Notes under the pieces: generated by a model | The model's database searches: none | What the model saw: only the letters and a program-made list of their open reading frames with translations | Told to the model about the DNA's origin: nothing | Source: Bacteriovoracia bacterium | Lineage (GTDB): Bacteria > Bdellovibrionota > Bacteriovoracia > Bacteriovoracales > Bacteriovoracaceae | NCBI GenBank assembly: GCA_030431635.1 | Contig: JAUIIL010000004.1 | Location: 124,001-188,000 of the forward strand | DNA: 64,000 bases | Reading direction: 5' to 3' | Translations under genes and position numbers: made by a program | In this document: in pieces, positions 1-64,000 of the stretch | Position numbering within the stretch: the stretch's first letter is position 1 | Layout of the letters: every line of letters starts with the position of its first letter

Positions 1-1236
1 GCAGAGGCCATGCCGAGTAAACTAGTTGAACTAGAAGCCTTAATTAGACAGAAAAGAATTTATTCTCAAGTCGAAAAAAACAATAAGGAAATTCTTGAAG
101 AAATTGATGTCTTACAAAAAGACTTTGATGAAAAGAAATCTCTTTGGGAAAAAGAAGTTCTCTCACTTAAAAAAGTCTCTGAAATAAAGGCCAGGGCCGA
201 AAAACTAACCAGAGACCTAGAAAGTGCAGAAAGAGATCAGAATTACGAGAAGGCCAGTGAAATTAAGTATCACTTGCTACCGGAAATAGAGAAGGAGTTG
301 AAAGAGCATTCACATGATTGGGTCCTTCGTGAAAAAAACATAGCAGCAGTTATCTCTCGTCAGACTGGAGTTCCTGTTGAGAAGGTTCTTAAATCAGAAC
401 AAGAGAATGTTCTTAAGATTGAGGACTATTTAACGAAGCGAGTTTATGGGCAAGAAGAAGCTCTCAAAGAAATCAGTGATGTGCTGATTTCAAGTTTCGC
501 TGGTCTCTCAGATGAGTCAAGACCATTGGGCTCATTTCTTCTTTTAGGCCCAACGGGAGTAGGGAAGACAGAGACAGCGAAAGCTCTTACTAAATTTTTA
601 TTTGATAATGAAGAAAATATTTTAAGATTTGACTTAAGTGAGTTCTCTGAAAAACACTCTGTTGCAAAACTCATTGGCGCTCCCGCTGGGTATATTGGCT
701 ATGATGATGGAGGTGTTTTAACTGAAGCTGTAAGAAAAAAACCATACTCAGTGATTCTTTTTGATGAAATTGAAAAAGCGCATCCAGATTTTGCTGATAT
801 CCTCTTGCAAATTCTTGATGATGGAAGACTTACTGATAATAAAGGACGTGTGATTAATTTTAAAAACACTATTATTCTTCTTACTTCTAATTCAAAAAAT
901 ATTGAACTGGATTTCAAACCTGAAGTCTTAGGAAGACTTGATAGCATTCTTGAATATAAATCTTTAGATGAATCTATTATGACTAAATTAATCGATAAAC
1001 AGGTTAAACTACTCAACGAAAGGCTAAAGTCAAAAGAGTTAACGCTTAAATTAGATAAAAGTGCTTATGAATTATTAGCAAAGCTTGGTTATACACCAGA
1101 ATATGGAGCTAGACCTCTGCAATCTTGTTTCATGAGGCTTATAACAAGACCTCTTTCTAAGAAACTTTTGTCGGGCGAGTTACCTAAAGGAGAAATAGAG
1201 GCTAAGGAGAAAAACTCTGAAATCGTTTTTAGTTAA
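1..1236 (+). CDS. clpB: ClpB disaggregase, C-terminal part (5' end outside window)
   Basis: ATP-dependent AAA+ disaggregase that works with DnaK to rescue aggregated proteins in the cytoplasm. The frame is open to base 1, so the N domain, the first AAA+ module and part of the coiled-coil M domain lie upstream. The visible part starts in the charged M-domain helices. Counting from the first in-window ATG (base 10), the second AAA+ module has Walker A GPTGVGKT (residues 180-187), a pore loop GYIGYDDGG (227-235), Walker B FDEIEKAH (251-258), sensor 1 LTSN (291-294) and a sensor-2 GARPLQ near 370. The family identity is clear. The ATG at base 10 is an internal methionine, not the start. The gene converges on the small minus-strand gene at 1241 with only 4 bases between them. 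Confidence 0.95.
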   Translation, partial: AEAMPSKLVELEALIRQKRIYSQVEKNNKEILEEIDVLQKDFDEKKSLWEKEVLSLKKVSEIKARAEKLTRDLESAERDQNYEKASEIKYHLLPEIEKELKEHSHDWVLREKNIAAVISRQTGVPVEKVLKSEQENVLKIEDYLTKRVYGQEEALKEISDVLISSFAGLSDESRPLGSFLLLGPTGVGKTETAKALTKFLFDNEENILRFDLSEFSEKHSVAKLIGAPAGYIGYDDGGVLTEAVRKKPYSVILFDEIEKAHPDFADILLQILDDGRLTDNKGRVINFKNTIILLTSNSKNIELDFKPEVLGRLDSILEYKSLDESIMTKLIDKQVKLLNERLKSKELTLKLDKSAYELLAKLGYTPEYGARPLQSCFMRLITRPLSKKLLSGELPKGEIEAKEKNSEIVFS

Positions 1237-1240
1237 GTTG

Positions 1241-1501
1241 TTACTCTTCGAACTTAATTTCAGGATCGGGAATAAAGCCATCATCCTCTAGGATAAGCTT
1301 ACGGTGCTGGTTTACAAGAGCAATAAATTCGTCGAGGCTTTTAAGAGATTTCTCAACGCTCTCTAGCATTTTTTGCTCAGAGAGAGGATTCCCGGCTTGG
1401 CTCTTAAGAGTAATTAGTTTGAGTCTTCCTTGAGCAATCGCAACTTTATTCAGGATGCTGTGAAGAAAGTCTCTTTCTTTTTTAATTTCATCTTCTGTCA
1501 T
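1241..1501 (-). CDS. Small helical protein, unknown function
   Basis: An 86-residue acidic protein, predicted mostly helical, with no signal peptide or membrane segment. It lies just downstream of the LRR gene on the same strand (9-bp gap) and converges on clpB, so it is probably the last gene of the pgsA-serB-LRR operon. Near the N-terminus, FLHSILNKVAIAQGRLKLI has a His, then Asn four residues later, in a pattern that vaguely recalls the dimerisation/phosphotransfer helix of histidine kinases or Spo0B-like proteins. No ATPase domain follows and the similarity is too weak for a functional call. Confidence 0.6.
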   Translation of the reverse strand: MTEDEIKKERDFLHSILNKVAIAQGRLKLITLKSQAGNPLSEQKMLESVEKSLKSLDEFIALVNQHRKLILEDDGFIPDPEIKFEE

Positions 1502-1510
1502 CTTGCTTTC

Positions 1511-2116
1511 CTAGATTTTAAGGCCCAGCTCTGATTCTACTCTTAAGAGTTCGTTTGAGTCAAAAAGGTTATTATCAAATGAAAGATAATTAAGTTTTTT
1601 TAACTGTTTGATATGATCAGGGAAAATATTGAACTGGTTGTGATCAAGGTTTAGACGCTCTAAAGATTGAAGTTCAGTGATGGTTTCGGGCAGAGAAGTG
1701 AGTTGGTTGTGAGAGAGAAAAAGGACTTTAAGTTGAGAGAGCTCGGTAATATCAATGGGTATATCACTCAATTTGTTCCTAGAGAGATTTAGGTTTTCAA
1801 TGGGGGCCACCGGAGAAGGAGGCAGAAGTAGCTGTTCTAGATTCGTTTGAGAAAGGGTTAGGCTTTTTAATTGGGAGAGTTGAAAAAGATGAGCTGGAAA
1901 CTGGATTAAATCAGGAGCATAAAGAGTAAGTGATTCTAGTTTTTTAAACTCTTGAAACCAATTTGGAATCTCCTTTACACCAACAAGCATCAGGCTTAGG
2001 TTTATGATCTTATTTAATCCTGTTAGCTCATATGGTATTTCTTTTGTGAACTTTAATTGAGCAGAAGAAACACTTTGAGGAGATTCTAATAATTTCTGTA
2101 AGTTCTTTTTACTCAT
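1511..2116 (-). CDS. Leucine-rich repeat protein
   Basis: A 201-residue protein built of about six LRR units of the LxxLxLxxNxLxxLP type. Clear examples are IENLNLSRNKLSDIPIDI, LKVLFLSHNQLTSLPETI and LERLNLDHNQFNIFPDHI. The pattern is that of the bacterial/plant intracellular-Ras-group-like LRRs, which act as protein-binding scaffolds. There is no signal peptide or membrane anchor, so it is probably cytoplasmic. Its ATG overlaps the serB stop by 4 bp, indicating translational coupling to serB. Binding partner unknown. Confidence 0.85.
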   Translation of the reverse strand: MSKKNLQKLLESPQSVSSAQLKFTKEIPYELTGLNKIINLSLMLVGVKEIPNWFQEFKKLESLTLYAPDLIQFPAHLFQLSQLKSLTLSQTNLEQLLLPPSPVAPIENLNLSRNKLSDIPIDITELSQLKVLFLSHNQLTSLPETITELQSLERLNLDHNQFNIFPDHIKQLKKLNYLSFDNNLFDSNELLRVESELGLKI

Positions 2117-3306
2117 ACACTTCTGTAATCACCTGAGCCAGGAATTCCCAGGAAGTAAAGAATTGATGTCATTGGCCCATGACTCATATGATGTCCTGCT
2201 TTTTCTTTAACAATTTTTTTGGCGTGAAAAGCAATGCCGAGTCCTGCTCTTGAGAGCATGGGAAGATCGTTGGCCCCATCTCCAATGGCCACAACTTGTT
2301 CTATATGAATTCCTTCTTGTTGGGAGAGAAAATCAAGTAAGAATGCTTTTTGCTCAGCATTTACAATATTTCCTCTTACTTTACCTGTAAGTAGTCCTTC
2401 GCTTTCTTCAAGGTCGTTGGCAAAAGCGTAATCAATTCCCAATTTATTTTTAAGATGGTTAGCAAAAAATTGGAAGCCACCTGAAATAATGGCCGTTTTA
2501 TAACCAAGAGATTTAACTGTTTTAATAAACTCTTCCACTCCTGGGGTTAAGGGTAGGTTTTGTGCAATTTCTTGCATATGAGATGTTTCAAAGCCTTTTA
2601 ATAAAGAGACTCTTTCCTCTAATGACTGATCAAAGTTAAGTTCTCCATTCATTGCTCTCTCAGTAATTTCATGAACTTTGTTTTTAATTCCATGTTTATC
2701 GGCCATTTCAACAATGACTTCTGTTTGAATAAGAGTTGAATCCATATCAAAAACAATAAGTCTTTTATTACGCCTAAAAACATTATCTTTTAAAAAAGCA
2801 ACATCAACTTTGTGCTCATCTGAGCAGGTAAGAAGATCTGATTTAAGTTTCTGCCAATTGGTTTCTTTTTCAGTCGTGTTCGTAGTGAAATCAACAGACT
2901 GAAATCCGACTTCAGAAATGTTATCAATCCTAGAGATATTAATATAATTATTAGCCAGAATTTTGGCGATTCTCTCAACAAATTGAGCATCAAGTCCATC
3001 GAGTTTAACACAGCTTAGAATAAAACGCTCATGAAGTGCTGGCTTTCTTATTTCGTTCTCTTCCTTTAATATTTTGAAATCGAGTTGCATTCCCATTCTT
3101 TTGGCCTCAAAAAGAAGATCTTTAATCAGATGGGCTTCCTTATCTCTAGTTATTTGAATCAAAATACTAAGAGAGAGCAAACCATGGGTTACAGATTGCC
3201 CCATGTCTAATAATTTTGCCTGTCCTTCGACAATAATTTTCATTAGACTCGACGTGATACCTGGTTTATCAGGGCCACTTACAGTAATGAGCACGGACTG
3301 ATTCAC
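2113..3306 (-). CDS. serB: Phosphoserine phosphatase with N-terminal ACT domains
   Basis: Catalyses the last step of serine biosynthesis, hydrolysing O-phosphoserine to serine. The 397-residue protein has an ACT-type regulatory region in the first 165 residues (starting with the typical ITVSGPDKPGI) followed by a HAD phosphatase domain. HAD motif I is VFDMDSTL with nucleophile Asp187 and acid/base Asp189; motif II is the Ser in AIISGGF near residue 275; motif III is GDGANDLPML near 342-351. All catalytic residues are present. The two-ACT architecture matches SerB enzymes of many proteobacteria and mycobacteria. It is coupled by 4-bp overlaps to pgsA upstream and the LRR gene downstream. Confidence 0.95.
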   Translation of the reverse strand: MNQSVLITVSGPDKPGITSSLMKIIVEGQAKLLDMGQSVTHGLLSLSILIQITRDKEAHLIKDLLFEAKRMGMQLDFKILKEENEIRKPALHERFILSCVKLDGLDAQFVERIAKILANNYINISRIDNISEVGFQSVDFTTNTTEKETNWQKLKSDLLTCSDEHKVDVAFLKDNVFRRNKRLIVFDMDSTLIQTEVIVEMADKHGIKNKVHEITERAMNGELNFDQSLEERVSLLKGFETSHMQEIAQNLPLTPGVEEFIKTVKSLGYKTAIISGGFQFFANHLKNKLGIDYAFANDLEESEGLLTGKVRGNIVNAEQKAFLLDFLSQQEGIHIEQVVAIGDGANDLPMLSRAGLGIAFHAKKIVKEKAGHHMSHGPMTSILYFLGIPGSGDYRSV

Positions 3307-3989
3307 TCGTTCTCCTTGTTGAGTTTTCTCTCTTTTCGTTTTTGTTTTCTTATTTTTCTTAAGTCTTTTAATTTAACAATCACATTTAATGAGTAAGAGA
3401 GGGCTGATATAATTGATAGTGCGCAAGCAACATAAATAAGAATAGTTCCTATTAATGAGAAAGGAATGTAATTCCACGTTTCATGAATCATGAGCATAGG
3501 AATAGCAACCATTTGTGTTGCTGTTTTCCATTTCCCCATGTCATTAACAGGAACATTAATACCTTCATTGTTAGCAAGCAGCCTAAGGGAAGTCATATAC
3601 ATTTCTCTTAAAACGAGAACGATAACAATAATAGCATGAACTCTTCCAAGGTAGAGAAGCATAATAAGCGAGGAAACAACTAAGAATTTATCAGCAATAG
3701 GATCCAGAAAAGAACCAAAGACTGTGACAATATTTTTTTTGCGAGCGATATATCCATCAAAAAAATCAGTAATGGCAGCGACCGTAAAAATCCAGCCAGC
3801 AAACCAACCAAGAAGATTTGTTTGTTCCTGAAAAACCTCGATAGGGCTTCCTGCAAGGAAAAGGGCCCCTACAACAAATGGGATTAACAAAACTCGAAAA
3901 ATAGTCAATCTATTTGGTAGGTTATTAATTTCTAAATCATCTGCTTCTAAATTCATCAGTCGACTTTTCCGGCTAACACTGTCTTCCAC
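3303..3989 (-). CDS. pgsA: CDP-diacylglycerol--glycerol-3-phosphate 3-phosphatidyltransferase
   Basis: Integral inner-membrane enzyme that makes phosphatidylglycerophosphate from CDP-diacylglycerol and glycerol-3-phosphate, the committed step to phosphatidylglycerol and cardiolipin. The CDP-alcohol phosphotransferase signature D-x2-DG-x2-AR-x8-G-x3-D-x3-D is complete (TDFFDGYIARK through SFLDPIADK). There are about four to five hydrophobic helices and a very basic C-terminal tail. The chosen ATG gives a 24-residue hydrophilic leader before the usual NLPNRLTIFR start; an internal Met at residue 12 is an alternative start. First gene of the minus-strand operon pgsA-serB-LRR-1241, divergent from the PilZ gene across 42 bp. 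Confidence 0.93.
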   Translation of the reverse strand: MEDSVSRKSRLMNLEADDLEINNLPNRLTIFRVLLIPFVVGALFLAGSPIEVFQEQTNLLGWFAGWIFTVAAITDFFDGYIARKKNIVTVFGSFLDPIADKFLVVSSLIMLLYLGRVHAIIVIVLVLREMYMTSLRLLANNEGINVPVNDMGKWKTATQMVAIPMLMIHETWNYIPFSLIGTILIYVACALSIISALSYSLNVIVKLKDLRKIRKQKRKERKLNKENE

Positions 3990-4031
3990 TCTAAGTTATC
4001 CTATATAAAACGAAATAGAAATGGAGTAGTT

Positions 4032-4769
4032 ATGGAACGTCACCTCAATTTGATTAAGAATGAGTTAGGGATAAGTGAAAAGAGGATTCTTCCACGCTTT
4101 CCTTTTTGTTATTTGGTTTTTCGCTCGGTGAAAGATCAAGAAAGAGGAGAGTCAAAAGTTTTTGAGATAAAAGACATTTCTTCTACAGGTATGCAAATCC
4201 AAGTGAAAACAGGTAAGCATGACTATCATAAAAGTTCGACCTTTGTTGGACATATCTTTTGGGTTGGTAAGGAATTAGAAGTCCACGGAAAAGTCAAATG
4301 GGTAACTCCAAATAGAGTAGGACTAGAGTTTGATAAAGGGGAGAAGCTCTCTCAAGACATTCAAAATTTCCTGAGTCTTGATGATGCTGTACAACACTTA
4401 AAACCTCTCCATGGTCAGAACTATGATTTGGATTTACCCAGTAGTCTTAAATACTGGTTGCGAGCTGACGGCCCTATAGAGCTTTTTGTTTGGACTCATA
4501 ACGATGGGGAATTCAAAAAATTTCAAATCATCGTCTATGAAAATTTTGTTGAATGGGAAGATATTCAGGGACTTAAGACAGGGCGACTCCTATCAAAACG
4601 AGATGTTGACACACCGCTAATAACTGAAGATGAGTTTGTCTTTAGTATCGATCAAAGTATTGATGAGCAGCGTGAAGAGTTGGCCATTGATTTTATAGAG
4701 AAAATTCCTGAAGAGTTCCTTCCTCCACAGGCGATAGAGTTTATAAAACTCAAACTCAGACGACGTTAG
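4032..4769 (+). CDS. PilZ-domain protein with extra C-terminal domain
   Basis: A 245-residue soluble protein. The N-terminal half is a PilZ domain: an RxxxR (RILPR) followed by DISSTGMQ matches the two cyclic-di-GMP-binding motifs RxxxR and (D/N)xSxxG, and a beta-strand-rich segment ends with VGLEFD. It is therefore predicted to bind cyclic di-GMP. Residues about 130-245 form an extra region with no family I recognise, ending in a short basic tail. Cyclic-di-GMP effectors are abundant in Bdellovibrio relatives and govern motility and the predatory switch. The PilZ call rests on the motifs; the output is unknown. An AUG start follows a GGAG ribosome-binding site. Confidence 0.88.
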   Translation: MERHLNLIKNELGISEKRILPRFPFCYLVFRSVKDQERGESKVFEIKDISSTGMQIQVKTGKHDYHKSSTFVGHIFWVGKELEVHGKVKWVTPNRVGLEFDKGEKLSQDIQNFLSLDDAVQHLKPLHGQNYDLDLPSSLKYWLRADGPIELFVWTHNDGEFKKFQIIVYENFVEWEDIQGLKTGRLLSKRDVDTPLITEDEFVFSIDQSIDEQREELAIDFIEKIPEEFLPPQAIEFIKLKLRRR

Positions 4770-4842
4770 AGAAATCGTGGTGGCCTAATTCCCATCAAAA
4801 CTATAAGATACCCTCAAAAGTCTTAGGCAAAGGGATCTCTTT

Positions 4843-5796
4843 ATGAATAGAAATTTAGCTCTTGAGTTTATCCGTGTAACAGAAATGGCCGCTATTTCAT
4901 CTGCTAGATGGATGGGAAGAGGTGATGAAAAGGCAGCAGATCAAGCAGCAGTAGATGCGATGCGCTCTATGCTCGATTCAGTAGAGTGTAATGCCACTGT
5001 CGTTATCGGAGAAGGAGAGCGTGATGAAGCTCCTATGCTCTATATTGGTGAAAAAGTAGGAACAGGAATTGGACCAGATCTAGATATTGCGCTCGACCCT
5101 CTCGAAGGAACGACGATTTGTGCTCGTGGTGGAGTCAACGCGATTGCTGTTATTGCTATTGCTGAAAAAGGTAATCTTTTAAATGCCCCTGATACATATA
5201 TGCAAAAAATTGCAGTCGGCCCTGAAGCAGCAGGGTTAGTTAATATCAAAGAATCAGCAACAGAAAATCTTAAACGAGTGGCCGAGGCAAAAAAATGTCG
5301 TTTGCAAGATTTAACAGCTGTTATCCTCGATCGTCCTCGTCATAAGGAGCTTATTGAAGAAGTAAGAAACTCTGGGGCCAGGATTCAACTTATTGGAGAT
5401 GGGGATGTGTCTGCGGCCATCGCTACAGCAAATCCAAACTCAGGAGTTGATATTCTCTTTGGTATTGGTGGAGCACCAGAAGGTGTTATTGCTGCTGCTG
5501 CTCTTCGTTGTGTAGGGGGAGACTTCCAGGGGATTTTAAAACCTCGTAATGAAGAAGAGATTGAAAGAGCAAGAAAAATGGGAATTGAAGATATTAATAA
5601 AGTCTTCCAGATTCACGAGCTTGCTGCTGGAAATGTTATGTTTGCGGCAACTGGAGTCACTGATGGAACTTTTCTAGATGGGGTGAAGTTTAAATCGTGG
5701 GGGGCCACAACTCACTCAATTGTCATGAGAAGTGAATCAGGGACAGTGAGACATATTAGAGCAGAACACCACTTTGATAGAAAACCAAGATACTAG
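4843..5796 (+). CDS. glpX: Class II fructose-1,6-bisphosphatase
   Basis: Gluconeogenic enzyme hydrolysing fructose-1,6-bisphosphate to fructose-6-phosphate in the cytoplasm, a metal-dependent member of the lithium-sensitive phosphatase superfamily. The 317-residue length is typical. Visible signatures are GEGERDEAPMLYIGE, the metal-binding DPLEGTT, and GIGGAPEGVIAAAALRC. A GGGATCTCTTT ribosome-binding region precedes the ATG. It is followed after 8 bp by the START-like gene and probably heads an operon running through yggS. Confidence 0.96.
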   Translation: MNRNLALEFIRVTEMAAISSARWMGRGDEKAADQAAVDAMRSMLDSVECNATVVIGEGERDEAPMLYIGEKVGTGIGPDLDIALDPLEGTTICARGGVNAIAVIAIAEKGNLLNAPDTYMQKIAVGPEAAGLVNIKESATENLKRVAEAKKCRLQDLTAVILDRPRHKELIEEVRNSGARIQLIGDGDVSAAIATANPNSGVDILFGIGGAPEGVIAAAALRCVGGDFQGILKPRNEEEIERARKMGIEDINKVFQIHELAAGNVMFAATGVTDGTFLDGVKFKSWGATTHSIVMRSESGTVRHIRAEHHFDRKPRY

Positions 5797-5804
5797 GAAA
5801 AAAA

Positions 5805-6230
5805 ATGGCCAAAGCAAGTCGAACAGAAATTTTTGATGTGGATATCAACAAGTTTTATGAAATTATTGAAGACTACGAAAAATACCCTGAATTTGTTGAT
5901 GGAGTTAGCGAAATAGAAGTTCTTGAAAAGTCTGAGACTTCAGCCAAGGTTAAATACTCCTTAAACCTTATCAAAAAATTTACTTACACTTTAAGTATGA
6001 CTCAAGAAAAACCCCGCAAGCTTTCTTGGGTTCTGGATTCTGGAGATTTTTTTAAAACAAACTCAGGTTCGTGGGAGTTAAAAGACTTGGGAGATGGGAA
6101 AACTGAAGTGACTTATTCTCTTGAAGTTGATTTTAAAATTCTTGCTCCTAAAATGATTGTGAATAAACTGGTTGCGACAAACCTTCCTCAAATGATGAAG
6201 GCCTATTATAAAAGAGCGAAGGAATCTTAA
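5805..6230 (+). CDS. SRPBCC/START-like (COQ10-type) lipid-binding protein
   Basis: A 141-residue single-domain protein of the polyketide cyclase/COQ10 START-like superfamily. The opening strand followed by FYEIIEDYEKYPEFVDGVSE and a long C-terminal amphipathic helix ending KAYYKRAK are characteristic of the RatA/Coq10 group. Members bind hydrophobic ligands such as ubiquinone, or act as the ribosome-associated RatA. The sequence alone does not decide which. No signal peptide. It lies between glpX (8-bp gap) and a small unknown gene (4-bp gap), in one transcription unit. Confidence 0.8.
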   Translation: MAKASRTEIFDVDINKFYEIIEDYEKYPEFVDGVSEIEVLEKSETSAKVKYSLNLIKKFTYTLSMTQEKPRKLSWVLDSGDFFKTNSGSWELKDLGDGKTEVTYSLEVDFKILAPKMIVNKLVATNLPQMMKAYYKRAKES

Positions 6231-6234
6231 GTTC

Positions 6235-6549
6235 ATGAGCGAAGATAAGGACATTAAGTTATCAGATCTTTTTAAAAAAGCGGTAAGCACAGGAGTGAGT
6301 GCTGCTTTTATGACGGAAGAGGCTATTAGAAATACGCTCAAAGATCTTCCTGTGAATAAAGAAACAGTGAACTCTCTTATTCAAAATGCGATTTCAACCA
6401 AGACGGAATTTATCGGTTCAATTAAAACAGAGCTTAAGAGCTATCTTGATAAAATTGAAATTTCAAAAGAAGTCGATAGAGTTCTTCAAAAGTATGACTT
6501 TGAAGTGACTGCCAAGATTTCAGCTAAGAAAAAACAAAAAGATGAGTAG
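6235..6549 (+). CDS. Small helical protein, phasin-like appearance
   Basis: A 104-residue, strongly helical, Lys/Glu-rich protein. A mildly hydrophobic N-terminal third (FKKAVSTGVSAAFMTEEA) is followed by an amphipathic region and a basic tail KKKQKDE. Short helical proteins of this look occur near polyhydroxyalkanoate or envelope genes and are often annotated phasin-like, but no signature fixes it here. Its last 8 bases overlap the start of yggS, so the two are translationally linked. Confidence 0.65.
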   Translation: MSEDKDIKLSDLFKKAVSTGVSAAFMTEEAIRNTLKDLPVNKETVNSLIQNAISTKTEFIGSIKTELKSYLDKIEISKEVDRVLQKYDFEVTAKISAKKKQKDE

Positions 6550-7192
6550 TCGTCTAGAGAGTATTCAAGAAAATCTAAAAAAAATAAAACAAACACTACC
6601 TGACTCAGTTAAATTAATTGCTGTTTCTAAAACTTATCCGAGCAGTGATATTTTATTTGCTTATCAGTGCGGTCAAAGAGATTTTGGAGAAAATAAGATT
6701 CAAGAGCTCTTCGAAAAATCTCATGAGCTCAGAGAGAGTTGTCCTGAAATTCGTTGGCATCAAATAGGTCCTGTACAGTCAAATAAAATCAATCTTCTCT
6801 CAAAAGTCCCCAACCTTTACGCTATTCATTCTATTGACAGCGAAAAATTACTACTCAAACTGATTGAGAAAATTCAGGGAGTAAAATTCTTTCTTCAAAT
6901 AAATACTTCGGATGAATCACAAAAACATGGTTTTCATTTGAATGATGATCTTAAAAAAATTGTGACAGAGCATGCTATTTTTGGACTCATGACCATGGCA
7001 GGAATAAGAGGGGAGAGTAAAGAGCAGATGGCCAGAGAGAGTTTTCGCAAACTCCTCTCTTTAAGAAATGAACTTTCTCCAGAGCTTCAGCTTTCTATGG
7101 GGATGAGTGGAGACTATAAAATTGCTCTTGAGTATGAAACTCATTATGTGAGAATTGGCTCTTCTATTTTTGGTTCAAGAAATGAAATCTAG
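6542..7192 (+). CDS. yggS: YggS/PLPBP pyridoxal-phosphate homeostasis protein
   Basis: Member of the alanine-racemase-fold PLP-binding protein family (YggS/PROSC), which buffers intracellular pyridoxal 5'-phosphate and influences amino-acid pools. The 216-residue sequence has the PLP-binding lysine in LIAVSKTYP (Lys30), the segment DFGENKIQEL, the WHQIGPVQSNKI motif, and the C-terminal phosphate-binding SMGMSGDYKIAL followed by RIGSSIFGSR. All match the family. Last gene of the glpX cluster. Confidence 0.93.
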   Translation: MSSRLESIQENLKKIKQTLPDSVKLIAVSKTYPSSDILFAYQCGQRDFGENKIQELFEKSHELRESCPEIRWHQIGPVQSNKINLLSKVPNLYAIHSIDSEKLLLKLIEKIQGVKFFLQINTSDESQKHGFHLNDDLKKIVTEHAIFGLMTMAGIRGESKEQMARESFRKLLSLRNELSPELQLSMGMSGDYKIALEYETHYVRIGSSIFGSRNEI

Positions 7193-7332
7193 ATGATGGC
7201 CATGAAATAATTATATACCTTCGTAATATTAAAGAGTTATCTATAAAAGATGACAGAAATCAGTTGGACAAATCTAGCAGAGCATAATAGGAATTATTTG
7301 TTTATCTATTTAAGTCATAACAGGAGAAATGT

Positions 7333-8271
7333 ATGACGAGAAAGGTCCCTGAACTCTCACTTTTAAGTTATGTCAATGGAAGTCAAAACGATCAAATTAA
7401 GTTCGTTGACGAGCTCTTCAAAGGTCTTAAAGAATATGGGTTTATCACTCTTATCGATCATACTGTTGATCAAAAACTTTGTGACAAGGCCTATGACGTT
7501 GTTCACGAGTATTTTCAAAAACCAACTGAATATAAAATGCAGCATATTTGTGAAGCTGGAGCCGGACAAAGAGGATTCACTTCTTTTGGGCAAGAGCATG
7601 CGAAAGATTCAGATAAACCTGATTTAAAAGAGTTTTGGCATGTTGGCCGTGAAGTTCCGTCCGATCACAAGTTTGCTAAATTCTATCCTAGTAACATATG
7701 GCCAGATGATATGCCTGAGTTCAAAAATATTCTTGAAAAACTCTACGGAGCTCTTGATCAGACAAGTGTTATTCTTCTTGAGGCCTTAGGGAGAGCTCTT
7801 GATACTCCGGAAGGCTATTTTAAAAATATGATTCATCTTGGTAACTCAATCCTAAGACCTATTCATTATCCTCCTATTAAAGATGCTAAGGCCGATGGAG
7901 TGAGGGCTGCCGCTCATGAAGATATCAATCTCATTACTATTTTAATGGGGGCTACTGATGGAGGGCTTGAGCTTTTAGATAGAGATGGAAGTTGGCTTCC
8001 TGTTCAAACTAAAGAAGGAGAGCTCGTTGTTGATACCGGAGATATGATGACAGTCATCACAAACGGAGTTCTTCCAGCGACAACTCACAGAGTAGTTAAC
8101 CCTGAAGATACCAGCTCAACTCGCTACTCGATGCCATTTTTTGTTCATCCTAATCCAGAGACAGAGTTAGCTGCAATTCCGTCTTGTATTGGAGATGGAA
8201 TTAAATACAAACCAATCAATTCTCATGAGTATTTACTTCAAAGATTGAAAGAGATTGGGCTTAAGAAATAA
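7333..8271 (+). CDS. 2-oxoglutarate/Fe(II) oxygenase of the isopenicillin N synthase family
   Basis: A 312-residue non-heme iron oxygenase. The N-terminal DIOX-type domain (about 1-115) is followed by the 2OG-FeII core. Metal ligands are His195 and Asp197 in AAHEDINL and His252 in ATTHRVVN. The 2-oxoglutarate-binding RxS motif is Arg264-Ser266 in RYSMPFF, so an oxoglutarate-dependent enzyme is more likely than a true isopenicillin N synthase. Bacterial homologues include ethylene-forming-enzyme relatives and many uncharacterised hydroxylases; the substrate cannot be read from sequence. A strong AGGAGAAAT ribosome-binding site precedes the ATG. Monocistronic; it converges on the exported protein at 8274. 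Confidence 0.9.
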   Translation: MTRKVPELSLLSYVNGSQNDQIKFVDELFKGLKEYGFITLIDHTVDQKLCDKAYDVVHEYFQKPTEYKMQHICEAGAGQRGFTSFGQEHAKDSDKPDLKEFWHVGREVPSDHKFAKFYPSNIWPDDMPEFKNILEKLYGALDQTSVILLEALGRALDTPEGYFKNMIHLGNSILRPIHYPPIKDAKADGVRAAAHEDINLITILMGATDGGLELLDRDGSWLPVQTKEGELVVDTGDMMTVITNGVLPATTHRVVNPEDTSSTRYSMPFFVHPNPETELAAIPSCIGDGIKYKPINSHEYLLQRLKEIGLKK

Positions 8272-8273
8272 GA

Positions 8274-9215
8274 TTAATTTTGAGCAGGGAATTCCTTCTC
8301 TAAAACTTTATTTAGATGATCAAGGCTTGCAAAGATAAAATGAACTTCTCGTATGCCATTTCCGATTGAGCCTATTTCTCTATCTCCAATAAAGGTTTTA
8401 AAAGTAAGATTGCATTCTTTCTTTCTGGGATCAAGACATAGTCCTTTCAAGTAATTGGTACCCTCATCGGCTTGATCTTGAAACCTACCAAGAAGAACAG
8501 CATCTTTGAAATGTTCGTAGAAAAGTTTTTCTCCAACGTTATCCATAAGTTCTTGTAATGGGTAAGTCCAGCGATTAATTTCTTTATTCTTTTTCAAACA
8601 AGGGTTTACGTTTTCATAGTCTTTATATAAATCCCACCACCCAGCTTCAATTCTAGGTTGATCTTGTATTATGTCTGATCCCCATCCTTGAGCAACATAG
8701 GTTGCTTCAGTTGAAATATAAATTTTAGCAATGTCTTTTTTTAGACTACAAACCGTATTACCCATAGCAACTGCAAGGCAGTGTTCAAACTGACCTCCAG
8801 AAAAGATTCCAATTTTCATATTTGGGTAGCGAAGTTTGTTTTCTCCTGCGTGACTAAAAACACTAAAATCAACCTCATTTCTTTTAAAAAATGCTGTTTT
8901 TTGTGTTTGTCCTGTTTGGTAATCGAAAAAAGTTTGATGATACACGGTTTTTATGCCAAATTTTTTCATTAATTTTAATAATTCATGAGAGGCTTTTTCA
9001 GTTTCATCACCTCCCCATTCAAAATCATTATGATTAAAGATAGCGTAAGCTTCTTCAGGCATAATTCTGTTATCAAGCCTGTCAATAATTCCAAACTTTT
9101 CAAATCCCCAAGGGTTTGGGTTTTTATTAAAAGGAACACCAGGTATTTCGTTATACTCTTGGCCAAAAATACTAGGGCTAAAAATCAAAAAAATAAAAGT
9201 GATAAAATATCTCAT
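8274..9215 (-). CDS. Exported protein of unknown function
   Basis: A 313-residue protein with an N-terminal signal peptide (MRYFITFIFLIFSPSIFG, cleavage predicted before QEYNE), so it is probably periplasmic or secreted. The mature part has five or six Cys, some possibly disulfide-bonded, and Trp/Gly-rich segments such as WGFEKFG, YVAQGWGSDII and EAGWWDLYKDY. I recognise no family. The start gives a complete signal peptide, but no Shine-Dalgarno sequence precedes the ATG. A sigma-54-like element ends about 15 bases upstream, which would give a very short or absent leader. Confidence 0.75.
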   Translation of the reverse strand: MRYFITFIFLIFSPSIFGQEYNEIPGVPFNKNPNPWGFEKFGIIDRLDNRIMPEEAYAIFNHNDFEWGGDETEKASHELLKLMKKFGIKTVYHQTFFDYQTGQTQKTAFFKRNEVDFSVFSHAGENKLRYPNMKIGIFSGGQFEHCLAVAMGNTVCSLKKDIAKIYISTEATYVAQGWGSDIIQDQPRIEAGWWDLYKDYENVNPCLKKNKEINRWTYPLQELMDNVGEKLFYEHFKDAVLLGRFQDQADEGTNYLKGLCLDPRKKECNLTFKTFIGDREIGSIGNGIREVHFIFASLDHLNKVLEKEFPAQN

Positions 9216-9228
9216 GAATAGTTAGAAA

Positions 9229-9245
9229 AGCAAATTGAGTGCCAA
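9229..9245 (-). promoter_or_regulatory. Sigma-54-like promoter (-24/-12)
   Basis: On the minus strand, bases 9245 to 9229 read TTGGCACTCAATTTGCT. This is a complete match to the RpoN consensus TGGCAC-N5-TTGC with the invariant GG and GC exactly 10 bases apart. It faces the exported protein at 8274-9215. The predicted transcription start (about 11-12 bases past the -12 GC) falls only a few bases before the ATG, which weakens the call or implies a nearly leaderless mRNA. No enhancer-binding regulator gene is seen nearby. Confidence 0.5.
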
Positions 9246-9363
9246 TTTAATATAAAATAATTTTAGATAAAGTTACAAAAAAAGTTACAGGTGCTCATTA
9301 TTTAGACAATTTTTTAACCATCAAGTGATTTGAACTTATATTTCTCAAAAAAGTAGGTTCTTA

Positions 9364-10239
9364 CTAATAGTATTTTCTAATTCCAAAAGTCACTTTTCCA
9401 TTGAGTTGAGTGGTTCGGACATCATCTGTTCCATCAGCGCTCTCAAGCGTGGCCAGAGATTCCATTCCAAGATCGGTGACAAACTCAAATTGATCGCTTA
9501 GTGGTGTACTCATACCAATTTTAACCGCCGGAAGGAGCATTGCTGTTCCTGTTCCACTATAGCCAGTGGCCGAAGTTTGACTATAGCCATACCCAATACC
9601 AAGAGAGACAAAAGGTCTTGTTTCATCCATTTTAAGTAGTGGTTTAAAGATATAAGTAATTTCAGCAACAAGCATACTACGATAAGTTTCAAATTCAGTA
9701 GTATCAAAATTAGAGGTTTCTTTTTCGTAACGAAGACCTGCGGCCATGAGAAAACGCTCATTTAAGCTAAACTCATAAAGCCCTTCAAAGAAAAATCCTC
9801 CTCTAGATTTTTCTGAGTCAGCAGAAGCTCCAGAGACACTAGAGGAGAGGGCCTTAGCGATAGATGTACGAAGAAGGAGAGCTCTTTTTTCTTGATAGTT
9901 ATAGCGCTTTAGATATTTCTTTCTGGTCTCATAAGGAGTAAGTGTCCAAATATGGTCTTCAGATTGGTTATAGGTGAGGGTTTCACCGACTTGAAAAGGA
10001 ATGCGCAGATTTTTACTATCTGATTCCCATTGAGTGTACTCTCGAGAAACATTTTTCGCTTTAGCAATGAAGCTCATATTCTCAGAAGTAAATGTTGCTT
10101 TTTGCCCAACGATGATTCCATCTTTTTTACCCTGTCTGGTGACAAAAGTCGTTTGCGAGCTTGAAACGGCCTGAACTTTTATAAGTTCATAAGAAAAAAC
10201 TGTTGAAGAGAGGGTAAGCGCTAGTAAAAAGAGTTTCAT
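9364..10239 (-). CDS. Outer-membrane beta-barrel protein with periplasmic N-terminal region
   Basis: A 291-residue exported protein. A signal peptide (MKLFLLALTLSSTVFS) is followed by a roughly 95-residue soluble beta-rich region and a linker, then from about residue 120 a series of alternating amphipathic strands (FFFEGLYEFSL, FLMAAGLRYE, SMLVAEITYIF, PFVSLGIGYGYS, LLPAVKIGMS, FEFVTDLGME) ending in an aromatic C-terminus KVTFGIRKYY. This is the pattern of a small OmpA/OmpW-like barrel. The terminal aromatic residue fits the BAM recognition signal. Not tightly linked to neighbours; function unknown. Confidence 0.8.
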   Translation of the reverse strand: MKLFLLALTLSSTVFSYELIKVQAVSSSQTTFVTRQGKKDGIIVGQKATFTSENMSFIAKAKNVSREYTQWESDSKNLRIPFQVGETLTYNQSEDHIWTLTPYETRKKYLKRYNYQEKRALLLRTSIAKALSSSVSGASADSEKSRGGFFFEGLYEFSLNERFLMAAGLRYEKETSNFDTTEFETYRSMLVAEITYIFKPLLKMDETRPFVSLGIGYGYSQTSATGYSGTGTAMLLPAVKIGMSTPLSDQFEFVTDLGMESLATLESADGTDDVRTTQLNGKVTFGIRKYY

Positions 10240-10297
10240 TCAATCATTTTAGCATGAACTTCGAAGAAAATAAGAGGGAAAATATCCGAGAGTTTTA

Positions 10298-13200
10298 CTA
10301 GGGATAAGTGACTTCAAAAGAGCAGCGGAAACCAATATCTTCTCTTACGTTCAGAGTTCCACCATCTTCAACTGCTTCCAGGTGAAAACGACCTGCTGCA
10401 TTTCCACCAGTGGCGTAACTTCCTCCAACACTCATTTCTCCTGTTCCAGAACCAGCGTTAATGAGATCGGCATTAATAATAATGGTATCACTATGAAGCT
10501 TTGTTTGAGAAAATTCCCCAGTTCCTGTTCCAATTGTAAGAGCACTAAAGCCAGCGCCAGTCTCTGCGTCAGCGGGTAGACCCATTGAAGTGAAAAACTT
10601 AGTCGCATCATTAAGAGCATTTGCAATGGTCCAAGAACTTAGTGTCCCATCACACACGTCATCAGTTGTTGCTGAATCAGCACAAGGCCCTAGATCCGTT
10701 CCATCAAAATTATAATCATGTCCACTCACACCGTTTCCGTTGAAAGTAGTGGTACAACTATCATCAGCGGCACAAGCAATGTCTTCAGAAATCCACTCGG
10801 CCATGTTTCCAATAAGATCTTGCATTCCAAAACGAGAAATACAAGCAGCAGTTGTATCTGAACCTGTTCTTAAGGCCCTTGAAAGGGAAGTTGCGCTAGC
10901 TAGGGCCGGGAGGGTATCAGCAAAAGAAGAAGTAGGAACTTCAGAATCAACAAAACTAATCCCATTAGCATCATAGGTGTTACACTTTGATGAAGAGTTC
11001 AGGGCACTTCCACTTTCAAAACTGTTAATATTCGTATCTGTTAATGAATCATCCCAATCACTCATAGCATTGTAGAGAAGTTTACTTGGTAAATCAGGTG
11101 AGGCCGAAGCGCTAGCACCGGTTAAAGAAGGCGCAGTCATATTTTGACAATAGGCCGAAGCCTGATCTCTTGAGATATTAGCGATAGGGGGATTATAAAT
11201 AGGAGTTGGATTAAGACTGTTACCAGCAAGCTGACTGGCCATCGTAATACTATTAATGGCCGTCCAAGTAGCTGCGGCAGTTTGCACATAACAAACCGAA
11301 GTATCTCTATTATAGTACATGGCCCCGTTAGAAACATCGTATCCTGCTGAGTTGGGATTGGCCGAGCCAATACAACCACTGGACGTACAATTAGGAGCTC
11401 TTGAGTAGTTGCAACCAGCTTCAAAAGTCATCGCCAGAACATCATTGGCCTGTTTGAAGTAATAGGTTCCTCCTCCAATATCAACAGCATTAGGTCCAAC
11501 GTAGGCGCAACCAAAATCTTGAGTAGGCACACTTGTGAGTCCTAAGTCTTCACAGTTTTCTTTATTGATAATCCAGCGGTGAATAAAACTCCAGTTTGGT
11601 TGAGGATAAATTACCCTCACTGTTGAATAGCTCTCACTGACTTCCATTGGAAGAGAGTTAGCGGCCGCCACGGGTCTAATTTTATAAAGATAAACTTGTC
11701 CCGCTGTTAAATCATTGGAGCTATCATCATCTGTATCGGTGTAGTAGAGTTGAGAAGAAGAAATACCAGTTGCAATGGGAGTTGAGGTAATATTAAGTGT
11801 TCCATTATCACCAATTCCATCTCCATCACTATCAATATCTCGGTAAACATTCCAAGAAGCAACATTGGTTCCTCCAGCGACTGTCATGGTATTCCATTCA
11901 AGATAAACATAACCATCACCTAAGGAGATAGTTGTTCCATTACTTGTTTGGAAATCTCCTTGGGCCGCAATATTTGACCACCCACCATGAAGGGCCGAGT
12001 AGGGGGATATCGTTAAGTTAAAACTATCACTAACAGTAGCATTTACCCCATCACTGACTTCAACAGTAATAGTAACTGTTCCTGTTTCCCCGACAACGGG
12101 AGAAATAAGAAGATTAAGACTCGTATCACTTGCATCATTTGATCCAGAAGCATCAAAGGTTGTTGTAAAAGCATCATCGGTATCAGCAGTAAAAGCACTA
12201 CCATCACGAGGTGTCACTGTAATATTGGCCTCTGGTAATAAAAGAGGGTTATCAACAGAGGCAACAGTTACACGAACAAGAAGTTGTTGTGAGTCTTCTG
12301 CGCTCCCGTCTCCTTCATCTAAAGTATAATCAATAGAAATTGAAGAAGCCCCTTCATTAAAAGTTTGATCCGCTACTGCTGAAATCGTAGGAGGGTCATC
12401 AATTGCTGTAACGGTCATATTTCCAGTTCCAATATTTGTCCCTGTTGTATCATCTGAACATGCTCCAGAGGTATCACAAACTCGATAAGTAAAACTTGCG
12501 ACACCAGAGTAACCCACAACCGGATCAAAAACACAGTCTAGATCACTGGTCTTTGTTCCAGTTGCAGCTCCACTTGAATCAAGATCCATACAATCTCTCA
12601 ATACACCTTCTGTACTTGTATTTGGTTTTGAAATAATTTCGTAAACAAGGCTTGAGCTTGAATCCTCTTCATCACTTCCAGCCGCTGCTGAAAAATTTAA
12701 AACAGGGTCAGAAACACTTTTCTTTTCACTCACTGGCCCAAAAGCTTGGGCACCTGTTGCAATAGTAGGCTCATCATTAGCGTTAGAAAAATTGATATTA
12801 ACCGTAATAGCGCTACTACAGTTTGTTCCAGCTGTAGTTTCACAAGCTCTATAGGTAAAACTATCAATACCACCAACGATTTCAGTGGTTGAAGCAATAT
12901 AGTCACAATCAACATCAGTTGTTGCTGCAACAACTGAACCCGTTCCATCTCTATCCATACAATCAACAAGTGTTCCTGTTGGAGCTGAAACAACTTCATA
13001 AACAACAGTGGCGGCAGCTTCCGGGTCAGTGGCCGTCGTTAAATTTCCACTATTAAGTGAACTCTGAGCAGCTCCTTCAACAAAAGCGTTGGCCGCTGTT
13101 TGAGTGGATGTACTGGCAAAGATAGGAACGTTATTAATATTAGTAACATTAATTTGAAAGTAGATAGTAGAGGTTGCGACTCCATCACTATAATCAACAC

Positions 13201-14044
13201 TAAAAGTAATCGTATCAGCAGCACCGAGTGCTCCAGCTGGTAGAGTAAAACTCAGTGAATGATTATTTGTATCAGCAGACAAAATACTATCAGAAAAAGC
13301 GAAGGCACTTGCTCCACCTCCCACTAAAAGTCCATAAGAATGTGAGAAATCTGATTGAGCGAGTCCTGAAGCGTTGGCACCACCAATTGCTGATAGGGTT
13401 GATGTGATAGATTGAGAATCCTCATCAGTAAAACCACCTTCATCAATAGAGGCTACTATAGTTGCAGAATCTCCTTCATTAAGATTATAGATATAGGGTG
13501 AACCCACTGTTCCTAGTCCACTTGCAACTCCTGAAGTCACAGTATCAACAGTTATAGTTGGGGCATCATTTACGGCCGCGATATTAATTGTCACAGTCGC
13601 GTTGATGGATGAGTTAGCATACCCATCATTCACTCGATAAACAAATTGATCAACACCTGAGAAGTCAGCATCAGTTGGGGTGTAGCGACAAGTGAGGTCT
13701 GGTTGCGGCCCATCTGGGGATTGGTTCATACAGTTGGTAATTGTTCCATAGGCTGGATTAGAAACCACAATATAGTTTAAAGAGTTTCCATCAGCATCAG
13801 TCCCAGGACTAACGGCAAAGTCATAATAAAACGGTGAACTCGCTTTCTCTGTAGCATTAATCGTTTGATCACCATGAGGAAAAGGACTTTTATTATTAGT
13901 GGATGAATTACTAGAACACTGTCTAAGAACAGAGTCATAGGTTTGTCCTGAAGCACAGTCCAGGTCATCTTGCTCTTCTGTGACACAAGAACTCATTGCA
14001 AAAAGCAGAGCAAGTAGCAAAATTTTTATTAAAATATCTCTCAT
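10298..14044 (-). CDS. Giant lipoprotein: tandem Ig/cadherin-like repeats with C-terminal FGE-sulfatase-like domain
   Basis: About 1250 residues. A lipoprotein signal peptide ends LLFAMSSC, so the mature protein is predicted to be lipid-anchored. The long middle holds tandem-95/cadherin-like domains, each opening with YxVVSxPxxGT and closing with FxYRVxDG...VNDAPTI. Three carry an unusual inserted Cys pair (NCM/DCM...C.Y/F). An FN3-like segment follows (WNTMTVAGGTNVASWNVYRD). The last 300 residues look like a formylglycine-generating-enzyme-like (SUMF) fold: GMQDLIGNMAEWISE (about residue 1085 in the longest reading), VGGSYATGG and terminal GFRCSF. The catalytic Cys pair of true FGE is absent, so it probably binds rather than oxidises. 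The ATG at 14044 gives a normal 20-residue signal; GTG at 14062 and ATG at 14053 are alternatives. Confidence 0.85.
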   Translation of the reverse strand: MRDILIKILLLALLFAMSSCVTEEQDDLDCASGQTYDSVLRQCSSNSSTNNKSPFPHGDQTINATEKASSPFYYDFAVSPGTDADGNSLNYIVVSNPAYGTITNCMNQSPDGPQPDLTCRYTPTDADFSGVDQFVYRVNDGYANSSINATVTINIAAVNDAPTITVDTVTSGVASGLGTVGSPYIYNLNEGDSATIVASIDEGGFTDEDSQSITSTLSAIGGANASGLAQSDFSHSYGLLVGGGASAFAFSDSILSADTNNHSLSFTLPAGALGAADTITFSVDYSDGVATSTIYFQINVTNINNVPIFASTSTQTAANAFVEGAAQSSLNSGNLTTATDPEAAATVVYEVVSAPTGTLVDCMDRDGTGSVVAATTDVDCDYIASTTEIVGGIDSFTYRACETTAGTNCSSAITVNINFSNANDEPTIATGAQAFGPVSEKKSVSDPVLNFSAAAGSDEEDSSSSLVYEIISKPNTSTEGVLRDCMDLDSSGAATGTKTSDLDCVFDPVVGYSGVASFTYRVCDTSGACSDDTTGTNIGTGNMTVTAIDDPPTISAVADQTFNEGASSISIDYTLDEGDGSAEDSQQLLVRVTVASVDNPLLLPEANITVTPRDGSAFTADTDDAFTTTFDASGSNDASDTSLNLLISPVVGETGTVTITVEVSDGVNATVSDSFNLTISPYSALHGGWSNIAAQGDFQTSNGTTISLGDGYVYLEWNTMTVAGGTNVASWNVYRDIDSDGDGIGDNGTLNITSTPIATGISSSQLYYTDTDDDSSNDLTAGQVYLYKIRPVAAANSLPMEVSESYSTVRVIYPQPNWSFIHRWIINKENCEDLGLTSVPTQDFGCAYVGPNAVDIGGGTYYFKQANDVLAMTFEAGCNYSRAPNCTSSGCIGSANPNSAGYDVSNGAMYYNRDTSVCYVQTAAATWTAINSITMASQLAGNSLNPTPIYNPPIANISRDQASAYCQNMTAPSLTGASASASPDLPSKLLYNAMSDWDDSLTDTNINSFESGSALNSSSKCNTYDANGISFVDSEVPTSSFADTLPALASATSLSRALRTGSDTTAACISRFGMQDLIGNMAEWISEDIACAADDSCTTTFNGNGVSGHDYNFDGTDLGPCADSATTDDVCDGTLSSWTIANALNDATKFFTSMGLPADAETGAGFSALTIGTGTGEFSQTKLHSDTIIINADLINAGSGTGEMSVGGSYATGGNAAGRFHLEAVEDGGTLNVREDIGFRCSFEVTYP

Positions 14045-14305
14045 AATCCACATCTCAGTCACTCATCGACATATTTTTTTTCTTTATTTAGCGAAACAAC
14101 ACTTTTTGTTTTCTTTACTCTATTAATTATCTCACTTTTTAGCTCAGGCATTGAGGAAAGTAGGTAACCTATTGAAATTCATCAAAGAGATAGCTTATTC
14201 TAAAACGAGGCCGGCTTATTTTTTTGGCATTTTCTTTACCTTACAGACATGACGATTTGTAGAGAGTTCGTTAGGATCTAAAAAGACTAGAAAACGAGGT
14301 CTTAT

Positions 14306-15163
14306 ATGCTAAGTTTTTTTTCGAAATCCTCTCAACCTTCTGAAACAAGAGAAGGGAAAGTGGTTGCTTTTTTAAACCAAAAAGGTGGGGTTGGTAAAAC
14401 AACAATGGCCTTTAATACCGCAAGGGCCTTAAGCGAAAAAGGACACAAGGTTCTTTGTATCGATATGGACCCCCAGGCAAATCTCTCTCTTCTTTTTGGT
14501 CTTTCAGAAGAGAAGTTTCATATTCATCATTTACTTCTTAATTCATTAAGAGAGTTAAAAGCACTTCATACTCCAGTTATTACCAGTGAACTTATTAAGA
14601 AGTATCAAGATAGTGATGTATATCTAGATATTCTTCCTTCTGGGCAAGAGCTATCTGGATTTGAACTATCTGTTGCCGGCATTAATGCTCCAAGACAGTT
14701 GGTTCTTAAAAGATTTATCGAAAAAAATAGTTTAAAAAAGCACTACGATTTTATTGTTATTGATGGTCCGCCAACTCTTGGGCTTCTTGTGGTGAATATT
14801 CTCTGTGCTGCTAATGGATTATTGATCCCTTTCCAACCTGATCAATTCTCTCGTAGTGGCCTTAAGCACTTCCATGAAGTTCTTGAAGATGTTTCAGAAA
14901 TGGGAATTACGGATTCTCCTAAGATTATTGGTTATATTCCCAACCTTGTTGATAAGAGAAGAAAACAAGTGAGTAGTGATTTTAAACTCATCTCTCAAGA
15001 GTTAAATAAAGGACCACTTTTTCAAGAGTTTGCCAATAAAGTCCAACTAGTAAAAGCTTCTGCTAAGAAAAAATCAGTCTTTGATTATAAAACAAAAGAG
15101 TATGCTCACCTACAGGAGCAGTTTCTTGATTTGGCCCAAAATATAGGAGAGCAATTATCATGA
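14306..15163 (+). CDS. ParA/Soj-family ATPase
   Basis: A 285-residue P-loop ATPase of the ParA/MinD superfamily. The deviant Walker A KGGVGKTT lies at residues 26-33, switch I is DMDPQANLS and Walker B is FIVIDGPPTLG. The 20-residue N-terminal leader is unrelated to the core. ParA proteins position chromosomes, plasmids or protein clusters by DNA-dependent ATP hydrolysis. There is no parB and no obvious parS site next to it; the partner is instead the small gene at 15160. It may therefore be an orphan ParA that positions protein complexes rather than the chromosomal Soj. That is inference. Confidence 0.9.
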   Translation: MLSFFSKSSQPSETREGKVVAFLNQKGGVGKTTMAFNTARALSEKGHKVLCIDMDPQANLSLLFGLSEEKFHIHHLLLNSLRELKALHTPVITSELIKKYQDSDVYLDILPSGQELSGFELSVAGINAPRQLVLKRFIEKNSLKKHYDFIVIDGPPTLGLLVVNILCAANGLLIPFQPDQFSRSGLKHFHEVLEDVSEMGITDSPKIIGYIPNLVDKRRKQVSSDFKLISQELNKGPLFQEFANKVQLVKASAKKKSVFDYKTKEYAHLQEQFLDLAQNIGEQLS

Positions 15164-15426
15164 ATGAGAAAATGAAAAATCCTTTGTACGTTGTCAAAGA
15201 AGATCAAGAAGGAAAAATTATTGAGGAAGCAAAAGGGTGGCTTGATTTAGTGATTAAAAAATTCAACCTCACTAGTTTTATTGAGGCCCTCGGACAAATC
15301 ATAAAAATATTGATTGAAAGTATTGATAATTATCCAATGTTCATTTCTGTTAAGAAGAGCATTGATGGTTGGTTAGATAAAATACAGGAGTTTCTTCAAC
15401 AAAGAGAAACGACGTCTAATCAATAA
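15160..15426 (+). CDS. Small protein coupled to ParA-like ATPase, unknown
   Basis: An 88-residue protein whose ATG overlaps the parA stop by 4 bp, implying coupled translation and perhaps a direct partnership. The N-terminal third is charged (KEDQEGKIIEEAKGWL), and the rest forms amphipathic helices with hydrophobic faces (LTSFIEALGQIIKILIES). No DNA-binding motif of the ParB type is visible. Its 3' end overlaps the convergent gene at 15416 by 11 bp. Function unknown. Confidence 0.65.
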   Translation: MNEKMKNPLYVVKEDQEGKIIEEAKGWLDLVIKKFNLTSFIEALGQIIKILIESIDNYPMFISVKKSIDGWLDKIQEFLQQRETTSNQ

Positions 15427-15751
15427 ATTCTGACTCATCCATTCGATCAAAGTCTTCTGGAGAATCATTGTATTCGTAGTTATCTCTTTTGGTAGCTGCA
15501 GACTGAGTCTTAACAACATCAATATCTTCGGCTTCAACCAAATCAAGGTTACCTAAATCCATTTTTTCCACAGTATCATAAATATCTTCAGGTGTTTTTT
15601 TTCTGGCATAGTCTTTGTTATCTTCATCTGTATAGCTCTGTTCAACGTAATCAAGCTCTTCGTAAAGATCATTGTCATATTCATATGAATAGGCCTTCGT
15701 AAGAGATAAACCTGTAAGAATAAAAGTGATTAATAGACGTTTCATCATCAT
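15416..15751 (-). CDS. Small acidic exported protein
   Basis: A 111-residue protein with a signal peptide (MMMKRLLITFILTGLSLTKAYS) and a very acidic, Asp/Glu/Tyr-rich mature part (NDLYEELDYVEQSYTDEDN, EDFDRMDESEFID). It has no recognisable domain and is probably largely disordered. Three consecutive Met codons leave the exact start open. It converges on the parA pair and diverges from queA across 54 bp. Confidence 0.65.
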   Translation of the reverse strand: MMMKRLLITFILTGLSLTKAYSYEYDNDLYEELDYVEQSYTDEDNKDYARKKTPEDIYDTVEKMDLGNLDLVEAEDIDVVKTQSAATKRDNYEYNDSPEDFDRMDESEFID

Positions 15752-15805
15752 TCCTTTATTTTAGCTCAAAACGTTTGTCAGATAAACTACGACACAGAGC
15801 GAAAT

Positions 15806-16861
15806 ATGACAACCCCATATGAAAATTTAACCGATCTAAAGCTAAGTGCCTATAATTATTATCTTCCAGAAGAGCTTATTGCTTCTCGCCCGGCCCATAA
15901 AAGAGATCATTCTAAGTTAATGGTTTATCAGCACCGCTCAGGAGAAGTTGTTCATACAAATTTTCATGATATTCATAAGTATCTTCCTGAAAATTCAACA
16001 CTGGTCTTTAACAATACTAAGGTTTTTGCTTGCAGACTGTTAGGACAAAAATCGACAGGAGGAAAGTTTGAACTCTTTTTTCTAAGTCTTATTCAAGATG
16101 AGAACTCTCTCTTTGATGTTTTGATTAAAAGTTCACGAAAGAAAAAAGTGGGAGATAAATTTCAAGTGCATGAACTTGAAGTTGAAGTAGTGAGTGTTTG
16201 GGAAGGATATTTCAAAATAAAAATTAATTTATCAAAAGAAGAGCTTGTTTTATTTTTAGAGAAACACGCAATGATTCCTATTCCTCCCTACATTAGAGAT
16301 GGAGTTTCAGATGAAAAAGACAAAGAAGACTATCAAACGATTTATGCAAAAAAAATAGGTTCTGTTGCGGCCCCAACAGCAGGTCTTCATTTTACACAAG
16401 AGGTTTTTGATTCTTTAGATAAGAAAAAGATTAAACGAGCTTTTGTTACTTTGCACGTTGGAGCAGGGACTTTTGCTCCTGTGAAAGATGAAGATATCTC
16501 TCAACACAAGATGCATTCAGAGTCTTTTTTTATTGAAAAGGAAGAACTCAAAAAAATAAGAAAATCAAAGCGGATTGCTGTGGGAACAACATCACTGAGA
16601 GTTTTAGAAAGTAGTTACTTTGAAGGTGATATTTATTTTGAAGGAAATCAAACAAAGCAAACCGATATTTTTCTCTACCCTGGGAGAAAAGTAAATTCGG
16701 TTGATGGTCTTGTTACAAACTTTCATCTACCTGGTTCATCGCTCATTATGCTCGTGAGTGCTCTGATTGGAAGAGAAAAGACATTAGAGCTTTATCAACT
16801 GGCCGTAGAAAAAAAATACCGTTTTTTCTCCTACGGAGATGCGATGCTTATTTTATTATGA
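15806..16861 (+). CDS. queA: tRNA preQ1(34) S-adenosylmethionine ribosyltransferase-isomerase
   Basis: Transfers and isomerises the ribosyl group of SAM onto preQ1 in tRNA to make epoxyqueuosine, in the queuosine pathway. The 351-residue length is normal. Family motifs are DYNYYLPEELIA-like LSAYNYYLPEELIASRPA at the N-terminus, FNNTKVFACRL, GSVAAPTAGLHFT, LHVGAGTFAPVK, and the C-terminal NFHLPGSSLIMLVSA. First gene of a plus-strand run continuing with tgt 12 bp downstream, which places the two queuosine enzymes together as in many bacteria. Confidence 0.97.
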   Translation: MTTPYENLTDLKLSAYNYYLPEELIASRPAHKRDHSKLMVYQHRSGEVVHTNFHDIHKYLPENSTLVFNNTKVFACRLLGQKSTGGKFELFFLSLIQDENSLFDVLIKSSRKKKVGDKFQVHELEVEVVSVWEGYFKIKINLSKEELVLFLEKHAMIPIPPYIRDGVSDEKDKEDYQTIYAKKIGSVAAPTAGLHFTQEVFDSLDKKKIKRAFVTLHVGAGTFAPVKDEDISQHKMHSESFFIEKEELKKIRKSKRIAVGTTSLRVLESSYFEGDIYFEGNQTKQTDIFLYPGRKVNSVDGLVTNFHLPGSSLIMLVSALIGREKTLELYQLAVEKKYRFFSYGDAMLILL

Positions 16862-16873
16862 TAGGGAAAGGTT

Positions 16874-17980
16874 ATGTTTAAACTTGAAAATCAAGATGGC
16901 CAGGCCAGAGCGGGAATTTTAAGTACCAATCATGGAGAAGTTCAAACTCCCATTTTTATGCCGGTAGGGACGAGAGGGACTATTAAGTCACTGACGATGG
17001 ATGATATGGAGGAGCTAGGGGCCCAAATTATATTGGGTAACACTTATCACTTATATCTGCGTCCGGGGCATGAACTCATTGAAGGGCAGGGAGGTCTTCA
17101 TCAGTTTAGTACATGGAAGAAACCAATTTTAACAGACTCAGGTGGGTTTCAAGTTTTCTCCCTTTCACAAATGAATAAAGTTTCTGAAGAAGGGGTCCTT
17201 TTTCAGTCTCATATTGATGGTTCACGTCATATGCTCTCTCCTGAGAAATCAATGGAAATTCAGCGCTCTTTAGGCAGTGATATTGTGATGGCCTTTGATG
17301 AGTGCCCGGCACTTCCAGCAACAAAAGAGACTCTTCGAAAAAGCATGGAATTAACCTTAAGGTGGGCGAAACGTTGCCGAGATTTTTCTCTAGGTGAAGG
17401 TCAAAAATTATTTGGGATTATTCAAGGTGGGCTTTTTGATGATTTAAGATCTGAGTGCTTAGAGAGATTAGAAGAGATGGATTTTCCTGGTTATGCTCTA
17501 GGTGGGTTATCTGTAGGGGAGAAAAATGAGCAAATGGTAGAGTTTTGTTCACGTTTTGTTCCTAAGATGAATGAGAACAAACCTCGCTATCTTATGGGAG
17601 TAGGAAAGCCTCTAGACGTCCTCAATGGAATTAAAGCTGGGCTTGATATGTTTGACTGTGTTCTTCCTTCAAGAAACGCGAGAAATGGACAAGCCTTCAC
17701 GAAATATGGGCCAATTAATATTAAAAATGAGCGTTTTAAGGAGGATAAAGATCCTCTTGATCCAGACTGCTCGTGTCGAGTATGTTCAAGATATAGCAGA
17801 AGTTATATTAGACATCTTTATAACGTTGGTGAATATACAGCCGGCCAGTTTCTGACTTATCATAATCTATGGTTTTATTTGCAATTGTCTAAAGATGCTA
17901 GGAGTGCCATTTTAGAGAATCAGTTTGACGATTATTACCGAACATTTTATAAGAATTACACCTCACAAAGATATAACTAA
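16874..17980 (+). CDS. tgt: Queuine/preQ1 tRNA-guanine transglycosylase
   Basis: Exchanges guanine 34 for preQ1 in tRNAs with GUN anticodons. The 368-residue enzyme has the catalytic Asp88 in LTDSGGFQVFS, the substrate-recognition GGLSVGE, the nucleophile-containing FDCVLPSRNARNG (Asp near 262), and the zinc site CSCRVCSRY followed by a His about 20 residues on. It is preceded by an AGGAAAGG-like ribosome-binding site and followed after 18 bp by yajC. This is the conserved queA-tgt-yajC-sec order known from many proteobacteria. Confidence 0.97.
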   Translation: MFKLENQDGQARAGILSTNHGEVQTPIFMPVGTRGTIKSLTMDDMEELGAQIILGNTYHLYLRPGHELIEGQGGLHQFSTWKKPILTDSGGFQVFSLSQMNKVSEEGVLFQSHIDGSRHMLSPEKSMEIQRSLGSDIVMAFDECPALPATKETLRKSMELTLRWAKRCRDFSLGEGQKLFGIIQGGLFDDLRSECLERLEEMDFPGYALGGLSVGEKNEQMVEFCSRFVPKMNENKPRYLMGVGKPLDVLNGIKAGLDMFDCVLPSRNARNGQAFTKYGPINIKNERFKEDKDPLDPDCSCRVCSRYSRSYIRHLYNVGEYTAGQFLTYHNLWFYLQLSKDARSAILENQFDDYYRTFYKNYTSQRYN

Positions 17981-17998
17981 AATCAAAGGAAAAATTTT

Positions 17999-18337
17999 AT
18001 GAGTCTATTATTTTCAAACGCTTACGCACAAAATGCCGCAGCAGCTGCCCCAGGTGGTTTGGCTTCATTTATGCCGTTTGTTCTTATTTTCATCGTTATG
18101 TACTTTTTAATGATTAGACCTCAAAAAAAGAAACTAGAACAAGAGCAAAGCATGCTTAAAGCTTTGAAGAAAGGTGACGAGATTTATACTAAATCTGGAG
18201 TTTTAGGAAAGATCGCAGGAATGACTGATAGAGTTATAACGCTAGAAATCGCTGATAATGTTAAGGTTAAGTTACTTCGTTCTCAAGTCGGAGGACTTGC
18301 CAGTAGTGTTTTTGAAGTGAATAAAAACACAAAGTAG
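17999..18337 (+). CDS. yajC: Sec translocon accessory subunit YajC
   Basis: A 112-residue single-pass inner-membrane protein that associates with SecDF. One hydrophobic helix (FMPFVLIFIVMYFLMI) is followed by the hallmark RPQKKKLEQ and a small cytosolic beta domain with GDEIYTKSGVLGKIAG. Gene order tgt-yajC-(tatA)-secD-secF supports it. Starts with ATG 18 bp after tgt. Confidence 0.95.
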   Translation: MSLLFSNAYAQNAAAAAPGGLASFMPFVLIFIVMYFLMIRPQKKKLEQEQSMLKALKKGDEIYTKSGVLGKIAGMTDRVITLEIADNVKVKLLRSQVGGLASSVFEVNKNTK

Positions 18338-18345
18338 GTTCGCAT

Positions 18346-18561
18346 ATGTTTGGATTAGGCTTTGGCGAAATCATTATTATTCTTTTCATTGCCCTTTTAT
18401 TCATAGGGCCAAAGAAGCTTCCTGAGCTTGCAAGGAGCTTAGGGAAGGGTTTGCGTGAGTTCAAAAAAGCCACTTCCGAGATGAGTGAGCAGATAACTCA
18501 ATCTGATAGCAATGAAACGCCTAAAGCCCAAACAGACTCAGCCCCTGAGTCAAAAAGCTAA
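18346..18561 (+). CDS. tatA: Twin-arginine translocase subunit TatA/TatE
   Basis: A 71-residue pore-forming subunit of the Tat protein-export system. A short N-terminal membrane helix (FGEIIIILFIALLFIG) leads into the family hinge GPKKLPELARSLGKG, then an amphipathic helix (LREFKKATSEM) and a polar tail rich in Ser, Thr and Glu. Its position between yajC and secD puts Tat and Sec components in one operon. No tatB or tatC is in the window. Confidence 0.93.
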   Translation: MFGLGFGEIIIILFIALLFIGPKKLPELARSLGKGLREFKKATSEMSEQITQSDSNETPKAQTDSAPESKS

Positions 18562-18644
18562 AAAGCTTCATTCTATTTTTAGACAAATTTAGAATCTCTG
18601 ATAAGATAATTGAATCATTTGTATTTATAAAAGGTGAAATTCTC

Positions 18645-20345
18645 ATGAGAAAAAATTTTTTGGGACGCTTTAGCTTCCTATTTATTGTGTTGGCGATTTC
18701 GGTTTATGCCATTATTCCCACGTTTAAAGGAAGTAAAAAGGATGAAGTAGTTCTGCATGGACAAAAAATAAACCTAGGTCTTGATCTTCAAGGTGGTCTC
18801 TATATGGTTTTAGGGATTGATTTTAATAAGGTTTATGAAGATGAAATAAAAAACTATGCCCAGCAGATTATTAATATTTTGGATAACGATGGAATTAAGG
18901 CCACAGTTGGTGAGATTAATCTTTCTGACACTTCTGATCCAAAACACACAATCACTCTTTCCAATGCAGGAGATGCAGAAGGGGCAAAGAAAAAAATTAA
19001 AGACTACTTTAATACTCTTTTAAGACTTACGACAGAAGGGGGGGCAACCCTAGAGTATGGTCTTCACCGTAATTTCAAAAATGATGTCGAAAAAAATGCC
19101 GTTTCAAAATCAATTGAAGTTATCAGAAACAGAATTGACGAGTTTGGAGTTACTGAACCAGAAATTGTTTCTCAAGGTAGTGATAGAATTATTGTTCAGC
19201 TTCCTGGAGTTGATGATATTGAAAGGGCAAAAAAACTGATTGGAGAAACAGCAAAACTTGAGTTTAGAATGGTTAATGAAGAAGTTTCTCAAGCCCAAGT
19301 TCAGGGATGGTATGAAAAAGTTGTGACAGAGGGACTTACTTATCAGAAAGGAGTTCGTTTTTCTGATTATGTAAAAGAAGTTAATGAAAAACTTAAAAAC
19401 GATATCCCAAAAGGTTCAACAATTCTTTTCAGTAAAGTTCTAAATCCTGGAACAGGTGAATCCGTTCTTGCTCCATACCTGGTGAAAAATGATGTTCCTT
19501 TAACAGGAGATAGCTTACAAGACGCAAGGGCCACTATAGATCAGCAAAATAACCGTCCAGTAGTCTCCTTTGAATTAAAGTCTTCTGGAGCAAAGGTGAT
19601 GGAAGAGCTCAGCTCTAGTAATATTAACAAAAGAATGGCCATCATATTAGATAGCAACGTTTATTCAGCTCCTTATTTTCAATCAAGAATTAGTGCTAAT
19701 GGACAAATTACCTTGGGAACAGGTGATTATAACTCTCTTCTTAAGCAAGCAAGAGACCTGGCTTTAGTTTTAAGAGCAGGTGCTCTTCCAGTTGATCTTC
19801 AATTCCAAGAGCAAAGAATTGTTGGTCCTAGCTTAGGAGCTGATGCGATTAAGAAAGCAGAGTTTGCTGGAACTATCGGAGCTATCCTCGTTTTCTTATT
19901 TATTTTAGTTTATTACAAGATTGCAGGTTTTTTTGCTGTTCTAACTCTCGTTTTAAACGTCCTTGTTGTCTTGGCTTGTCTTGTTGGACTTGAAGCAACT
20001 CTTACTCTTCCTGGTATCGCGGGAATTGCCTTAACAATTGGGATGGCCGTTGATGCCAATATTATTATTTACGAGAGAATTAAAGAAGAATTGGCCGAAG
20101 GGATTAATAAAATTCAAGCTGTTGAGTCTGGGTTTTCTAGGGCCTTCTGGACAATCCTTGATGCGAACTTAACGACGGCCGTGGCAGGTTTATGTCTTAT
20201 TAATTTTGGAACAGGACCAATTAGAGGTTTTGCTGTTACGCTATTAATAGGAATTTTTGCAACTGTTTACTCTTCCTACTTTGTTGGAAAACTTTTATTT
20301 GAGTTTTATATGGACAGAGTTAAGGGACAAAAAGTTAGTATTTAA
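18645..20345 (+). CDS. secD: Protein translocase subunit SecD
   Basis: A 566-residue RND-type membrane subunit that uses the proton motive force to pull translocating proteins into the periplasm. An N-terminal membrane helix, then LGLDLQGGLYMVLGID (SecD signature), a large periplasmic domain with RNRIDEFGVTEPEI and IIVQLPGV, and a C-terminal block of five membrane helices with GPSLGADAIKKAEFAG, AVDANIIIYERIKEE and AVTLLIGIFATVYSS. It is 83 bp from tatA and 16 bp from secF. Confidence 0.97.
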   Translation: MRKNFLGRFSFLFIVLAISVYAIIPTFKGSKKDEVVLHGQKINLGLDLQGGLYMVLGIDFNKVYEDEIKNYAQQIINILDNDGIKATVGEINLSDTSDPKHTITLSNAGDAEGAKKKIKDYFNTLLRLTTEGGATLEYGLHRNFKNDVEKNAVSKSIEVIRNRIDEFGVTEPEIVSQGSDRIIVQLPGVDDIERAKKLIGETAKLEFRMVNEEVSQAQVQGWYEKVVTEGLTYQKGVRFSDYVKEVNEKLKNDIPKGSTILFSKVLNPGTGESVLAPYLVKNDVPLTGDSLQDARATIDQQNNRPVVSFELKSSGAKVMEELSSSNINKRMAIILDSNVYSAPYFQSRISANGQITLGTGDYNSLLKQARDLALVLRAGALPVDLQFQEQRIVGPSLGADAIKKAEFAGTIGAILVFLFILVYYKIAGFFAVLTLVLNVLVVLACLVGLEATLTLPGIAGIALTIGMAVDANIIIYERIKEELAEGINKIQAVESGFSRAFWTILDANLTTAVAGLCLINFGTGPIRGFAVTLLIGIFATVYSSYFVGKLLFEFYMDRVKGQKVSI

Positions 20346-20361
20346 TCAAAGGTGATTTAAA

Positions 20362-21255
20362 ATGGATAATAGCGAAAAAATTGATTTCACAGGAAAGTTT
20401 TTTTTAACCTCAATGGTTTCATTGATTCTAGTTCTTGGTTCTTTGGGAATTTTAATGAGCAAAGGTCTGAATTATGGAGTTGATTTTAGTGGGGGAGCGG
20501 AAATACAAGTTAAATTTCAGCAGAAAGTTGATCTTGCCACACTAAGAGATTCTTTAAAATCAAACAACTTCAGTGCTTCATCAGTCCAGAGTATTGGAGA
20601 GGCCAGTGAGAATGAAATTTTGATTAAAGTTCCTGCGAGTGAAGAGCATATTAACACAATCACAGATGAGATAACTTCATTTCTTAAGAAAGATTTCGCT
20701 GAACAAGGAGCTGAAATCAGAAAAACAGATATTGTTGGACCTAAAGCTGGTGAACAACTAAGAGTTTCAGGTTTCCAGGCCATGCTCTATGCCTTGATTG
20801 GGATTATGATCTACATTGGTCTAAGATTTGATTTTAAATACTCACCAGGGGCCATCACTGCTCTTTTTCATGATGTCATTATCATATTAGGAATTTTCTC
20901 TTTAACAGGTTCGGAATTTAGCTTACAAATTGTGGGAGCTCTTCTTGCTGTTATTGGGTATTCTGTTAACGATACGGTTGTTGTCTATGATAGGGTACGT
21001 GAGCATGAAGAGAAAGGAACTTCAAAAAGTCTGAAGAAAAATATCAACATTGCTCTTAACCAAACACTCTCTCGGACTATTCTGACTTCGTGTACAACTC
21101 TTTTTGTCTCTCTTGCTATGTACTTTTTAGGAGGAGGGATTATTCACGATTTCTTTTTTGCTATTTCAATCGGTGTCTTTGTTGGAACTTATTCTTCAAT
21201 TTATGTAGCAGCTCCAGTGACGCTTTTCTTTGATAAATTACAGGCCCGTGCTTAA
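20362..21255 (+). CDS. secF: Protein translocase subunit SecF
   Basis: A 297-residue partner of SecD. The first membrane helix is followed by NYGVDFSGGAEIQVKF (family signature), a short periplasmic domain, then helices containing VGPKAGEQLR, AVIGYSVNDTVVVYDRVRE and the terminal IGVFVGTYSSIYVAAPV. Separate SecD and SecF genes are the usual proteobacterial form. Followed immediately by a hairpin with a T-tract (21254-21280) that overlaps the stop codon and the next gene's start. Confidence 0.97.
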   Translation: MDNSEKIDFTGKFFLTSMVSLILVLGSLGILMSKGLNYGVDFSGGAEIQVKFQQKVDLATLRDSLKSNNFSASSVQSIGEASENEILIKVPASEEHINTITDEITSFLKKDFAEQGAEIRKTDIVGPKAGEQLRVSGFQAMLYALIGIMIYIGLRFDFKYSPGAITALFHDVIIILGIFSLTGSEFSLQIVGALLAVIGYSVNDTVVVYDRVREHEEKGTSKSLKKNINIALNQTLSRTILTSCTTLFVSLAMYFLGGGIIHDFFFAISIGVFVGTYSSIYVAAPVTLFFDKLQARA

Positions 21256-21280
21256 GCTTCTCTGATGAAAGAAGCTTTTT
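21254..21280 (+). terminator. Intrinsic terminator-like hairpin overlapping secF stop and next gene start
   Basis: Arms AAGCTTCT (21254-21261) and AGAAGCTT (21270-21277) pair perfectly over 8 bp with an 8-base loop, followed by T residues up to 21280. It matches a rho-independent terminator for the queA-secF operon. The loop contains the ATG (21265) of the downstream gene, so if formed it would also sequester that gene's start region. Confidence 0.5.
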
Positions 21281-21900
21281 ATCTACTCTTTATCTTCTGT
21301 TTGAGTCCATTGTGGGCCCAAACAGATGATGTAGATGAACTCCTAGAAGAAAAACAAAATTATCAACAATCAATTTCAGAAATTCAAGAAGACATGCAGG
21401 GAGATGAGATGGGGGACTCTGATGATCCCACTCAGGCCAAGGTCATTAAGAACCCTGGAGGAACTCTTGAAGAACTCAAAAAGAAATATATTCCAGAAAT
21501 GAAAGAGAACCCTTTGGCCACAAAGAGCAAAAGTGAAGTGAAAGAAATCTTGATGCAAAAAATTCAAGGAAGTCAGTGGGAGAGCTTCTTTCAAAATAAT
21601 CCGAGAGTTCTCTCTTTTGTCGTGGATTTTCTTCATCATCCAGATGCTTTTATTAAGTTCGCTAGCATTCTTAATAAACAAGATAAATTAAGGCGCTATT
21701 TTTATTGTTTTGTTATTATTTTTATTCTGTCTTTTTATCTAAGGTCCAAACTTCCTAAAAATGTTTCTCTTCTTAGGCGTTTTAGTCGAAAGGTTTTTTT
21801 TACTCTCGCTGGAGCGACAATTAATCTTATTACTTTCTACATTATTTTTAATGAAGAACTCTATCACACTGTTGAAATTTTCTCTCGTCACTTTTTGTAA
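21265..21900 (+). CDS. Membrane protein of unknown function downstream of secF
   Basis: A 211-residue protein with an N-terminal signal peptide or membrane segment (KEAFYLLFIFCLSPLWAQ), an acidic polar region of about 100 residues (DDVDELLEEKQNYQQS, GDEMGDSDDPTQ), and two C-terminal hydrophobic helices (YFYCFVIIFILSFYL and FFTLAGATINLITFYIIF) separated by a basic loop. No family recognised. Proximity to secDF hints at an envelope role, but the hairpin at its start may separate its expression from the operon. Converges on the lipoprotein at 21907. Confidence 0.7.
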   Translation: MKEAFYLLFIFCLSPLWAQTDDVDELLEEKQNYQQSISEIQEDMQGDEMGDSDDPTQAKVIKNPGGTLEELKKKYIPEMKENPLATKSKSEVKEILMQKIQGSQWESFFQNNPRVLSFVVDFLHHPDAFIKFASILNKQDKLRRYFYCFVIIFILSFYLRSKLPKNVSLLRRFSRKVFFTLAGATINLITFYIIFNEELYHTVEIFSRHFL

Positions 21901-21906
21901 GAAACT

Positions 21907-23490
21907 TTATTCACCGGCCGGGGCACAAGCAAACTTTTTATCATGAGGGACTTGAATGGTACTAAAAGTTCCTGAGCTTCCGTTATTGTTTGATATTTGT
22001 GAAGGGTGTCTTACGGTATAGAGTTTCTGATCTGAATTTCTTATATAAGGAGAAGCCGTATTTGGTGGCCAGTAAAAATGGAGAGTCTTTGTCCCTTCAG
22101 TTAAAGATGTTGGGGCAATGGCCTGTTCATTTTGAAAATAAAACCAAATCTGTTTCAGCAAAGTTTCATTAACAATAATATAATCATCAGGAGCAATGAG
22201 GAGTTCTCCTTCAATGACAGCAGCTTCAGGTTCTTTAACTCCAAGATATAAACCTTCTGTATCTACTCCCACAACATCTTTCATCGCTTGAATAGCTGGA
22301 CTTCTCTCTGGATCAGTATAATCAGCAAATTTAGGACAAAAAGATCGATTTGTACTTGGATCGATGAAAGGGGCCATAATATAGCCTAAAGGAGCCTGTC
22401 CTGAATTAGCTGAGTTACTATCACCAGAGGCTTCAGAAGGGAAGTTGCTCCATTTCAGCTCATAAAAAAGATTGAAAGTGAGTCCGCTTGAGTAACCGTT
22501 CTGCTTGATAATTGTATCAATCGTATCATGAATATCGATTTTTCCATTAACATCACCTAACTCTGGATCAATTTTTATGTCATAAAAGCGTGAGTCAGTA
22601 ACACTCCAAACATTGAAAGCACCTGGATTAAGTTCAAGCCTTGGATAAGAAATGTTGTCAATACTTCCGTAGCGAGCAATATCGTGACAAAAAACATTTT
22701 TAATATTGGCCGGAATAACAGGAGGCTGATTGAAGTCAATATAATAAAAGTGGAGTTTAAAACCAGTATCATAAAAAATAGTATTACTAGCTCCATCAAC
22801 TCTCGCATCTCTAGTTAAACAAGAATACCCAGAGACAGGATCAACCTTTAATGGAGAAAGTGTGCCAGGATCGTCAAATGAAGAGATTCTTCTTAACTGG
22901 ATACTATCAGATTTTGATTGAGAGCATTGATTCTCTACAATTTTTCCTATGTAGGTTTTATCAAACTCGACATCACTGTTCAGAATAACTTCAAATTTAT
23001 TACTAGTTGATTTTAAGTTACTTAAATCAAGATCTACGCTATCTCCATCAGAGTCCGTGAGACGAAAAACACATTGAGGGTTAGCACAACTTGTTTGAGA
23101 ATCTGAATTAGAATTTGTTACAGCTTTATTACACCAGTTATAAAGGTTTCCAAATTCTGAGTTAAGAAGGATCTCCTCGCCAAGTTTGGCCTCGAGATAT
23201 AGGGTTGTGTTTTGATCACTTTCGTCTTTACCTGCGCAGAAAGTTCCGCATTGCCCGAGAATCGCTGGTTTGCCTGCTTTACAAGCACAAAATCCAGACT
23301 GAAGAAAAATCGAATTGTCTGGTCTCTCAATGATTTCTGTTTCTGTTTGATTATCACTTGTGTTAGTCGAGTTTGACCCAACGTCTTTGATTAAAGTAGA
23401 GCTTTCTCTACCCGTATCAGAAACACATCCGCTAAGAAAAAGCAGTAGTGCTAGTATAAGTAAAAGGCAAGTTTTTCCATTCATTCTCAT
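21907..23490 (-). CDS. Large lipoprotein, unknown function
   Basis: A 527-residue protein with a clear lipobox (LLLILALLLFLSGC), so it is predicted to be lipid-anchored. The mature N-terminus is Ser/Thr/Asn-rich, then a Cys-rich patch (GFCACKAGKPAILGQCGTFC) and further Cys pairs suggest disulfides in the periplasm or outside the cell. Later segments (KIDIHDTIDTIIKQNGYSSG, GEVNGK-like DVNGKIDIHDT) do not match a family I know. Resembles the 10298-14044 lipoprotein in style and in a GTCGATAA element just upstream. Ends with CAPAGE; converges on the gene at 21265. Confidence 0.8.
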   Translation of the reverse strand: MRMNGKTCLLLILALLLFLSGCVSDTGRESSTLIKDVGSNSTNTSDNQTETEIIERPDNSIFLQSGFCACKAGKPAILGQCGTFCAGKDESDQNTTLYLEAKLGEEILLNSEFGNLYNWCNKAVTNSNSDSQTSCANPQCVFRLTDSDGDSVDLDLSNLKSTSNKFEVILNSDVEFDKTYIGKIVENQCSQSKSDSIQLRRISSFDDPGTLSPLKVDPVSGYSCLTRDARVDGASNTIFYDTGFKLHFYYIDFNQPPVIPANIKNVFCHDIARYGSIDNISYPRLELNPGAFNVWSVTDSRFYDIKIDPELGDVNGKIDIHDTIDTIIKQNGYSSGLTFNLFYELKWSNFPSEASGDSNSANSGQAPLGYIMAPFIDPSTNRSFCPKFADYTDPERSPAIQAMKDVVGVDTEGLYLGVKEPEAAVIEGELLIAPDDYIIVNETLLKQIWFYFQNEQAIAPTSLTEGTKTLHFYWPPNTASPYIRNSDQKLYTVRHPSQISNNNGSSGTFSTIQVPHDKKFACAPAGE

Positions 23491-23796
23491 CTCTCTTGTA
23501 ATTATCGACCTTTACAGATCAACTCTTTAATTTCCCCAGACTTTTTAAATGGTAGCCTTGTTTGAGTTTTTCTCTCGGGCATAAAAATACTATTTTAGCA
23601 AATTCAACAAGTTAGGAAGCTGTTTTTTCTTCGTAGGGAAAAAAAAGAGACTCTAATTGTTGGCTATTATTCTAAAAACGAAGTGTTAGGCCAAAGAAAA
23701 ATAAATCTTCTTTGAAAAATCTCTCGCTCAGTAATTCTTTTAGGTTATAATTAAATTAACAATTCTAAGTAGTTACTAACTAAGGATGGAGAGTCT
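23491..23796. other. Divergent intergenic region between lipoprotein and HU gene
   Basis: About 306 bases without a gene. On the minus strand toward the lipoprotein, TAAA followed 16 bases later by GTCGATAA (near 23499-23526) resembles a flagellar-type sigma-28 promoter with a spacer one base too long. On the plus strand a TATAAT (23746-23751) can serve as the -10 of the HU gene, without a convincing -35. The rest is AT-rich with poly-A/poly-T tracts, and no further structure is seen. Confidence 0.4.
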
Positions 23797-24102
23797 ATGA
23801 CTAAGGCCGATTTGATTTCAGTTATCGAAAAACAAGCGAATTTACCTCATCATCAGGCGGAGAAGATTGTTAATATCTGTTTTGACAGTATGATCATGGC
23901 CCTCTTTAATGATGAGAGAATTGAAATTCGTGGTTTTGGTTCTTTTGCCAACAGAAACTACAAGGCCTACGAGGGAAGAAATCCGAAGACTGGAAAAGTT
24001 GTTAAGGTTTCTCCTAAGAAAGTGCCTTTCTTTAAAGTAGGAAAAGAGCTTAAAGAAATGGTGGATGCTGGGAAAGATAAGTACGTTATTAGAGAAGCTT
24101 AA
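23797..24102 (+). CDS. HU/IHF-family nucleoid DNA-binding protein
   Basis: A 101-residue histone-like protein that bends DNA as a dimer. It begins with the typical MTKADLISVIEKQANL, carries FDSMIMALFNDERIEIRGFGSF (dimer core), and the DNA-binding beta-arm GRNPKTGKVVKVSPKKVPFFKVGKEL with the intercalating Pro. The arm sequence is closer to IHF subunits than to HU, but one gene does not decide. A good ribosome-binding site (AAGGATGGAGAG) lies upstream. Monocistronic, upstream of the tRNA-Cys region. Confidence 0.93.
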   Translation: MTKADLISVIEKQANLPHHQAEKIVNICFDSMIMALFNDERIEIRGFGSFANRNYKAYEGRNPKTGKVVKVSPKKVPFFKVGKELKEMVDAGKDKYVIREA

Positions 24103-24170
24103 GTTTAGAGTTTTTCTTAATAATTTTTAGTGGAGAGCAGTCTCTAGCGCCATGTCATTAGTCTAAGTCA

Positions 24171-24199
24171 TTGACATTTTAGTACCTATATTCGATTAT
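24171..24199 (+). promoter_or_regulatory. Predicted sigma-70-type promoter for the tRNA-Cys array
   Basis: A perfect -35 TTGACA (24171-24176), a 17-base spacer and a -10-like GATTAT (24194-24199, 4 of 6 matches). Transcription would begin near 24206, just before the first 100-bp unit, so both repeat units and tRNA-Cys would lie on one precursor RNA. Confidence 0.5.
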
Positions 24200-24212
24200 T
24201 TGCACTCGCTTT

Positions 24213-24413
24213 AATAGCAAAAGACATTCATATTGAAGACGTGCTGCGAGTTGTGCAACTGAAGCCGGTAGGGGTTCAGGAGTTTGCAAAACAGCTCGTA
24301 AGAGCTAAACTTCAATAGCGAAAGACATTCAAATTGGAGACGTGCTGCGAGTTGTGCAACTGAAGCCGGTAGGGTTCAGGAGTTTGCAAAACAGCTCGTA
24401 AGAGCTAGACTTC
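24213..24413 (+). repeat. Two tandem about 100-bp tRNA-Cys-related units
   Basis: Unit A is 24213-24313 (101 bp) and unit B 24314-24413 (100 bp). They differ at only a few positions. Each starts with the same about 22-base leader found before the tRNA-Cys gene and continues into the tRNA's first bases (GGAGACGTGC in B, GAAGACGTGC in A). Each then shows a D-arm-like CGAGTTGTGCAA (tRNA: CGAGTGGTCCAA) and the exact 12-mer AGTTTGCAAAAC of the Cys anticodon arm. The T-arm is replaced by AGCTC-GTAA-GAGCT, a hairpin with a GNRA-type tetraloop. The ends can pair (TTGAAG/CTTCAA in A, with one G-U in B), and CTGAA/TTCAG forms an inner stem. The units are derived or degenerate tRNA copies, or structured RNAs. 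Confidence 0.8.
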
Positions 24414-24435
24414 AATAGCGAAAGACATTCAAATT

Positions 24436-24513
24436 GGAGACGTGCCCGAGTGGTCCAAGGGAACAGTTTGCAAAACTGTAAAGCCGCCGGTTCAAATCCG
24501 GCCGTCTCCTCCA
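24436..24513 (+). tRNA. tRNA-Cys (anticodon GCA)
   Basis: A 78-base cloverleaf with encoded CCA. The acceptor stem pairs GGAGACG with CGTCTCC, the anticodon stem-loop is ACAGT-TTGCAAA-ACTGT with anticodon GCA, and the T-arm is GCCGG-TTCAAAT-CCGGC. The D-arm is CCCGAGTGGTCCAAGGG. It decodes UGC/UGU. Preceded by two related repeat units under a common predicted promoter and followed by an IS remnant, consistent with a tRNA used as an insertion hotspot. Confidence 0.95.
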
Positions 24514-24547
24514 AATTATAGAAGCCAATATTGGACATTGTTTTGGT

Positions 24548-24829
24548 TAGGTCCATTCCGGACACATGGGTTACACTTTATACCGGAGACATAGGTAACA
24601 CTTTTTTATTAAACGGATCATCAACTGGTTCGACTCTTTTATTATTTTGGTCAAAGTATCCCAGGTCATAATCCATAAAGCTTACTACCCAAATGCCTTC
24701 TTCAACTTCTTTAATTCCAACGTCTTGACCTGCAAATGCACGGCTTAAACTAATTTTTAAACCTCGCTCACAGATTCTACCGCACTGAGATACCCTAATT
24801 GTTTTATCGTGGAAAGGGTAGATTCTATC
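24548..24829 (-). mobile_element. IS481-like element remnant
   Basis: Contains the 83-residue transposase tail plus the element end beyond its stop. Two near-identical copies of GGAnACATnGGTnACACTTT lie at about 24560-24580 and 24585-24605, within and just outside the last codons. The transposase-distal border is somewhere in 24540-24560 and cannot be fixed exactly; the other border is the junction with the broken gene at about 24829. The remnant starts about 35 bases after tRNA-Cys. Confidence 0.6.
24578..24829 (-). pseudogene. IS481-family transposase, C-terminal remnant
   Basis: Reading the minus strand from 24829 to the stop at 24578-24580 gives 83 residues that match the C-terminal tail of IS481-type (DDE, rve-domain) transposases: YPFHDKTIRVSQCGRICERG, then FAGQDVGIKEVEEGIWVVSF, MDYDLGYFDQ and the usual ending FNKKVLPMSPV. 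A stop codon lies directly upstream in frame (24830-24832), so the catalytic DDE core is missing. It cannot transpose by itself. The 3' flank carries an imperfect 21-base direct repeat typical of these element ends. Confidence 0.85.
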
Positions 24830-25724
24830 TTAACAGTTTAGAAAAAATAAAAAATTTCTTATTTAATTTTTTTGACCTAAAGTACGTTTTCCCACAATCA
24901 ATTGGGATTGATTTTTCCCGTTCTGAAGAAACAGAAATAAAGTTAGATTCAAAGTCTTTAAGAAAAAAAGGATTCTTAATATAAACATCATCAGGTAAGG
25001 ATTGAATAAGGCGCTGAAACCCTAACCTGGCACTATCAAAAGGAAGAGTATGGTAATCAGCACCAATTAATTTTTCTTGATGAATATTTATTCCTTCATT
25101 TGCCATGTATTTTGATATGATACTGTTTTGATTTTCAGAACCCAAATAATCCACAATTTCTATTTTTTTACGAGGTTGAGTGAAATTATTAAGAACATTT
25201 ATCTTATCTTGAACATCCAAAAATAATCTCGATAACTCAAAATATTCAGCAAGTACGTTTAAATCAGGAGAGTTATTGTAGATGAAATTTACAAACTCTG
25301 GATAAGAATAATTTTTCTTGAAAAAATCAATAGCTTCATCCCAAACCTGTATGTATTCTTTGAAACGTTCAGAAATCATTTCCATTTTTTCGTCCATAGT
25401 ATAGGTTTTAATTTCTCTTAATCCAATTTTTTTTAGAGTTTCTTCAGATTTATGAAGTTCAGAATAAATATTTTGGAAATAAAGAGCTGCTCCGTTACTA
25501 CCCCAATAAGGACTTGGCTTATTTGAAAGTTTTTCTAAACGTTCAAAATTGGCTTTCATTTGTTCGGGCACAGGAAATTCATACAAACTTACGGTACTTT
25601 CAAAGTCATATTTTCTCTGGATATATCTAATAAAAAAATGATATTCCTGAAAACCTTTTAACTTTCCTTCTTTATAAAGCCTATTCCATAATGCATAAAG
25701 TTGAAGAATTAAGAGGAACGTGAT
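24825..25724 (-). pseudogene. Gene fragment, unknown function, broken at both ends
   Basis: An open frame without an in-frame stop from 25724 down to 24825 encodes about 299 residues of helical, charged protein (for example RFKEYIQVWDEAIDFFKKNY, LAEYFELSRLFLDVQDK). No ATG lies in its first 60 codons. The first Met is residue 9 of the shorter TTG-started reading at 25586, yet the upstream codons look genuinely coding (GFQEYHFFIRYIQRKYDFES). The C-terminus runs straight into the IS481 remnant, where a TAG of the IS sequence ends it. Both ends therefore appear lost by rearrangement. No family recognised. If it is still a gene, TTG at 25586 is the start. Confidence 0.6.
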
Positions 25725-25926
25725 TCAGGCCAGCACTTTTGACAAGAGCATTGAAAAATTTTTAGGAAAAAGTCCACTTTAGCAGTAACCAAATTGGTAG
25801 CTAAGTACGAAATGAGACAAACTAATACATAAAAACTATAGATCGAGAGGTTGGTTTGCAAATTCTATCGTTGCCACAACGATTCCTCCAACGAACATTA
25901 TGGGAGTAAAAGGCGAGATAAAAGTA
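25725..25926. other. Non-coding scar region
   Basis: About 200 bases between the broken gene and the terminator at 25927. Short stop-interrupted frames only, and AT-rich. No promoter, repeat or RNA gene that I can support. Probably residue of past rearrangements next to the tRNA. Confidence 0.4.
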
Positions 25927-25965
25927 AAACCAAAAACCGTTTTTTAAAGAACGGTTTTTGGTTTT
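25927..25965 (-). terminator. Strong intrinsic terminator (usable in both directions)
   Basis: Long inverted repeat AAAACCAAAAACCGTT (25927-25942) and AACGGTTTTTGGTTTT (25950-25965) with a short loop and flanking A/T tracts. It lies 8 bases past the stop of the minus-strand operon 28325-25974 and would end that transcript. The flanking A run also gives a T-tract in the opposite direction. Confidence 0.8.
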
Positions 25966-25973
25966 AGTAAGGT

Positions 25974-26519
25974 TTAGTATATTTTATTAACTAGAATTGT
26001 TCCTTGTCGAATTCCTTTAACAAGAGGTTGAAAAAGTTGGATATCTGCTTGGCATAAGCTATCATCCTGATTTGATTGTGCTATGAAAGTAGCAAGCTCT
26101 TCTATTGAATAGTCTTGAGAGTTCTTTTTATTCACTTTTCGGTAGAATTTAGAAAGTGTCTTACCTGCTACTTTTTTGGTTTCGAGAAAGCTATAAGCTT
26201 CGTTAATAAGTCGTATCATTTTTAACCTTTTATGGTTGTATAATAGGTGACTTGATTCTGTAACTAACATTACAGTGGCACCCGCAATTACGACGGGAAC
26301 AAAAAAAGCTGAAAATCCAATTGTACTAGAAGCAATTAGCCCACCTGGAACTGCGATCATTCCAGTGACTGCTGCGGTTGATATTTGAGTTTCAGCTTCT
26401 ACATGACTCTCCAAAAAAGTTCCCTTAAGCTTTTTTTTGTAGAACGGGCGACAGTCAGCAAACGTAGAAAAAGATAAAGTAAATACTGTAAGAAAAATGG
26501 CACACTTAGTTAAAGTCAT
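25974..26519 (-). CDS. Exported glycine-zipper-like protein, unknown
   Basis: A 181-residue protein starting at the ATG at 26519, chosen because AAGGAG lies 6 bases upstream and a clean signal peptide follows (MTLTKCAIFLTVFTLSFSTFA). A longer reading to 26573 exists. After a basic, Cys-containing N-terminus comes a long Gly/Ala-rich hydrophobic stretch (about residues 46-86: TAAVTGMIAVPGGLIASSTI then FSAFFVPVVIAGATVMLV) resembling a glycine-zipper membrane hairpin, then a helical soluble tail. Such hairpins occur in membrane-active or pore-forming proteins as well as stress lipoproteins. No family assigned. Third gene of the TIGR02147 operon, followed by a strong terminator. Confidence 0.7.
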   Translation of the reverse strand: MTLTKCAIFLTVFTLSFSTFADCRPFYKKKLKGTFLESHVEAETQISTAAVTGMIAVPGGLIASSTIGFSAFFVPVVIAGATVMLVTESSHLLYNHKRLKMIRLINEAYSFLETKKVAGKTLSKFYRKVNKKNSQDYSIEELATFIAQSNQDDSLCQADIQLFQPLVKGIRQGTILVNKIY

Positions 26520-26565
26520 AAAAATCTCCTTATTGATTTTTTTATTAGTAGGTTTATTCAAAAAA

Positions 26566-27483
26566 TTAATCATTTAATTTTTTTCTCCTCACTGTTTTTG
26601 CACATACAATTTCAGTGGCAACGACCGTTTGGTACTTTGCCTCAATTTTCTCATAAAGATTCAAATCTTGGTCCCAGCGATAGGCCAACTTAGAAATGCT
26701 TGATGCATTCGTCTTGATATAAGTATCGTATCCATTATTTTGACAAAAGTGAGATAGGGTATTGAACTCATCCACAGGATAGAGGGAGTTTTCAATTCTC
26801 AAAGAAAATTTATTGTAAACAGCAAAGATTTCAAAGTTAGGAGCAAGTTCTCTTAACTGTTTATATTCTTCGGTTTTGGTATTAATTGCTTCTTGAGGTA
26901 GTTTACCTTCAAGAAAGCTTTGCAATTGTTCGATTTCTTTTTGCGTTTGTTCAAGTTCTGTTTTTTCGTTGTTTAATAAAACTAATTTTTCTTCATACTG
27001 TTTGATAATATCATCAAGTTGAACTCTTTTGACTTTGTGATTTTCAAGCATTTTATAAATTTCAGATGTTATCCTGTAGTGCTCTATCTCTGCTCCGATC
27101 ATTCCTAAATACTCATGGAAGACCATCGATTTTCTAACGATTTCGTTATCCATAATTTTTTCGAAACACTTTTTATTAATATGAATTTCCATATTCTGAG
27201 GGATATTAAGCATACACTTAGCTTCACCTTTTGAATTTCTCAGTTTTTTTCTCTTAATTTTTATTTTGGTATAAGATGCTGCCGCATGAATTTGAGCAAC
27301 ACTAATGTCCTGCAAAGCAAGAGGAATTGAGTTTTGATCCGATTTAAACATTTCAATTATTTCGGAGATATCTTTTAAAACAATAAGTTCATAAGGATGT
27401 CCTCCATTTCCCATGCCTCCTCCTGCAAAAGTTAAATTGATAATAGTTAAAAGAAAAAATAATGTTTTCATAAAGCTCTTCAT
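26566..27483 (-). CDS. Secreted Gly-rich-N-terminus protein, partner of TIGR02147 regulator
   Basis: A 305-residue exported protein: signal peptide MKSFMKTLFFLLTIINLTFA, then immediately GGGMGNGGH, a basic patch, a conserved-looking helix FHEYLGMIGAE (His123-Glu124) and a long coiled coil (about 145-200: DDIIKQYEEKLVLLNNEKTE). The C-terminal quarter has paired Cys. There is no HExxH, so it is not an obvious zincin. Its ATG overlaps the TIGR02147 gene by 4 bp. The protein at 50291 has the same architecture after an identical gene junction, so both belong to one type of module. Biochemical function unknown. Confidence 0.75.
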   Translation of the reverse strand: MKSFMKTLFFLLTIINLTFAGGGMGNGGHPYELIVLKDISEIIEMFKSDQNSIPLALQDISVAQIHAAASYTKIKIKRKKLRNSKGEAKCMLNIPQNMEIHINKKCFEKIMDNEIVRKSMVFHEYLGMIGAEIEHYRITSEIYKMLENHKVKRVQLDDIIKQYEEKLVLLNNEKTELEQTQKEIEQLQSFLEGKLPQEAINTKTEEYKQLRELAPNFEIFAVYNKFSLRIENSLYPVDEFNTLSHFCQNNGYDTYIKTNASSISKLAYRWDQDLNLYEKIEAKYQTVVATEIVCAKTVRRKKLND

Positions 27484-28325
27484 CTTATTGGCCCGTCTTG
27501 TTCGAAAATTTTAAAAAAGTGCAGATTAAGTTGATATGTTGATTTTGCAGATAGATCAGTAATTTCAAATTTTTTAATAAATTGTTTATAAAAATCTCTG
27601 AGTTCCTCTTTTGCTTGTGGCAAGTTTTCTTTATTGAAGTTAAAAATAAATGAATTCATTTCTCTCTCATATGTCTTTTCGCTTGCATCCTTACGCTTTA
27701 AAATTTCAATAGCTTTTTGAGAACAAGAAATATGAAAACTTCTAACTGTTTGAGAAGGGATATCCACTTTATTCATAAAATGACTATCCTCTCTAATTAG
27801 AATGCTTTCAATTTTTTGGATGTAGCCGTATCTTATGAGTTTTTCAAAAGCTGATTTAATTTCTTGGATAGAGTAATCAACTGCAAGGTGCTCTTTAATC
27901 CAGTTTATTTCAAACTTAAATCCTTGTTGGTTAATAATTTCCAGAAGATAAAAATGAATAGGATCTTTGAAAAAGTCATGAATATCGACCTCTTTAAAAT
28001 GAACTTTGTTGCTAGGATTAAGGTCTTTAAGTCTTTTATAATAAAATATTTTTTTCTTATCGTCTTTGGCGCAATTGTATTCAATCAATGACTCTAGGTA
28101 TATTCCCTCTCTGGAAGAAAGGTTCAAGTCTTCGATGAAAGAGGGAATATATTTTCGAGAAATAGGTCTTTTCCCATTTAGCATTAAAGATAGAGGCGTA
28201 TTATTTTGGAAACCGAGCTTTTTTGCCCATGAGCGCATAGAGAAAGAAGGGTTTCTCTTTTTTTTCTCCCCCCAAGCATCAAGAAGGAATTTAGATGCGT
28301 TTTCATAGTCATAAATGGTTAACAT
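27480..28325 (-). CDS. TIGR02147-family (DUF4423) putative regulator
   Basis: A 281-residue protein of the TIGR02147 family, expanded in Bdellovibrio-like bacteria. The N-terminal 70 residues look like a helix-turn-helix region (NPSFSMRSWAKKLGFQNNTP then LNGKRPISRKYIPSF), and the remainder matches the DUF4423 body with FYYKRLKDLNP and a winged-helix-like YGYIQKIE segment. It is therefore probably a DNA-binding regulator; direct evidence for the family is scarce. It heads an operon with two exported proteins. The upstream 243 bases have no clear operator, though runs such as AAATGAAATCAGTATG could be part of a promoter. Confidence 0.85.
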   Translation of the reverse strand: MLTIYDYENASKFLLDAWGEKKKRNPSFSMRSWAKKLGFQNNTPLSLMLNGKRPISRKYIPSFIEDLNLSSREGIYLESLIEYNCAKDDKKKIFYYKRLKDLNPSNKVHFKEVDIHDFFKDPIHFYLLEIINQQGFKFEINWIKEHLAVDYSIQEIKSAFEKLIRYGYIQKIESILIREDSHFMNKVDIPSQTVRSFHISCSQKAIEILKRKDASEKTYEREMNSFIFNFNKENLPQAKEELRDFYKQFIKKFEITDLSAKSTYQLNLHFFKIFEQDGPIR

Positions 28326-28568
28326 TTGTTCTTAGTAGCTTGTTGTAGGTGGTAAGACTACTGATTGAAAAAAGATGAAATCTTTTCTTTGTCTAAAATG
28401 AAATCAGTATGTAAAAATTATAACTATATGAATATACTGATAAAAAATGACTCTAGAATGAACCAAGAGATAAGCTAGAACTGAAAGAAATCAAAGTGAT
28501 TTTTTTATGAAATCATATGTAAAAAAGATTAACGAGGCGAGTTAACAAGGTTAGTTAAAGCAAATGGA

Positions 28569-29882
28569 TTAAGAGGTTCTTTTGAAATAGTCTTTATATA
28601 AAGAAGAGGTTCTTTCCAAGTCTCCAATCCCCTCATATTTATGATAAAGTTTTTGTGTTATGGCCTCGAGTGTTTCTTGTTGATTCATTTTATTAATAAA
28701 TTCATCAACCATCTCATGAGTAAGAATAAAAATTCGGGAAAGTTTATTCATTTCGCTCCAAGAAATTCTCTTAGGGAAACCACTTCCATCAAACCTTTCA
28801 TGATGGGTTCGAATAATAATTGAAACATCTTTGGAAACTATCTCGGACTCTGCAATAATACTTGCCAGTTTAGTGGGGTGGCTGAGAACTTTAGTGACTT
28901 CTTCAGGCTTAAGCTCTTTTATTGTTTTCTTATCCAGTTTATCAATTTTGGCAAGATCTTCATCGTTGATAAGTAGATCATGCAAAATCGCAGCATATGA
29001 GAGCTTCTCTAAGTTTTCTTGACCTAAGCTTTCATCTTTTTGAAAGAGAATAGTCATAAAGATAACTAAAAGAGTGGAATGCATATTAATATAGTTGAGA
29101 TTGAGAAGAGACTCGATAAGTCCTTCTCGAAGTTGCCCATCATGGCTGATATTATTGATAATTGACTGTGAAATTTCTTTGGCCATTTTGAGGGACTTTG
29201 CATCAAATTCTTTTCGACGAGAAAGAGTCTCCATTGTTTTTTTTAAACTAATTTGTCCTATTAGAGTGATGTCCTTGGCCGTGAATTGTTTTGAACTTTG
29301 ATTACTTTTTTGAAAAAAAAGTTCTTTGTTTTCTTCTTTTATATAAAGAGAGTAAAGATTGTTATTGGAGTTTAAAAAATAATCTTCTAAGCTAATCTTT
29401 TCTTCTTTTGATAGATAAATAGAATAATTATCTCCGTTTTTATAATAAACAGCACAAGGAAGTTCATTGGCAAGATAGAGCCTTGTAACTGAGACAGGAA
29501 TAAAACTTTGTGCTTCTGGGCCAATCATTATTTTTTTTAGACAGTCCAAAATACTCTCAATGACAAATTGAGGCCCAAATGTGCTATCAATAAGCATAGA
29601 TTCGTTTGATAAAGCAGTTTGATTATCTTTTAAAAGTGATGGTTTAGATGACACAAAAAGTGTAAAACACTTCGGTTTATTTTTCTTAAACAGTGTTTGA
29701 ATTAATGAATTATTTGATCGGGTATGTTCAATAATAACGAGCTCAAATGACTCTATCTCAAGTGATAGCTCTAACTCATTAAAATAAGTTGATGTTTGAA
29801 TTTTGGCTTCAATTTCAAACCCTATAATCTCACTCAAGGAAGCCAGGAACTCAGAGGATTGATGAAAGATGAATATATTCAT
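28569..29882 (-). CDS. HD-GYP-type protein with N-terminal receiver-like domain
   Basis: A 437-residue cytosolic signalling protein. The N-terminal 120 residues resemble a receiver-like fold without a clear phospho-acceptor triad. The C-terminal half is an HD-GYP domain: LHDLLI supplies the HD pair, SHPTKLA the next His, and HHERFDGSGFP matches the HHExxDGxGYP signature with Phe for Tyr. Metal-binding residues are present, so cyclic-di-GMP phosphodiesterase activity is plausible. The Lys of HDxGK is missing. Start chosen at the ATG at 29882, which has AAGG upstream; the ATG at 29921 has none. Divergent from the histidine kinase at 29948. Confidence 0.85.
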   Translation of the reverse strand: MNIFIFHQSSEFLASLSEIIGFEIEAKIQTSTYFNELELSLEIESFELVIIEHTRSNNSLIQTLFKKNKPKCFTLFVSSKPSLLKDNQTALSNESMLIDSTFGPQFVIESILDCLKKIMIGPEAQSFIPVSVTRLYLANELPCAVYYKNGDNYSIYLSKEEKISLEDYFLNSNNNLYSLYIKEENKELFFQKSNQSSKQFTAKDITLIGQISLKKTMETLSRRKEFDAKSLKMAKEISQSIINNISHDGQLREGLIESLLNLNYINMHSTLLVIFMTILFQKDESLGQENLEKLSYAAILHDLLINDEDLAKIDKLDKKTIKELKPEEVTKVLSHPTKLASIIAESEIVSKDVSIIIRTHHERFDGSGFPKRISWSEMNKLSRIFILTHEMVDEFINKMNQQETLEAITQKLYHKYEGIGDLERTSSLYKDYFKRTS

Positions 29883-29947
29883 AAAAGCCTTATCGGGTAT
29901 TTGGAAAAAACTTAAAGCCATAAAATGAAGTTGCCGATATTAAAGAT

Positions 29948-31258
29948 GTGTCAAAGTTAATTTCAACATTCATTGGTTTTTTTCTTGGACTATTAGTTCC
30001 AATTTCTTTTGTTTTTATCGATCTAAACCAGTTGAAAATGGAAATTGAATACAGTAATTTTCTTGAAATTATAAACTCACAGTCGATATATTTTTTTAGC
30101 TTTATCACACTTCCATCGATTTCAGCTGCTGTTTTTTTTCTCTTGCATACTTTGTATGTAAATCAGAAGGAAGCGAAAGAACAGCAATACTTTTATTTAA
30201 ATATTTTAAACTCGGTAACAGACAGTATCGTTGTTGCAGATAAAAAAGGAAATATTATTATCTCTAATAAACATTTTTCTGATAACTTCTCTGACAAAGA
30301 AAATATTTCTGCCTTAATCCCTCAATTTAGTTCTGAGATGGAGTTTTTCAAAGGTCAGCAGATGGAAGTTAGCCTTTCTCATAAAGGATACTTTTTACTA
30401 ACCCTAAACGAATTTAATCAACAACACAAAACAGGAGATTATTTTGTTATAAGTTTGAAAAATATCAATGATATTAAGGAGAATCAAAAAATTATTGATG
30501 AACAAAAGCTAACAATAGAACACTCATCAAGGCTTTCTTCTCTTGGTGAAATGGCGGCAGGTTTTGCTCATGAAATAAATAACCCTTTATCAATTATCTC
30601 TGCAAATAATTTAATCATTGAAAAACTTTTAAAGAAAATGAAACTTGATATGAATGGTGAGAAAGTTCAACGAATTTTCAAGTACACTGATAGTAATCAA
30701 AAAACAGTTTTAAGGATTACAAAAATTATAAGTTCTCTGCGAAATCTTTCAAGAGATTCAGGTTTAGAACCTTTTCTCACATTAACATTAGATGAACTCG
30801 TTCAAGATGTATCTCCTTTAATAGGAGTAAAGCTTCATAATACTGGTATTAAATTCCAATTAGAGCTAGATAATTTTTTAGAGACTAAAGTTTATTGTCG
30901 ACCGATTCAAGTTTCACAGGTTATTATCAACCTGGTTAATAATGCCGTGGATGCTTTAGATGAAATAGAGAGTCCAGATAAATGGATAAAGATAAAGGCA
31001 AGTGCTTCTCAAGGCTTTTTAGAATTATATTTTATGGATTCAGGGAAGGGAATTAGTGATGACTTGGTTGAGAAAATTTTTCAGCCAATGTTTACAACCA
31101 AGGAGGTAGGTAAAGGAACCGGACTTGGGTTAAGCTTATCAAAAACAATTATTAAGAAAAACAAAGGGGAGCTTTTTTATCTAAAAGGTGCTCCTAATAC
31201 AACATTTGTAATGAGGATTCTTCTAGATAAAAGAACTTCATTAAAGCAAGTCAGTTAA
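29948..31258 (+). CDS. Membrane sensor histidine kinase with PAS domain
   Basis: A 436-residue kinase: two N-terminal membrane helices (FIGFFLGLLVPISFVFI and FFSFITLPSISAAVFFLL) bound a very short periplasmic loop, followed by a PAS domain (LNSVTDSIVVADKKGNIIIS), a DHp domain with H-box SSLGEMAAGFAHEINNPLS, and a catalytic domain with N-box VIINLVNNAVDAL, G1 MDSGKGI, F-box QPMFTTK and G2 GTGLGLSLS. Intact in all boxes. GTG start. No cognate receiver is attached; the stand-alone receiver at 33620 is a possible partner. Its 3' end overlaps the convergent barrel gene by 4 bp. Confidence 0.95.
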   Translation: MSKLISTFIGFFLGLLVPISFVFIDLNQLKMEIEYSNFLEIINSQSIYFFSFITLPSISAAVFFLLHTLYVNQKEAKEQQYFYLNILNSVTDSIVVADKKGNIIISNKHFSDNFSDKENISALIPQFSSEMEFFKGQQMEVSLSHKGYFLLTLNEFNQQHKTGDYFVISLKNINDIKENQKIIDEQKLTIEHSSRLSSLGEMAAGFAHEINNPLSIISANNLIIEKLLKKMKLDMNGEKVQRIFKYTDSNQKTVLRITKIISSLRNLSRDSGLEPFLTLTLDELVQDVSPLIGVKLHNTGIKFQLELDNFLETKVYCRPIQVSQVIINLVNNAVDALDEIESPDKWIKIKASASQGFLELYFMDSGKGISDDLVEKIFQPMFTTKEVGKGTGLGLSLSKTIIKKNKGELFYLKGAPNTTFVMRILLDKRTSLKQVS

Positions 31259-32622
31259 ATTCTTATCCCTAAATTCATATAAATATGCTGTATGTTTTCA
31301 TTTGAATCAACATAGCTCTGACTTGAATTTGTCGTTGCATTTTTATCAAATAAAAAGTATCCAACTCTTAGGCTAAGAGCTCTATTATAAAATGTTTTTG
31401 TTGAATATAAATGGTAGGCTTCTCCATTAAGGTAGTTGAAATTAAAAAGATTGTCTGTATATAAGGAAACTGGAATGGAGTATTTTGAAGCATCCATATA
31501 CTCAGCTCCAAAGGATAAAGAATCAGTGAAGTTATAATTACTTCCTATAATTAGTCGAACTCCTTGAGCTTTATTATCGTTTGATGAAACAAGATAGGGC
31601 GAGCAGCTTGCTGTAGCATCGGCCGAGCCTGAGAGCACTGTAGTGGTACAAATATTTGATAATGATTCACTCCAGCTTTTTGTTATACTTAGGTAGCTTA
31701 TCAAAGGTAGACCTAGAGGCTTTTCTAATTCCAAGTGGGCAGTAAGAAGATTTCCTTTGATAAGTTTTTTCCCAGAAGGTGAGATATAAAAGGTTTCGTA
31801 GCCAACAGATGAACTTGCATAGGAGACAGTTGAAGCTTCCTCGAAAGCTCCTAAAGAAAAATGTGTTCCTTGAAGAATAAAATTAAGACCTCTTTGTTCA
31901 TCATTAAACTCAAACATTTGAGTTAGAATAGTGCTCGAGCCTGCAACCTGGGTCGGATTAGACAACGTATAACTCTCCCAGGGGGAAAACCTATCAGCAA
32001 GAGATTTTGAATAAGAGTAAATAGTTCTTGTCGTAAAACGATTGTTCCATTTTGCACTTAGGGCCACACCGTCCAAAGGAACACTATACGCAATAAAAGG
32101 ATATGTTCCCTCTCTTTCCTGCCCATCGGCGATGTGGTGAGGAGGCCCATAGGTCGTTGGGAGTCTTCCTGCACTAAAGACAAAACGATCAGTGAGAACA
32201 ATATTCGTATAGGCCTTATACAAATAAATATCATTTCCGTGGTACTGAGTACTTCTATTCTCTGAACCATAATCATTCGTATTGAAATCACCATTGTAGA
32301 CATCAACCATTTGAGCTCCAGCATAAACTTTAACTCTCTCATTAAGCTCAGAGTTTATTTTAAGGCGATAAATAAGAGCACCTACAGCAGAGCTATATTT
32401 TGAAGGCAGATTAGAACCATCTCCTGTTGTACTATCTCCATCATGGCGATTAACAGAGAAGTGCCCAAAGATATTTTTTAGTTCAACTCCAAAATTTATT
32501 TTATTTTTTATTGTTAATAACTCAAGGTCAGTAATTCTCTCATCTAATTTTTTTAAAGACATTTCCTGCGCATTAGAAACAGAAAAAATCAAAAGAGTGA
32601 GAAAAAATAACTTAGTGAGCAT
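31255..32622 (-). CDS. Outer-membrane beta-barrel (DUF3373-like)
   Basis: A 455-residue exported protein: signal peptide MLTKLFFLTLLIFSVSNAQ, a short coiled coil (MSLKKLDERITDLELL) as in trimeric or periplasmic-anchored porins, then about 16 amphipathic strands. The segment FSAGRLPTTYGPPHHIADG followed by EREGTYPFIAYSVPLDGVAL recalls the DUF3373 outer-membrane family of deltaproteobacteria. The barrel ends in IYMNLGIRI. A Cys pair lies in one loop. Paired with the small exported gene at 32631, 8 bp upstream in the transcript. Transport substrate unknown. Confidence 0.8.
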   Translation of the reverse strand: MLTKLFFLTLLIFSVSNAQEMSLKKLDERITDLELLTIKNKINFGVELKNIFGHFSVNRHDGDSTTGDGSNLPSKYSSAVGALIYRLKINSELNERVKVYAGAQMVDVYNGDFNTNDYGSENRSTQYHGNDIYLYKAYTNIVLTDRFVFSAGRLPTTYGPPHHIADGQEREGTYPFIAYSVPLDGVALSAKWNNRFTTRTIYSYSKSLADRFSPWESYTLSNPTQVAGSSTILTQMFEFNDEQRGLNFILQGTHFSLGAFEEASTVSYASSSVGYETFYISPSGKKLIKGNLLTAHLELEKPLGLPLISYLSITKSWSESLSNICTTTVLSGSADATASCSPYLVSSNDNKAQGVRLIIGSNYNFTDSLSFGAEYMDASKYSIPVSLYTDNLFNFNYLNGEAYHLYSTKTFYNRALSLRVGYFLFDKNATTNSSQSYVDSNENIQHIYMNLGIRI

Positions 32623-32630
32623 AATAACCT

Positions 32631-32912
32631 CTAATGTCCAATGATATTTCCAGAAACATCGTTTTCTGATTTTCTATAAATTGATTTGAGCTCTTTTAGA
32701 TTAAGTTCAGGACATTGTTTAATGAGAGTCTTTGTAAATGGACCTGGTTCATCTGAATTAGACATAATTTCGATGAGAACTTTTTTGACTAAAAGCGGCG
32801 AATGATGCTTTTGGCAGTGATATTGAATTTTTCTCTTAAAATCGTTCACAATTCCTGCTTGAAGCATCGGACTTGTAAAAACAAGTAAAACAATAATCTG
32901 AGATTTAGTCAT
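32631..32912 (-). CDS. Small exported protein, unknown
   Basis: A 93-residue protein with a signal peptide (MTKSQIIVLLVFTSPMLQA) and a mature basic helical part with two Cys (QYHCQKHHSPLLVKKV, LIKQCPELN), possibly a disulfide. It precedes the outer-membrane barrel by 8 bp and is probably co-transcribed. No family recognised. Confidence 0.7.
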   Translation of the reverse strand: MTKSQIIVLLVFTSPMLQAGIVNDFKRKIQYHCQKHHSPLLVKKVLIEIMSNSDEPGPFTKTLIKQCPELNLKELKSIYRKSENDVSGNIIGH

Positions 32913-32975
32913 AAAACTCTTTGTGAAAAACTTATTATCACTTATTATTTATTTATAGGATGAAATTGTAAAGTT

Positions 32976-33623
32976 ATGTTGAAAGATCAATTTGTTAATG
33001 ACATTGAAGTTGAGTTTATAGAACAAGCCATAAACTTTATAAACGAGGAACTAGAGGACCTTAAGAGGCATCAGATTTTTGAGTTTCAAAAACAAATAGA
33101 AGAAGATAGAGAAGAGTTAAGTGAATTTTACTACTTAAGTTCTCTTTACACTATTTTGATTGCTCAGCAAGATGGTTACGAGGCAGAGGTCCTTAAAAGA
33201 AATATTATGAGAGGAAGTTACTTACAAGACATTGGATTGTCTCAAACTGACAAAAAGTTTTTGTCTGTAGTATTAGAGGAGTTAAACGAGGAAGAAGGAG
33301 AGCTATATAAAGATCATTGCCGAGCGGGTTTTAATTTGGCCAACTCTTTTAACTCCATAAGCGAAAATACAAAACAAATTATCTATCAATCTCATGAGTG
33401 TGCTGATGGTTCGGGGTTTCCACTAGGATTATCGGGTATACGTAATTATAGACCAGCTCTCATTTGTCATCTAGGGACTGAGTTGGCCAGAGAAGTGCTT
33501 TTAAAGCAAACAGGATTTACAGCTGGAGTAAAGTCTTACCTTTCAAGTAAGGATAATGTTAAAAAATTCCCTCCAAGTATGATAGAATCATTACTGGACG
33601 TGGCGAGAAGAAAGAGAAAATGA
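32976..33623 (+). CDS. Degenerate HD-GYP-like signalling protein
   Basis: A 215-residue cytosolic protein related to the HD-GYP core. The expected HDIGK is QDIGL, so the metal-binding His is lost, and HHExxDGxGYP appears as SHECADGSGFP with the first His replaced by Ser. The DHCRAG segment occupies the position of the third motif. It probably binds a ligand or protein rather than hydrolysing cyclic di-GMP. A charged helical N-terminus (residues 1-45) may mediate partner contact. Its stop overlaps the downstream receiver by 4 bp, so the pair is likely to act together. Confidence 0.8.
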   Translation: MLKDQFVNDIEVEFIEQAINFINEELEDLKRHQIFEFQKQIEEDREELSEFYYLSSLYTILIAQQDGYEAEVLKRNIMRGSYLQDIGLSQTDKKFLSVVLEELNEEEGELYKDHCRAGFNLANSFNSISENTKQIIYQSHECADGSGFPLGLSGIRNYRPALICHLGTELAREVLLKQTGFTAGVKSYLSSKDNVKKFPPSMIESLLDVARRKRK

Positions 33624-34087
33624 TTATGAAAAAACAAGGTTATCTTTTAATTGTAGATGATGAAAAGGAATTGGTAGAGAACTTAGAACTACTCATTGAA
33701 GATTCAGTGAATAAAATCTCATGTGCCTATGATGGAAAAGAGGCCTTGAATCTGATAGAGAAAGAATCAAAAAATATTGATTGTATTCTTTGTGATGTGA
33801 ATATGCCCAAAATGGGGGGAGTGGAACTTCTGAAAACTATTCGAGAGAAAGAAATAGAAACTCCTTTTATTTTTTATACGGGTCACGGTAGCGATGAGCT
33901 TATGCTAGAAGTCGTTAAGTATGGCGTTTTTGATTTTTTGAATAAGCCTAATTTTGACGGTCTTAATGCTGTTATTGAGAGGGCCATCGATTGGAAACTT
34001 AACGGAATGAATGAGAAAGATAAAGCAGAGTTTATGGATACAGATTCATACTTTCATAAAATTACGAATTCTCTGAAAGAGTTATAA
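33620..34087 (+). CDS. Stand-alone response-regulator receiver domain
   Basis: A 155-residue CheY-like protein. The acidic pair is in LIVDDEKEL, the phosphorylated Asp in CILCDVNMPKMGG, the switch Thr in FIFYTGHGS, and the conserved Lys in FDFLNKP. There is no output domain; the last 30 residues are helical. It is translationally coupled to the degenerate HD-GYP protein and lies near an orphan histidine kinase (29948). It probably passes phosphorylation to the HD-GYP partner. Its 3' end overlaps the convergent transporter gene by 26 bp. Confidence 0.93.
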   Translation: MIMKKQGYLLIVDDEKELVENLELLIEDSVNKISCAYDGKEALNLIEKESKNIDCILCDVNMPKMGGVELLKTIREKEIETPFIFYTGHGSDELMLEVVKYGVFDFLNKPNFDGLNAVIERAIDWKLNGMNEKDKAEFMDTDSYFHKITNSLKEL

Positions 34088-34976
34088 ACTTTTTTTCTCC
34101 TTTAAAATAATCTCTGCCTCTCCAAAAACCAATAAGAAAAATAGCAGATATATTATGCCAAACACTCCACCAAGCGATGAGGAAGGGAATCTCTGGTTTA
34201 TCAGCAAAAAACTTTAATGCGACGGCCAGTGCGAGTGCTGTATTTTGATAACCAACTTCTATAACAAGCGTTCTTCTTTCTCGAAAATTAACTTTTGCAA
34301 TAATAGCTGTTATCAATCCAAGTAATAATGCTGCTGTATTATGTTTTAAAACAAGAAAAAAAACTTCTGAGAAATTATCATCAAAAAAGTTTGTATTTAG
34401 CGACAAGGTGTAGCCAAATAAACAAATCATGGCCAGTAAAGAAATTGTACCGAGGTGTTTTTTAAGACGATCTAGTTTTCCTTGATACTTTTGGTTGAGG
34501 GTAACTCCAATAATGAGAGGGAGAATTAATAAAATAAAAAGAGACAGAATAATGTTAAGTCTACTCACTTCAATATCTTTTAAAATTTGAGCTGTTGGAG
34601 GATAAATTGAGGCCCAAAAAATCATATTAAAAGGAGTTGCAAAAATTGAGAGTGTTGAAGAAAAAAAGGTAAGTGACATTGAGTAAGGGACAGAGCCTCC
34701 AGCGAGGTAACTAATATAATTGGATGTATTCCCACCCGGACAAGCTGCAATAAAAAACATGGCCAGAGCATATTTGTAGTCTGGTTGAATAAGGGAGACT
34801 AAACCAAATGTCATTATGGGTAATAAAACCGTTTGGGCCATAGTTCCTAGAATGAGTTTTTTGGGAGCTTTAAGTAGGTCTAAAAACTGTTGCCAGGTTA
34901 AATTGAGAGCAAGGCTAAGAGTAATAGAAAAAATAGTGATAATAACAACAAATTTAGCAATGGGGCCAAAATTCAT
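34062..34976 (-). CDS. Bile acid:sodium symporter (BASS) family transporter
   Basis: A 304-residue inner-membrane protein with 9-10 hydrophobic helices. The family signature region CPGGNTSNYISYLAGG (sodium-site motif) and the later VGYQNTALALAVALKFF match the BASS/SBF family, whose members import organic anions such as bile acids, pyruvate or pantoate with Na+. Sodium-coupled uptake would fit a marine host. The substrate cannot be deduced. It lies 9 bp downstream of the M23 peptidase gene on the same strand. Confidence 0.92.
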   Translation of the reverse strand: MNFGPIAKFVVIITIFSITLSLALNLTWQQFLDLLKAPKKLILGTMAQTVLLPIMTFGLVSLIQPDYKYALAMFFIAACPGGNTSNYISYLAGGSVPYSMSLTFFSSTLSIFATPFNMIFWASIYPPTAQILKDIEVSRLNIILSLFILLILPLIIGVTLNQKYQGKLDRLKKHLGTISLLAMICLFGYTLSLNTNFFDDNFSEVFFLVLKHNTAALLLGLITAIIAKVNFRERRTLVIEVGYQNTALALAVALKFFADKPEIPFLIAWWSVWHNISAIFLIGFWRGRDYFKGEKKFITLSENS

Positions 34977-34985
34977 AATGATTCC

Positions 34986-35942
34986 TTAAATTTCATCAAT
35001 AAATACGAAACCATCAAAATCTTTTCTTGAAAAAGGCAAGTAAAGAGCTTCGGTTGTTTGATAATCTTGATCGTATATATTGATCCTTTTAGGAAATCTT
35101 GTTGGGTAATAATTCATCTCTGCAATAAGTTCAGCGGCTCTATAAGGGAGGTGTTTAATTGCTCTTATTCTCTCTCTTGAAGATTGCGTAATGCACGACT
35201 CAATAGCTTCTTCAAGTTTATCTTCATTGTAAGTAGAGAGCTGAAAGTTGGAATTTTCTTTATGCTCCTCTGAAGAATAGGGAAGTGCTTGTCCTAATTT
35301 CCATAGACTCCCACCATATGGTAGAGCAAAAGGATCGACGGGCTCTCCATTTAACCATGTATTAAAATGAACATGAGGAATGCCTAAAGGAAAAGTAATT
35401 AAAGAATCAAGTCCGCTGTAACCAGAAATGGCGATAGGGTCTCCAAAATTAACCATTTGTCCAACTTCAACAAGACTTCTTGCTAAATGGGCGTAGCAAG
35501 TCATAAGTCCTTTACCATGATCAATAAAAACTTTGAGTCCTCCACGGTTATATTCAGAGGTTATTTTAACTACTTGCCCTGCTGCAGCCGTTAAAACTGT
35601 TGTTCCAATAGGGATCGAAAAATCTGTTCCGTTATGACTGTTATAAGTCAGCCCTTTGCCTCTAAAATCTTTTGTTTGAGTTTTTGCAACTGACCATCCC
35701 TCTAAAATTGGCGTTGGTGTGTGGTTAAAAAGATTAGAGATAATAATTTTATTTTTAACGTATGTTTTTCCAAGCCATAATGGGATCGAGATTAAGTGAA
35801 GCTGTTTTAAGCTTGAAAGATCAGCTTTGCTTCTAGGGACATCTTCTTCTCCAAACAAAGCAACCATGGCTTGTTTCATTCTTGTTTTAAAAGGTGCAAG
35901 GCCAAGCGTTTCACCAAAAAAACTAATTTTATCTTTTGTCAT
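34986..35942 (-). CDS. M23/LytM-type peptidase without an obvious signal peptide
   Basis: A 318-residue protein with an intact peptidoglycan endopeptidase (M23) core: His103 and Asp107 in HNGTD, His152 in CYAHLA, and the HxH at 190-192 (IPHVHFN) complete the zinc and catalytic set. M23 enzymes cut peptide cross-bridges in peptidoglycan. Unlike most, the N-terminus (MTKDKISFFGETLGL) shows no signal peptide or membrane helix, so export is unexplained. The start might be misassigned, but no hydrophobic segment is encoded just upstream. Operon with the BASS transporter. Confidence 0.88.
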   Translation of the reverse strand: MTKDKISFFGETLGLAPFKTRMKQAMVALFGEEDVPRSKADLSSLKQLHLISIPLWLGKTYVKNKIIISNLFNHTPTPILEGWSVAKTQTKDFRGKGLTYNSHNGTDFSIPIGTTVLTAAAGQVVKITSEYNRGGLKVFIDHGKGLMTCYAHLARSLVEVGQMVNFGDPIAISGYSGLDSLITFPLGIPHVHFNTWLNGEPVDPFALPYGGSLWKLGQALPYSSEEHKENSNFQLSTYNEDKLEEAIESCITQSSRERIRAIKHLPYRAAELIAEMNYYPTRFPKRINIYDQDYQTTEALYLPFSRKDFDGFVFIDEI

Positions 35943-36050
35943 TTCAATCCCTTTGACGCGAATTTCAGATTACTATTCTACACTCTCAGAGTAAACATGA
36001 ATAGACTGAGAAGTTTGCTCATAAGAGTGGTATATTCCCTGATATTATTG

Positions 36051-36065
36051 AGTGACTTGGTCACT
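36051..36065. promoter_or_regulatory. Operator-like palindrome in divergent region
   Basis: Perfect inverted repeat AGTGAC-TTG-GTCACT between the divergent M23 gene (start 35942) and the gene at 36170. It lies about 105 bases before the plus-strand ATG and in AT-rich DNA, a position where a dimeric regulator could act on either promoter. No regulator is assigned. Confidence 0.35.
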
Positions 36066-36169
36066 TAATAAAGTTTCAATAAAATTTTTTGTAAAAATCA
36101 AGATTTCTTTAATTATCTAAACTCTCTACACTTTTTCTCGATAAGTTTTAGTCTAAAAAAGGAAGTGTT

Positions 36170-36754
36170 ATGCCTCAATTACTCGATCTAGACTCTAAGC
36201 GACAACAGAAACTTTTTGAAGATTTAAGCCTGCTGAGCTTTGATGAATTACAGCCTTTTTGTCAAAAACACTCAATACCATATCATATTTATATACAAAC
36301 AAAGAACGATGCTGTGAAGACTTCTGACCTTGATAGTAAGGAGATGGTTTTGAAGAGGATTAAGTATTATTTACAAACAGGGAAAGTGCAAAAAGAAACA
36401 ATATTTCCAAGTCGAGTTGTTAACGTCGATAAAGTATCTGAAAACTTAAAACCAACAGATAAAATTTATTATGGGCAATATAAAAAAGGCAATAGAGTTA
36501 TTAAAAGGGTTCTCACACAAATTACTAAAGGCCAATTTAAATTCGGTGAAATAGATTATGATCTAATTCGGTCATATTGGTTACGAGGTGAAATTCCAAC
36601 TTATCAAGAGTTTGCTCTGTCTTGGGTCGTTGCTGTCAAAAAATATAAGCCTCATATCAGAACAGTAAAGGAAGAGAAAAAAGTAGAAGCTTTGGTTAAA
36701 TTGCTTGAAAAAATAGAGCCAGTTGTAACGGATAATTTTGAAGAGGCGAGTTAG
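36170..36754 (+). CDS. Conserved-looking cytosolic protein, unknown
   Basis: A 194-residue basic protein without signal or membrane segments. It contains helical ends and a central segment (VVNVDKVSENLKPTDKIYYG then QYKKGNRVIKRVLTQITKG) that could be a small nucleic-acid- or protein-binding domain. A good ribosome-binding site AAAGGAAG precedes the ATG. Its stop overlaps that of the convergent FecR gene by 4 bp. I do not recognise the family. Confidence 0.7.
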   Translation: MPQLLDLDSKRQQKLFEDLSLLSFDELQPFCQKHSIPYHIYIQTKNDAVKTSDLDSKEMVLKRIKYYLQTGKVQKETIFPSRVVNVDKVSENLKPTDKIYYGQYKKGNRVIKRVLTQITKGQFKFGEIDYDLIRSYWLRGEIPTYQEFALSWVVAVKKYKPHIRTVKEEKKVEALVKLLEKIEPVVTDNFEEAS

Positions 36755-37728
36755 CTATTGTTGTGTTTAAGTTTTTTATTAAGTGTTTTTAGCTTTTTTC
36801 TCCAAGCTGAATTATCTTTATTGTGTCTTTTCCTTTGAGTTTCTTGTTGTCTTTTCCTATTCCCGTGATTGTTATCCCTGCGGCCCTCGTTGAGTTTATT
36901 TAGCTTATCTCTCCAGCTTCTTGTTTCATCCCTTTTCACTGGTTCATCATTCTTTTTTCTATCTCTATCTATTCCTTCAGCATTTTTATTAAAGAAACGA
37001 TAGAGCTTAGATTTTCTTGAGATCTGATCTGGTTTAATAGTAGCCAGAAAAGGCTTGAAAGCCTTGCCTTCATTAACTTGATTGGCCTGTAAAAATTGCA
37101 TTTCTTTTGGTTCTAGATTTCTTTTCTCGCTTGCTGATCTTTTAGCGTCTTTATCATTAAGAGTTGTGACTCTTTCGCCTCTTCTAATTTCAATTTTTTG
37201 TTGCTCTTTATCAAAAATAAAGGCACTCCCAGAGAGAAGAACAAAATCCGAAAGCTCTTTGAAGTCAACTTCTTGATGGGTTACTAAAATTTCCGTTCCC
37301 CTAATTCCCATGGCCGCACTTGATGTTTTGACAGTTAAGTCTCCTTCTTTCGCCTTTGTTTTGAAGTGTCCTCTTAGCTGACCTTTAATAAGGTTATAGA
37401 CGGCTTTTCTATTTGATTTAGCGATAAATTTAAAAGTTGAAAAATTCAGGTTAGAGTTAGGGCCTAAAGCCATTAGGGTATCATCAACAACTTTAAACTT
37501 AATAAAAGATTTGGCACTTGTTTCAACAGTATCATTTTCGAAAAATCTTGTACCTACCTGAACTTGCTCTTTTTTATCTCCACTAACTTTGTATACTTCT
37601 CCTTTAAAAAGAGTCGTCTCGGCCACAAACTTAGGTTTGGTCTTTCCTGTTGTTTTATCAAATTCGTAGTCTTGAGAGTGTACAAGAGATAATGTAAGAA
37701 AAATTATTGCAATCCATTTCATCTTCAA
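36751..37728 (-). CDS. Exported FecR-domain protein with basic C-terminal tail
   Basis: A 325-residue protein with a signal peptide (MKMKWIAIIFLTLSLVHS) and a FecR-type beta domain (about 38-170: GEVYKVSGDKKEQVQVGT, SFIKFKVVDDTLMALGPNS, LRGHFKTKAKEGDLTVKTSS, AAMGIRGTEILVTH). From about residue 215 on, the tail is extremely charged and Asn/Arg/Lys-rich (GRRDNNHGNRKRQQETQRKR), likely disordered. FecR domains in such stand-alone proteins are probably periplasmic scaffold or sensing modules; there is no sigma factor next to it. Function unknown beyond the fold. Confidence 0.88.
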   Translation of the reverse strand: MKMKWIAIIFLTLSLVHSQDYEFDKTTGKTKPKFVAETTLFKGEVYKVSGDKKEQVQVGTRFFENDTVETSAKSFIKFKVVDDTLMALGPNSNLNFSTFKFIAKSNRKAVYNLIKGQLRGHFKTKAKEGDLTVKTSSAAMGIRGTEILVTHQEVDFKELSDFVLLSGSAFIFDKEQQKIEIRRGERVTTLNDKDAKRSASEKRNLEPKEMQFLQANQVNEGKAFKPFLATIKPDQISRKSKLYRFFNKNAEGIDRDRKKNDEPVKRDETRSWRDKLNKLNEGRRDNNHGNRKRQQETQRKRHNKDNSAWRKKLKTLNKKLKHNNS

Positions 37729-37853
37729 ATATTAATCTCTTTTTATCTGGAATAAAAGGGAAAAGACAGAGAATAAAACCGAGTTTAATAGTCCGATAAT
37801 ATGATAGTGCTATGCGCTTTTAGAAACAGCTTTTCGATTAGTAAGATGGTTAA

Positions 37854-38420
37854 GTGAAAAAAAAAATCTTTTTGTTTTTGTTTTTATTAGGTTGTGCTTC
37901 TAAGCAAATAAAAAAAGAAGTAGAACTTGCCAATATTCCTGAAATCAGAAAGATGGGAGGGAAATGGTACGTTCTTGCTCATATTCCTTTCGAGTTCGAA
38001 TCCCAAGCTTATGAAGCTAAGAAACATTTTAAAATCATTGGATATGGAAAAATAGAAGAAAATTATTTTTTTAAAGAAAAGAGTTTCTCTTCACCTCAAT
38101 TAAATATATTAATGCAAGGTCGTATTGAAGATTTAAAAAAGAAGTCTATTTGGAAAATGAGCAAGGATCGTTTTTCTCACTTTGTTTATCATATTTATTA
38201 TCTTAATAAAAAGTATTCCTTAGCGATTTTAGGGACTAAGGATATGAAACATCTTTGGTTGCTAGCAAGGTATAAAAAAGTTAGTTCCCAAACATGGAAT
38301 TTCTTGAAGTCCAAAGTTGAAAAATTAGGGTTTGACTTAAAGTTACTACGCTTCATTCCTCACGAAGTTCATCCCACTTTTGATGGTGATATTTATGATA
38401 AATCTGGAAAGAAAAGATAG
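37854..38420 (+). CDS. Lipocalin-family lipoprotein (Blc-like)
   Basis: A 188-residue protein with a lipobox (IFLFLFLLGC) and a lipocalin core: GGKWYVLAHIPFEFE contains the GxW motif of the first strand, and HLWLLARYKKVSSQ matches the late LARxP-like motif of bacterial lipocalins (Blc), which bind lipids at the outer membrane. Starts at GTG (an upstream ATG is out of frame). The last 28 bases overlap the convergent SpmA/SpmB gene. Confidence 0.88.
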   Translation: MKKKIFLFLFLLGCASKQIKKEVELANIPEIRKMGGKWYVLAHIPFEFESQAYEAKKHFKIIGYGKIEENYFFKEKSFSSPQLNILMQGRIEDLKKKSIWKMSKDRFSHFVYHIYYLNKKYSLAILGTKDMKHLWLLARYKKVSSQTWNFLKSKVEKLGFDLKLLRFIPHEVHPTFDGDIYDKSGKKR

Positions 38421-39670
38421 GTTGCAATAATAGCAGCAACTATTCCGGCCAAGTCAGCTGTCAACCCAACCAAAGCTGCATATCGAGTAAAACGAATTTT
38501 AACACTACCAAAGTAAACTGCTAGAATATAAAATGTCGTTTCAGTAGAACCTTGAATAACAGCTACCATTTTGGAAACAATAGAGTTAACACCAAATTCT
38601 TGAATGGTTTGAGTCATCATGGCACGGGCACCAGAGCCACTTAAAGGCTTCATAAAAGCTGTTGGAAGTGCAGAGACAAATTTGAATTGATGTGTTCTTT
38701 GCTCAATAAGTCCAAGTTTGAAGAAAAGCATATTAAAAAAATCACATATAGTTGAAATAAAACTAATAAATAGATCTAAGCATCCACTTGCTTTAAAAAC
38801 TCCGATTCCTACAAGCATTGTTATAAGATAAGGAATAATTCCAACCGCGATTTGAAAACCGTCTTTGGCTCCCTCAATAAAAGCTTCGTAAACATCAACC
38901 TTTTTTAATAAAGCGTAGCCGATGAAAAAAATAATAATACCGAAGATAAGAAAACTACTAATGGATAGAGAGTAACTCTGAATGCTGACTGCAGGGACTT
39001 TTTTAAGAAGCAGATAAGAAACCACAATAAAAGAAGCTCCGAGCCCCAAAAGTAAGAGAATCCCAGATCTGATAAGAGGAATTTTTTGAATGACACAGGT
39101 GACACTCACTCCGACTAATGTTGAACAAAATGTGGCCATGAGAATAGGGAAAAAAACTTCGGTTGGATTTTGAAATCCTAATTCATAAAGATAAGTAAAA
39201 ACAGAAATGGGAATGAGAGTGACAGCGGAAGTGTTAATAACTAAAAACATAATTTGTGCATTAGAAGCTGTTTTTTTATTAGGATTTAGTTCTTGTAGCT
39301 GTTGCATGGCTTTAAGTCCAAAAGGTGTTGCAGCATTATCAATCCCAAGAAAGTTAGCCGTAAAGTTTAACATAAGAGAACTAATGGCAGGGTGGGATTC
39401 AGGTATTTCAGGAAAGAACTTTTTTAATAAGGGATAGAAAAGTTTGGCCATTAAGTTGATGAGTCCTGACTTTTCACCCACTTTCATGATCCCAAGCCAA
39501 AAGGCCATGACCCCAGTAAGGCCTAGTGATAATTCAAAACCAAGTTTACTCATCTCAAAAGTTGATTTAAGCATTGTTGAAAAGACGATGGTTTGCCCAT
39601 TGAAGAAAGTCTGATATAGAGCAGCGATAAAGCTAAGAAGAAAAAAGCCAGACCATATAAAATTTAACAA
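38393..39670 (-). CDS. Fused SpmA-SpmB nucleoside-recognition membrane protein
   Basis: A 425-residue inner-membrane protein with two nucleoside-recognition (Gate) halves. The N-terminal half looks like SpmA (MAFWLGIMKVGEKSGLI, NFTANFLGIDNAATPFGLKA) and the C-terminal half like SpmB (GAKDGFQIAVGIIPYLITML, FVSALPTAFMKPLSGSGARA). In Bacillus these are separate spore-maturation proteins. Fused forms occur in Gram-negative non-sporulating bacteria with no known role. About 11 membrane helices. Monocistronic. Confidence 0.88.
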   Translation of the reverse strand: MLNFIWSGFFLLSFIAALYQTFFNGQTIVFSTMLKSTFEMSKLGFELSLGLTGVMAFWLGIMKVGEKSGLINLMAKLFYPLLKKFFPEIPESHPAISSLMLNFTANFLGIDNAATPFGLKAMQQLQELNPNKKTASNAQIMFLVINTSAVTLIPISVFTYLYELGFQNPTEVFFPILMATFCSTLVGVSVTCVIQKIPLIRSGILLLLGLGASFIVVSYLLLKKVPAVSIQSYSLSISSFLIFGIIIFFIGYALLKKVDVYEAFIEGAKDGFQIAVGIIPYLITMLVGIGVFKASGCLDLFISFISTICDFFNMLFFKLGLIEQRTHQFKFVSALPTAFMKPLSGSGARAMMTQTIQEFGVNSIVSKMVAVIQGSTETTFYILAVYFGSVKIRFTRYAALVGLTADLAGIVAAIIATYLFFPDLS

Positions 39671-39781
39671 AATAACCTCATTTTAGATGATATTACCTTT
39701 AAATGAGGTGCTTTTTCTAGTTTCTCATAGAGAATTTTTTTATTTTATGATTAGATAATAAAAGGGGATAAGGATCGGAAT

Positions 39782-41221
39782 TTGGGAACAGAAGTCAAAA
39801 CAACAGTATACTCAGAAGAAGATGAGAGAAAATTTCTCAAAAACCTCCGACATGAAACAAAAATCCTTAAATCATGGTTTGATAGTGAAGGCTTTGATGA
39901 TTGTCAAAATCCTAAATGTGGCCTTGAGGTTGAAGCTTGGCTAACAAAACCTGATTTTACAGCGGCTGCTGAGTGTGAAAACTTCCTAAATCAAATAAAT
40001 CATCCTCTTGTTGTCCCTGAAATAGCTAAGTTTAATTTTGAAATGAATATTGAGCCTGAATATTTGGGACGAACAACTTTTACTGATCTTTTTAAAAAAC
40101 TAGAAGTCTTATGGAATGATTGTTCAGCGACGGCCGAAAAGATGGACCTTAGAGCAATCTCAATAGGTAGTCTTCCTTCTATTACTCAAGAAGAATTAAG
40201 TATGACAAATATGTATCCTCACAAACGCTACTTTGCTCTTAATGACAGAGTTTTAAAATTAAGACAAAACTTACCAGTTATTTGTGAAATAGAGGGAGAG
40301 GACTTTTTGCGAGCGGTTCATTATGATGTTATGTTAGAAGCTGCGGCAACTTCGATGCAAATTCATCTTCAGGTCTCACAAGAAATGGGGAAAAGAATGT
40401 TTAATGCTTCAACTGTTGCTTCGATGTTCTCAATTGCTTTGAGTGCTAATTCTCCCTACCTTTATAATAAGTGTTTATGGAGTGAAACAAGAGTTCCTGT
40501 TTTTGAACAATCAATTAATTTAGGTAGTTTTAGAAATACTGATGGAAGTATTGCTTCCCGTGTTTCACTAGGTAATGGATATGTCCGTCATTCGCTATTT
40601 GAACTTTTTCTTGAAAACTTACACAGCTATCCTGTGATCTTGCCTGAAGATCTAGGAGAAGGAAATAAAACACTTAATCACTTGCGTTTACACAATGGAA
40701 CGGTATGGAGATGGAATAGACCCCTGATTGGATTTGATAAAAAAGAGAAACCTCATATTAGAATTGAGCATAGGGCTCCTTCGTCAGGCCCAACAATGAT
40801 TGATATTATTGCTAATATGGCTTTTTATATAGGAGTCACCCATTATCTTGCCGAACTTGAAACTCCTCCTGAAGATAAGCTCTATTTTTATCAAACGAGA
40901 AATAACTTCTATGAATCCTGCAAAAACGGACTTGAAGCACAGGTTAAGTGGATTGATGGAAAAACTTGGAAAATAGGAAATCTTATTGAACAAGAGCTCT
41001 TAACCCCAGCCAAAGAAGCTTTAAGTAAGCTTGGTGTTTGTCCTCAAGATATTGATTATTATATTGGAAAAATCATCTCTGGGAGATTGAAAACTGGTCA
41101 AACAGGCTCTCAGTGGCAAAGGCTTTTTGTGGCCAAACATGGCCTTAACTTCGAAAAACTGTTAGATAATTATTATAAAAATCAAAAAGCGATGCTCCCT
41201 GTTCACGAGTGGAAGGTTTAA
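39782..41221 (+). CDS. GCS2-type glutamate-cysteine ligase family enzyme
   Basis: A 479-residue carboxylate-amine ligase of the GCS2/YbdK superfamily. It contains the start LEVEAWL, a segment NFEMNIEP, HYDVMLEAAATSMQIHLQVS (substrate/ATP-binding region), NRPLIGFD, and HIRIEHRAPSSGPTMIDIIA. These are ATP-dependent ligases joining an amine to the gamma- or alpha-carboxylate of an acidic amino acid. The exact product is unclear. TTG start with AAGGATCGG upstream. The next gene, an M14 deacylase, begins 1 base after its stop, which suggests that one enzyme makes and the other breaks an amide. Confidence 0.88.
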   Translation: MGTEVKTTVYSEEDERKFLKNLRHETKILKSWFDSEGFDDCQNPKCGLEVEAWLTKPDFTAAAECENFLNQINHPLVVPEIAKFNFEMNIEPEYLGRTTFTDLFKKLEVLWNDCSATAEKMDLRAISIGSLPSITQEELSMTNMYPHKRYFALNDRVLKLRQNLPVICEIEGEDFLRAVHYDVMLEAAATSMQIHLQVSQEMGKRMFNASTVASMFSIALSANSPYLYNKCLWSETRVPVFEQSINLGSFRNTDGSIASRVSLGNGYVRHSLFELFLENLHSYPVILPEDLGEGNKTLNHLRLHNGTVWRWNRPLIGFDKKEKPHIRIEHRAPSSGPTMIDIIANMAFYIGVTHYLAELETPPEDKLYFYQTRNNFYESCKNGLEAQVKWIDGKTWKIGNLIEQELLTPAKEALSKLGVCPQDIDYYIGKIISGRLKTGQTGSQWQRLFVAKHGLNFEKLLDNYYKNQKAMLPVHEWKV

Positions 41222-41222
41222 T

Positions 41223-42233
41223 GTGAAGTTAACTTATCTAGATGAATTACCTGAAAATTTCTCAACTATTGCTCTCAAAGAAATTGGTAGTCTTTTTCAG
41301 GGACCTACTCTTATTTCTCTCAGAGGAAGTGAAAAGGCCCAAGATAAAAAACCCTTGTTTCTTTCAACTTTACTTCATGGAAATGAGACCACTGGATTTC
41401 TTGCTCTACAAGAGTTTTTTAGAGAAATACCTCCTGAGACTCTTCCCAGGCCGCTTATTCTCTTTATTGGTAATATTAAAGCAGCTATTCAAGGAGTTCG
41501 TCATTTAGAAGATGAGGAAGACTTCAATCGAGTTTGGGATAGCGGAATGACACCTGGTCATTTATTGGCAAGAGAAGTAATGGAGTATGCACAAAAAAAT
41601 AACATCGAAGCTTCTATAGATATCCATAATAATACTGGGAAAAACCCTTACTATGCTTGCGTTAATAGAACAACTCCTGAGTTTCTTCATTTCGCGAGTC
41701 AATTTAGTGATCCTATTATTTATTTTACTGAACCTCATGAAGTTCTATCAAATGCTTTTGCCAATTTATGCCCCTCTCTTACTTTAGAGTGTGGACTACC
41801 TGGAAAGAAAGAGGGGATAGATTATCTACTTCATTTTTTGAAAAAAATTATTTTTAATTATGATTTTTGTCCCAGAGAAGATAGGGACTATAACATCTTT
41901 CATACTGTAGGTAGAATAAAACTACGGGCCAATTCGACTCTAGATTTTCAGTTCAATTCAAATAGTTCTAATGATTATTCCTTCCTTCAAAATTTTGATG
42001 AAATGAATTTTACTTCTCTGCCACCTCAAACTCTTATTGGTTACAAAAGAGAGGGAAGCCCTGATTTTTGTGTTTTAGATAATAGAGATAAGGTCGTGAC
42101 TCATGAGTTTTTTGACTTCTCTGGTGGAGAGATAAAAACAAGAAAAGAAGTCATTCCTTCTATGTTTACACAGCTCATTCCCGTGGCCCTAAGCGACTCA
42201 TTAGGGTATTTAATGGTAAAATACGCAAATTAA
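41223..42233 (+). CDS. M14-family deacylase (succinylglutamate desuccinylase/aspartoacylase-like)
   Basis: A 336-residue zinc hydrolase. LLHGNETTG gives the HxxE zinc ligands (His-Gly-Asn-Glu), IDIHNNTGKNP the third zinc His, and LTLECGLPGKKEG the catalytic Glu. This is the aspartoacylase/AstE arrangement, used for removing acyl groups from N-acyl amino acids. GTG start overlapping the junction TAATGTG after the GCS2 gene, indicating tight coupling. Substrate not deducible. Confidence 0.87.
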   Translation: MKLTYLDELPENFSTIALKEIGSLFQGPTLISLRGSEKAQDKKPLFLSTLLHGNETTGFLALQEFFREIPPETLPRPLILFIGNIKAAIQGVRHLEDEEDFNRVWDSGMTPGHLLAREVMEYAQKNNIEASIDIHNNTGKNPYYACVNRTTPEFLHFASQFSDPIIYFTEPHEVLSNAFANLCPSLTLECGLPGKKEGIDYLLHFLKKIIFNYDFCPREDRDYNIFHTVGRIKLRANSTLDFQFNSNSSNDYSFLQNFDEMNFTSLPPQTLIGYKREGSPDFCVLDNRDKVVTHEFFDFSGGEIKTRKEVIPSMFTQLIPVALSDSLGYLMVKYAN

Positions 42234-42433
42234 ATCTCTTTCCTTTCATTTTTATCATGTAATTATTTCACGTTATTAATAAAATCTTGTTTTTTGTTAA
42301 TTTTTCTCCAAGTAGCGAAAAAAACATTGAATGATGCCTTGCGTCCATATATATTACCCACGTATTTAATAAAACATTTAGTCATCAGTAATAGGTTTTT
42401 TAGTTTTTCTAATAATCCTAATTACTAAAATTA
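42234..42433. other. Intergenic region before 2H phosphoesterase gene
   Basis: 200 bases, strongly AT-rich, without a gene. No convincing terminator, palindrome or riboswitch. It probably carries the promoter of the 42434-46109 pair, but no clear consensus can be named. Confidence 0.4.
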
Positions 42434-44686
42434 ATGTGGTGTCGAGTGATTATGATTAAAGTGATGCGTTCTTTTGTTCTAGCGGTTTTCTTCATCAGTT
42501 TGAGTTTACATGCAGGTCATGTATTTCCAGATAAACTTCATTATAATGATTGTGATCTTAAATTTCAGGAAGACTCTTTTAAAATTATCTCGGGTCAAAG
42601 CGACAGGCCAACTCATTCTTCGCTTAGTTACAAACCTGAAATTAAACATTTTGTAACTTCGAAAGGACCCTTTGCTCAGCCCATGGCCATTATGATGGAT
42701 TCAGGTAATAGGCCTGTACTCTTTGGTTCCATGGCTTCTATTGAAAACGCGAGTATCCATGCTCCTCTTTATAAAAATATCGTTGAGAAGGTGACTTTAA
42801 CACCAGGACAACGCTTTTATAACTACCGAATAGGAGAGGAATCTGTTCTTGTTCATCATTTGCCAGCAATCTCTGGTTCAGCTCTTAATAAGAAAAAACC
42901 TTTTCCAGCCGATCTTGATCTTGAGTTGACATTACTTGTTCAGCACTCTGATTTTCAAATGGACTCTTTTTATCATAGTGACTCACTGACTACTCAAATT
43001 CTCAAGAAACATCTTCAGATGATGGTCAGGGATGGTAGAGAAAAAGGATTGATTTTTTCTGATTTGAAAGCGGGTGAGTTTGATTATGTACCCGAAAGCT
43101 CTCTTGATACCATGAGTAAGGCAATCAAATGGACGCAGGAAGAGGTTTTAGAAGGGAAAAAGAAAATTCTTAACTCCAAAGGAGAGGAGATTGAATTAGA
43201 CTTGGCCCAAGCCCTCTCACAAGAGTCACGAGTTAAGCTTGATTGGATTATTGAAATCGAAAACAATCCAGATTTTATTGAGAAAACTGGTTTACAAACA
43301 AGAACGATAGAGGTTTCCATTCTTGTTCTTATGGCAGGACAAAGAGGTAAGAACTCTCCTGTTCTTAAAGTTGCCAGAGAGACTGTTTTTCCTGCAGTGG
43401 GAGCGACTGGGGCCCATATGGCAGAACAAAACAAGCCATCTCACTTACCCATTCGTATCACAACAGCTTTCTTCGACGTGAAAGATGCAGAACTCGCGAG
43501 AAAACTCTCAGTAAGTGTTCCAGAACCTAATATTGCGTTTTTAAATAAATCAGTCATGAGTTCAATGAAAACTTATTGGAATAAAGGTAAATGGTCTAAA
43601 GTGCTTTCTTCTCTTGCAACAAGACTCTACTACTGGCCAGACTTTGAGTATTTTAAACAGTACTACGAGAAAAAAGAAGGACATGAAATAATTTTCACTG
43701 CAAAAGGTATGCAGGGTCATATTGAAAGTGTTTTGGGATACGGAAAAGGAAGGCCAAACACGGTAACCTACCTTAAAATCTTCTCTGAAATATCTTCTGC
43801 CTTGAATAATTATAAGAAGCTTTATGGAGAGGATAAGTACTATCAAGAAGCTTATAAAAAGTTCTATCAAGGTTTTACCAACTACAAAAAAAATGATGTT
43901 GAAATTGCTCACTTTGAAATAAGCTCTTCATTAGAGGAAGCAGAATCTCAGCTTGATATTGAAATACAACACTTTATTGAAAAAAGAGTTGGTCCCCAAG
44001 ATCTTTTAAAGAAGTATATTGATTATGTCTTCTCTCTTGAATATGCAAACAGCTATGAGCAAATTAATAGTAATCCATTTTTTATTTCTTTTGCTTTACC
44101 CAAAAAAATAAAAGAAGCCTATGAAAAGATATATTTAGAGTTAATCGAAACATATCCTGGTTTAGTTTATACGAGACCTGAAGATATTCACATGACAATC
44201 AGTTATATTGGAAGCATCAATAAAGATAAAATAAGTGTTTTGGAAAAATTAGTAGATGATTTTGAAAATAAGATCGTTTCAAATAATATTGTTCTATCTG
44301 AACCAAGCGTTGAACTCATTGGAAGAAATAATTCTCAGCTAGCTCTAACTTATAGAGCAGACGATAGTAGCAATGATCTTTTTAATAAATACTTAAAAGA
44401 ATTTAAAATGGAGGCGTATCAAGTTTTAGGGCTCACTCCTGACAGAAGAGTTGAAGATGATATTCTTTTTCATATTTCTTTTGCTTATGTAGGAGGATAC
44501 CTACATCCTGATGATAAATTTAATGTAACGAAATTACTTTATTCCTTTGATATTCCCAAAGAGTTCAATCAACTCAAACTATCAAATAATATTAAGCTTC
44601 TTGAAGTTCAAAAAGATGCAACTGGACAACCAGTTGAAGCTCGTTACAAAACTATAAGGGCCAATTTAAGTGATTCAGATTTTTAA
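42434..44686 (+). CDS. Exported protein with C-terminal 2H phosphoesterase domain
   Basis: A 750-residue protein with a signal peptide (from Met7 or Met11: MRSFVLAVFFISLSLHAGH). The N-terminal two-thirds are of no family I recognise. From about residue 548 the sequence matches the 2H phosphoesterase fold: the first motif is HMTISYIG (His586, Thr588), the second HISFAYVG (His680, Ser682), about 94 residues apart as in LigT/CPDase enzymes. These cleave 2',3'-cyclic nucleotides or 2'-5' bonds, normally inside cells. Export implies an extracellular or periplasmic substrate. The next gene starts 4 bp later, and the two are surely co-transcribed. Confidence 0.8.
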   Translation: MWCRVIMIKVMRSFVLAVFFISLSLHAGHVFPDKLHYNDCDLKFQEDSFKIISGQSDRPTHSSLSYKPEIKHFVTSKGPFAQPMAIMMDSGNRPVLFGSMASIENASIHAPLYKNIVEKVTLTPGQRFYNYRIGEESVLVHHLPAISGSALNKKKPFPADLDLELTLLVQHSDFQMDSFYHSDSLTTQILKKHLQMMVRDGREKGLIFSDLKAGEFDYVPESSLDTMSKAIKWTQEEVLEGKKKILNSKGEEIELDLAQALSQESRVKLDWIIEIENNPDFIEKTGLQTRTIEVSILVLMAGQRGKNSPVLKVARETVFPAVGATGAHMAEQNKPSHLPIRITTAFFDVKDAELARKLSVSVPEPNIAFLNKSVMSSMKTYWNKGKWSKVLSSLATRLYYWPDFEYFKQYYEKKEGHEIIFTAKGMQGHIESVLGYGKGRPNTVTYLKIFSEISSALNNYKKLYGEDKYYQEAYKKFYQGFTNYKKNDVEIAHFEISSSLEEAESQLDIEIQHFIEKRVGPQDLLKKYIDYVFSLEYANSYEQINSNPFFISFALPKKIKEAYEKIYLELIETYPGLVYTRPEDIHMTISYIGSINKDKISVLEKLVDDFENKIVSNNIVLSEPSVELIGRNNSQLALTYRADDSSNDLFNKYLKEFKMEAYQVLGLTPDRRVEDDILFHISFAYVGGYLHPDDKFNVTKLLYSFDIPKEFNQLKLSNNIKLLEVQKDATGQPVEARYKTIRANLSDSDF

Positions 44687-44690
44687 AGAA

Positions 44691-46109
44691 ATGAAACATC
44701 TACTTGTATTAATATTTCTTAATCTTTGTCTGGTGGGGAATGTCTTTTCTTATTGTAATTTTAGATTCAGTCCTTCTTTAGAAAAGTCTATAAATAAATT
44801 TAATAAGAAGATATCATTGTATGTAGATAACATATCAAAAGAAATCAATACAAAAAAACCAAAGAATAAAGCGTTATATTATATAACTGCAATTAAACCA
44901 ACCTTTGATGCATTATCTGACAAAGATAAAAGATTTTTCTTATTATTAGAGAGTCCTTTTTTTGGTGTATTTAATAATTTAGTAGGGACGGCCATTCCAA
45001 GAATTATCGCTGGTGGTGACATCAATCCAGCGGAACTATGGATTAATTTTAAAGAGTCTTATCTTTCCTATCAGTTGTCGAGTATTCCATCAAGTAGTGT
45101 CGCGACTGACAATAGTTTATCTAAAAATACAAGAGTTATGTTGAGCTACTTATATTCAGTTATTTTTTATTCAGCTTTTACTGCTGGTGAATATTTGGTC
45201 GCTCCGACCCAAGCAGAGAAAGTTGTAGGTTGGTCACTAGTTACTTTTGCTCTTGTTTGGCCAATGATAAGTAAAAATATTGCCACGAGAGTTTGGGTTC
45301 CTTTACTTTTTTCTAAATTCCCTCAAAAAGATCTCGTTAAAGATCTTTTCGGGTTTGATATAAGTATAAAGACTGTTCTAAATCGTAATAAAGATAACTC
45401 CGTAAAACCATCTTTAAAAAAATTAATAGAAAAACAATTAACGAATTTTGAACAGGGAATAGAACTGATTCAACGAGAAAACTCATTACCTGAAGCAGTG
45501 CTGAGTTCCTTTGATGAGATAAAAGATTTTATCAGTTCAGGAGTTTATTATGAAACAACAAATGAGTGGGGACGCAATGAAATATTGAGAGAAAAAATTA
45601 AAAAAAGTAGTAGACTAGTAAGCGAACTTATCGATAACAAACAAACCCAGAGAGATCTTGAGGCATTAACTGAAAAATTAAACGTAGGACTTTACTGGTC
45701 AAGTTTCGTAAGAAAGAAAAATTTGAGTGCTGGGTCTTATTATTCTATGAAGTTAGTTCTTAGTAATTTAATTGCAGCAGTAATGATAACAAGTTATTTT
45801 TTAACTCGTTGGGAAGTTGTTGGTAAGAAAAAGAGTTCTGATAAAGTCAACCCAAATGAGGGAGTTGAAGGAGTTTTAGAGAAAAAAGGTATTATAACAA
45901 TTGTTATTGAAAAAATTATGACTAGATGTAAACGTGAAGATAGAAACTGTATTAATACAGAGATAGCTCTTAGTAACTCAGTTGAATTAAAAGAATTAAT
46001 GAATGTATATGCTCTTCAAGATAAAACAGCGGTTGAAGAGAACCCTGCTAAGTATTTAGAGATGCTTAAAGAGCAAGAGGCCCTAATTTTCGAGACACTT
46101 TCAAAATGA
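44691..46109 (+). CDS. Exported/membrane protein, partner of the 2H phosphoesterase, unknown
   Basis: A 472-residue protein starting at the ATG at 44691, 4 bp after the 2H gene and giving a clean signal peptide (MKHLLVLIFLNLCLVGNVFS). A GTG at 44670 is the longer alternative. Mostly helical and lysine-rich, with hydrophobic segments near residues 140-180 (MLSYLYSVIFYSAFTAG, WSLVTFALVWPMI) and a helix near 360-375 (LSNLIAAVMITSYFLT) before a polar tail. It could be membrane-embedded. No family recognised. The tight junction suggests it works with the preceding protein. Confidence 0.7.
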   Translation: MKHLLVLIFLNLCLVGNVFSYCNFRFSPSLEKSINKFNKKISLYVDNISKEINTKKPKNKALYYITAIKPTFDALSDKDKRFFLLLESPFFGVFNNLVGTAIPRIIAGGDINPAELWINFKESYLSYQLSSIPSSSVATDNSLSKNTRVMLSYLYSVIFYSAFTAGEYLVAPTQAEKVVGWSLVTFALVWPMISKNIATRVWVPLLFSKFPQKDLVKDLFGFDISIKTVLNRNKDNSVKPSLKKLIEKQLTNFEQGIELIQRENSLPEAVLSSFDEIKDFISSGVYYETTNEWGRNEILREKIKKSSRLVSELIDNKQTQRDLEALTEKLNVGLYWSSFVRKKNLSAGSYYSMKLVLSNLIAAVMITSYFLTRWEVVGKKKSSDKVNPNEGVEGVLEKKGIITIVIEKIMTRCKREDRNCINTEIALSNSVELKELMNVYALQDKTAVEENPAKYLEMLKEQEALIFETLSK

Positions 46110-46126
46110 GATGATAGCATCAACTC

Positions 46127-47587
46127 ATGTCTATAAAGTTATATAACACACAAAGTCAAAAAAAAGAAGATTTTAAACCTCTCGAACAAGGAAAGGTAAA
46201 AATTTACCTTTGTGGACCGACGGTCTATGATTTTCTTCACATCGGAAATTTTCGGGGAGCGATTACTTTTAATCTTATCCGTAATTGGTTTGAAAAAAGT
46301 GGTTATGATGTCACTTTTGTTTATAACTACACCGATGTTGATGACAAGATTATCAAAAGGTCCATTGAAGAAGGTGTTGACTCGAATGTCATTTCTGAGC
46401 GCTACATCGCTGAGTTTGAAAAAGATTTTAAGAGGCTGGGACTTAAAAAGCACGATCATAACCCACGGGTTACAGACTTTATTCCTCAAATTATCTCTCT
46501 CATTCAAAGAATCATCGATAATAACAAGGCCTATGTTATTGATGGAGAGGTTTTTTATCAGATAGAGGCCTATGAAAAGTATGGCCAGCTTTCTAAAAAG
46601 AAATTAGATGAACTTGAAGCGGGACAAAGAGTTGAAGTTGATACGAGGAAAAAGTCTCCTTTTGATTTTGTTTTATGGAAGCCATCTAAAGAAGGTGAGC
46701 CTTATTGGGATTCACCGTGGGGAAAAGGAAGACCAGGGTGGCATATTGAGTGTTCGGCCATGATTAACTCTCTTCTTGGAGATACCATTGATATTCATGG
46801 AGGAGGGATAGATCTTATTTTTCCTCACCATGAGAACGAAATGGCCCAAGGGGAAGGGGCCACAAACTGCACATATTGCAATTATTGGGTTCATAATAAT
46901 TTTATTAATTTTGGTGACCAAAAAATGAGTAAATCTTTGGGTAATGTTGTTAAGGCCCGTGATTTTATGAATAAGTATCACCCTGAGATTTTAAAGTACC
47001 TCTTTCTTTCTGCTCACTATAGGTCTCAATTAAGTGTGACTGACGACAAAATTAATCAAACGGTAGGAGCACTAAAGAGAATTTATGCTGCTCTTGAAAT
47101 TGCTCATATTATTAATCATGAAGTTGAACAAACCGCAGAGGCAGACGGAGCCTTTGTCAAAACTCTTAACTCTTTAACTTCAAAAATAAAAAAAGCATTA
47201 GATGATGATTTTAATACTGCTGAATATATTTCCTATTTATTTGAAGCAACAAGAGCTTTTAATGCTTTAAAAATTGCGACCAAAAGAAAACCAACTCATA
47301 AAGCGACCGCTCAAGCTTTCATTAACTGGATGAAAGAACAAGGGGAGCTTGGGGCACTTTTTGAAGAAAACCCAACACAAATTCTTGATGAACTTGATGA
47401 GATGCTCTTAAAGGAAAAGCAAATTGATAAAAGAGAAGTTCTGAATTTAATTAGTGAGAGAGAGAAGGCACGGACTGATAAAGACTGGGGAAAAGCCGAT
47501 GAGTTGAAGAGTCAATTAGCGGCCCTGGGGATTGAACTCAGAGATGGAATGAAAAGAAGTTGGGAAGTAAAGATAGGTGCTGAATGA
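46127..47587 (+). CDS. cysS: Cysteinyl-tRNA synthetase
   Basis: Class I aminoacyl-tRNA synthetase charging tRNA-Cys. The 486-residue enzyme has the zinc Cys in LCGPTVYD, the HIGH motif as HIGN (HIGNFRG), zinc ligands WHIECSAM and HHENEMAQ, and the KMSKS motif QKMSKSLGN. The C-terminal anticodon-binding part is KADELKSQLAALGIELRDG. Ends with a 4-bp overlap with pyrC. It is the enzyme for the tRNA found at 24436, although the two are not linked. Confidence 0.98.
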   Translation: MSIKLYNTQSQKKEDFKPLEQGKVKIYLCGPTVYDFLHIGNFRGAITFNLIRNWFEKSGYDVTFVYNYTDVDDKIIKRSIEEGVDSNVISERYIAEFEKDFKRLGLKKHDHNPRVTDFIPQIISLIQRIIDNNKAYVIDGEVFYQIEAYEKYGQLSKKKLDELEAGQRVEVDTRKKSPFDFVLWKPSKEGEPYWDSPWGKGRPGWHIECSAMINSLLGDTIDIHGGGIDLIFPHHENEMAQGEGATNCTYCNYWVHNNFINFGDQKMSKSLGNVVKARDFMNKYHPEILKYLFLSAHYRSQLSVTDDKINQTVGALKRIYAALEIAHIINHEVEQTAEADGAFVKTLNSLTSKIKKALDDDFNTAEYISYLFEATRAFNALKIATKRKPTHKATAQAFINWMKEQGELGALFEENPTQILDELDEMLLKEKQIDKREVLNLISEREKARTDKDWGKADELKSQLAALGIELRDGMKRSWEVKIGAE

Positions 47588-48888
47588 GAACTCTTATTAA
47601 AAACGCTAAAACTTTAGGCAAGTATCTGGGGAAAAACGATGAGTTGGTTGAAGCGGAACTATTAATTGAAAATGGAAAGATTAAAAAACTTACTTCTCAA
47701 ATTTTTGATGAAGCAGACCAAGTAATAGAAGCATCTGGGAAACTTTTACTTCCAGGGCTAATCGATCCTCAGGTCCATTTTCGTGAACCTGGTCAAGAGT
47801 ACAAGGAAGATTTAGAGTCTGGTAGTAAAAGTGCTGCTCGTGGAGGTTTTACAACAGTTATTTGTATGCCTAATACGAACCCAACGACTGATGAACCTGA
47901 AATCATCAAAAAAATTAATCAACGAGTCAAAGAAATTGGTTTGTGTCGTGTTCTTCCAACTGCTGCTGTGACGAAGGGGTTAATGGGAAGTGAGTTAACA
48001 GATTATCAAGCTTTAAAAGAAGCGGGAACAGTTGCTTTTACTGATGATGGTAAAGGGGTGCAGTCTGATGAAGTGATGTTAAAGGCCATGAGTGAAATCG
48101 CTAAAACAGGTCTCCCTCTTCTTGATCACTCTGAAGATGAGTCTCTCTCTCTTGGAGGAAGTATTCATAAGGGTGAGATTTCTCAAAAATATAATATTCC
48201 TGGAATTGATCATATTAGTGAGGCTGCCCATGTTGCTCGCGGATGTGAATATGCTGGTAAGACGGGTTGTCACTTTCATGTATTACACGTTTCAACTAAG
48301 GCTTCTCTTGATTATATTAAAGAGGCCAAAGAAAAAGGATGGCCAGTGACAGCAGAGGTTTCTCCTCACCATCTTCTCCTGTGTGATGAAGATATTCCTG
48401 AACGAGAGCCTGGAAAACTAGATCCTAATTGGAAGATGAATCCTCCTCTTCGGTCAAAATCTGATAGGGCCGCATGTGTGGAAGCTCTAGAGAGTGGTGT
48501 GATAGACATGATAGCCACAGATCATGCTCCTCACTCGACTGAGGAGAAGGCTCGTGAAATCACTAAAGCTCCTTTTGGTATCGTTGGCCTTGAGACCTCA
48601 TTTCCTCTTATTTATACTTATTTTGTTAAAACAGGCATTCTCTCTCTAGAGCGTGCTGTTGATATGATGACAACTATTCCAGCAAAACTATTTCATCTGC
48701 CTTATGGAACTCTTAATGAAGGGGCCAGTGCAGATGTAACTCTCGTCGATTTGGAGTCAGAAGAAATCATTAATAGTTCAAATTTTCTCTCAAAAGGTAA
48801 GAATACACCTTTTAATGGAAGAAAAGTAAAAGGCAATCCCAAACTAACTATTTTTTCCGGAAAGATTGTTTTTAATGAATTATTTTAA
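47584..48888 (+). CDS. pyrC: Dihydroorotase (type I, PyrC)
   Basis: Closes carbamoyl-aspartate to dihydroorotate in pyrimidine synthesis. The 434-residue amidohydrolase has RGGFTTVICMPNTNPTTD (substrate-binding), a metal His in LLDHSED, HVLHVST, and the catalytic Asp in IATDHAPHS. The first metal motif reads DPQVHFREPG, with Gln where most enzymes have the first His of DxHxH. The DxQVHFREPG variant occurs in some alphaproteobacterial relatives, so it is probably active but uses one fewer His ligand. That reading is inference. Overlaps cysS by 4 bp. Confidence 0.95.
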   Translation: MRTLIKNAKTLGKYLGKNDELVEAELLIENGKIKKLTSQIFDEADQVIEASGKLLLPGLIDPQVHFREPGQEYKEDLESGSKSAARGGFTTVICMPNTNPTTDEPEIIKKINQRVKEIGLCRVLPTAAVTKGLMGSELTDYQALKEAGTVAFTDDGKGVQSDEVMLKAMSEIAKTGLPLLDHSEDESLSLGGSIHKGEISQKYNIPGIDHISEAAHVARGCEYAGKTGCHFHVLHVSTKASLDYIKEAKEKGWPVTAEVSPHHLLLCDEDIPEREPGKLDPNWKMNPPLRSKSDRAACVEALESGVIDMIATDHAPHSTEEKAREITKAPFGIVGLETSFPLIYTYFVKTGILSLERAVDMMTTIPAKLFHLPYGTLNEGASADVTLVDLESEEIINSSNFLSKGKNTPFNGRKVKGNPKLTIFSGKIVFNELF

Positions 48889-48958
48889 AGACTTAGTGGA
48901 TGCAGTTTTTTCATCATACTTGCAAGTCTTCTTTGTCGATTAAGCAAAGGAGAGTAGA

Positions 48959-49456
48959 ATGTTTAATGCATTAAAATATACCAAGAAATTTGAAGAACTT
49001 GGTTTTAGTAAAGAGCAAGCACAAGAGCAGGTCTCAATGGTAATAGAAATGTTTAACGAGAACACGGCCACAAAGCAAGATTTTGAGAAGCTCCACCTCT
49101 CTCAGCAAATCTCAAGAAATGACATGGGAAAAATGGAAGTTTCTCTTCGCAGTGATATGGAGAAGATGGAGACTTCTCTTCGTAGTGACATGGAGAAGAT
49201 GGAGACTTCTCTTCGTAGTGACATGGAGAAGATGGAGACTTCTCTTCGTAGTGACATGGAAAAAATGGAAACTTCTCTCAGAGAGGAGATGAAGAAATTT
49301 GTGACAAAAGAAGAGTTTAACTTTAAGTTAAGAGAAGAAATCTCACGGGTGGAGTATCAACTTAAGAGTTTAGAAAGTCGCTTAACGATAAAGCTAGGCG
49401 TCATGCTTGCGATTTCAGTAGGGTTAATTTCAACCATTCAAAATATAATGAAATAA
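48959..49456 (+). CDS. DUF1640-like coiled-coil protein with C-terminal membrane anchor
   Basis: A 165-residue protein: N-terminal helix (ALKYTKKFEELGFSKEQAQE) typical of the DUF1640/CCDC90 family, a long coiled coil with five 11-residue units of MEKMETSLRSD type (residues 56-110), then KFVTKEEFNFKLREEI and a C-terminal membrane helix (LGVMLAISVGLISTI). Such proteins are often encoded near toxin-antitoxin or mobile genes and have no settled function. The repeat is encoded by 33-bp units. Confidence 0.82.
   Translation: MFNALKYTKKFEELGFSKEQAQEQVSMVIEMFNENTATKQDFEKLHLSQQISRNDMGKMEVSLRSDMEKMETSLRSDMEKMETSLRSDMEKMETSLRSDMEKMETSLREEMKKFVTKEEFNFKLREEISRVEYQLKSLESRLTIKLGVMLAISVGLISTIQNIMK
49124..49288 (+). 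repeat. 33-bp tandem repeat inside coiled-coil gene
   Basis: Five consecutive 33-bp units. The three central ones (49157-49189, 49190-49222, 49223-49255) are identical; the first and last have diverged. Each encodes the 11-residue coiled-coil unit MEKMETSLRSD. The identity of the central copies suggests recent expansion. Because 33 is a multiple of 3, copy-number change would lengthen or shorten the coiled coil without frameshift. Confidence 0.95.
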
Positions 49457-49472
49457 TTTCATGTGGGTCATA

Positions 49473-49495
49473 TTTTGACGCAATTTGAGTCAAAA
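49473..49495. promoter_or_regulatory. Inverted repeat before TIGR02147 gene
   Basis: Arms TTTTGAC (49473-49479) and GTCAAAA (49489-49495) with a 9-base spacer, about 35 bases before the ATG at 49530. Symmetric and in the right place for an operator of the downstream regulator (autoregulation) or the -35 region of its promoter. A weak terminator for the upstream gene is the alternative, but there is no T-tract. Confidence 0.4.
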
Positions 49496-49529
49496 CCATT
49501 GTCTGTAAAAATCTGCCTTGTTAGTTTCC

Positions 49530-50294
49530 ATGAATATGGAACGTAACGAATTATTTAGAGTTAAACTACAACAAGAATTAATAGAGAGAGTTAATAAAAA
49601 CTCGCGCTTTTCTATTAGGGCCTTTGCGACACAATTGGGTATAGAGTCTTCTTCATTAAGCCAAATTCTGAGTGGAAAAAGAAGGCTGACTGATAAAATG
49701 TGTTTAAGGTTATCTGAGTCTTTAGGTTTAAGTGAAAAAGAAAGATCGTCTCTTATGAATACGACGCTAAGTGCTCGTAGTGGAGACAGGGCGTTGCTTG
49801 CTGACGATGCGTTTCAAGTTATTGCCGATTGGTACCACTTCGCAATCTTAGAACTGATAAGAGTCAAAAATTTTAAAGGTAATTTAAGATGGATTTCTAG
49901 AGTTCTTAGTATTTCTCACTCAGAGGCCCTCGCTGCTGTTGAGAGGCTTCAAAGGCTTAACTATTTAACTATAGAAGACGATGGAACTTGGAGAGATAAT
50001 CTTGGTAGTGCTTCAAATGAAGGGAATGAGTATACATCATTGGCCTTCAGAAGACTTCAAAAACAAATTCTTAAAAAAGCCATTGAAGCACTTGAACAAG
50101 TTCCTTACAAAGAGAGAGTTCAAAGTTCTATGACAATGGCCATTGATAAGAAAAAACTTCCTCAAGCAAAAGAGAAGATCTTAGGTTTTATTGAACAGAT
50201 GAATGAGTTTTTGTCTGATTCACCACAATTAGATGATGTTTATAATTTAAGTTTGAGTTTATATCCAATTTCAGACTCAAAGGAGAAGAGATGA
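49530..50294 (+). CDS. TIGR02147-family (DUF4423) putative regulator, second copy
   Basis: A 254-residue protein of the same family as the gene at 27480. The N-terminal helix-turn-helix-like region has the same pattern (NSRFSIRAFATQLGIESSSL then LSGKRRLTDKMCLRLSESLG; the other copy has NPSFSMRSWAKKLG and LNGKRPIS). Winged-helix-like body with LAAVERLQRLNYLTIEDDG. The ATG at 49530 is chosen over a TTG at 49518. First gene of the operon TIGR02147-secreted protein-sirtuin, coupled by an ATGA overlap. Confidence 0.88.
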   Translation: MNMERNELFRVKLQQELIERVNKNSRFSIRAFATQLGIESSSLSQILSGKRRLTDKMCLRLSESLGLSEKERSSLMNTTLSARSGDRALLADDAFQVIADWYHFAILELIRVKNFKGNLRWISRVLSISHSEALAAVERLQRLNYLTIEDDGTWRDNLGSASNEGNEYTSLAFRRLQKQILKKAIEALEQVPYKERVQSSMTMAIDKKKLPQAKEKILGFIEQMNEFLSDSPQLDDVYNLSLSLYPISDSKEKR

Positions 50295-51571
50295 AAAATA
50301 TAATTTGGTTATTTTTAGTTTTAGGTACAGCTTTTGCTGGAGGCAAAGGTGGAGGTGGTGGAGATGTCCTTGTTTGCTATAACGAAAAAGAAGAAATCAC
50401 AGATATCATTTCTTATGATCATTGGAATGCTTCTCAAGAGTATGATTTTGAAGTCTTAAGGGATGATAAAACTCCTTATATGAAGCAGCTTTATCTTCAA
50501 ATAGAAAAAATAAAAGAAGTTGATTATAGTTTTGCTCAAATTCTATCAGAGTATGTTGATATTTTTTCTCCTCAAAATTTAGAAAAAAGTGATTTAGTTG
50601 GATTCGTGGCCAATCTTGATGATAATGGAGATGGGAAACAAATTATTGTTCCTGATAGGCTTAATGGAATTTGCCACACCGTTGTGAAAAAAAGAATTGC
50701 TACTTTTAAAGTTGAGAGCTCTTTAAAGTACAAAGAGAAACCGTTTTTATTAACTGAGCCACTTTGGAAAGATGCCCCAGAAAGTACAAAGTACGCAACT
50801 GTTATGCATGAACTCATTTATAAAATACTTAAAGAAAATTTTAAAGAGGTAGAAGATTCAAGAATAGCTCAATATTTAAATGGCTTTTATGCTTCTCGTG
50901 AATTCTCTCAAGGAGTGTCATGGCAAAAATATCAAGAAGTTCTTCTATCTTTGAAACTGTACAGAAAAAGTTATCGCACTATCTTCTCAATTAAGATAAA
51001 TGAACACTTTTATGACTTTGCCAACACTACTCATTATACTGAGAACTCTGATGGAATAAATGTTAACAGTTATCCTCTTGATATTAGCAAAAATTTTGAA
51101 ATTGCAGGGGAGGTATTTGAAGCGAGAGAGGTTGAGTTTAAGTATGATAACTCCTATATCTGTCTTTATGAAACCGAATCAAAGACAGAGCGGCATATGA
51201 AGAGTGTTTTAAACGAAAGACATTTTCTTCCTCAAGGAATGAGTGGGAGATATTGTTTTCAAAAGCTAGGAGAAGAGTTTATTTTAGTTGAGGTCTTTTC
51301 ATATTACGTAGAAAAAAATGGCGGAGCAGTTAGATCTCATCTCTATAATTATTCTTACGAAGGACAAGAGATTCCTCTGGATGGGAGTTGGTTTAAGTTT
51401 AAACTTGTTGGGAACAAATTTTTACCTAATAAGCTTTATTTAAATAATTGTGAAACAAAGAGAAAGTTTAAAATAGGGAAAAGAAATACTAAGAAAAAAG
51501 GGATTTATAAATTAGTTTTTGAAGAGGGATTTTCCTTGGAAAGTATGTATAGACAATGGAATTGCCAATAA
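50291..51571 (+). CDS. Secreted Gly-rich-N-terminus protein, second module copy
   Basis: A 426-residue exported protein: signal peptide MKNIIWLFLVLGTAFA, then GGKGGGGGDVLVCY at the predicted mature N-terminus, and a helix VMHELIYKILKE (His173-Glu174). Corresponding features are in the protein at 26566, which also follows a TIGR02147 gene with a 4-bp overlap. Middle part beta/alpha mixed; Cys residues near 28, 128 and in the C-terminal third suggest disulfides. No enzyme signature is seen. The last 16 bases overlap the sirtuin gene. Confidence 0.75.
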   Translation: MKNIIWLFLVLGTAFAGGKGGGGGDVLVCYNEKEEITDIISYDHWNASQEYDFEVLRDDKTPYMKQLYLQIEKIKEVDYSFAQILSEYVDIFSPQNLEKSDLVGFVANLDDNGDGKQIIVPDRLNGICHTVVKKRIATFKVESSLKYKEKPFLLTEPLWKDAPESTKYATVMHELIYKILKENFKEVEDSRIAQYLNGFYASREFSQGVSWQKYQEVLLSLKLYRKSYRTIFSIKINEHFYDFANTTHYTENSDGINVNSYPLDISKNFEIAGEVFEAREVEFKYDNSYICLYETESKTERHMKSVLNERHFLPQGMSGRYCFQKLGEEFILVEVFSYYVEKNGGAVRSHLYNYSYEGQEIPLDGSWFKFKLVGNKFLPNKLYLNNCETKRKFKIGKRNTKKKGIYKLVFEEGFSLESMYRQWNCQ

Positions 51572-52275
51572 AAAATAAAAAAGTGTTTATTCACTCTGGT
51601 GCCGGACTCTCTCAAGAGTCTGGCATTAAAACATTTAGGGACGAAAATGGTTTATGGGAAAACCACCGGGTTGAAGAGGTGGCCACTCCAGAAGCCTTTT
51701 CTTTAAATCCTGATTTAGTTTACCGTTTTTACAATTTAAGACGCCAGCAACTCTACCAAGAAGTTAAACCTAATACTGCTCATCAAGCCTTGGCCCAATT
51801 TCAAAAAAAATGGCAAGAACAGGTTTTCTTTTGTACTCAAAATGTGGACGATCTACTTGAAAGAGCAGGATGTTTAAATGTTCATCATATGCATGGAGAG
51901 CTCTCTAAAATGAGATGTCTTAAGACACACAAAGTCTTTGATGCTCCCATAAGTTTTACGAGAGAAAATCAATGTCCTTGCTGCGCAGAAGAATCAAACT
52001 TAAGACCACATATTGTTTGGTTTGGAGAAATTCCTTTTCATCTAGATAAAATTCAAAAAGAGCTTTTAGATTGTGATATTTTTCTCTCGATTGGAACCTC
52101 TAACCAAGTTTATCCAGCAGCAAGCTTTATTCAACTTGCAAAAGAAAATGGGGCCTATTGTATTGAGGTCAATTATGAACCAACGGCCCTCTCTTCTCTT
52201 TATCATAAGAGTCATTATGGAAGAGCGGGGGAAATATTATCTGGAGTTTTAGAAGAGCTCACAAGCCTGCTCTAA
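51556..52275 (+). CDS. cobB: Class III sirtuin, NAD-dependent lysine deacylase (CobB-like)
   Basis: A 239-residue NAD-dependent protein deacylase. The Rossmann loop SGAGLSQESGIKTFRD carries the GAGxSxxSGI motif, the catalytic His is in HHMHGEL, and zinc Cys residues are in KMRCLKTH and CPCC. The FYNLRRQQL segment holds the Tyr-x-x-Arg pair of class III (SIRT5/CobB) enzymes, which favours acidic acyl groups such as succinyl. Class III is a reading from those residues. Overlap with the secreted-protein gene puts it in the TIGR02147 operon. Confidence 0.92.
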   Translation: MELPIKNKKVFIHSGAGLSQESGIKTFRDENGLWENHRVEEVATPEAFSLNPDLVYRFYNLRRQQLYQEVKPNTAHQALAQFQKKWQEQVFFCTQNVDDLLERAGCLNVHHMHGELSKMRCLKTHKVFDAPISFTRENQCPCCAEESNLRPHIVWFGEIPFHLDKIQKELLDCDIFLSIGTSNQVYPAASFIQLAKENGAYCIEVNYEPTALSSLYHKSHYGRAGEILSGVLEELTSLL

Positions 52276-52728
52276 ATATTGAGCAAAGTGATTTCTAAAG
52301 TCTAGGCCATCATCAAATTTGAATTCAATTTTTTTCATTTTTTGCTCTGGAGAATTAGGAGCAAAATCAGGAGCTCCCCAGTGAGCAACAGCAACAATAT
52401 CGATGACTCCACGTTTTTTTTGAAACTCCCTCACTGCACACATAAGCATATAGCGCACTTGTTTTGGTTGTTTTTTTTCAATAGCTTGCTTAATGAGTGG
52501 GTTCTTTGTTTGAAGGGCCTTGTTAATATCATGCTCGGTGCTCTCAGCTATAAAAAAGCCTTCTTGAGGGGATTTGATATCAACTTCTTCGTCTGTTGTT
52601 TGAATGTAGCGGTAGCAAAAATTTTTTAATGTTTCTTTAATATAAATTCCAAGACCTTCAAGGGTTGAGAGTTGCTCTTCTATTTGAGCAAAATGTCCCT
52701 CTTTCCAACTTTTGATATCATCAACCAT
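52249..52728 (-). CDS. Cytosolic protein of unknown function
   Basis: A 159-residue soluble helical protein without signal or membrane segments. It shares one base (TAATG) with the stop of the upstream gene at 52728, so translation is coupled. Its 3' end overlaps the convergent sirtuin by 27 bp. Segments such as ALQTKNPLIKQAIEKKQPKQ and IDIVAVAHWGAPDFA do not identify a family. Confidence 0.68.
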   Translation of the reverse strand: MVDDIKSWKEGHFAQIEEQLSTLEGLGIYIKETLKNFCYRYIQTTDEEVDIKSPQEGFFIAESTEHDINKALQTKNPLIKQAIEKKQPKQVRYMLMCAVREFQKKRGVIDIVAVAHWGAPDFAPNSPEQKMKKIEFKFDDGLDFRNHFAQYLEQACELF

Positions 52729-53897
52729 TATTTTTCTTCCGTAATTGTTACCTTATAAATGGCACTACCATAACTTTGCTCAAGTTTTCGAGGATTGCGC
52801 AGGGAAGTTGAAAAATAAACTTCATTATTATCATTAATAGCGGGACTTCCACCAAAAGGAGGATGTCCTCCGCCGTATAGGATGATAGCATCACCTAAAT
52901 CACTTTCAACTTTCTGTCCTTTGAAGGCAATTTTGTGAATCTCTTTTCCATTACTGATAAAAACAGCATCTCTATTGAGGGCATCTTTTCCTCTAAAAGC
53001 TATGAAAGAGTTGTTATTAATAACGGGTTTGAAAAAATCAATAGAATTAATATCTGGATGTTTTGTTGAAGCATATAATTTAACCGATCGAGAACTTTTG
53101 ACAAAAATATCCGTCTGTTTTTCACTTTCTGTGATAAAAACAATTTCTCCCAAGTCATTAATGTCTAGAGTATTTCTAATCTTTTGAATTAGTGAACGAG
53201 GATTTTTATCTTTATCTTCAGCTATAACTTGAGAGATCCTTTCTGATTTTAAAACAATAGCATCAGGTCTCTCATCATTGACTTCACCTGGAAGGCCATA
53301 ACGTACTTTTGCTGCAACCAGAGAGAAGTTATTCATTACAGGAGGAAAAAGGTAGGATAGCTTACTTTCTTCGCTTACTTTAAGAAGAGGAATCTGATAA
53401 CCAAGGGTAGTAATGAGGAGGTAGAGTTGATTTCCCTGAACATCAGTGGCCCTCGTTAAAATGCGTCCCTCGTTGTTTTTCATAACATTATCAAAACTCA
53501 TAATTTGATGTGGGCCACCTGGTGAAACTTTAAGAGTTATTTTTCTTGTTCTAGGTGAGTATTGATAAATTCCGTAACTTCTTCCGGCATCAAACTCAGA
53601 AAAGACAATATAGCCTTTATCACTGATATAAGGATCGGATAAAAAATGGCCAGGTTTAGCTTGGTAAATAATCTCACCATTAAACCAAATACTATGTAGT
53701 GGTGTTCTTTGATAAGTGATGAGTTTGAGAACTAGATCAGAATGCTTATTTGTGGCAGGAGTTGAGTTAGTGAAATAGCTGGCCTTAGGAATCTTAAACG
53801 AGCTCTCCTGAGCAGTTCTTAAAACAAGCTCACGCTTAAATTCAAGAGAATACGAATGCTGCAAAGTGGCTAATAAAAGGCAAAGTAAAAGTCTCAT
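52728..53897 (-). CDS. Exported beta-propeller-like protein
   Basis: A 389-residue protein with a signal peptide (MRLLLCLLLATLQHSYS) and repeating beta-rich blocks of the type ISDKGYIVFSEFD, INDLGEIVFITESE, INNNSFIAFRGKD, INDNNEVYFSTSL. These resemble TolB/WD-like or NHL-type propeller blades with an INDxGxVxF motif. Probably periplasmic. Function unknown. Precedes the 52249 gene in the same transcript. Confidence 0.78.
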   Translation of the reverse strand: MRLLLCLLLATLQHSYSLEFKRELVLRTAQESSFKIPKASYFTNSTPATNKHSDLVLKLITYQRTPLHSIWFNGEIIYQAKPGHFLSDPYISDKGYIVFSEFDAGRSYGIYQYSPRTRKITLKVSPGGPHQIMSFDNVMKNNEGRILTRATDVQGNQLYLLITTLGYQIPLLKVSEESKLSYLFPPVMNNFSLVAAKVRYGLPGEVNDERPDAIVLKSERISQVIAEDKDKNPRSLIQKIRNTLDINDLGEIVFITESEKQTDIFVKSSRSVKLYASTKHPDINSIDFFKPVINNNSFIAFRGKDALNRDAVFISNGKEIHKIAFKGQKVESDLGDAIILYGGGHPPFGGSPAINDNNEVYFSTSLRNPRKLEQSYGSAIYKVTITEEK

Positions 53898-54025
53898 AAA
53901 ATGTATCTCCTCTCTAGGTCATACAATCTAGTTCGAATACTTCTATATGAGGATATGCACCTCGTCTTTACCTTTCGTCAAGAGGAGTGTTCGATATGTC
54001 AAACATCTAGGATTGAGGTTATATC

Positions 54026-54928
54026 ATGTTAAAAGTTTTCTCTTTTATCACTTTGCTTGTCTGTTGTTCTTCTTTTGCTTCTTTTGAAAAAGATTTAGAG
54101 GCCATCAAAAAACTAACAGGTTGTTATCATATTGATTACGAGGATACCGAGACCTTCTCCCCGAGTTCCAACTATGAGTTTCATGAGAGGTATAAAGAAA
54201 AAGGACTTGAGTGGATTTTTGTCGAAAAACAGACTGAAAAAGAGATTACTCTTCAGCATTTACTTATTTTGCCATCAGGCAAAATTGTTAAACATTGGCG
54301 CCAGCATTGGGCCTATGAAGATGACACTCTTTATGTTTATGAAGGGGATAATCAATGGAGCTATGTTAAGCTTGAAGAGAGTATAGGAAGATGGACTCAG
54401 GCCACTTATCAAGTTGATGGAGGGCCTCGTTATGAGTGTTCAGCTCCATGGATTAGTTGGGGAGAGATAAGTTATTGGGAATGTGAAAGTCCCTCACCTC
54501 TACCTCGAAGAGAGTTTAGTGTTCGAAGTGATTATAATATTTTAATGAGAAAAAATAGGCATGAAATAACAAGTTTTGGACATGTTCATTCTCATGATGG
54601 AAGCAAAATTAACAGAACATCTCTTGGTGATATGATTATTGCTTATGAAAAAGGGAGAAACACCTACACTCGCACAGAAGAATCAGTATGTGCAGTTGCA
54701 AAAGAGTGGTGGAAGAAAAATGAGCGTTACTGGACTAGAGTCCATAAAGCATGGGATGACATTTACGCAATTAATAAAGACTTTAGTATCAAGAAAGAAG
54801 TTGATGGAACAACACTCATGAAAACTTTATTTGATTTAAATGATAAATCTATTAAAGAGGAGTGGGATAACTTTAGAATACAAAAAGAAGTTAGTGCTAT
54901 TATTGAAGGCTACTTCGTTTTGAAATAA
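54026..54928 (+). CDS. Exported DUF6607-family protein
   Basis: A 300-residue protein with a signal peptide (MLKVFSFITLLVCCSSFA). The mature part has the conserved pattern of the DUF6607 family: GCYHIDYEDTETFSP, YEFHERYKEKGLEWIF, IVKHWRQHWAYEDDTLY, WTQATYQVDGGPRYECSA and SPLPRREFSVRSDYN. Found in diverse Gram-negative bacteria; the role is unknown. The family call is from recalled motif pattern, not a search. The 3' end overlaps the convergent RimK-like gene by 29 bp. Confidence 0.8.
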   Translation: MLKVFSFITLLVCCSSFASFEKDLEAIKKLTGCYHIDYEDTETFSPSSNYEFHERYKEKGLEWIFVEKQTEKEITLQHLLILPSGKIVKHWRQHWAYEDDTLYVYEGDNQWSYVKLEESIGRWTQATYQVDGGPRYECSAPWISWGEISYWECESPSPLPRREFSVRSDYNILMRKNRHEITSFGHVHSHDGSKINRTSLGDMIIAYEKGRNTYTRTEESVCAVAKEWWKKNERYWTRVHKAWDDIYAINKDFSIKKEVDGTTLMKTLFDLNDKSIKEEWDNFRIQKEVSAIIEGYFVLK

Positions 54929-55688
54929 ACTCATATAGTCTTTCTACGACATTAATTTCAAAGACTTTTTCAAATTCAATAAAACCTGGAGAGGTATTTA
55001 TTTCTAATAAATAACTTTGAGAATTTACTCTTAAGAAATCGAGCGCAAAAAAATTAAGCTGTAATTTTTTTGCAATAAAAAGAGTAATTTCTATCTCTGC
55101 TGAAGTTGCCTTACTTATCTCTCCAGTTCCTCCTTTTGAGATATTAGACATAAAGTTGTTTGGATGATGTCTTCTCATCGTTCCTAGAATTTGTCCTCCT
55201 AGATATAGGACTCGATAGTCTGTTCCAAAAGAATCTCGAAGGGGAGTTTGCCAAAAATATTGATTTTTAAATTCGTTTGTCATCTTAAATTGCACAAAGT
55301 CACTAAGATTATTTATCAAGAAAATCCCTTCGCCTTTCATACTTCTTCTTTTTTTTGCTAAAATTGGGTAGAAAAAAGGAAAAGAAAGAAAGCTAAGGGG
55401 GGTTAGTATTTGTTGTTCTTTGAAAAAAAGAAATTGCCACCATTTATCTTGAATCAGACGGACGTTATTTAACTGATTGAGAAAAACACATCCTTGCCTC
55501 TGAAGCTCTAAGCATTTTTGAATAAGGGTATCTGGAGTGGTTGAACCAATTCTCTCAATAACATAAGGAAAAAATTTATCTTGCTTAGAATGAAAAAGAT
55601 CTAAATAATCGATATCTTTCAATTCAAGAAACCTTTGAGAACAAGCAAGTTGTGGATTAAGAGTAATTAAAGCAATGCGTTTATTCAT
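54900..55688 (-). CDS. RimK-like ATP-grasp ligase
   Basis: A 262-residue ATP-grasp protein. The nucleotide-binding part has FPFFYPILAKKRRSMKGEGIFLI, DYRVLYLGGQILGTM and the magnesium-binding end FALDFLRVNSQSYLLEINTSPGF, matching RimK/LysX-type ligases that add amino acids to a carboxylate. The N-terminal domain is short. The acceptor is unknown. It overlaps the upstream MltD-like gene by 8 bp, so a link to peptidoglycan or envelope modification is plausible but inferred. Confidence 0.82.
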   Translation of the reverse strand: MNKRIALITLNPQLACSQRFLELKDIDYLDLFHSKQDKFFPYVIERIGSTTPDTLIQKCLELQRQGCVFLNQLNNVRLIQDKWWQFLFFKEQQILTPLSFLSFPFFYPILAKKRRSMKGEGIFLINNLSDFVQFKMTNEFKNQYFWQTPLRDSFGTDYRVLYLGGQILGTMRRHHPNNFMSNISKGGTGEISKATSAEIEITLFIAKKLQLNFFALDFLRVNSQSYLLEINTSPGFIEFEKVFEINVVERLYEFISKRSSLQ

Positions 55689-57786
55689 TTTGATTCGTAA
55701 CTGAACGAACTTCAGGCAGAGGAAGTATTTGACCTATTTGAAGAGGTCCTATGCTGAGACCTTGGCTTTTAAACGTTTTTTTCATTAACCATAATGGAAC
55801 TTCTAGTTTTTGAGAAATTCCTAGTAAAGTATCCCCACGTTTAACTTTATACTCTGTGGTTCCATCAACATGATAGTTTTCATAAAAGTCTTGTTCAATC
55901 ATTTGGTGATATTGGACACGTTTGATATTAAAAGAGACGACCTCTTCTTCATCCATTGGTAGTTTGAGTTTTTGTCCAATAAGAATACTATTATTTCGTT
56001 TCCCATTCAGCGCCCTAATTTTACTTGAATTTTTTATAAGCCAATCAGAGTAATGACCCATTGTTTCTTCCGTTTCTACAATAATCTCGTGAACATTGGG
56101 AGATACTTTAATAACATCAAAATCATAATCTTTAAAAATATCTTCGCTATTAAGATCTACTTTTTCTTTAGTCTCTTCTTTGTTTGAAGGTTCTTCTTTT
56201 TTGGCCAAAACTTGTTTTTTAGGTTGATGTGTTTTTATCTGAACAGTGAAAAAAGAAGAAACTTTATTCCAGAGAGTTTCCTTTTCTTCTTCAACCACCT
56301 CATTTTTTTCAACTTCTATACTGTCATTTTCATTCTCTTGAGAGGAAGCGATAAGCTTATCCTCTTTCTGGATTTGTTCATCTTCTTCTTTTTTTAAGAG
56401 CTCTTGATTAATTTCCTGCTTCGCAGGAGTTTCAATATGGGCCAAAAGAGTTGTTTGTCTCTGTTTTTTCTCTTGGTAGTCATCTCCAGGGATTTTTAAC
56501 TTCATTCCCGGATAAACTCGAGAGGGGTTGGCTATCTTATTGATAGCGATTAAATCACTAAGAGAAATTTTATAAATCTGAGAGATCATGTACAAGCTTT
56601 CACCTGGACTCACGGTATGATCACCTGAAGCGATTAGATTTTTCTTCTTGATTTGAATTTGAGAGAGGGCCAATTGATAGGTCTTAAGCTCTTCCTCACT
56701 AGCTTTGGGAATTTTAACTTGAAATCCTTTTGGAAGAGAGAGCGAGTTTCTATAAGCAATAGGGCGAATAGCAAGATTGAACTCTTTGAAGGTTTTTAAA
56801 TCAATTCTTAGGGCCTTAATAATTTGATTTACTGTAAGAGATTTCTCAAGCATGAGTTCTGAAAACTCTGGTAACGTTTGTTTTTCGATTTCTCCAAAAT
56901 AAAGATCTGGATTTTGGGCTATTTCAGCGGCAGCGGCAAATGAAGCATAAAAATTCTTAGAGGCAAAACCAAATCTTCGACCTTTATATTCTTGAATAAT
57001 CTGACTAATATCAGTCGTACCAACACCTTTAATGGCCATTTCCATTGAACGGGCCCCATGATTATAGGCAGTAAGGGCCAAAGGCCATGAGTTGAGTTTT
57101 CTGTAATTATCTCTTAAGAGTTTGGCGGCAGCATAAGTGGCCTTAATGGGATCTCGCCTTTCATCGATAATATAGCTCAGATTAAGTTTATAAATCCGAC
57201 CAGTAGAGCGCATAAATTGCCAAATCCCTGCGGCCCCAACTTTGGAATAAGCAAGGTAGTTAAAAGAACTCTCAACATGTGGAAGGTAGCTAAGTTCTAT
57301 TGGTAAATTCATTTCTTGAAAGACAGATTTAATTTTATCTAAGTAGAGATACGATCTTTTTAATCCTTGAAAGTATCTATCTCTCATTCCTTGTTGAAAC
57401 CTTACTTGATGAGGCATTTTTCTTAATACTTCTAAAGAGGGATCTCCTATTTGTTCAAGAAGTTCTTGCTCATCAGGAGTCAGATTTTTTTTCCTTTTTT
57501 TGATAATGCTAGTGAGAATTCTTTTTATTTTTCTTTTTTCATCTCTAACAAAACGTATACGTCTCCTTCTATCCATGGATTTAAATTCAATTTGAGAATA
57601 GATAATTCTCAAATCTTCATCATCATGAATAAAACCTTCAAAGGAGTTGAGTTTGGTAAAAACTTTTTTCCAGAAATCAACTCGAGGTCTCATGAAGCTA
57701 TCAATCGGAAAAAACTTTTGTGGAAGTTGTGAAAAAACTGGAACTGTGGAAGCGAGAATAACAACAAAACTTAGAATTTTTAACAT
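55681..57786 (-). CDS. Membrane-bound lytic transglycosylase with LysM repeats (MltD-like)
   Basis: A 701-residue exported peptidoglycan-cleaving enzyme. After the signal peptide and a charged helical region comes a GH23 (SLT) domain: ELSYLPHVESSFNYLAYSK with the catalytic Glu, VGAAGIWQFMRSTGRIY and ALTAYNHG. Then three LysM motifs (HTVSPGESLYMISQIYKI; the block ending KIRALNGKRNNSILIGQKLK; YKVKRGDTLLGISQKL) separated by a low-complexity Glu/Lys-rich linker. LysM binds peptidoglycan. Resembles MltD. Precedes the RimK-like gene. In a predator it may serve its own wall or the prey's wall; the sequence does not say. Confidence 0.92.
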   Translation of the reverse strand: MLKILSFVVILASTVPVFSQLPQKFFPIDSFMRPRVDFWKKVFTKLNSFEGFIHDDEDLRIIYSQIEFKSMDRRRRIRFVRDEKRKIKRILTSIIKKRKKNLTPDEQELLEQIGDPSLEVLRKMPHQVRFQQGMRDRYFQGLKRSYLYLDKIKSVFQEMNLPIELSYLPHVESSFNYLAYSKVGAAGIWQFMRSTGRIYKLNLSYIIDERRDPIKATYAAAKLLRDNYRKLNSWPLALTAYNHGARSMEMAIKGVGTTDISQIIQEYKGRRFGFASKNFYASFAAAAEIAQNPDLYFGEIEKQTLPEFSELMLEKSLTVNQIIKALRIDLKTFKEFNLAIRPIAYRNSLSLPKGFQVKIPKASEEELKTYQLALSQIQIKKKNLIASGDHTVSPGESLYMISQIYKISLSDLIAINKIANPSRVYPGMKLKIPGDDYQEKKQRQTTLLAHIETPAKQEINQELLKKEEDEQIQKEDKLIASSQENENDSIEVEKNEVVEEEKETLWNKVSSFFTVQIKTHQPKKQVLAKKEEPSNKEETKEKVDLNSEDIFKDYDFDVIKVSPNVHEIIVETEETMGHYSDWLIKNSSKIRALNGKRNNSILIGQKLKLPMDEEEVVSFNIKRVQYHQMIEQDFYENYHVDGTTEYKVKRGDTLLGISQKLEVPLWLMKKTFKSQGLSIGPLQIGQILPLPEVRSVTNQNE

Positions 57787-57808
57787 AATGGTTTTTATTT
57801 TACTTCAT

Positions 57809-58570
57809 TTAAGTGTCAGAGAGAAAGCTTCTGATTTTTTTGGTCAGGTTTTGAAAGCATTTCTTCCCCAAGGAATATTCATCAATTAAAAGATGGTGGT
57901 AATGAGTTTTTGCATCATGACATTTTTGAACAAAAAAGATTTCCCAGTTTAATAATTGAGTTTCTTTAGCAAAGCTCTCTGTGCGCGAAGAGTCAATAAG
58001 CTCATCTTCTCTATCTAGAATCACTAATGTGGGAGGAAGGTTTTTAAATGGTAATAAACGGTGAACATCATCAACTAACTCAAAAAGATGACGGTAAAGG
58101 TTTAAGCTCACAGAAGAATTTGCTCGATAAAGTGCAGGTGAGAAACTAGGCAGAGAGTAAGAAGTAAAATAAGACAGCGGTCTTAACAAGTTCACGTACC
58201 AACGCAGAAACAGAGCAGGGGCAATTAAAACAATTTTGCGAAACTTGATTTGAGAGCTCTCAAGAAGATAAAGTCCAATAAGACCTCCAAAAGAGTAGGC
58301 CAGAAGAGAGCCATTTGAGCTTCCTTGCTCTTGCATCAGACCTCTGATAGGGGATAGAAACTCTTCTTTTGTCTGGTTGCTTGCCACTTGAATTCTTTCT
58401 TTCTCTGTTGGCCGGTAATGACCTTCTAGGGCAATAATCTCATAGTCTTTTTGAAGCTCTTGGGCCATTGGCACTAGGACCGAGGGTCTATTGTTAAGTC
58501 CATGCATAAGAAAAAGCTTTGAATGCGATGCATCTGTTAAATAAAAGCAAAAGGCCAATAAAAAAAGCAT
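57809..58570 (-). CDS. Exported alpha/beta-hydrolase
   Basis: A 253-residue hydrolase with a short hydrophobic N-terminus (MLFLLAFCFYLTDA) that may be a signal peptide. The nucleophile elbow is YSFGG (Ser), the oxyanion loop LMHGLNN, an acid Asp in ILDREDELID and a His in HHLLIDEYS close to the end. Probably an esterase or lipase; the substrate is unknown. It is 22 bp upstream of the MltD-like gene in the same direction. Confidence 0.82.
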   Translation of the reverse strand: MLFLLAFCFYLTDASHSKLFLMHGLNNRPSVLVPMAQELQKDYEIIALEGHYRPTEKERIQVASNQTKEEFLSPIRGLMQEQGSSNGSLLAYSFGGLIGLYLLESSQIKFRKIVLIAPALFLRWYVNLLRPLSYFTSYSLPSFSPALYRANSSVSLNLYRHLFELVDDVHRLLPFKNLPPTLVILDREDELIDSSRTESFAKETQLLNWEIFFVQKCHDAKTHYHHLLIDEYSLGKKCFQNLTKKIRSFLSDT

Positions 58571-58636
58571 AAAGTCATTCTATAGGTTTAATCAGTTTCG
58601 TGCACTTTTATCTTCAAGTCGTTATTATAATGAAAT

Positions 58637-59740
58637 ATGCAAAATGAATTATTGTCTACACTTCTTATTATTCTACTCGTTCTAGGACCTTGTTGGTTTT
58701 TCTTTCTTCAGATGAAGGCCCAAATACAAACACTTCTCTCAAAAAACGAAGTTAATTTTGAAAAAAGAATGGCCGAACAAAAAGAGCAAGTGACAAAAGA
58801 TTTATATGAATTCTCAGAAAAAATATCAAATAAATCTTATGAGAACTTTGAGTCACTTAAACACATTGTTCAAGACAAGCTTGAGAAAATTTCTCTACGA
58901 ATTCAAGAAGATTTATCAGAAAACTTTAAGAGATCAAACCAAACCTTTCAGGACGTTCTCTCTCGATTAGTTAAGATAGATGAAGCTCAAAAACAAATTG
59001 ATAAACTTTCTGTTAATGTTAACTCTCTTCAGGACATATTAACAGATAAAAAAACAAGAGGTATTTTTGGTGAAGTCCAACTCTCTCAAATTCTATCAAG
59101 TGTTTTTGGAGAGACTCAAAAAAACTATGGACTTCAATATAAGTTGAGTTCGGGAGTTATTGTTGATGCTATTTTATTTCTACCTGAGTCCATTGGTAAA
59201 ATTGCCATCGACTCTAAATTCCCTTTAGAAAATTACTTGAGAATGACAGATAAAAAACTTCCTTCAAGTGAGAGGAATGAGAGCGGGAAAGAATTTAAAA
59301 AAAATGTCAAAAAACATATAGATGATATTGCAGATAAATATATCATTGAAAACGAAACAGCTTCACAGGCCATCTTATTTCTACCGGCCGAAGCTATTTT
59401 TGCTGAAGTTAACGCTTATCATCCCGAATTAATTGAATATGCTCAAAAGCGTAGAGTATGGATGAGTTCTCCAACGACCTTAATGGCCAACTTAACCTCT
59501 ATCCAGCTCATTTTAAGTCAATTTGAAAGGGATAAGTACTCCCATATTATTCAGGAAGAGCTTGCCAAACTTTCTAAAGATTTCAGTCGTTATAGACAGA
59601 GGTGGGACAAATTAGCTGGCCATATCGAAAATGTGAGTAAAGATGTTAGAGATATTCATATCTCAACCAATAAGATTACAGAGCATTTTGGCAGGATAAA
59701 TGAAGTTGAATTTGAATTTGAAAAAAACCAAATAGACTAA
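58637..59740 (+). CDS. rmuC: RmuC-family DNA recombination protein
   Basis: A 367-residue protein: N-terminal membrane helix (LLSTLLIILLVLGPCWFFFL), a long coiled coil (about 20-140), and the nuclease-like RmuC domain with DKKTRGIFGEVQLSQILSSV, VDAILFLPES, IAIDSKFPLENY, ILFLPAEAIFAE and PTTLMANLTSIQ. RmuC is thought to limit inversion at short inverted repeats. Divergent from the hydrolase, followed after 9 bp by the LTA-synthase-like gene. Confidence 0.93.
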   Translation: MQNELLSTLLIILLVLGPCWFFFLQMKAQIQTLLSKNEVNFEKRMAEQKEQVTKDLYEFSEKISNKSYENFESLKHIVQDKLEKISLRIQEDLSENFKRSNQTFQDVLSRLVKIDEAQKQIDKLSVNVNSLQDILTDKKTRGIFGEVQLSQILSSVFGETQKNYGLQYKLSSGVIVDAILFLPESIGKIAIDSKFPLENYLRMTDKKLPSSERNESGKEFKKNVKKHIDDIADKYIIENETASQAILFLPAEAIFAEVNAYHPELIEYAQKRRVWMSSPTTLMANLTSIQLILSQFERDKYSHIIQEELAKLSKDFSRYRQRWDKLAGHIENVSKDVRDIHISTNKITEHFGRINEVEFEFEKNQID

Positions 59741-59749
59741 AGAGTTAGC

Positions 59750-61765
59750 ATGTTAGATTTGAGGATTAAAAGTTTTTTGACCAAGAAGAGTAGAGTGTTT
59801 TTAAGCTACTTTTTACTTCATCTTTTTTATTTTATTATTTTAAGATTTGTTTTTGTTCTGATGTTTATAGGGCAAATTTCAGAAGGAAGAACAGGTGAAC
59901 TTTTTAAAGCTTTTTATCTGGGAACAAAATTTGATTTAAGATTGTCTGCATTGATGAGCCTTCCCCTTGCTTTTTTTCTTCTTATTCCAAGACTGCAACT
60001 AACACAAACACGGCTTCTAAAGAAAATAGTTATGCTGACTTCAACCGTACTGCTGAGCTCGGTCATTATCATCTATTTTATTGATTTAGGTTTTTTCTCT
60101 TACTTAGGAACAAGAATTAGTGCAACGAGTATAGAAGTTGTTCAAAATCCATGGATAGCTCTAAAAATGGCTTGGGAAACATATCCTGTTATTTGGGCCT
60201 TCTTACTTATTTTTTTCATTGGTTTTGTTCACTACCAGATATTGAATAGACTTTTACGAGAGGGAATTCTTTACTACGGTCACTTTGATTGGAAAATAAA
60301 GTTTTTATCTTTCATTTTTTGTTTTTTATTGTTCGCAGGGAGTTTATACGGGAAATTCGCTCATTTTCCTCTTCGTTGGAGTGAAGCCTATTTTTCTACT
60401 GATAGCTTCATTTCAAACTTCGCTCTCAATCCTGTTCTTAATATTATCGATACACTGAAATTTAAAAATAAGAATTTTGATAAAGAAAAAGTTCAAGAAC
60501 ACTACTCTGAAGTAAGTGAGTTTTTAGGAGTTAAAAACCCTAATTTTAAAGAACTAAATTTTAGAAGAGATATTAAAAATTTAGGTAATGGAGTTAAAAA
60601 CCCTCCTAATATTGTGATTATTGTTCTTGAGTCTCTGGCCGCTAACAAAACTTCCTTATTTCAAAATAATCTGGATCCAACTCCTTATTTGAAAAAAGTT
60701 GCTAATGAATCGGTTTTATTTACGCGCTACTTTACTCCTACAGAGGCAACGGCCAGGGGGATTTTTGCGACAATGACTGGAATTCCAGATGTAAGCTCTG
60801 CTAAAACGAGTTCAAGAAATCCTCTTGTTGTGAATCAGCACACCATCATTAACCAGTTTGAAGGTTATGATAAGTATTATTTTCTTGGAGGGAGTGCAAA
60901 CTGGGGGAACATAAGAGGGATTTTCTCTTATAATGTAGATGGAATTCATATTTTTGAAGAAGGTTCATACTCGTCAGAGAGAATAGACGTATGGGGTATC
61001 TCAGACTTAGATCTCTTCACAGAGGCCAATAAAGTTCTTAGTGAAAAAGCCAAACGTCCTTTTGTGGCCTTGATACAAACAGCAGGTTTTCATAGGCCTT
61101 ATACAATCCCTGAAAAATCAGGCGCTTTTCAAAAGAAGACTCATTCACTAAAAGAATTAAAAAAATATAGTTTTCACTCAAATGACGAATATAATTCTTT
61201 AAGGTTTCAAGATTATAGTTTTGGACATTTTATGAACTTGGCCAAAAATGAAAGTTATTATAACAATACTATTTTTATTGTCGCAGGAGATCATGGTCTT
61301 CCTGCACCTCAATCAGTAAATATGCCAAAGGGGCTCATTGATTTGAGACTTACTATTCATCACACACCGCTTGTTGTTCATGCTCCTTTCTTACTTAAAC
61401 CAAAAGTTTCAAATAAAATAGCGAGCCAGCTGGATATTTTTCCAACTTTAGCAGGGTTAATCGGTATTAATTATACGAATACGACTTTAGGTAGAGATTT
61501 ATTTGATGAATCTCTTGATGAGCAAAGATATGCCTTTACTTATTCTTGGCATGAAAGACCAAGAAGGATCGGACTTATTTCAGATTCTTTTTATTATCTT
61601 GAAAGTCCAAGTTTGAAAGGCCTTTTTGATTACACCTCTAATAAAGAGCTAAAAGACCTCTCTCAAGAATTCCCTGAAGAGCATCAAAAAATGAAAAATC
61701 TCTGTGAAGGTTTGTATGAAACAGCAAGATATATGCTCTTTCACAACCCTAAGTTTAAAAATTAA
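59750..61765 (+). CDS. LTA-synthase/phosphoglycerol transferase-like membrane enzyme
   Basis: A 671-residue protein with five N-terminal membrane helices and a periplasmic alkaline-phosphatase-superfamily domain. NIVIIVLESLAANKTS gives the metal-binding start, TPTEATARGIFATMTGIP the nucleophilic Thr region, and FIVAGDHGLPAP the metal-binding DH. This is the LtaS/MdoB/EptA-like arrangement used to add phosphoglycerol or phosphoethanolamine to envelope glycans. In a Gram-negative, a role like MdoB or lipid/glycan decoration is likely; true lipoteichoic acid is not expected. Confidence 0.9.
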   Translation: MLDLRIKSFLTKKSRVFLSYFLLHLFYFIILRFVFVLMFIGQISEGRTGELFKAFYLGTKFDLRLSALMSLPLAFFLLIPRLQLTQTRLLKKIVMLTSTVLLSSVIIIYFIDLGFFSYLGTRISATSIEVVQNPWIALKMAWETYPVIWAFLLIFFIGFVHYQILNRLLREGILYYGHFDWKIKFLSFIFCFLLFAGSLYGKFAHFPLRWSEAYFSTDSFISNFALNPVLNIIDTLKFKNKNFDKEKVQEHYSEVSEFLGVKNPNFKELNFRRDIKNLGNGVKNPPNIVIIVLESLAANKTSLFQNNLDPTPYLKKVANESVLFTRYFTPTEATARGIFATMTGIPDVSSAKTSSRNPLVVNQHTIINQFEGYDKYYFLGGSANWGNIRGIFSYNVDGIHIFEEGSYSSERIDVWGISDLDLFTEANKVLSEKAKRPFVALIQTAGFHRPYTIPEKSGAFQKKTHSLKELKKYSFHSNDEYNSLRFQDYSFGHFMNLAKNESYYNNTIFIVAGDHGLPAPQSVNMPKGLIDLRLTIHHTPLVVHAPFLLKPKVSNKIASQLDIFPTLAGLIGINYTNTTLGRDLFDESLDEQRYAFTYSWHERPRRIGLISDSFYYLESPSLKGLFDYTSNKELKDLSQEFPEEHQKMKNLCEGLYETARYMLFHNPKFKN

Positions 61766-62484
61766 AATTTGGCCACAAGAGAGATCGTACTAATCGAATC
61801 TGTTTTTCTCTTACCATCAGGTGGACTATTTAATTTTTGAGAAGTGTATGAAGCCTTTACTGAAAAAATATCGGTGAGAATTGTTGATAGAGAGGAGATA
61901 TTTTCATAACGCCAATCTTCAGAGCTCTCAGTATTTGTAATATATTTAATTTGGTTATCAAACCTAGTTGATTTTGAAATATCCCAAGAAAAGAGAGAGC
62001 TATAACTAATTGTTGTGAAGCTTTCTCTTTCAATCATATTAGAAGTATTAATTCTTCTTTCATCAATATGACCAACACCCAGAGAGAGCGTCCAGTTTAG
62101 TCTTTCTTTTTTAATAAAAGAGTAACCAATACCTGTTTCGTAGGTTAGTCTTTGATCGATACCAGAGAAAATATTTTTGTCATACTGAGTACTTAGAAAT
62201 AGAGATGTTCTAAGACCAAATAGACGAGCTGCTTTGTATTGATGTTGAATCTGACGAGAGGTTGTTTCATCATTATCAGCGACTCTAATGTAGCGAGTTC
62301 TAAGTAGATGTTCCCATTTAGTAAGTTGAAGAGAAAGGCTTGTTGCAGTTGAAAAAGTTTCTGTTTGGGTATTTCCTGAGTTTGTCAGATAACTTAGCTC
62401 AGAACTCCCTTTAAAATCAGAGCTCTTCTCTGAGGCCTTAGCAAAACAAGTTAAAAAACAAAGAATAATAAGAACGAAAGGCAT
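61762..62484 (-). CDS. DUF481-family outer-membrane barrel (YdiY-like)
   Basis: A 240-residue exported protein: signal peptide (MPFVLIILCFLTCFAKA), then SSDFKGSSELSYLTNSGNTQT, the DUF481 opening that recurs as sodium-stress or salt-induced outer-membrane proteins (YdiY), and repeated amphipathic strands such as WEHLLRTRYIRVADN, TWTLSLGVGHIDERR-like LNWTLSLGVGHIDER, and the terminal STISLVAKF with aromatic C-terminus. Converges on the previous gene with a 4-bp overlap. Confidence 0.88.
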   Translation of the reverse strand: MPFVLIILCFLTCFAKASEKSSDFKGSSELSYLTNSGNTQTETFSTATSLSLQLTKWEHLLRTRYIRVADNDETTSRQIQHQYKAARLFGLRTSLFLSTQYDKNIFSGIDQRLTYETGIGYSFIKKERLNWTLSLGVGHIDERRINTSNMIERESFTTISYSSLFSWDISKSTRFDNQIKYITNTESSEDWRYENISSLSTILTDIFSVKASYTSQKLNSPPDGKRKTDSISTISLVAKF

Positions 62485-62496
62485 AAAATACTCCTC

Positions 62497-63951
62497 TTAT
62501 GTTTGAAGTCCTTTAGGAACAATCATTTTTTCAATAAATTCAAAAAAGAAATGAACAAAAATAGACATAATGGCAGCAGGTATAGCACCTTGAAGAATAA
62601 TTGAGTTATCGTTCAGTGCTAGACCAGTCACAATTTGAGTCCCATATCCTCCAGCCCCAATAAAGGCCGCTAAAGTTGTCATTCCTACATTAATGACGGC
62701 CGTTGTTTTAACTCCGGAGAGAATCTCTCTAGAAATCATTGGTAACTGAATAAAAATAAGTCTTTGTCTAAAATTAAGTCCAAGTACTTGAGCAGATTCT
62801 AAAAGACTTTTAGGTAGCGTAGCAAAACCTGTATAAGTGTTTCTGACTATAGGCAAGAGGCCATAAAGAAATAAGGCAACTAGTGAGGGTAGGGTTCCGA
62901 TCCCAAATAAAGGAAGAAGAAAGCAAAGTAAGGCCAAAGAGGGAATAGTTTGTAGTAGGCCTGTCACGATAAGAATAACTTGTCCCAATTTTTTATATTG
63001 ATAAGCAAGAAAACCAAGAGGGATTCCAATAATGATACTGAAGCAAAGAGAGATAATAACTAGATAGAGGTGTTCATAAGTTAGCTTTAAGAGTTTATTG
63101 ATGGCCCTTTTATCTGAAGATGTTTTTTGAACATTTTTATCTAGGTAGATATCAGCAATTTGTTTGAAAGATTTTTTTTCAATATCGGCCATTGCATTTA
63201 ATTTCTGCATTTTTTCTTCACTAAATTGTCCTTGAAGATTCTTAAGAGCTTTCATTGTCTCTGGATAGCTAAGAAGTTTTTTCCTATAAAAAAGAACACT
63301 ATAATACTGCGGGAAAAAGAAGCGGTCATCATCAAGAATTCGAAGCTTATAGGAGGGGATTTTTCCATCTGTAGAATAGACCTCTATTATGTCAACCTCA
63401 TCATTTTTAATAGCATTGTAGAGAAGAGCGTGTTCAAAACCTTGGACTCTTTTAAATTTCAAATGATAAGAGCCAAGGAGTCCTTTTAGCCCATCATCTC
63501 TTTTGATAAATTCATGAGAAAAGCCAGCATGCAGAGATGTATTTGTTAGATCTGAGATGCTATTAAGCTGTTTTTTCTGGGCGATCTTTTCTTTGACTGC
63601 TAATGCATAGGTGTTATTAAAGCCTAGAGATTCAGAAATAATGAGATTTTTCTTCTCTAAAGCATTATTAATTTGTTCGATAGAATATAGTTCAGGTTTT
63701 TTTAAAAGAAAGCGAGAAATGGTTCCTGTGTATTCAGGATAAATATCGATCTCAGCGTTTTCTAAGGCCGCAAAAACAATTCCCGTTCCTGCTAAACCGA
63801 ATTTTCTTTCAACATTAAGCTCTCCCGCGTCCTCAATTGTTTGGGCAATGATTTCTGCCAAAATATAAGATTCAGTGAAATTTTTAGAACCAACAACAAT
63901 GGTTTCCTTGGCCATAAGAAGAAAAGGGAAAAAAAGAAACCATTTAATCAT
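62497..63951 (-). CDS. OpuC-type glycine betaine/choline transporter: substrate-binding and permease fusion
   Basis: A 484-residue fusion. Residues 1-14 form a signal peptide (MIKWFLFFPFLLMA); 18-275 are the OpuAC-like substrate-binding domain (VVGSKNFTESYILAEIIAQT, FGLAGTGIVFAALENAEIDI, DEVDIIEVYSTDGKI); 290-484 are a permease with six helices and the EAA-like loop (LLESAQVLGLNFRQRLIFIQ, TTLAAFIGAGGYG). It imports compatible solutes, fitting a marine or osmotically stressed host. Its ATG overlaps the stop of the upstream frame, probably the ATPase subunit, by 8 bp. Confidence 0.9.
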   Translation of the reverse strand: MIKWFLFFPFLLMAKETIVVGSKNFTESYILAEIIAQTIEDAGELNVERKFGLAGTGIVFAALENAEIDIYPEYTGTISRFLLKKPELYSIEQINNALEKKNLIISESLGFNNTYALAVKEKIAQKKQLNSISDLTNTSLHAGFSHEFIKRDDGLKGLLGSYHLKFKRVQGFEHALLYNAIKNDEVDIIEVYSTDGKIPSYKLRILDDDRFFFPQYYSVLFYRKKLLSYPETMKALKNLQGQFSEEKMQKLNAMADIEKKSFKQIADIYLDKNVQKTSSDKRAINKLLKLTYEHLYLVIISLCFSIIIGIPLGFLAYQYKKLGQVILIVTGLLQTIPSLALLCFLLPLFGIGTLPSLVALFLYGLLPIVRNTYTGFATLPKSLLESAQVLGLNFRQRLIFIQLPMISREILSGVKTTAVINVGMTTLAAFIGAGGYGTQIVTGLALNDNSIILQGAIPAAIMSIFVHFFFEFIEKMIVPKGLQT

Positions 63952-64000
63952 GAGTACGTACCTGTTGAACGAGATCGTGTGAGAGCTGGGAGCGAATAAA
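63944..64000 (-). CDS. Probable OpuC ATPase subunit, C-terminal 18 residues (cut by window)
   Basis: On the minus strand the sequence from 64000 reads an open 18-residue tail (FIRSQLSHDLVQQVRTHD) and a TAA at 63944-63946, overlapping the start of the permease fusion by 8 bp. The position right before an OpuC SBP-permease gene makes the ATP-binding protein (OpuCA) the natural candidate, but too little is inside the window to show any ATPase motif. Confidence 0.5.
   Translation of the reverse strand, partial: FIRSQLSHDLVQQVRTHD

Follow-up and report, generated by a model that had tools for sequence, protein, structure and literature searches.

Partial tRNA copies lying beside tRNA genes are usually dismissed as integration scars, and in the family of predatory bacteria considered here such copies recur in several genera, either within the transcript of the tRNA itself or directly behind it. 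In the tyrT operon of E. coli, rtT RNA comprises tandem repeats that carry tRNA-Tyr sequence. 3′ ETS-leuZ is a pre-tRNA spacer RNA that acts as a sponge for RyhB and RybB (PMC8383071), and tRNA-Other of Bacillus cereus is a pseudo-tRNA that stands outside translation, lies in a larger transcript and has a reported effect on gene expression (PMC3399842). In addition, CsrB/CsrC-type RNAs sequester CsrA and carry GGA motifs in hairpin loops (PMC8383071).

The locus compared here with these systems lies in a window of 64 kb (the whole stretch of DNA that was analysed), which is part of contig C4 of a 3.32-Mb genome (G000) of the family Bacteriovoracaceae. Its features are as follows:
23797 to 24102, plus strand: gene of an HU/IHF-type DNA-binding protein (PF00216, 5.5e-28)
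24171 to 24199, plus strand: sigma-70-type promoter TTGACA-17-GATTAT, from consensus matching, with the transcription start expected at about 24206-24208, where the repeat array begins
24213 to 24313, plus strand: unit 1, a 22-nt leader and a remodelled tRNA-Cys 5′ copy
24314 to 24413, plus strand: unit 2, a leader and a remodelled tRNA-Cys 5′ copy
24436 to 24513, plus strand: tRNA-Cys (GCA), from ARAGORN and Rfam (RF00005, 62.4 bits)
24540 to 24800, minus strand: remnant of a transposase C-terminus, which we take to be IS481-like, with end repeats; flanking context, separate from the units

In many relatives, too, a gene of the HU/IHF type stands upstream of tRNA-Cys, as is usual in the family. 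On the other side, two 25-nt repeats stand at 24555-24604, just past tRNA-Cys, and the reading frame of the transposase remnant reads ...VSFMDYDLGYFDQNNKRVEPVDDPFNKKVLPMSPV. Ends of IS481-like elements were seen directly after tRNA-Cys both in the window (24540-24800) and after position 1576 of locus L037, which belongs to a genome of another family (G057).

The sequence-only reading had described two tandem units of about 100 bp derived from tRNA-Cys, and this description was borne out by the repeat array, a shuffle test and the recurrence of one 12-mer at three sites. The array spans 24209-24445 with a period of 100, 2.4 copies and 95% matches (TRF); between unit 1 and unit 2 the identity is 99% over 74 nt and 94% over 65 nt, and the two copies, which differ at few sites, may be recent or gene-converted. 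Common to the units and tRNA-Cys are the 22-nt leader, the acceptor 5′ strand, fragments of the D-arm and a 12-base anticodon core, the exact 12-mer AGTTTGCAAAAC being located at 24281, 24381 and 24465. The tRNA-like part begins at 24235 in unit 1 and at 24336 in unit 2, where the acceptor 5′ strand reads GAAGACG in unit 1 and GGAGACG in unit 2 and tRNA-Cys; moreover, the leader of unit 2 is identical to the true tRNA-Cys leader, and that of unit 1 is more diverged. The similarity of leader and acceptor reaches an E-value of about 1e-23, and the similarity of the unit core to tRNA-Cys was equalled by 5 and 7 of 2000 shuffles (first 8 nt / acceptor excluded). The T-arm and the acceptor 3′ strand are absent from both units, and the earlier claim of a missing T-arm was thereby confirmed by comparison with tRNA-Cys. 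A tRNA model gave no match on the units; ARAGORN and Rfam reported only 24436-24513, which ARAGORN, the check suggested for the array, called as tRNA-Cys(GCA), and the units matched no known RNA family, Rfam yielding only the tRNAs and sub-threshold matches. That is to say, each unit reproduces, in remodelled form and with the T-arm lost, the 5′ three quarters of tRNA-Cys; the units stand where the tRNA normally sits behind its promoter, and no comparable upstream copy was found at the other 33 tRNAs of the genome.

Consensus matching across 24090-24640 yielded TTGACA-17-GATTAT at 24171-24199 as the only promoter-like site and no second promoter between the units and tRNA-Cys, which supports the earlier claim that one TTGACA promoter precedes all three elements and their co-transcription, "one promoter" here meaning one by consensus matching. 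The assembly contains 34 tRNAs, and since the other 33 are not Cys, the gene at 24436-24513 is the only tRNA-Cys found. Among the unit-free tRNA-Cys loci of the family, 85 of 94 have a promoter upstream, mostly about 40-70 nt before the tRNA, and in unit-bearing loci with a promoter found, the distance from promoter to unit is similar to that from promoter to tRNA in the unit-free loci; within this unit-bearing group, a weak promoter-like site between unit and tRNA occurs only at the Arg locus of G016. Since the units occupy the tRNA's usual place behind the promoter, the sole tRNA-Cys gene would be transcribed through them, and because a single promoter lies upstream, none is internal and the assembly holds no other tRNA-Cys, the units are, as judged from sequence, almost certainly transcribed as the leader of the tRNA-Cys precursor.

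Both units are predicted to form a rod closed by ATTGRAG/CTTCAAT, which consists of the paired unit ends and a 9-pair GCGAGUUGU/ACAGCUCGU helix. The 80-nt cores fold more stably than shuffles (z of −2.6 and −4.0), in agreement with the structured units previously suggested, and the complementary ends noticed earlier are present, with their coordinates refined to ATTGAAG at 24232-24238 and CTTCAAT at 24310-24316 in unit 1, and ATTGGAG at 24333-24339 and CTTCAAT at 24410-24416 in unit 2. The G-U change between the copies, which had been taken as compensating, is a one-sided A-U/G-U difference and represents no covariation. A GNRA hairpin AGCTC-GTAA-GAGCT had also been thought to replace the T-arm; it is present as sequence, but was rejected as the unit fold, with a pair probability of 0 and a cost of 5.4 to 6.8 kcal/mol when forced. 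The argument that the rod arose from the tRNA by two-sided changes was dropped, since, of 11 rod pairs with counterparts among the tRNA residues, 8 are already possible in the tRNA; tRNA-derived sequence folds well by origin. In the full precursor, the native acceptor stem of tRNA-Cys is predicted with a probability of 0.98 and its pairing to a unit with one of at most 0.01, that is, in the modelled precursor the rods fold independently and the true tRNA-Cys fold is left intact. Differences between unit 1 and unit 2 occupy 1 of 63 positions in the rod and 6 of 38 outside it (Fisher p 0.011), an avoidance of the rod that hints at constraint and that gene conversion could equally produce.

The units themselves are absent from the 128 other family genomes searched (1 of 129 carries them), and their restriction to one genome leaves them without phylogenetic covariation. 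The conservation in relatives that the sequence-only reading had looked to was therefore not found for the units as such; what the relatives do contain are analogous remodelled 5′ copies, at tRNA-Cys and at other tRNAs, in other genera. In three of these genera, a remodelled tRNA-Cys 5′ copy precedes tRNA-Cys:
G016, Oligoflexia MAG: one Cys unit of 113 nt
G108, Bacteriovoracia MAG: one Cys unit of 150 nt
G103, Bacteriovoracaceae MAG with some contamination: Cys units at two paralogous loci (L048, L049)

Most of the relatives are MAGs, and some of the examples (L231, L271) are located at the end of a contig. Of all segments, only the acceptor 5′ strand (GGAGACG, with GAAGACG in unit 1) is retained at all five tRNA-Cys loci with units, and it persists where the leader has diverged. 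In a hairpin stem, the paralogues of G103 are distinguished by a two-sided compensatory pair, AUGAAAAUGC..GCAUUUUCAAU vs AUCAAAAUGC..GCAUUUUGAAU (G-C to C-G). Upstream 5′ copies were also found at non-Cys tRNAs, namely Gly and Arg in G016, Arg in G103 and two Leu genes in G108, and in the Arg copy of G103 positions 8-49 are retained at 93% identity and the T-arm is absent; at the Cys, Gly, Arg and Leu loci the remodelled copies stand between promoter and tRNA. The scan for adjacent copies covered every tRNA found in six genomes; the out-of-family genome G041 gave no adjacent copies among its 31 tRNAs, and reversed-tRNA queries gave 0 matches in any scanned genome. A GTDB scan for a repeated GGAGACRT start before a like-starting tRNA returned the Bacteriovoracia cases and two chance matches (Agrococcus and Aquamicrobium). 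At L018, L087 (genus g5) and L025 (genus g15), hairpins GGGAACTTCC...GGAGTTCCC followed by a T-run overlap the tRNA-Cys promoter region.

In addition to the upstream copies, copies of tRNA 3′ ends lie downstream of tRNAs in some relatives: Gln, Pro, Ser, Cys and others in G108, Ser in G016 and Ser in G136. The downstream copies of G108 and G016 carry a common domain of about 75 nt, which is placed in the T-arm at or near the interval from GGTTC to AAATC and consists of a long hairpin H1, a short CCCGAAGGG-like hairpin H2 and a short hairpin H3 behind an internal loop. A covariance model of this class (R1) was trained on 11 copies, with two-sided changes in 11 of 14 pairs, and its search gave 25 matches at E ≤ 0.01, such E-values being rough for a custom model, in 13 genomes of 10 genera, 8 of these genera being outside the training set (L257-L281; for example, L259:1501-1582, L260:1501-1579 and L263:1501-1585). 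Many of the matches are found about 80-160 nt beyond an intact tRNA, past the terminator, and their last part copies the 3′ end of that tRNA. In the enlarged alignment the covariation of the class is strong: two-sided changes occur in 13 of 14 pairs, and the covariation score is 0.503 against 0.06-0.15 for slid controls, the alignment being fitted to the model, which favours the score. No Rfam family was found for the R1 elements at E 0.5 in the loci scanned.

GGA is present in 24 of 25 H3 loops and 21 of 25 H1 loops of the R1 elements. The element that CsrA recognises is GGA in the loop of a hairpin (PMC8383071), and the CsrA gene is present in G000 and most relatives examined; by this analogy, the downstream class looks like a CsrA-binding RNA. 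Similar GGA hairpins occur in the D-loop of the upstream units at the Cys gene and two Leu genes of G108, by which the upstream and downstream classes are linked, the match of R1 to the Cys unit of G108 being weak and covering H3 only. In G000, R1 gave no match at E ≤ 0.01, and even with filters off it did not match the window units, which are without the GGA domain. Each window rod has one GGA, which straddles a helix end and an internal loop and so lies outside a hairpin loop. The possibility that the window units act as a GGA/CsrA sponge was rejected, as they give no match to the R1 domain. Patterns of the unit core and the GGA domain were not found in viral contigs, the unit region showed no plasmid similarity, and one GGA-domain element showed no phage similarity.

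Some R1 matches have an unusual setting. At L262, L267 and L269, no recognisable tRNA is nearby, and L269 lies among short CTCTTCACAGA-like repeats; at L266:1240-1600 (G129), the R1 element stands between two tRNA-Cys 3′ ends and an intact tRNA is lacking, as though an island had taken the element away from the tRNA. Moreover, an inverted-arm element is located between the tRNA and R1 in G108, G016 and G035 (L178, L231, L243, L244, L245, L248, L250, L260 and L280), with long perfect arms that vary by locus and a conserved core TCGTCG...GGTCACGTAC...GTACGC...CTCGCTTGTCGCTCCTAGAGCAT.

As for the meaning of the window units, they may be lineage-specific structured RNAs that are made from the precursor of tRNA-Cys and play some regulatory or decoy role, a reading that is narrowly preferred to any single rival and is given an even chance. 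Its strongest competitor, rated short of that but still to be taken seriously, is that the units are neutral debris, i.e., a partial tandem duplication of tRNA-Cys that was doubled again and is tolerated since it folds on itself and does no harm to the tRNA. The presence of the units in 1 of 129 family genomes, the loss of the T-arm and the 3′ acceptor, the greater divergence of unit 1 than unit 2 from the tRNA leader and the predicted undisturbed folding of tRNA-Cys agree with debris, and the complementary ends may have been kept only against misfolding with the tRNA. It is harder to reconcile with such an origin that similar 5′ copies arose independently in several genera, set against 0 of 31 tRNAs in the control G041 and 0 matches for the reversed queries, that the rod is better kept than its surroundings (p 0.011), and that the G103 paralogues differ by a compensatory change.

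Site-specific integration at tRNA-Cys would make the units scars, that is, att fragments of excised or collapsed islands. Partial copies of the tRNA-Cys 3′ end lying away from intact genes in G088, G082 and G085 (L106, L112, L129 and L130), likely att ends of islands, mark tRNA-Cys as an integration site in the family, and the two tRNA-Cys 3′ ends without an intact tRNA at L266 and the IS remnant after the window tRNA-Cys can be read in the same way. Integrases, however, normally duplicate the 3′ end of a tRNA, and the window units copy the opposite end, the 5′ end with its leader; besides, an integrase model matched 0 of 9 examined ORFs downstream (to 39670), and the units are tandem and strongly folded, with cores not found in viral contigs and no similar plasmid DNA, so that scars are judged improbable. 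More improbable still is a cis-acting leader controlling tRNA-Cys maturation, in which GGAGACG would offer the tRNA 3′ strand a decoy acceptor 5′ strand. The retention of just this segment in all five unit-bearing tRNA-Cys loci speaks for it, but the unit 5′ strand is predicted to pair with the tRNA-Cys 3′ strand at 0 to 0.05 vs 0.94-0.98 for the native stem, and the unit 5′ strand of the window is predicted to be occupied by its own closing helix at about 0.7.

Returning to the structured RNA, whether the rods have a function is close to an even bet, with the recurrence of such copies in several genera and the constraint on the sister class in favour and the single-genome distribution against; on sequence grounds, a regulatory role of the window rods is plausible. 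It is proposed that tandem copying of the tRNA-Cys 5′ region would have come at the start, with the downstream copy kept as the tRNA; the promoter-proximal copy would then have been remodelled by hairpin-forming insertions around the D-loop and anticodon region and by loss of the T-arm, and afterwards doubled via unequal crossing-over between the common leader-acceptor segments. RNase P would free tRNA-Cys, and the rods would be left over as stable RNAs, by-products of the precursor that can be compared with pre-tRNA spacer RNAs. Within Bacteriovoracaceae, tRNA-adjacent derivatives may have been turned repeatedly into structured RNAs, and the reshaped tRNA copies of the related genomes point to an undescribed kind of tRNA-derived RNA in the family. 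Wider, and held more tentatively than the debris reading, is the proposal of an undescribed RNA class of Bacteriovoracaceae built on tRNA copies beside their parents, with the two-GGA-hairpin domain in the T-arm (downstream) or the D-loop (upstream) as a dispersed CsrA-binding set, in which the window units would be a divergent, T-arm-less upstream branch released as stable RNAs. If these copies are RNAs, tRNA duplication would be a bacterial route to new regulatory RNAs, and a direct test of the CsrA antagonists missing in the lineage would become possible.

Compared with the known systems, the downstream R1 class resembles CsrB/CsrC in having two GGA-loop hairpins per element; CsrB, however, contains no tRNA parts and gathers about 18 sites in a single RNA, and the window rods have one GGA each, outside a hairpin loop. 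With 3′ ETS-leuZ the window units would share the conversion of a non-tRNA part of a tRNA precursor into a separate RNA, but 3′ ETS-leuZ is a plain 3′ spacer acting by base pairing, whereas the units derive from a tRNA, lie upstream of it, are rod-shaped and have no known target. Like tRNA-Other, they are tRNA-like elements in what would be a larger transcript; tRNA-Other, in contrast, is a stand-alone pseudo-tRNA beside an island, and the window has two T-arm-less copies before a functional parent tRNA. The rtT RNA, too, has part of a neighbouring tRNA in tandem repeats within one transcription unit, as the single promoter suggests for the window, but its repeats contain the 3′ end of the tRNA and are located downstream of it, whereas the window units carry the remodelled 5′ part with its leader and lie upstream.
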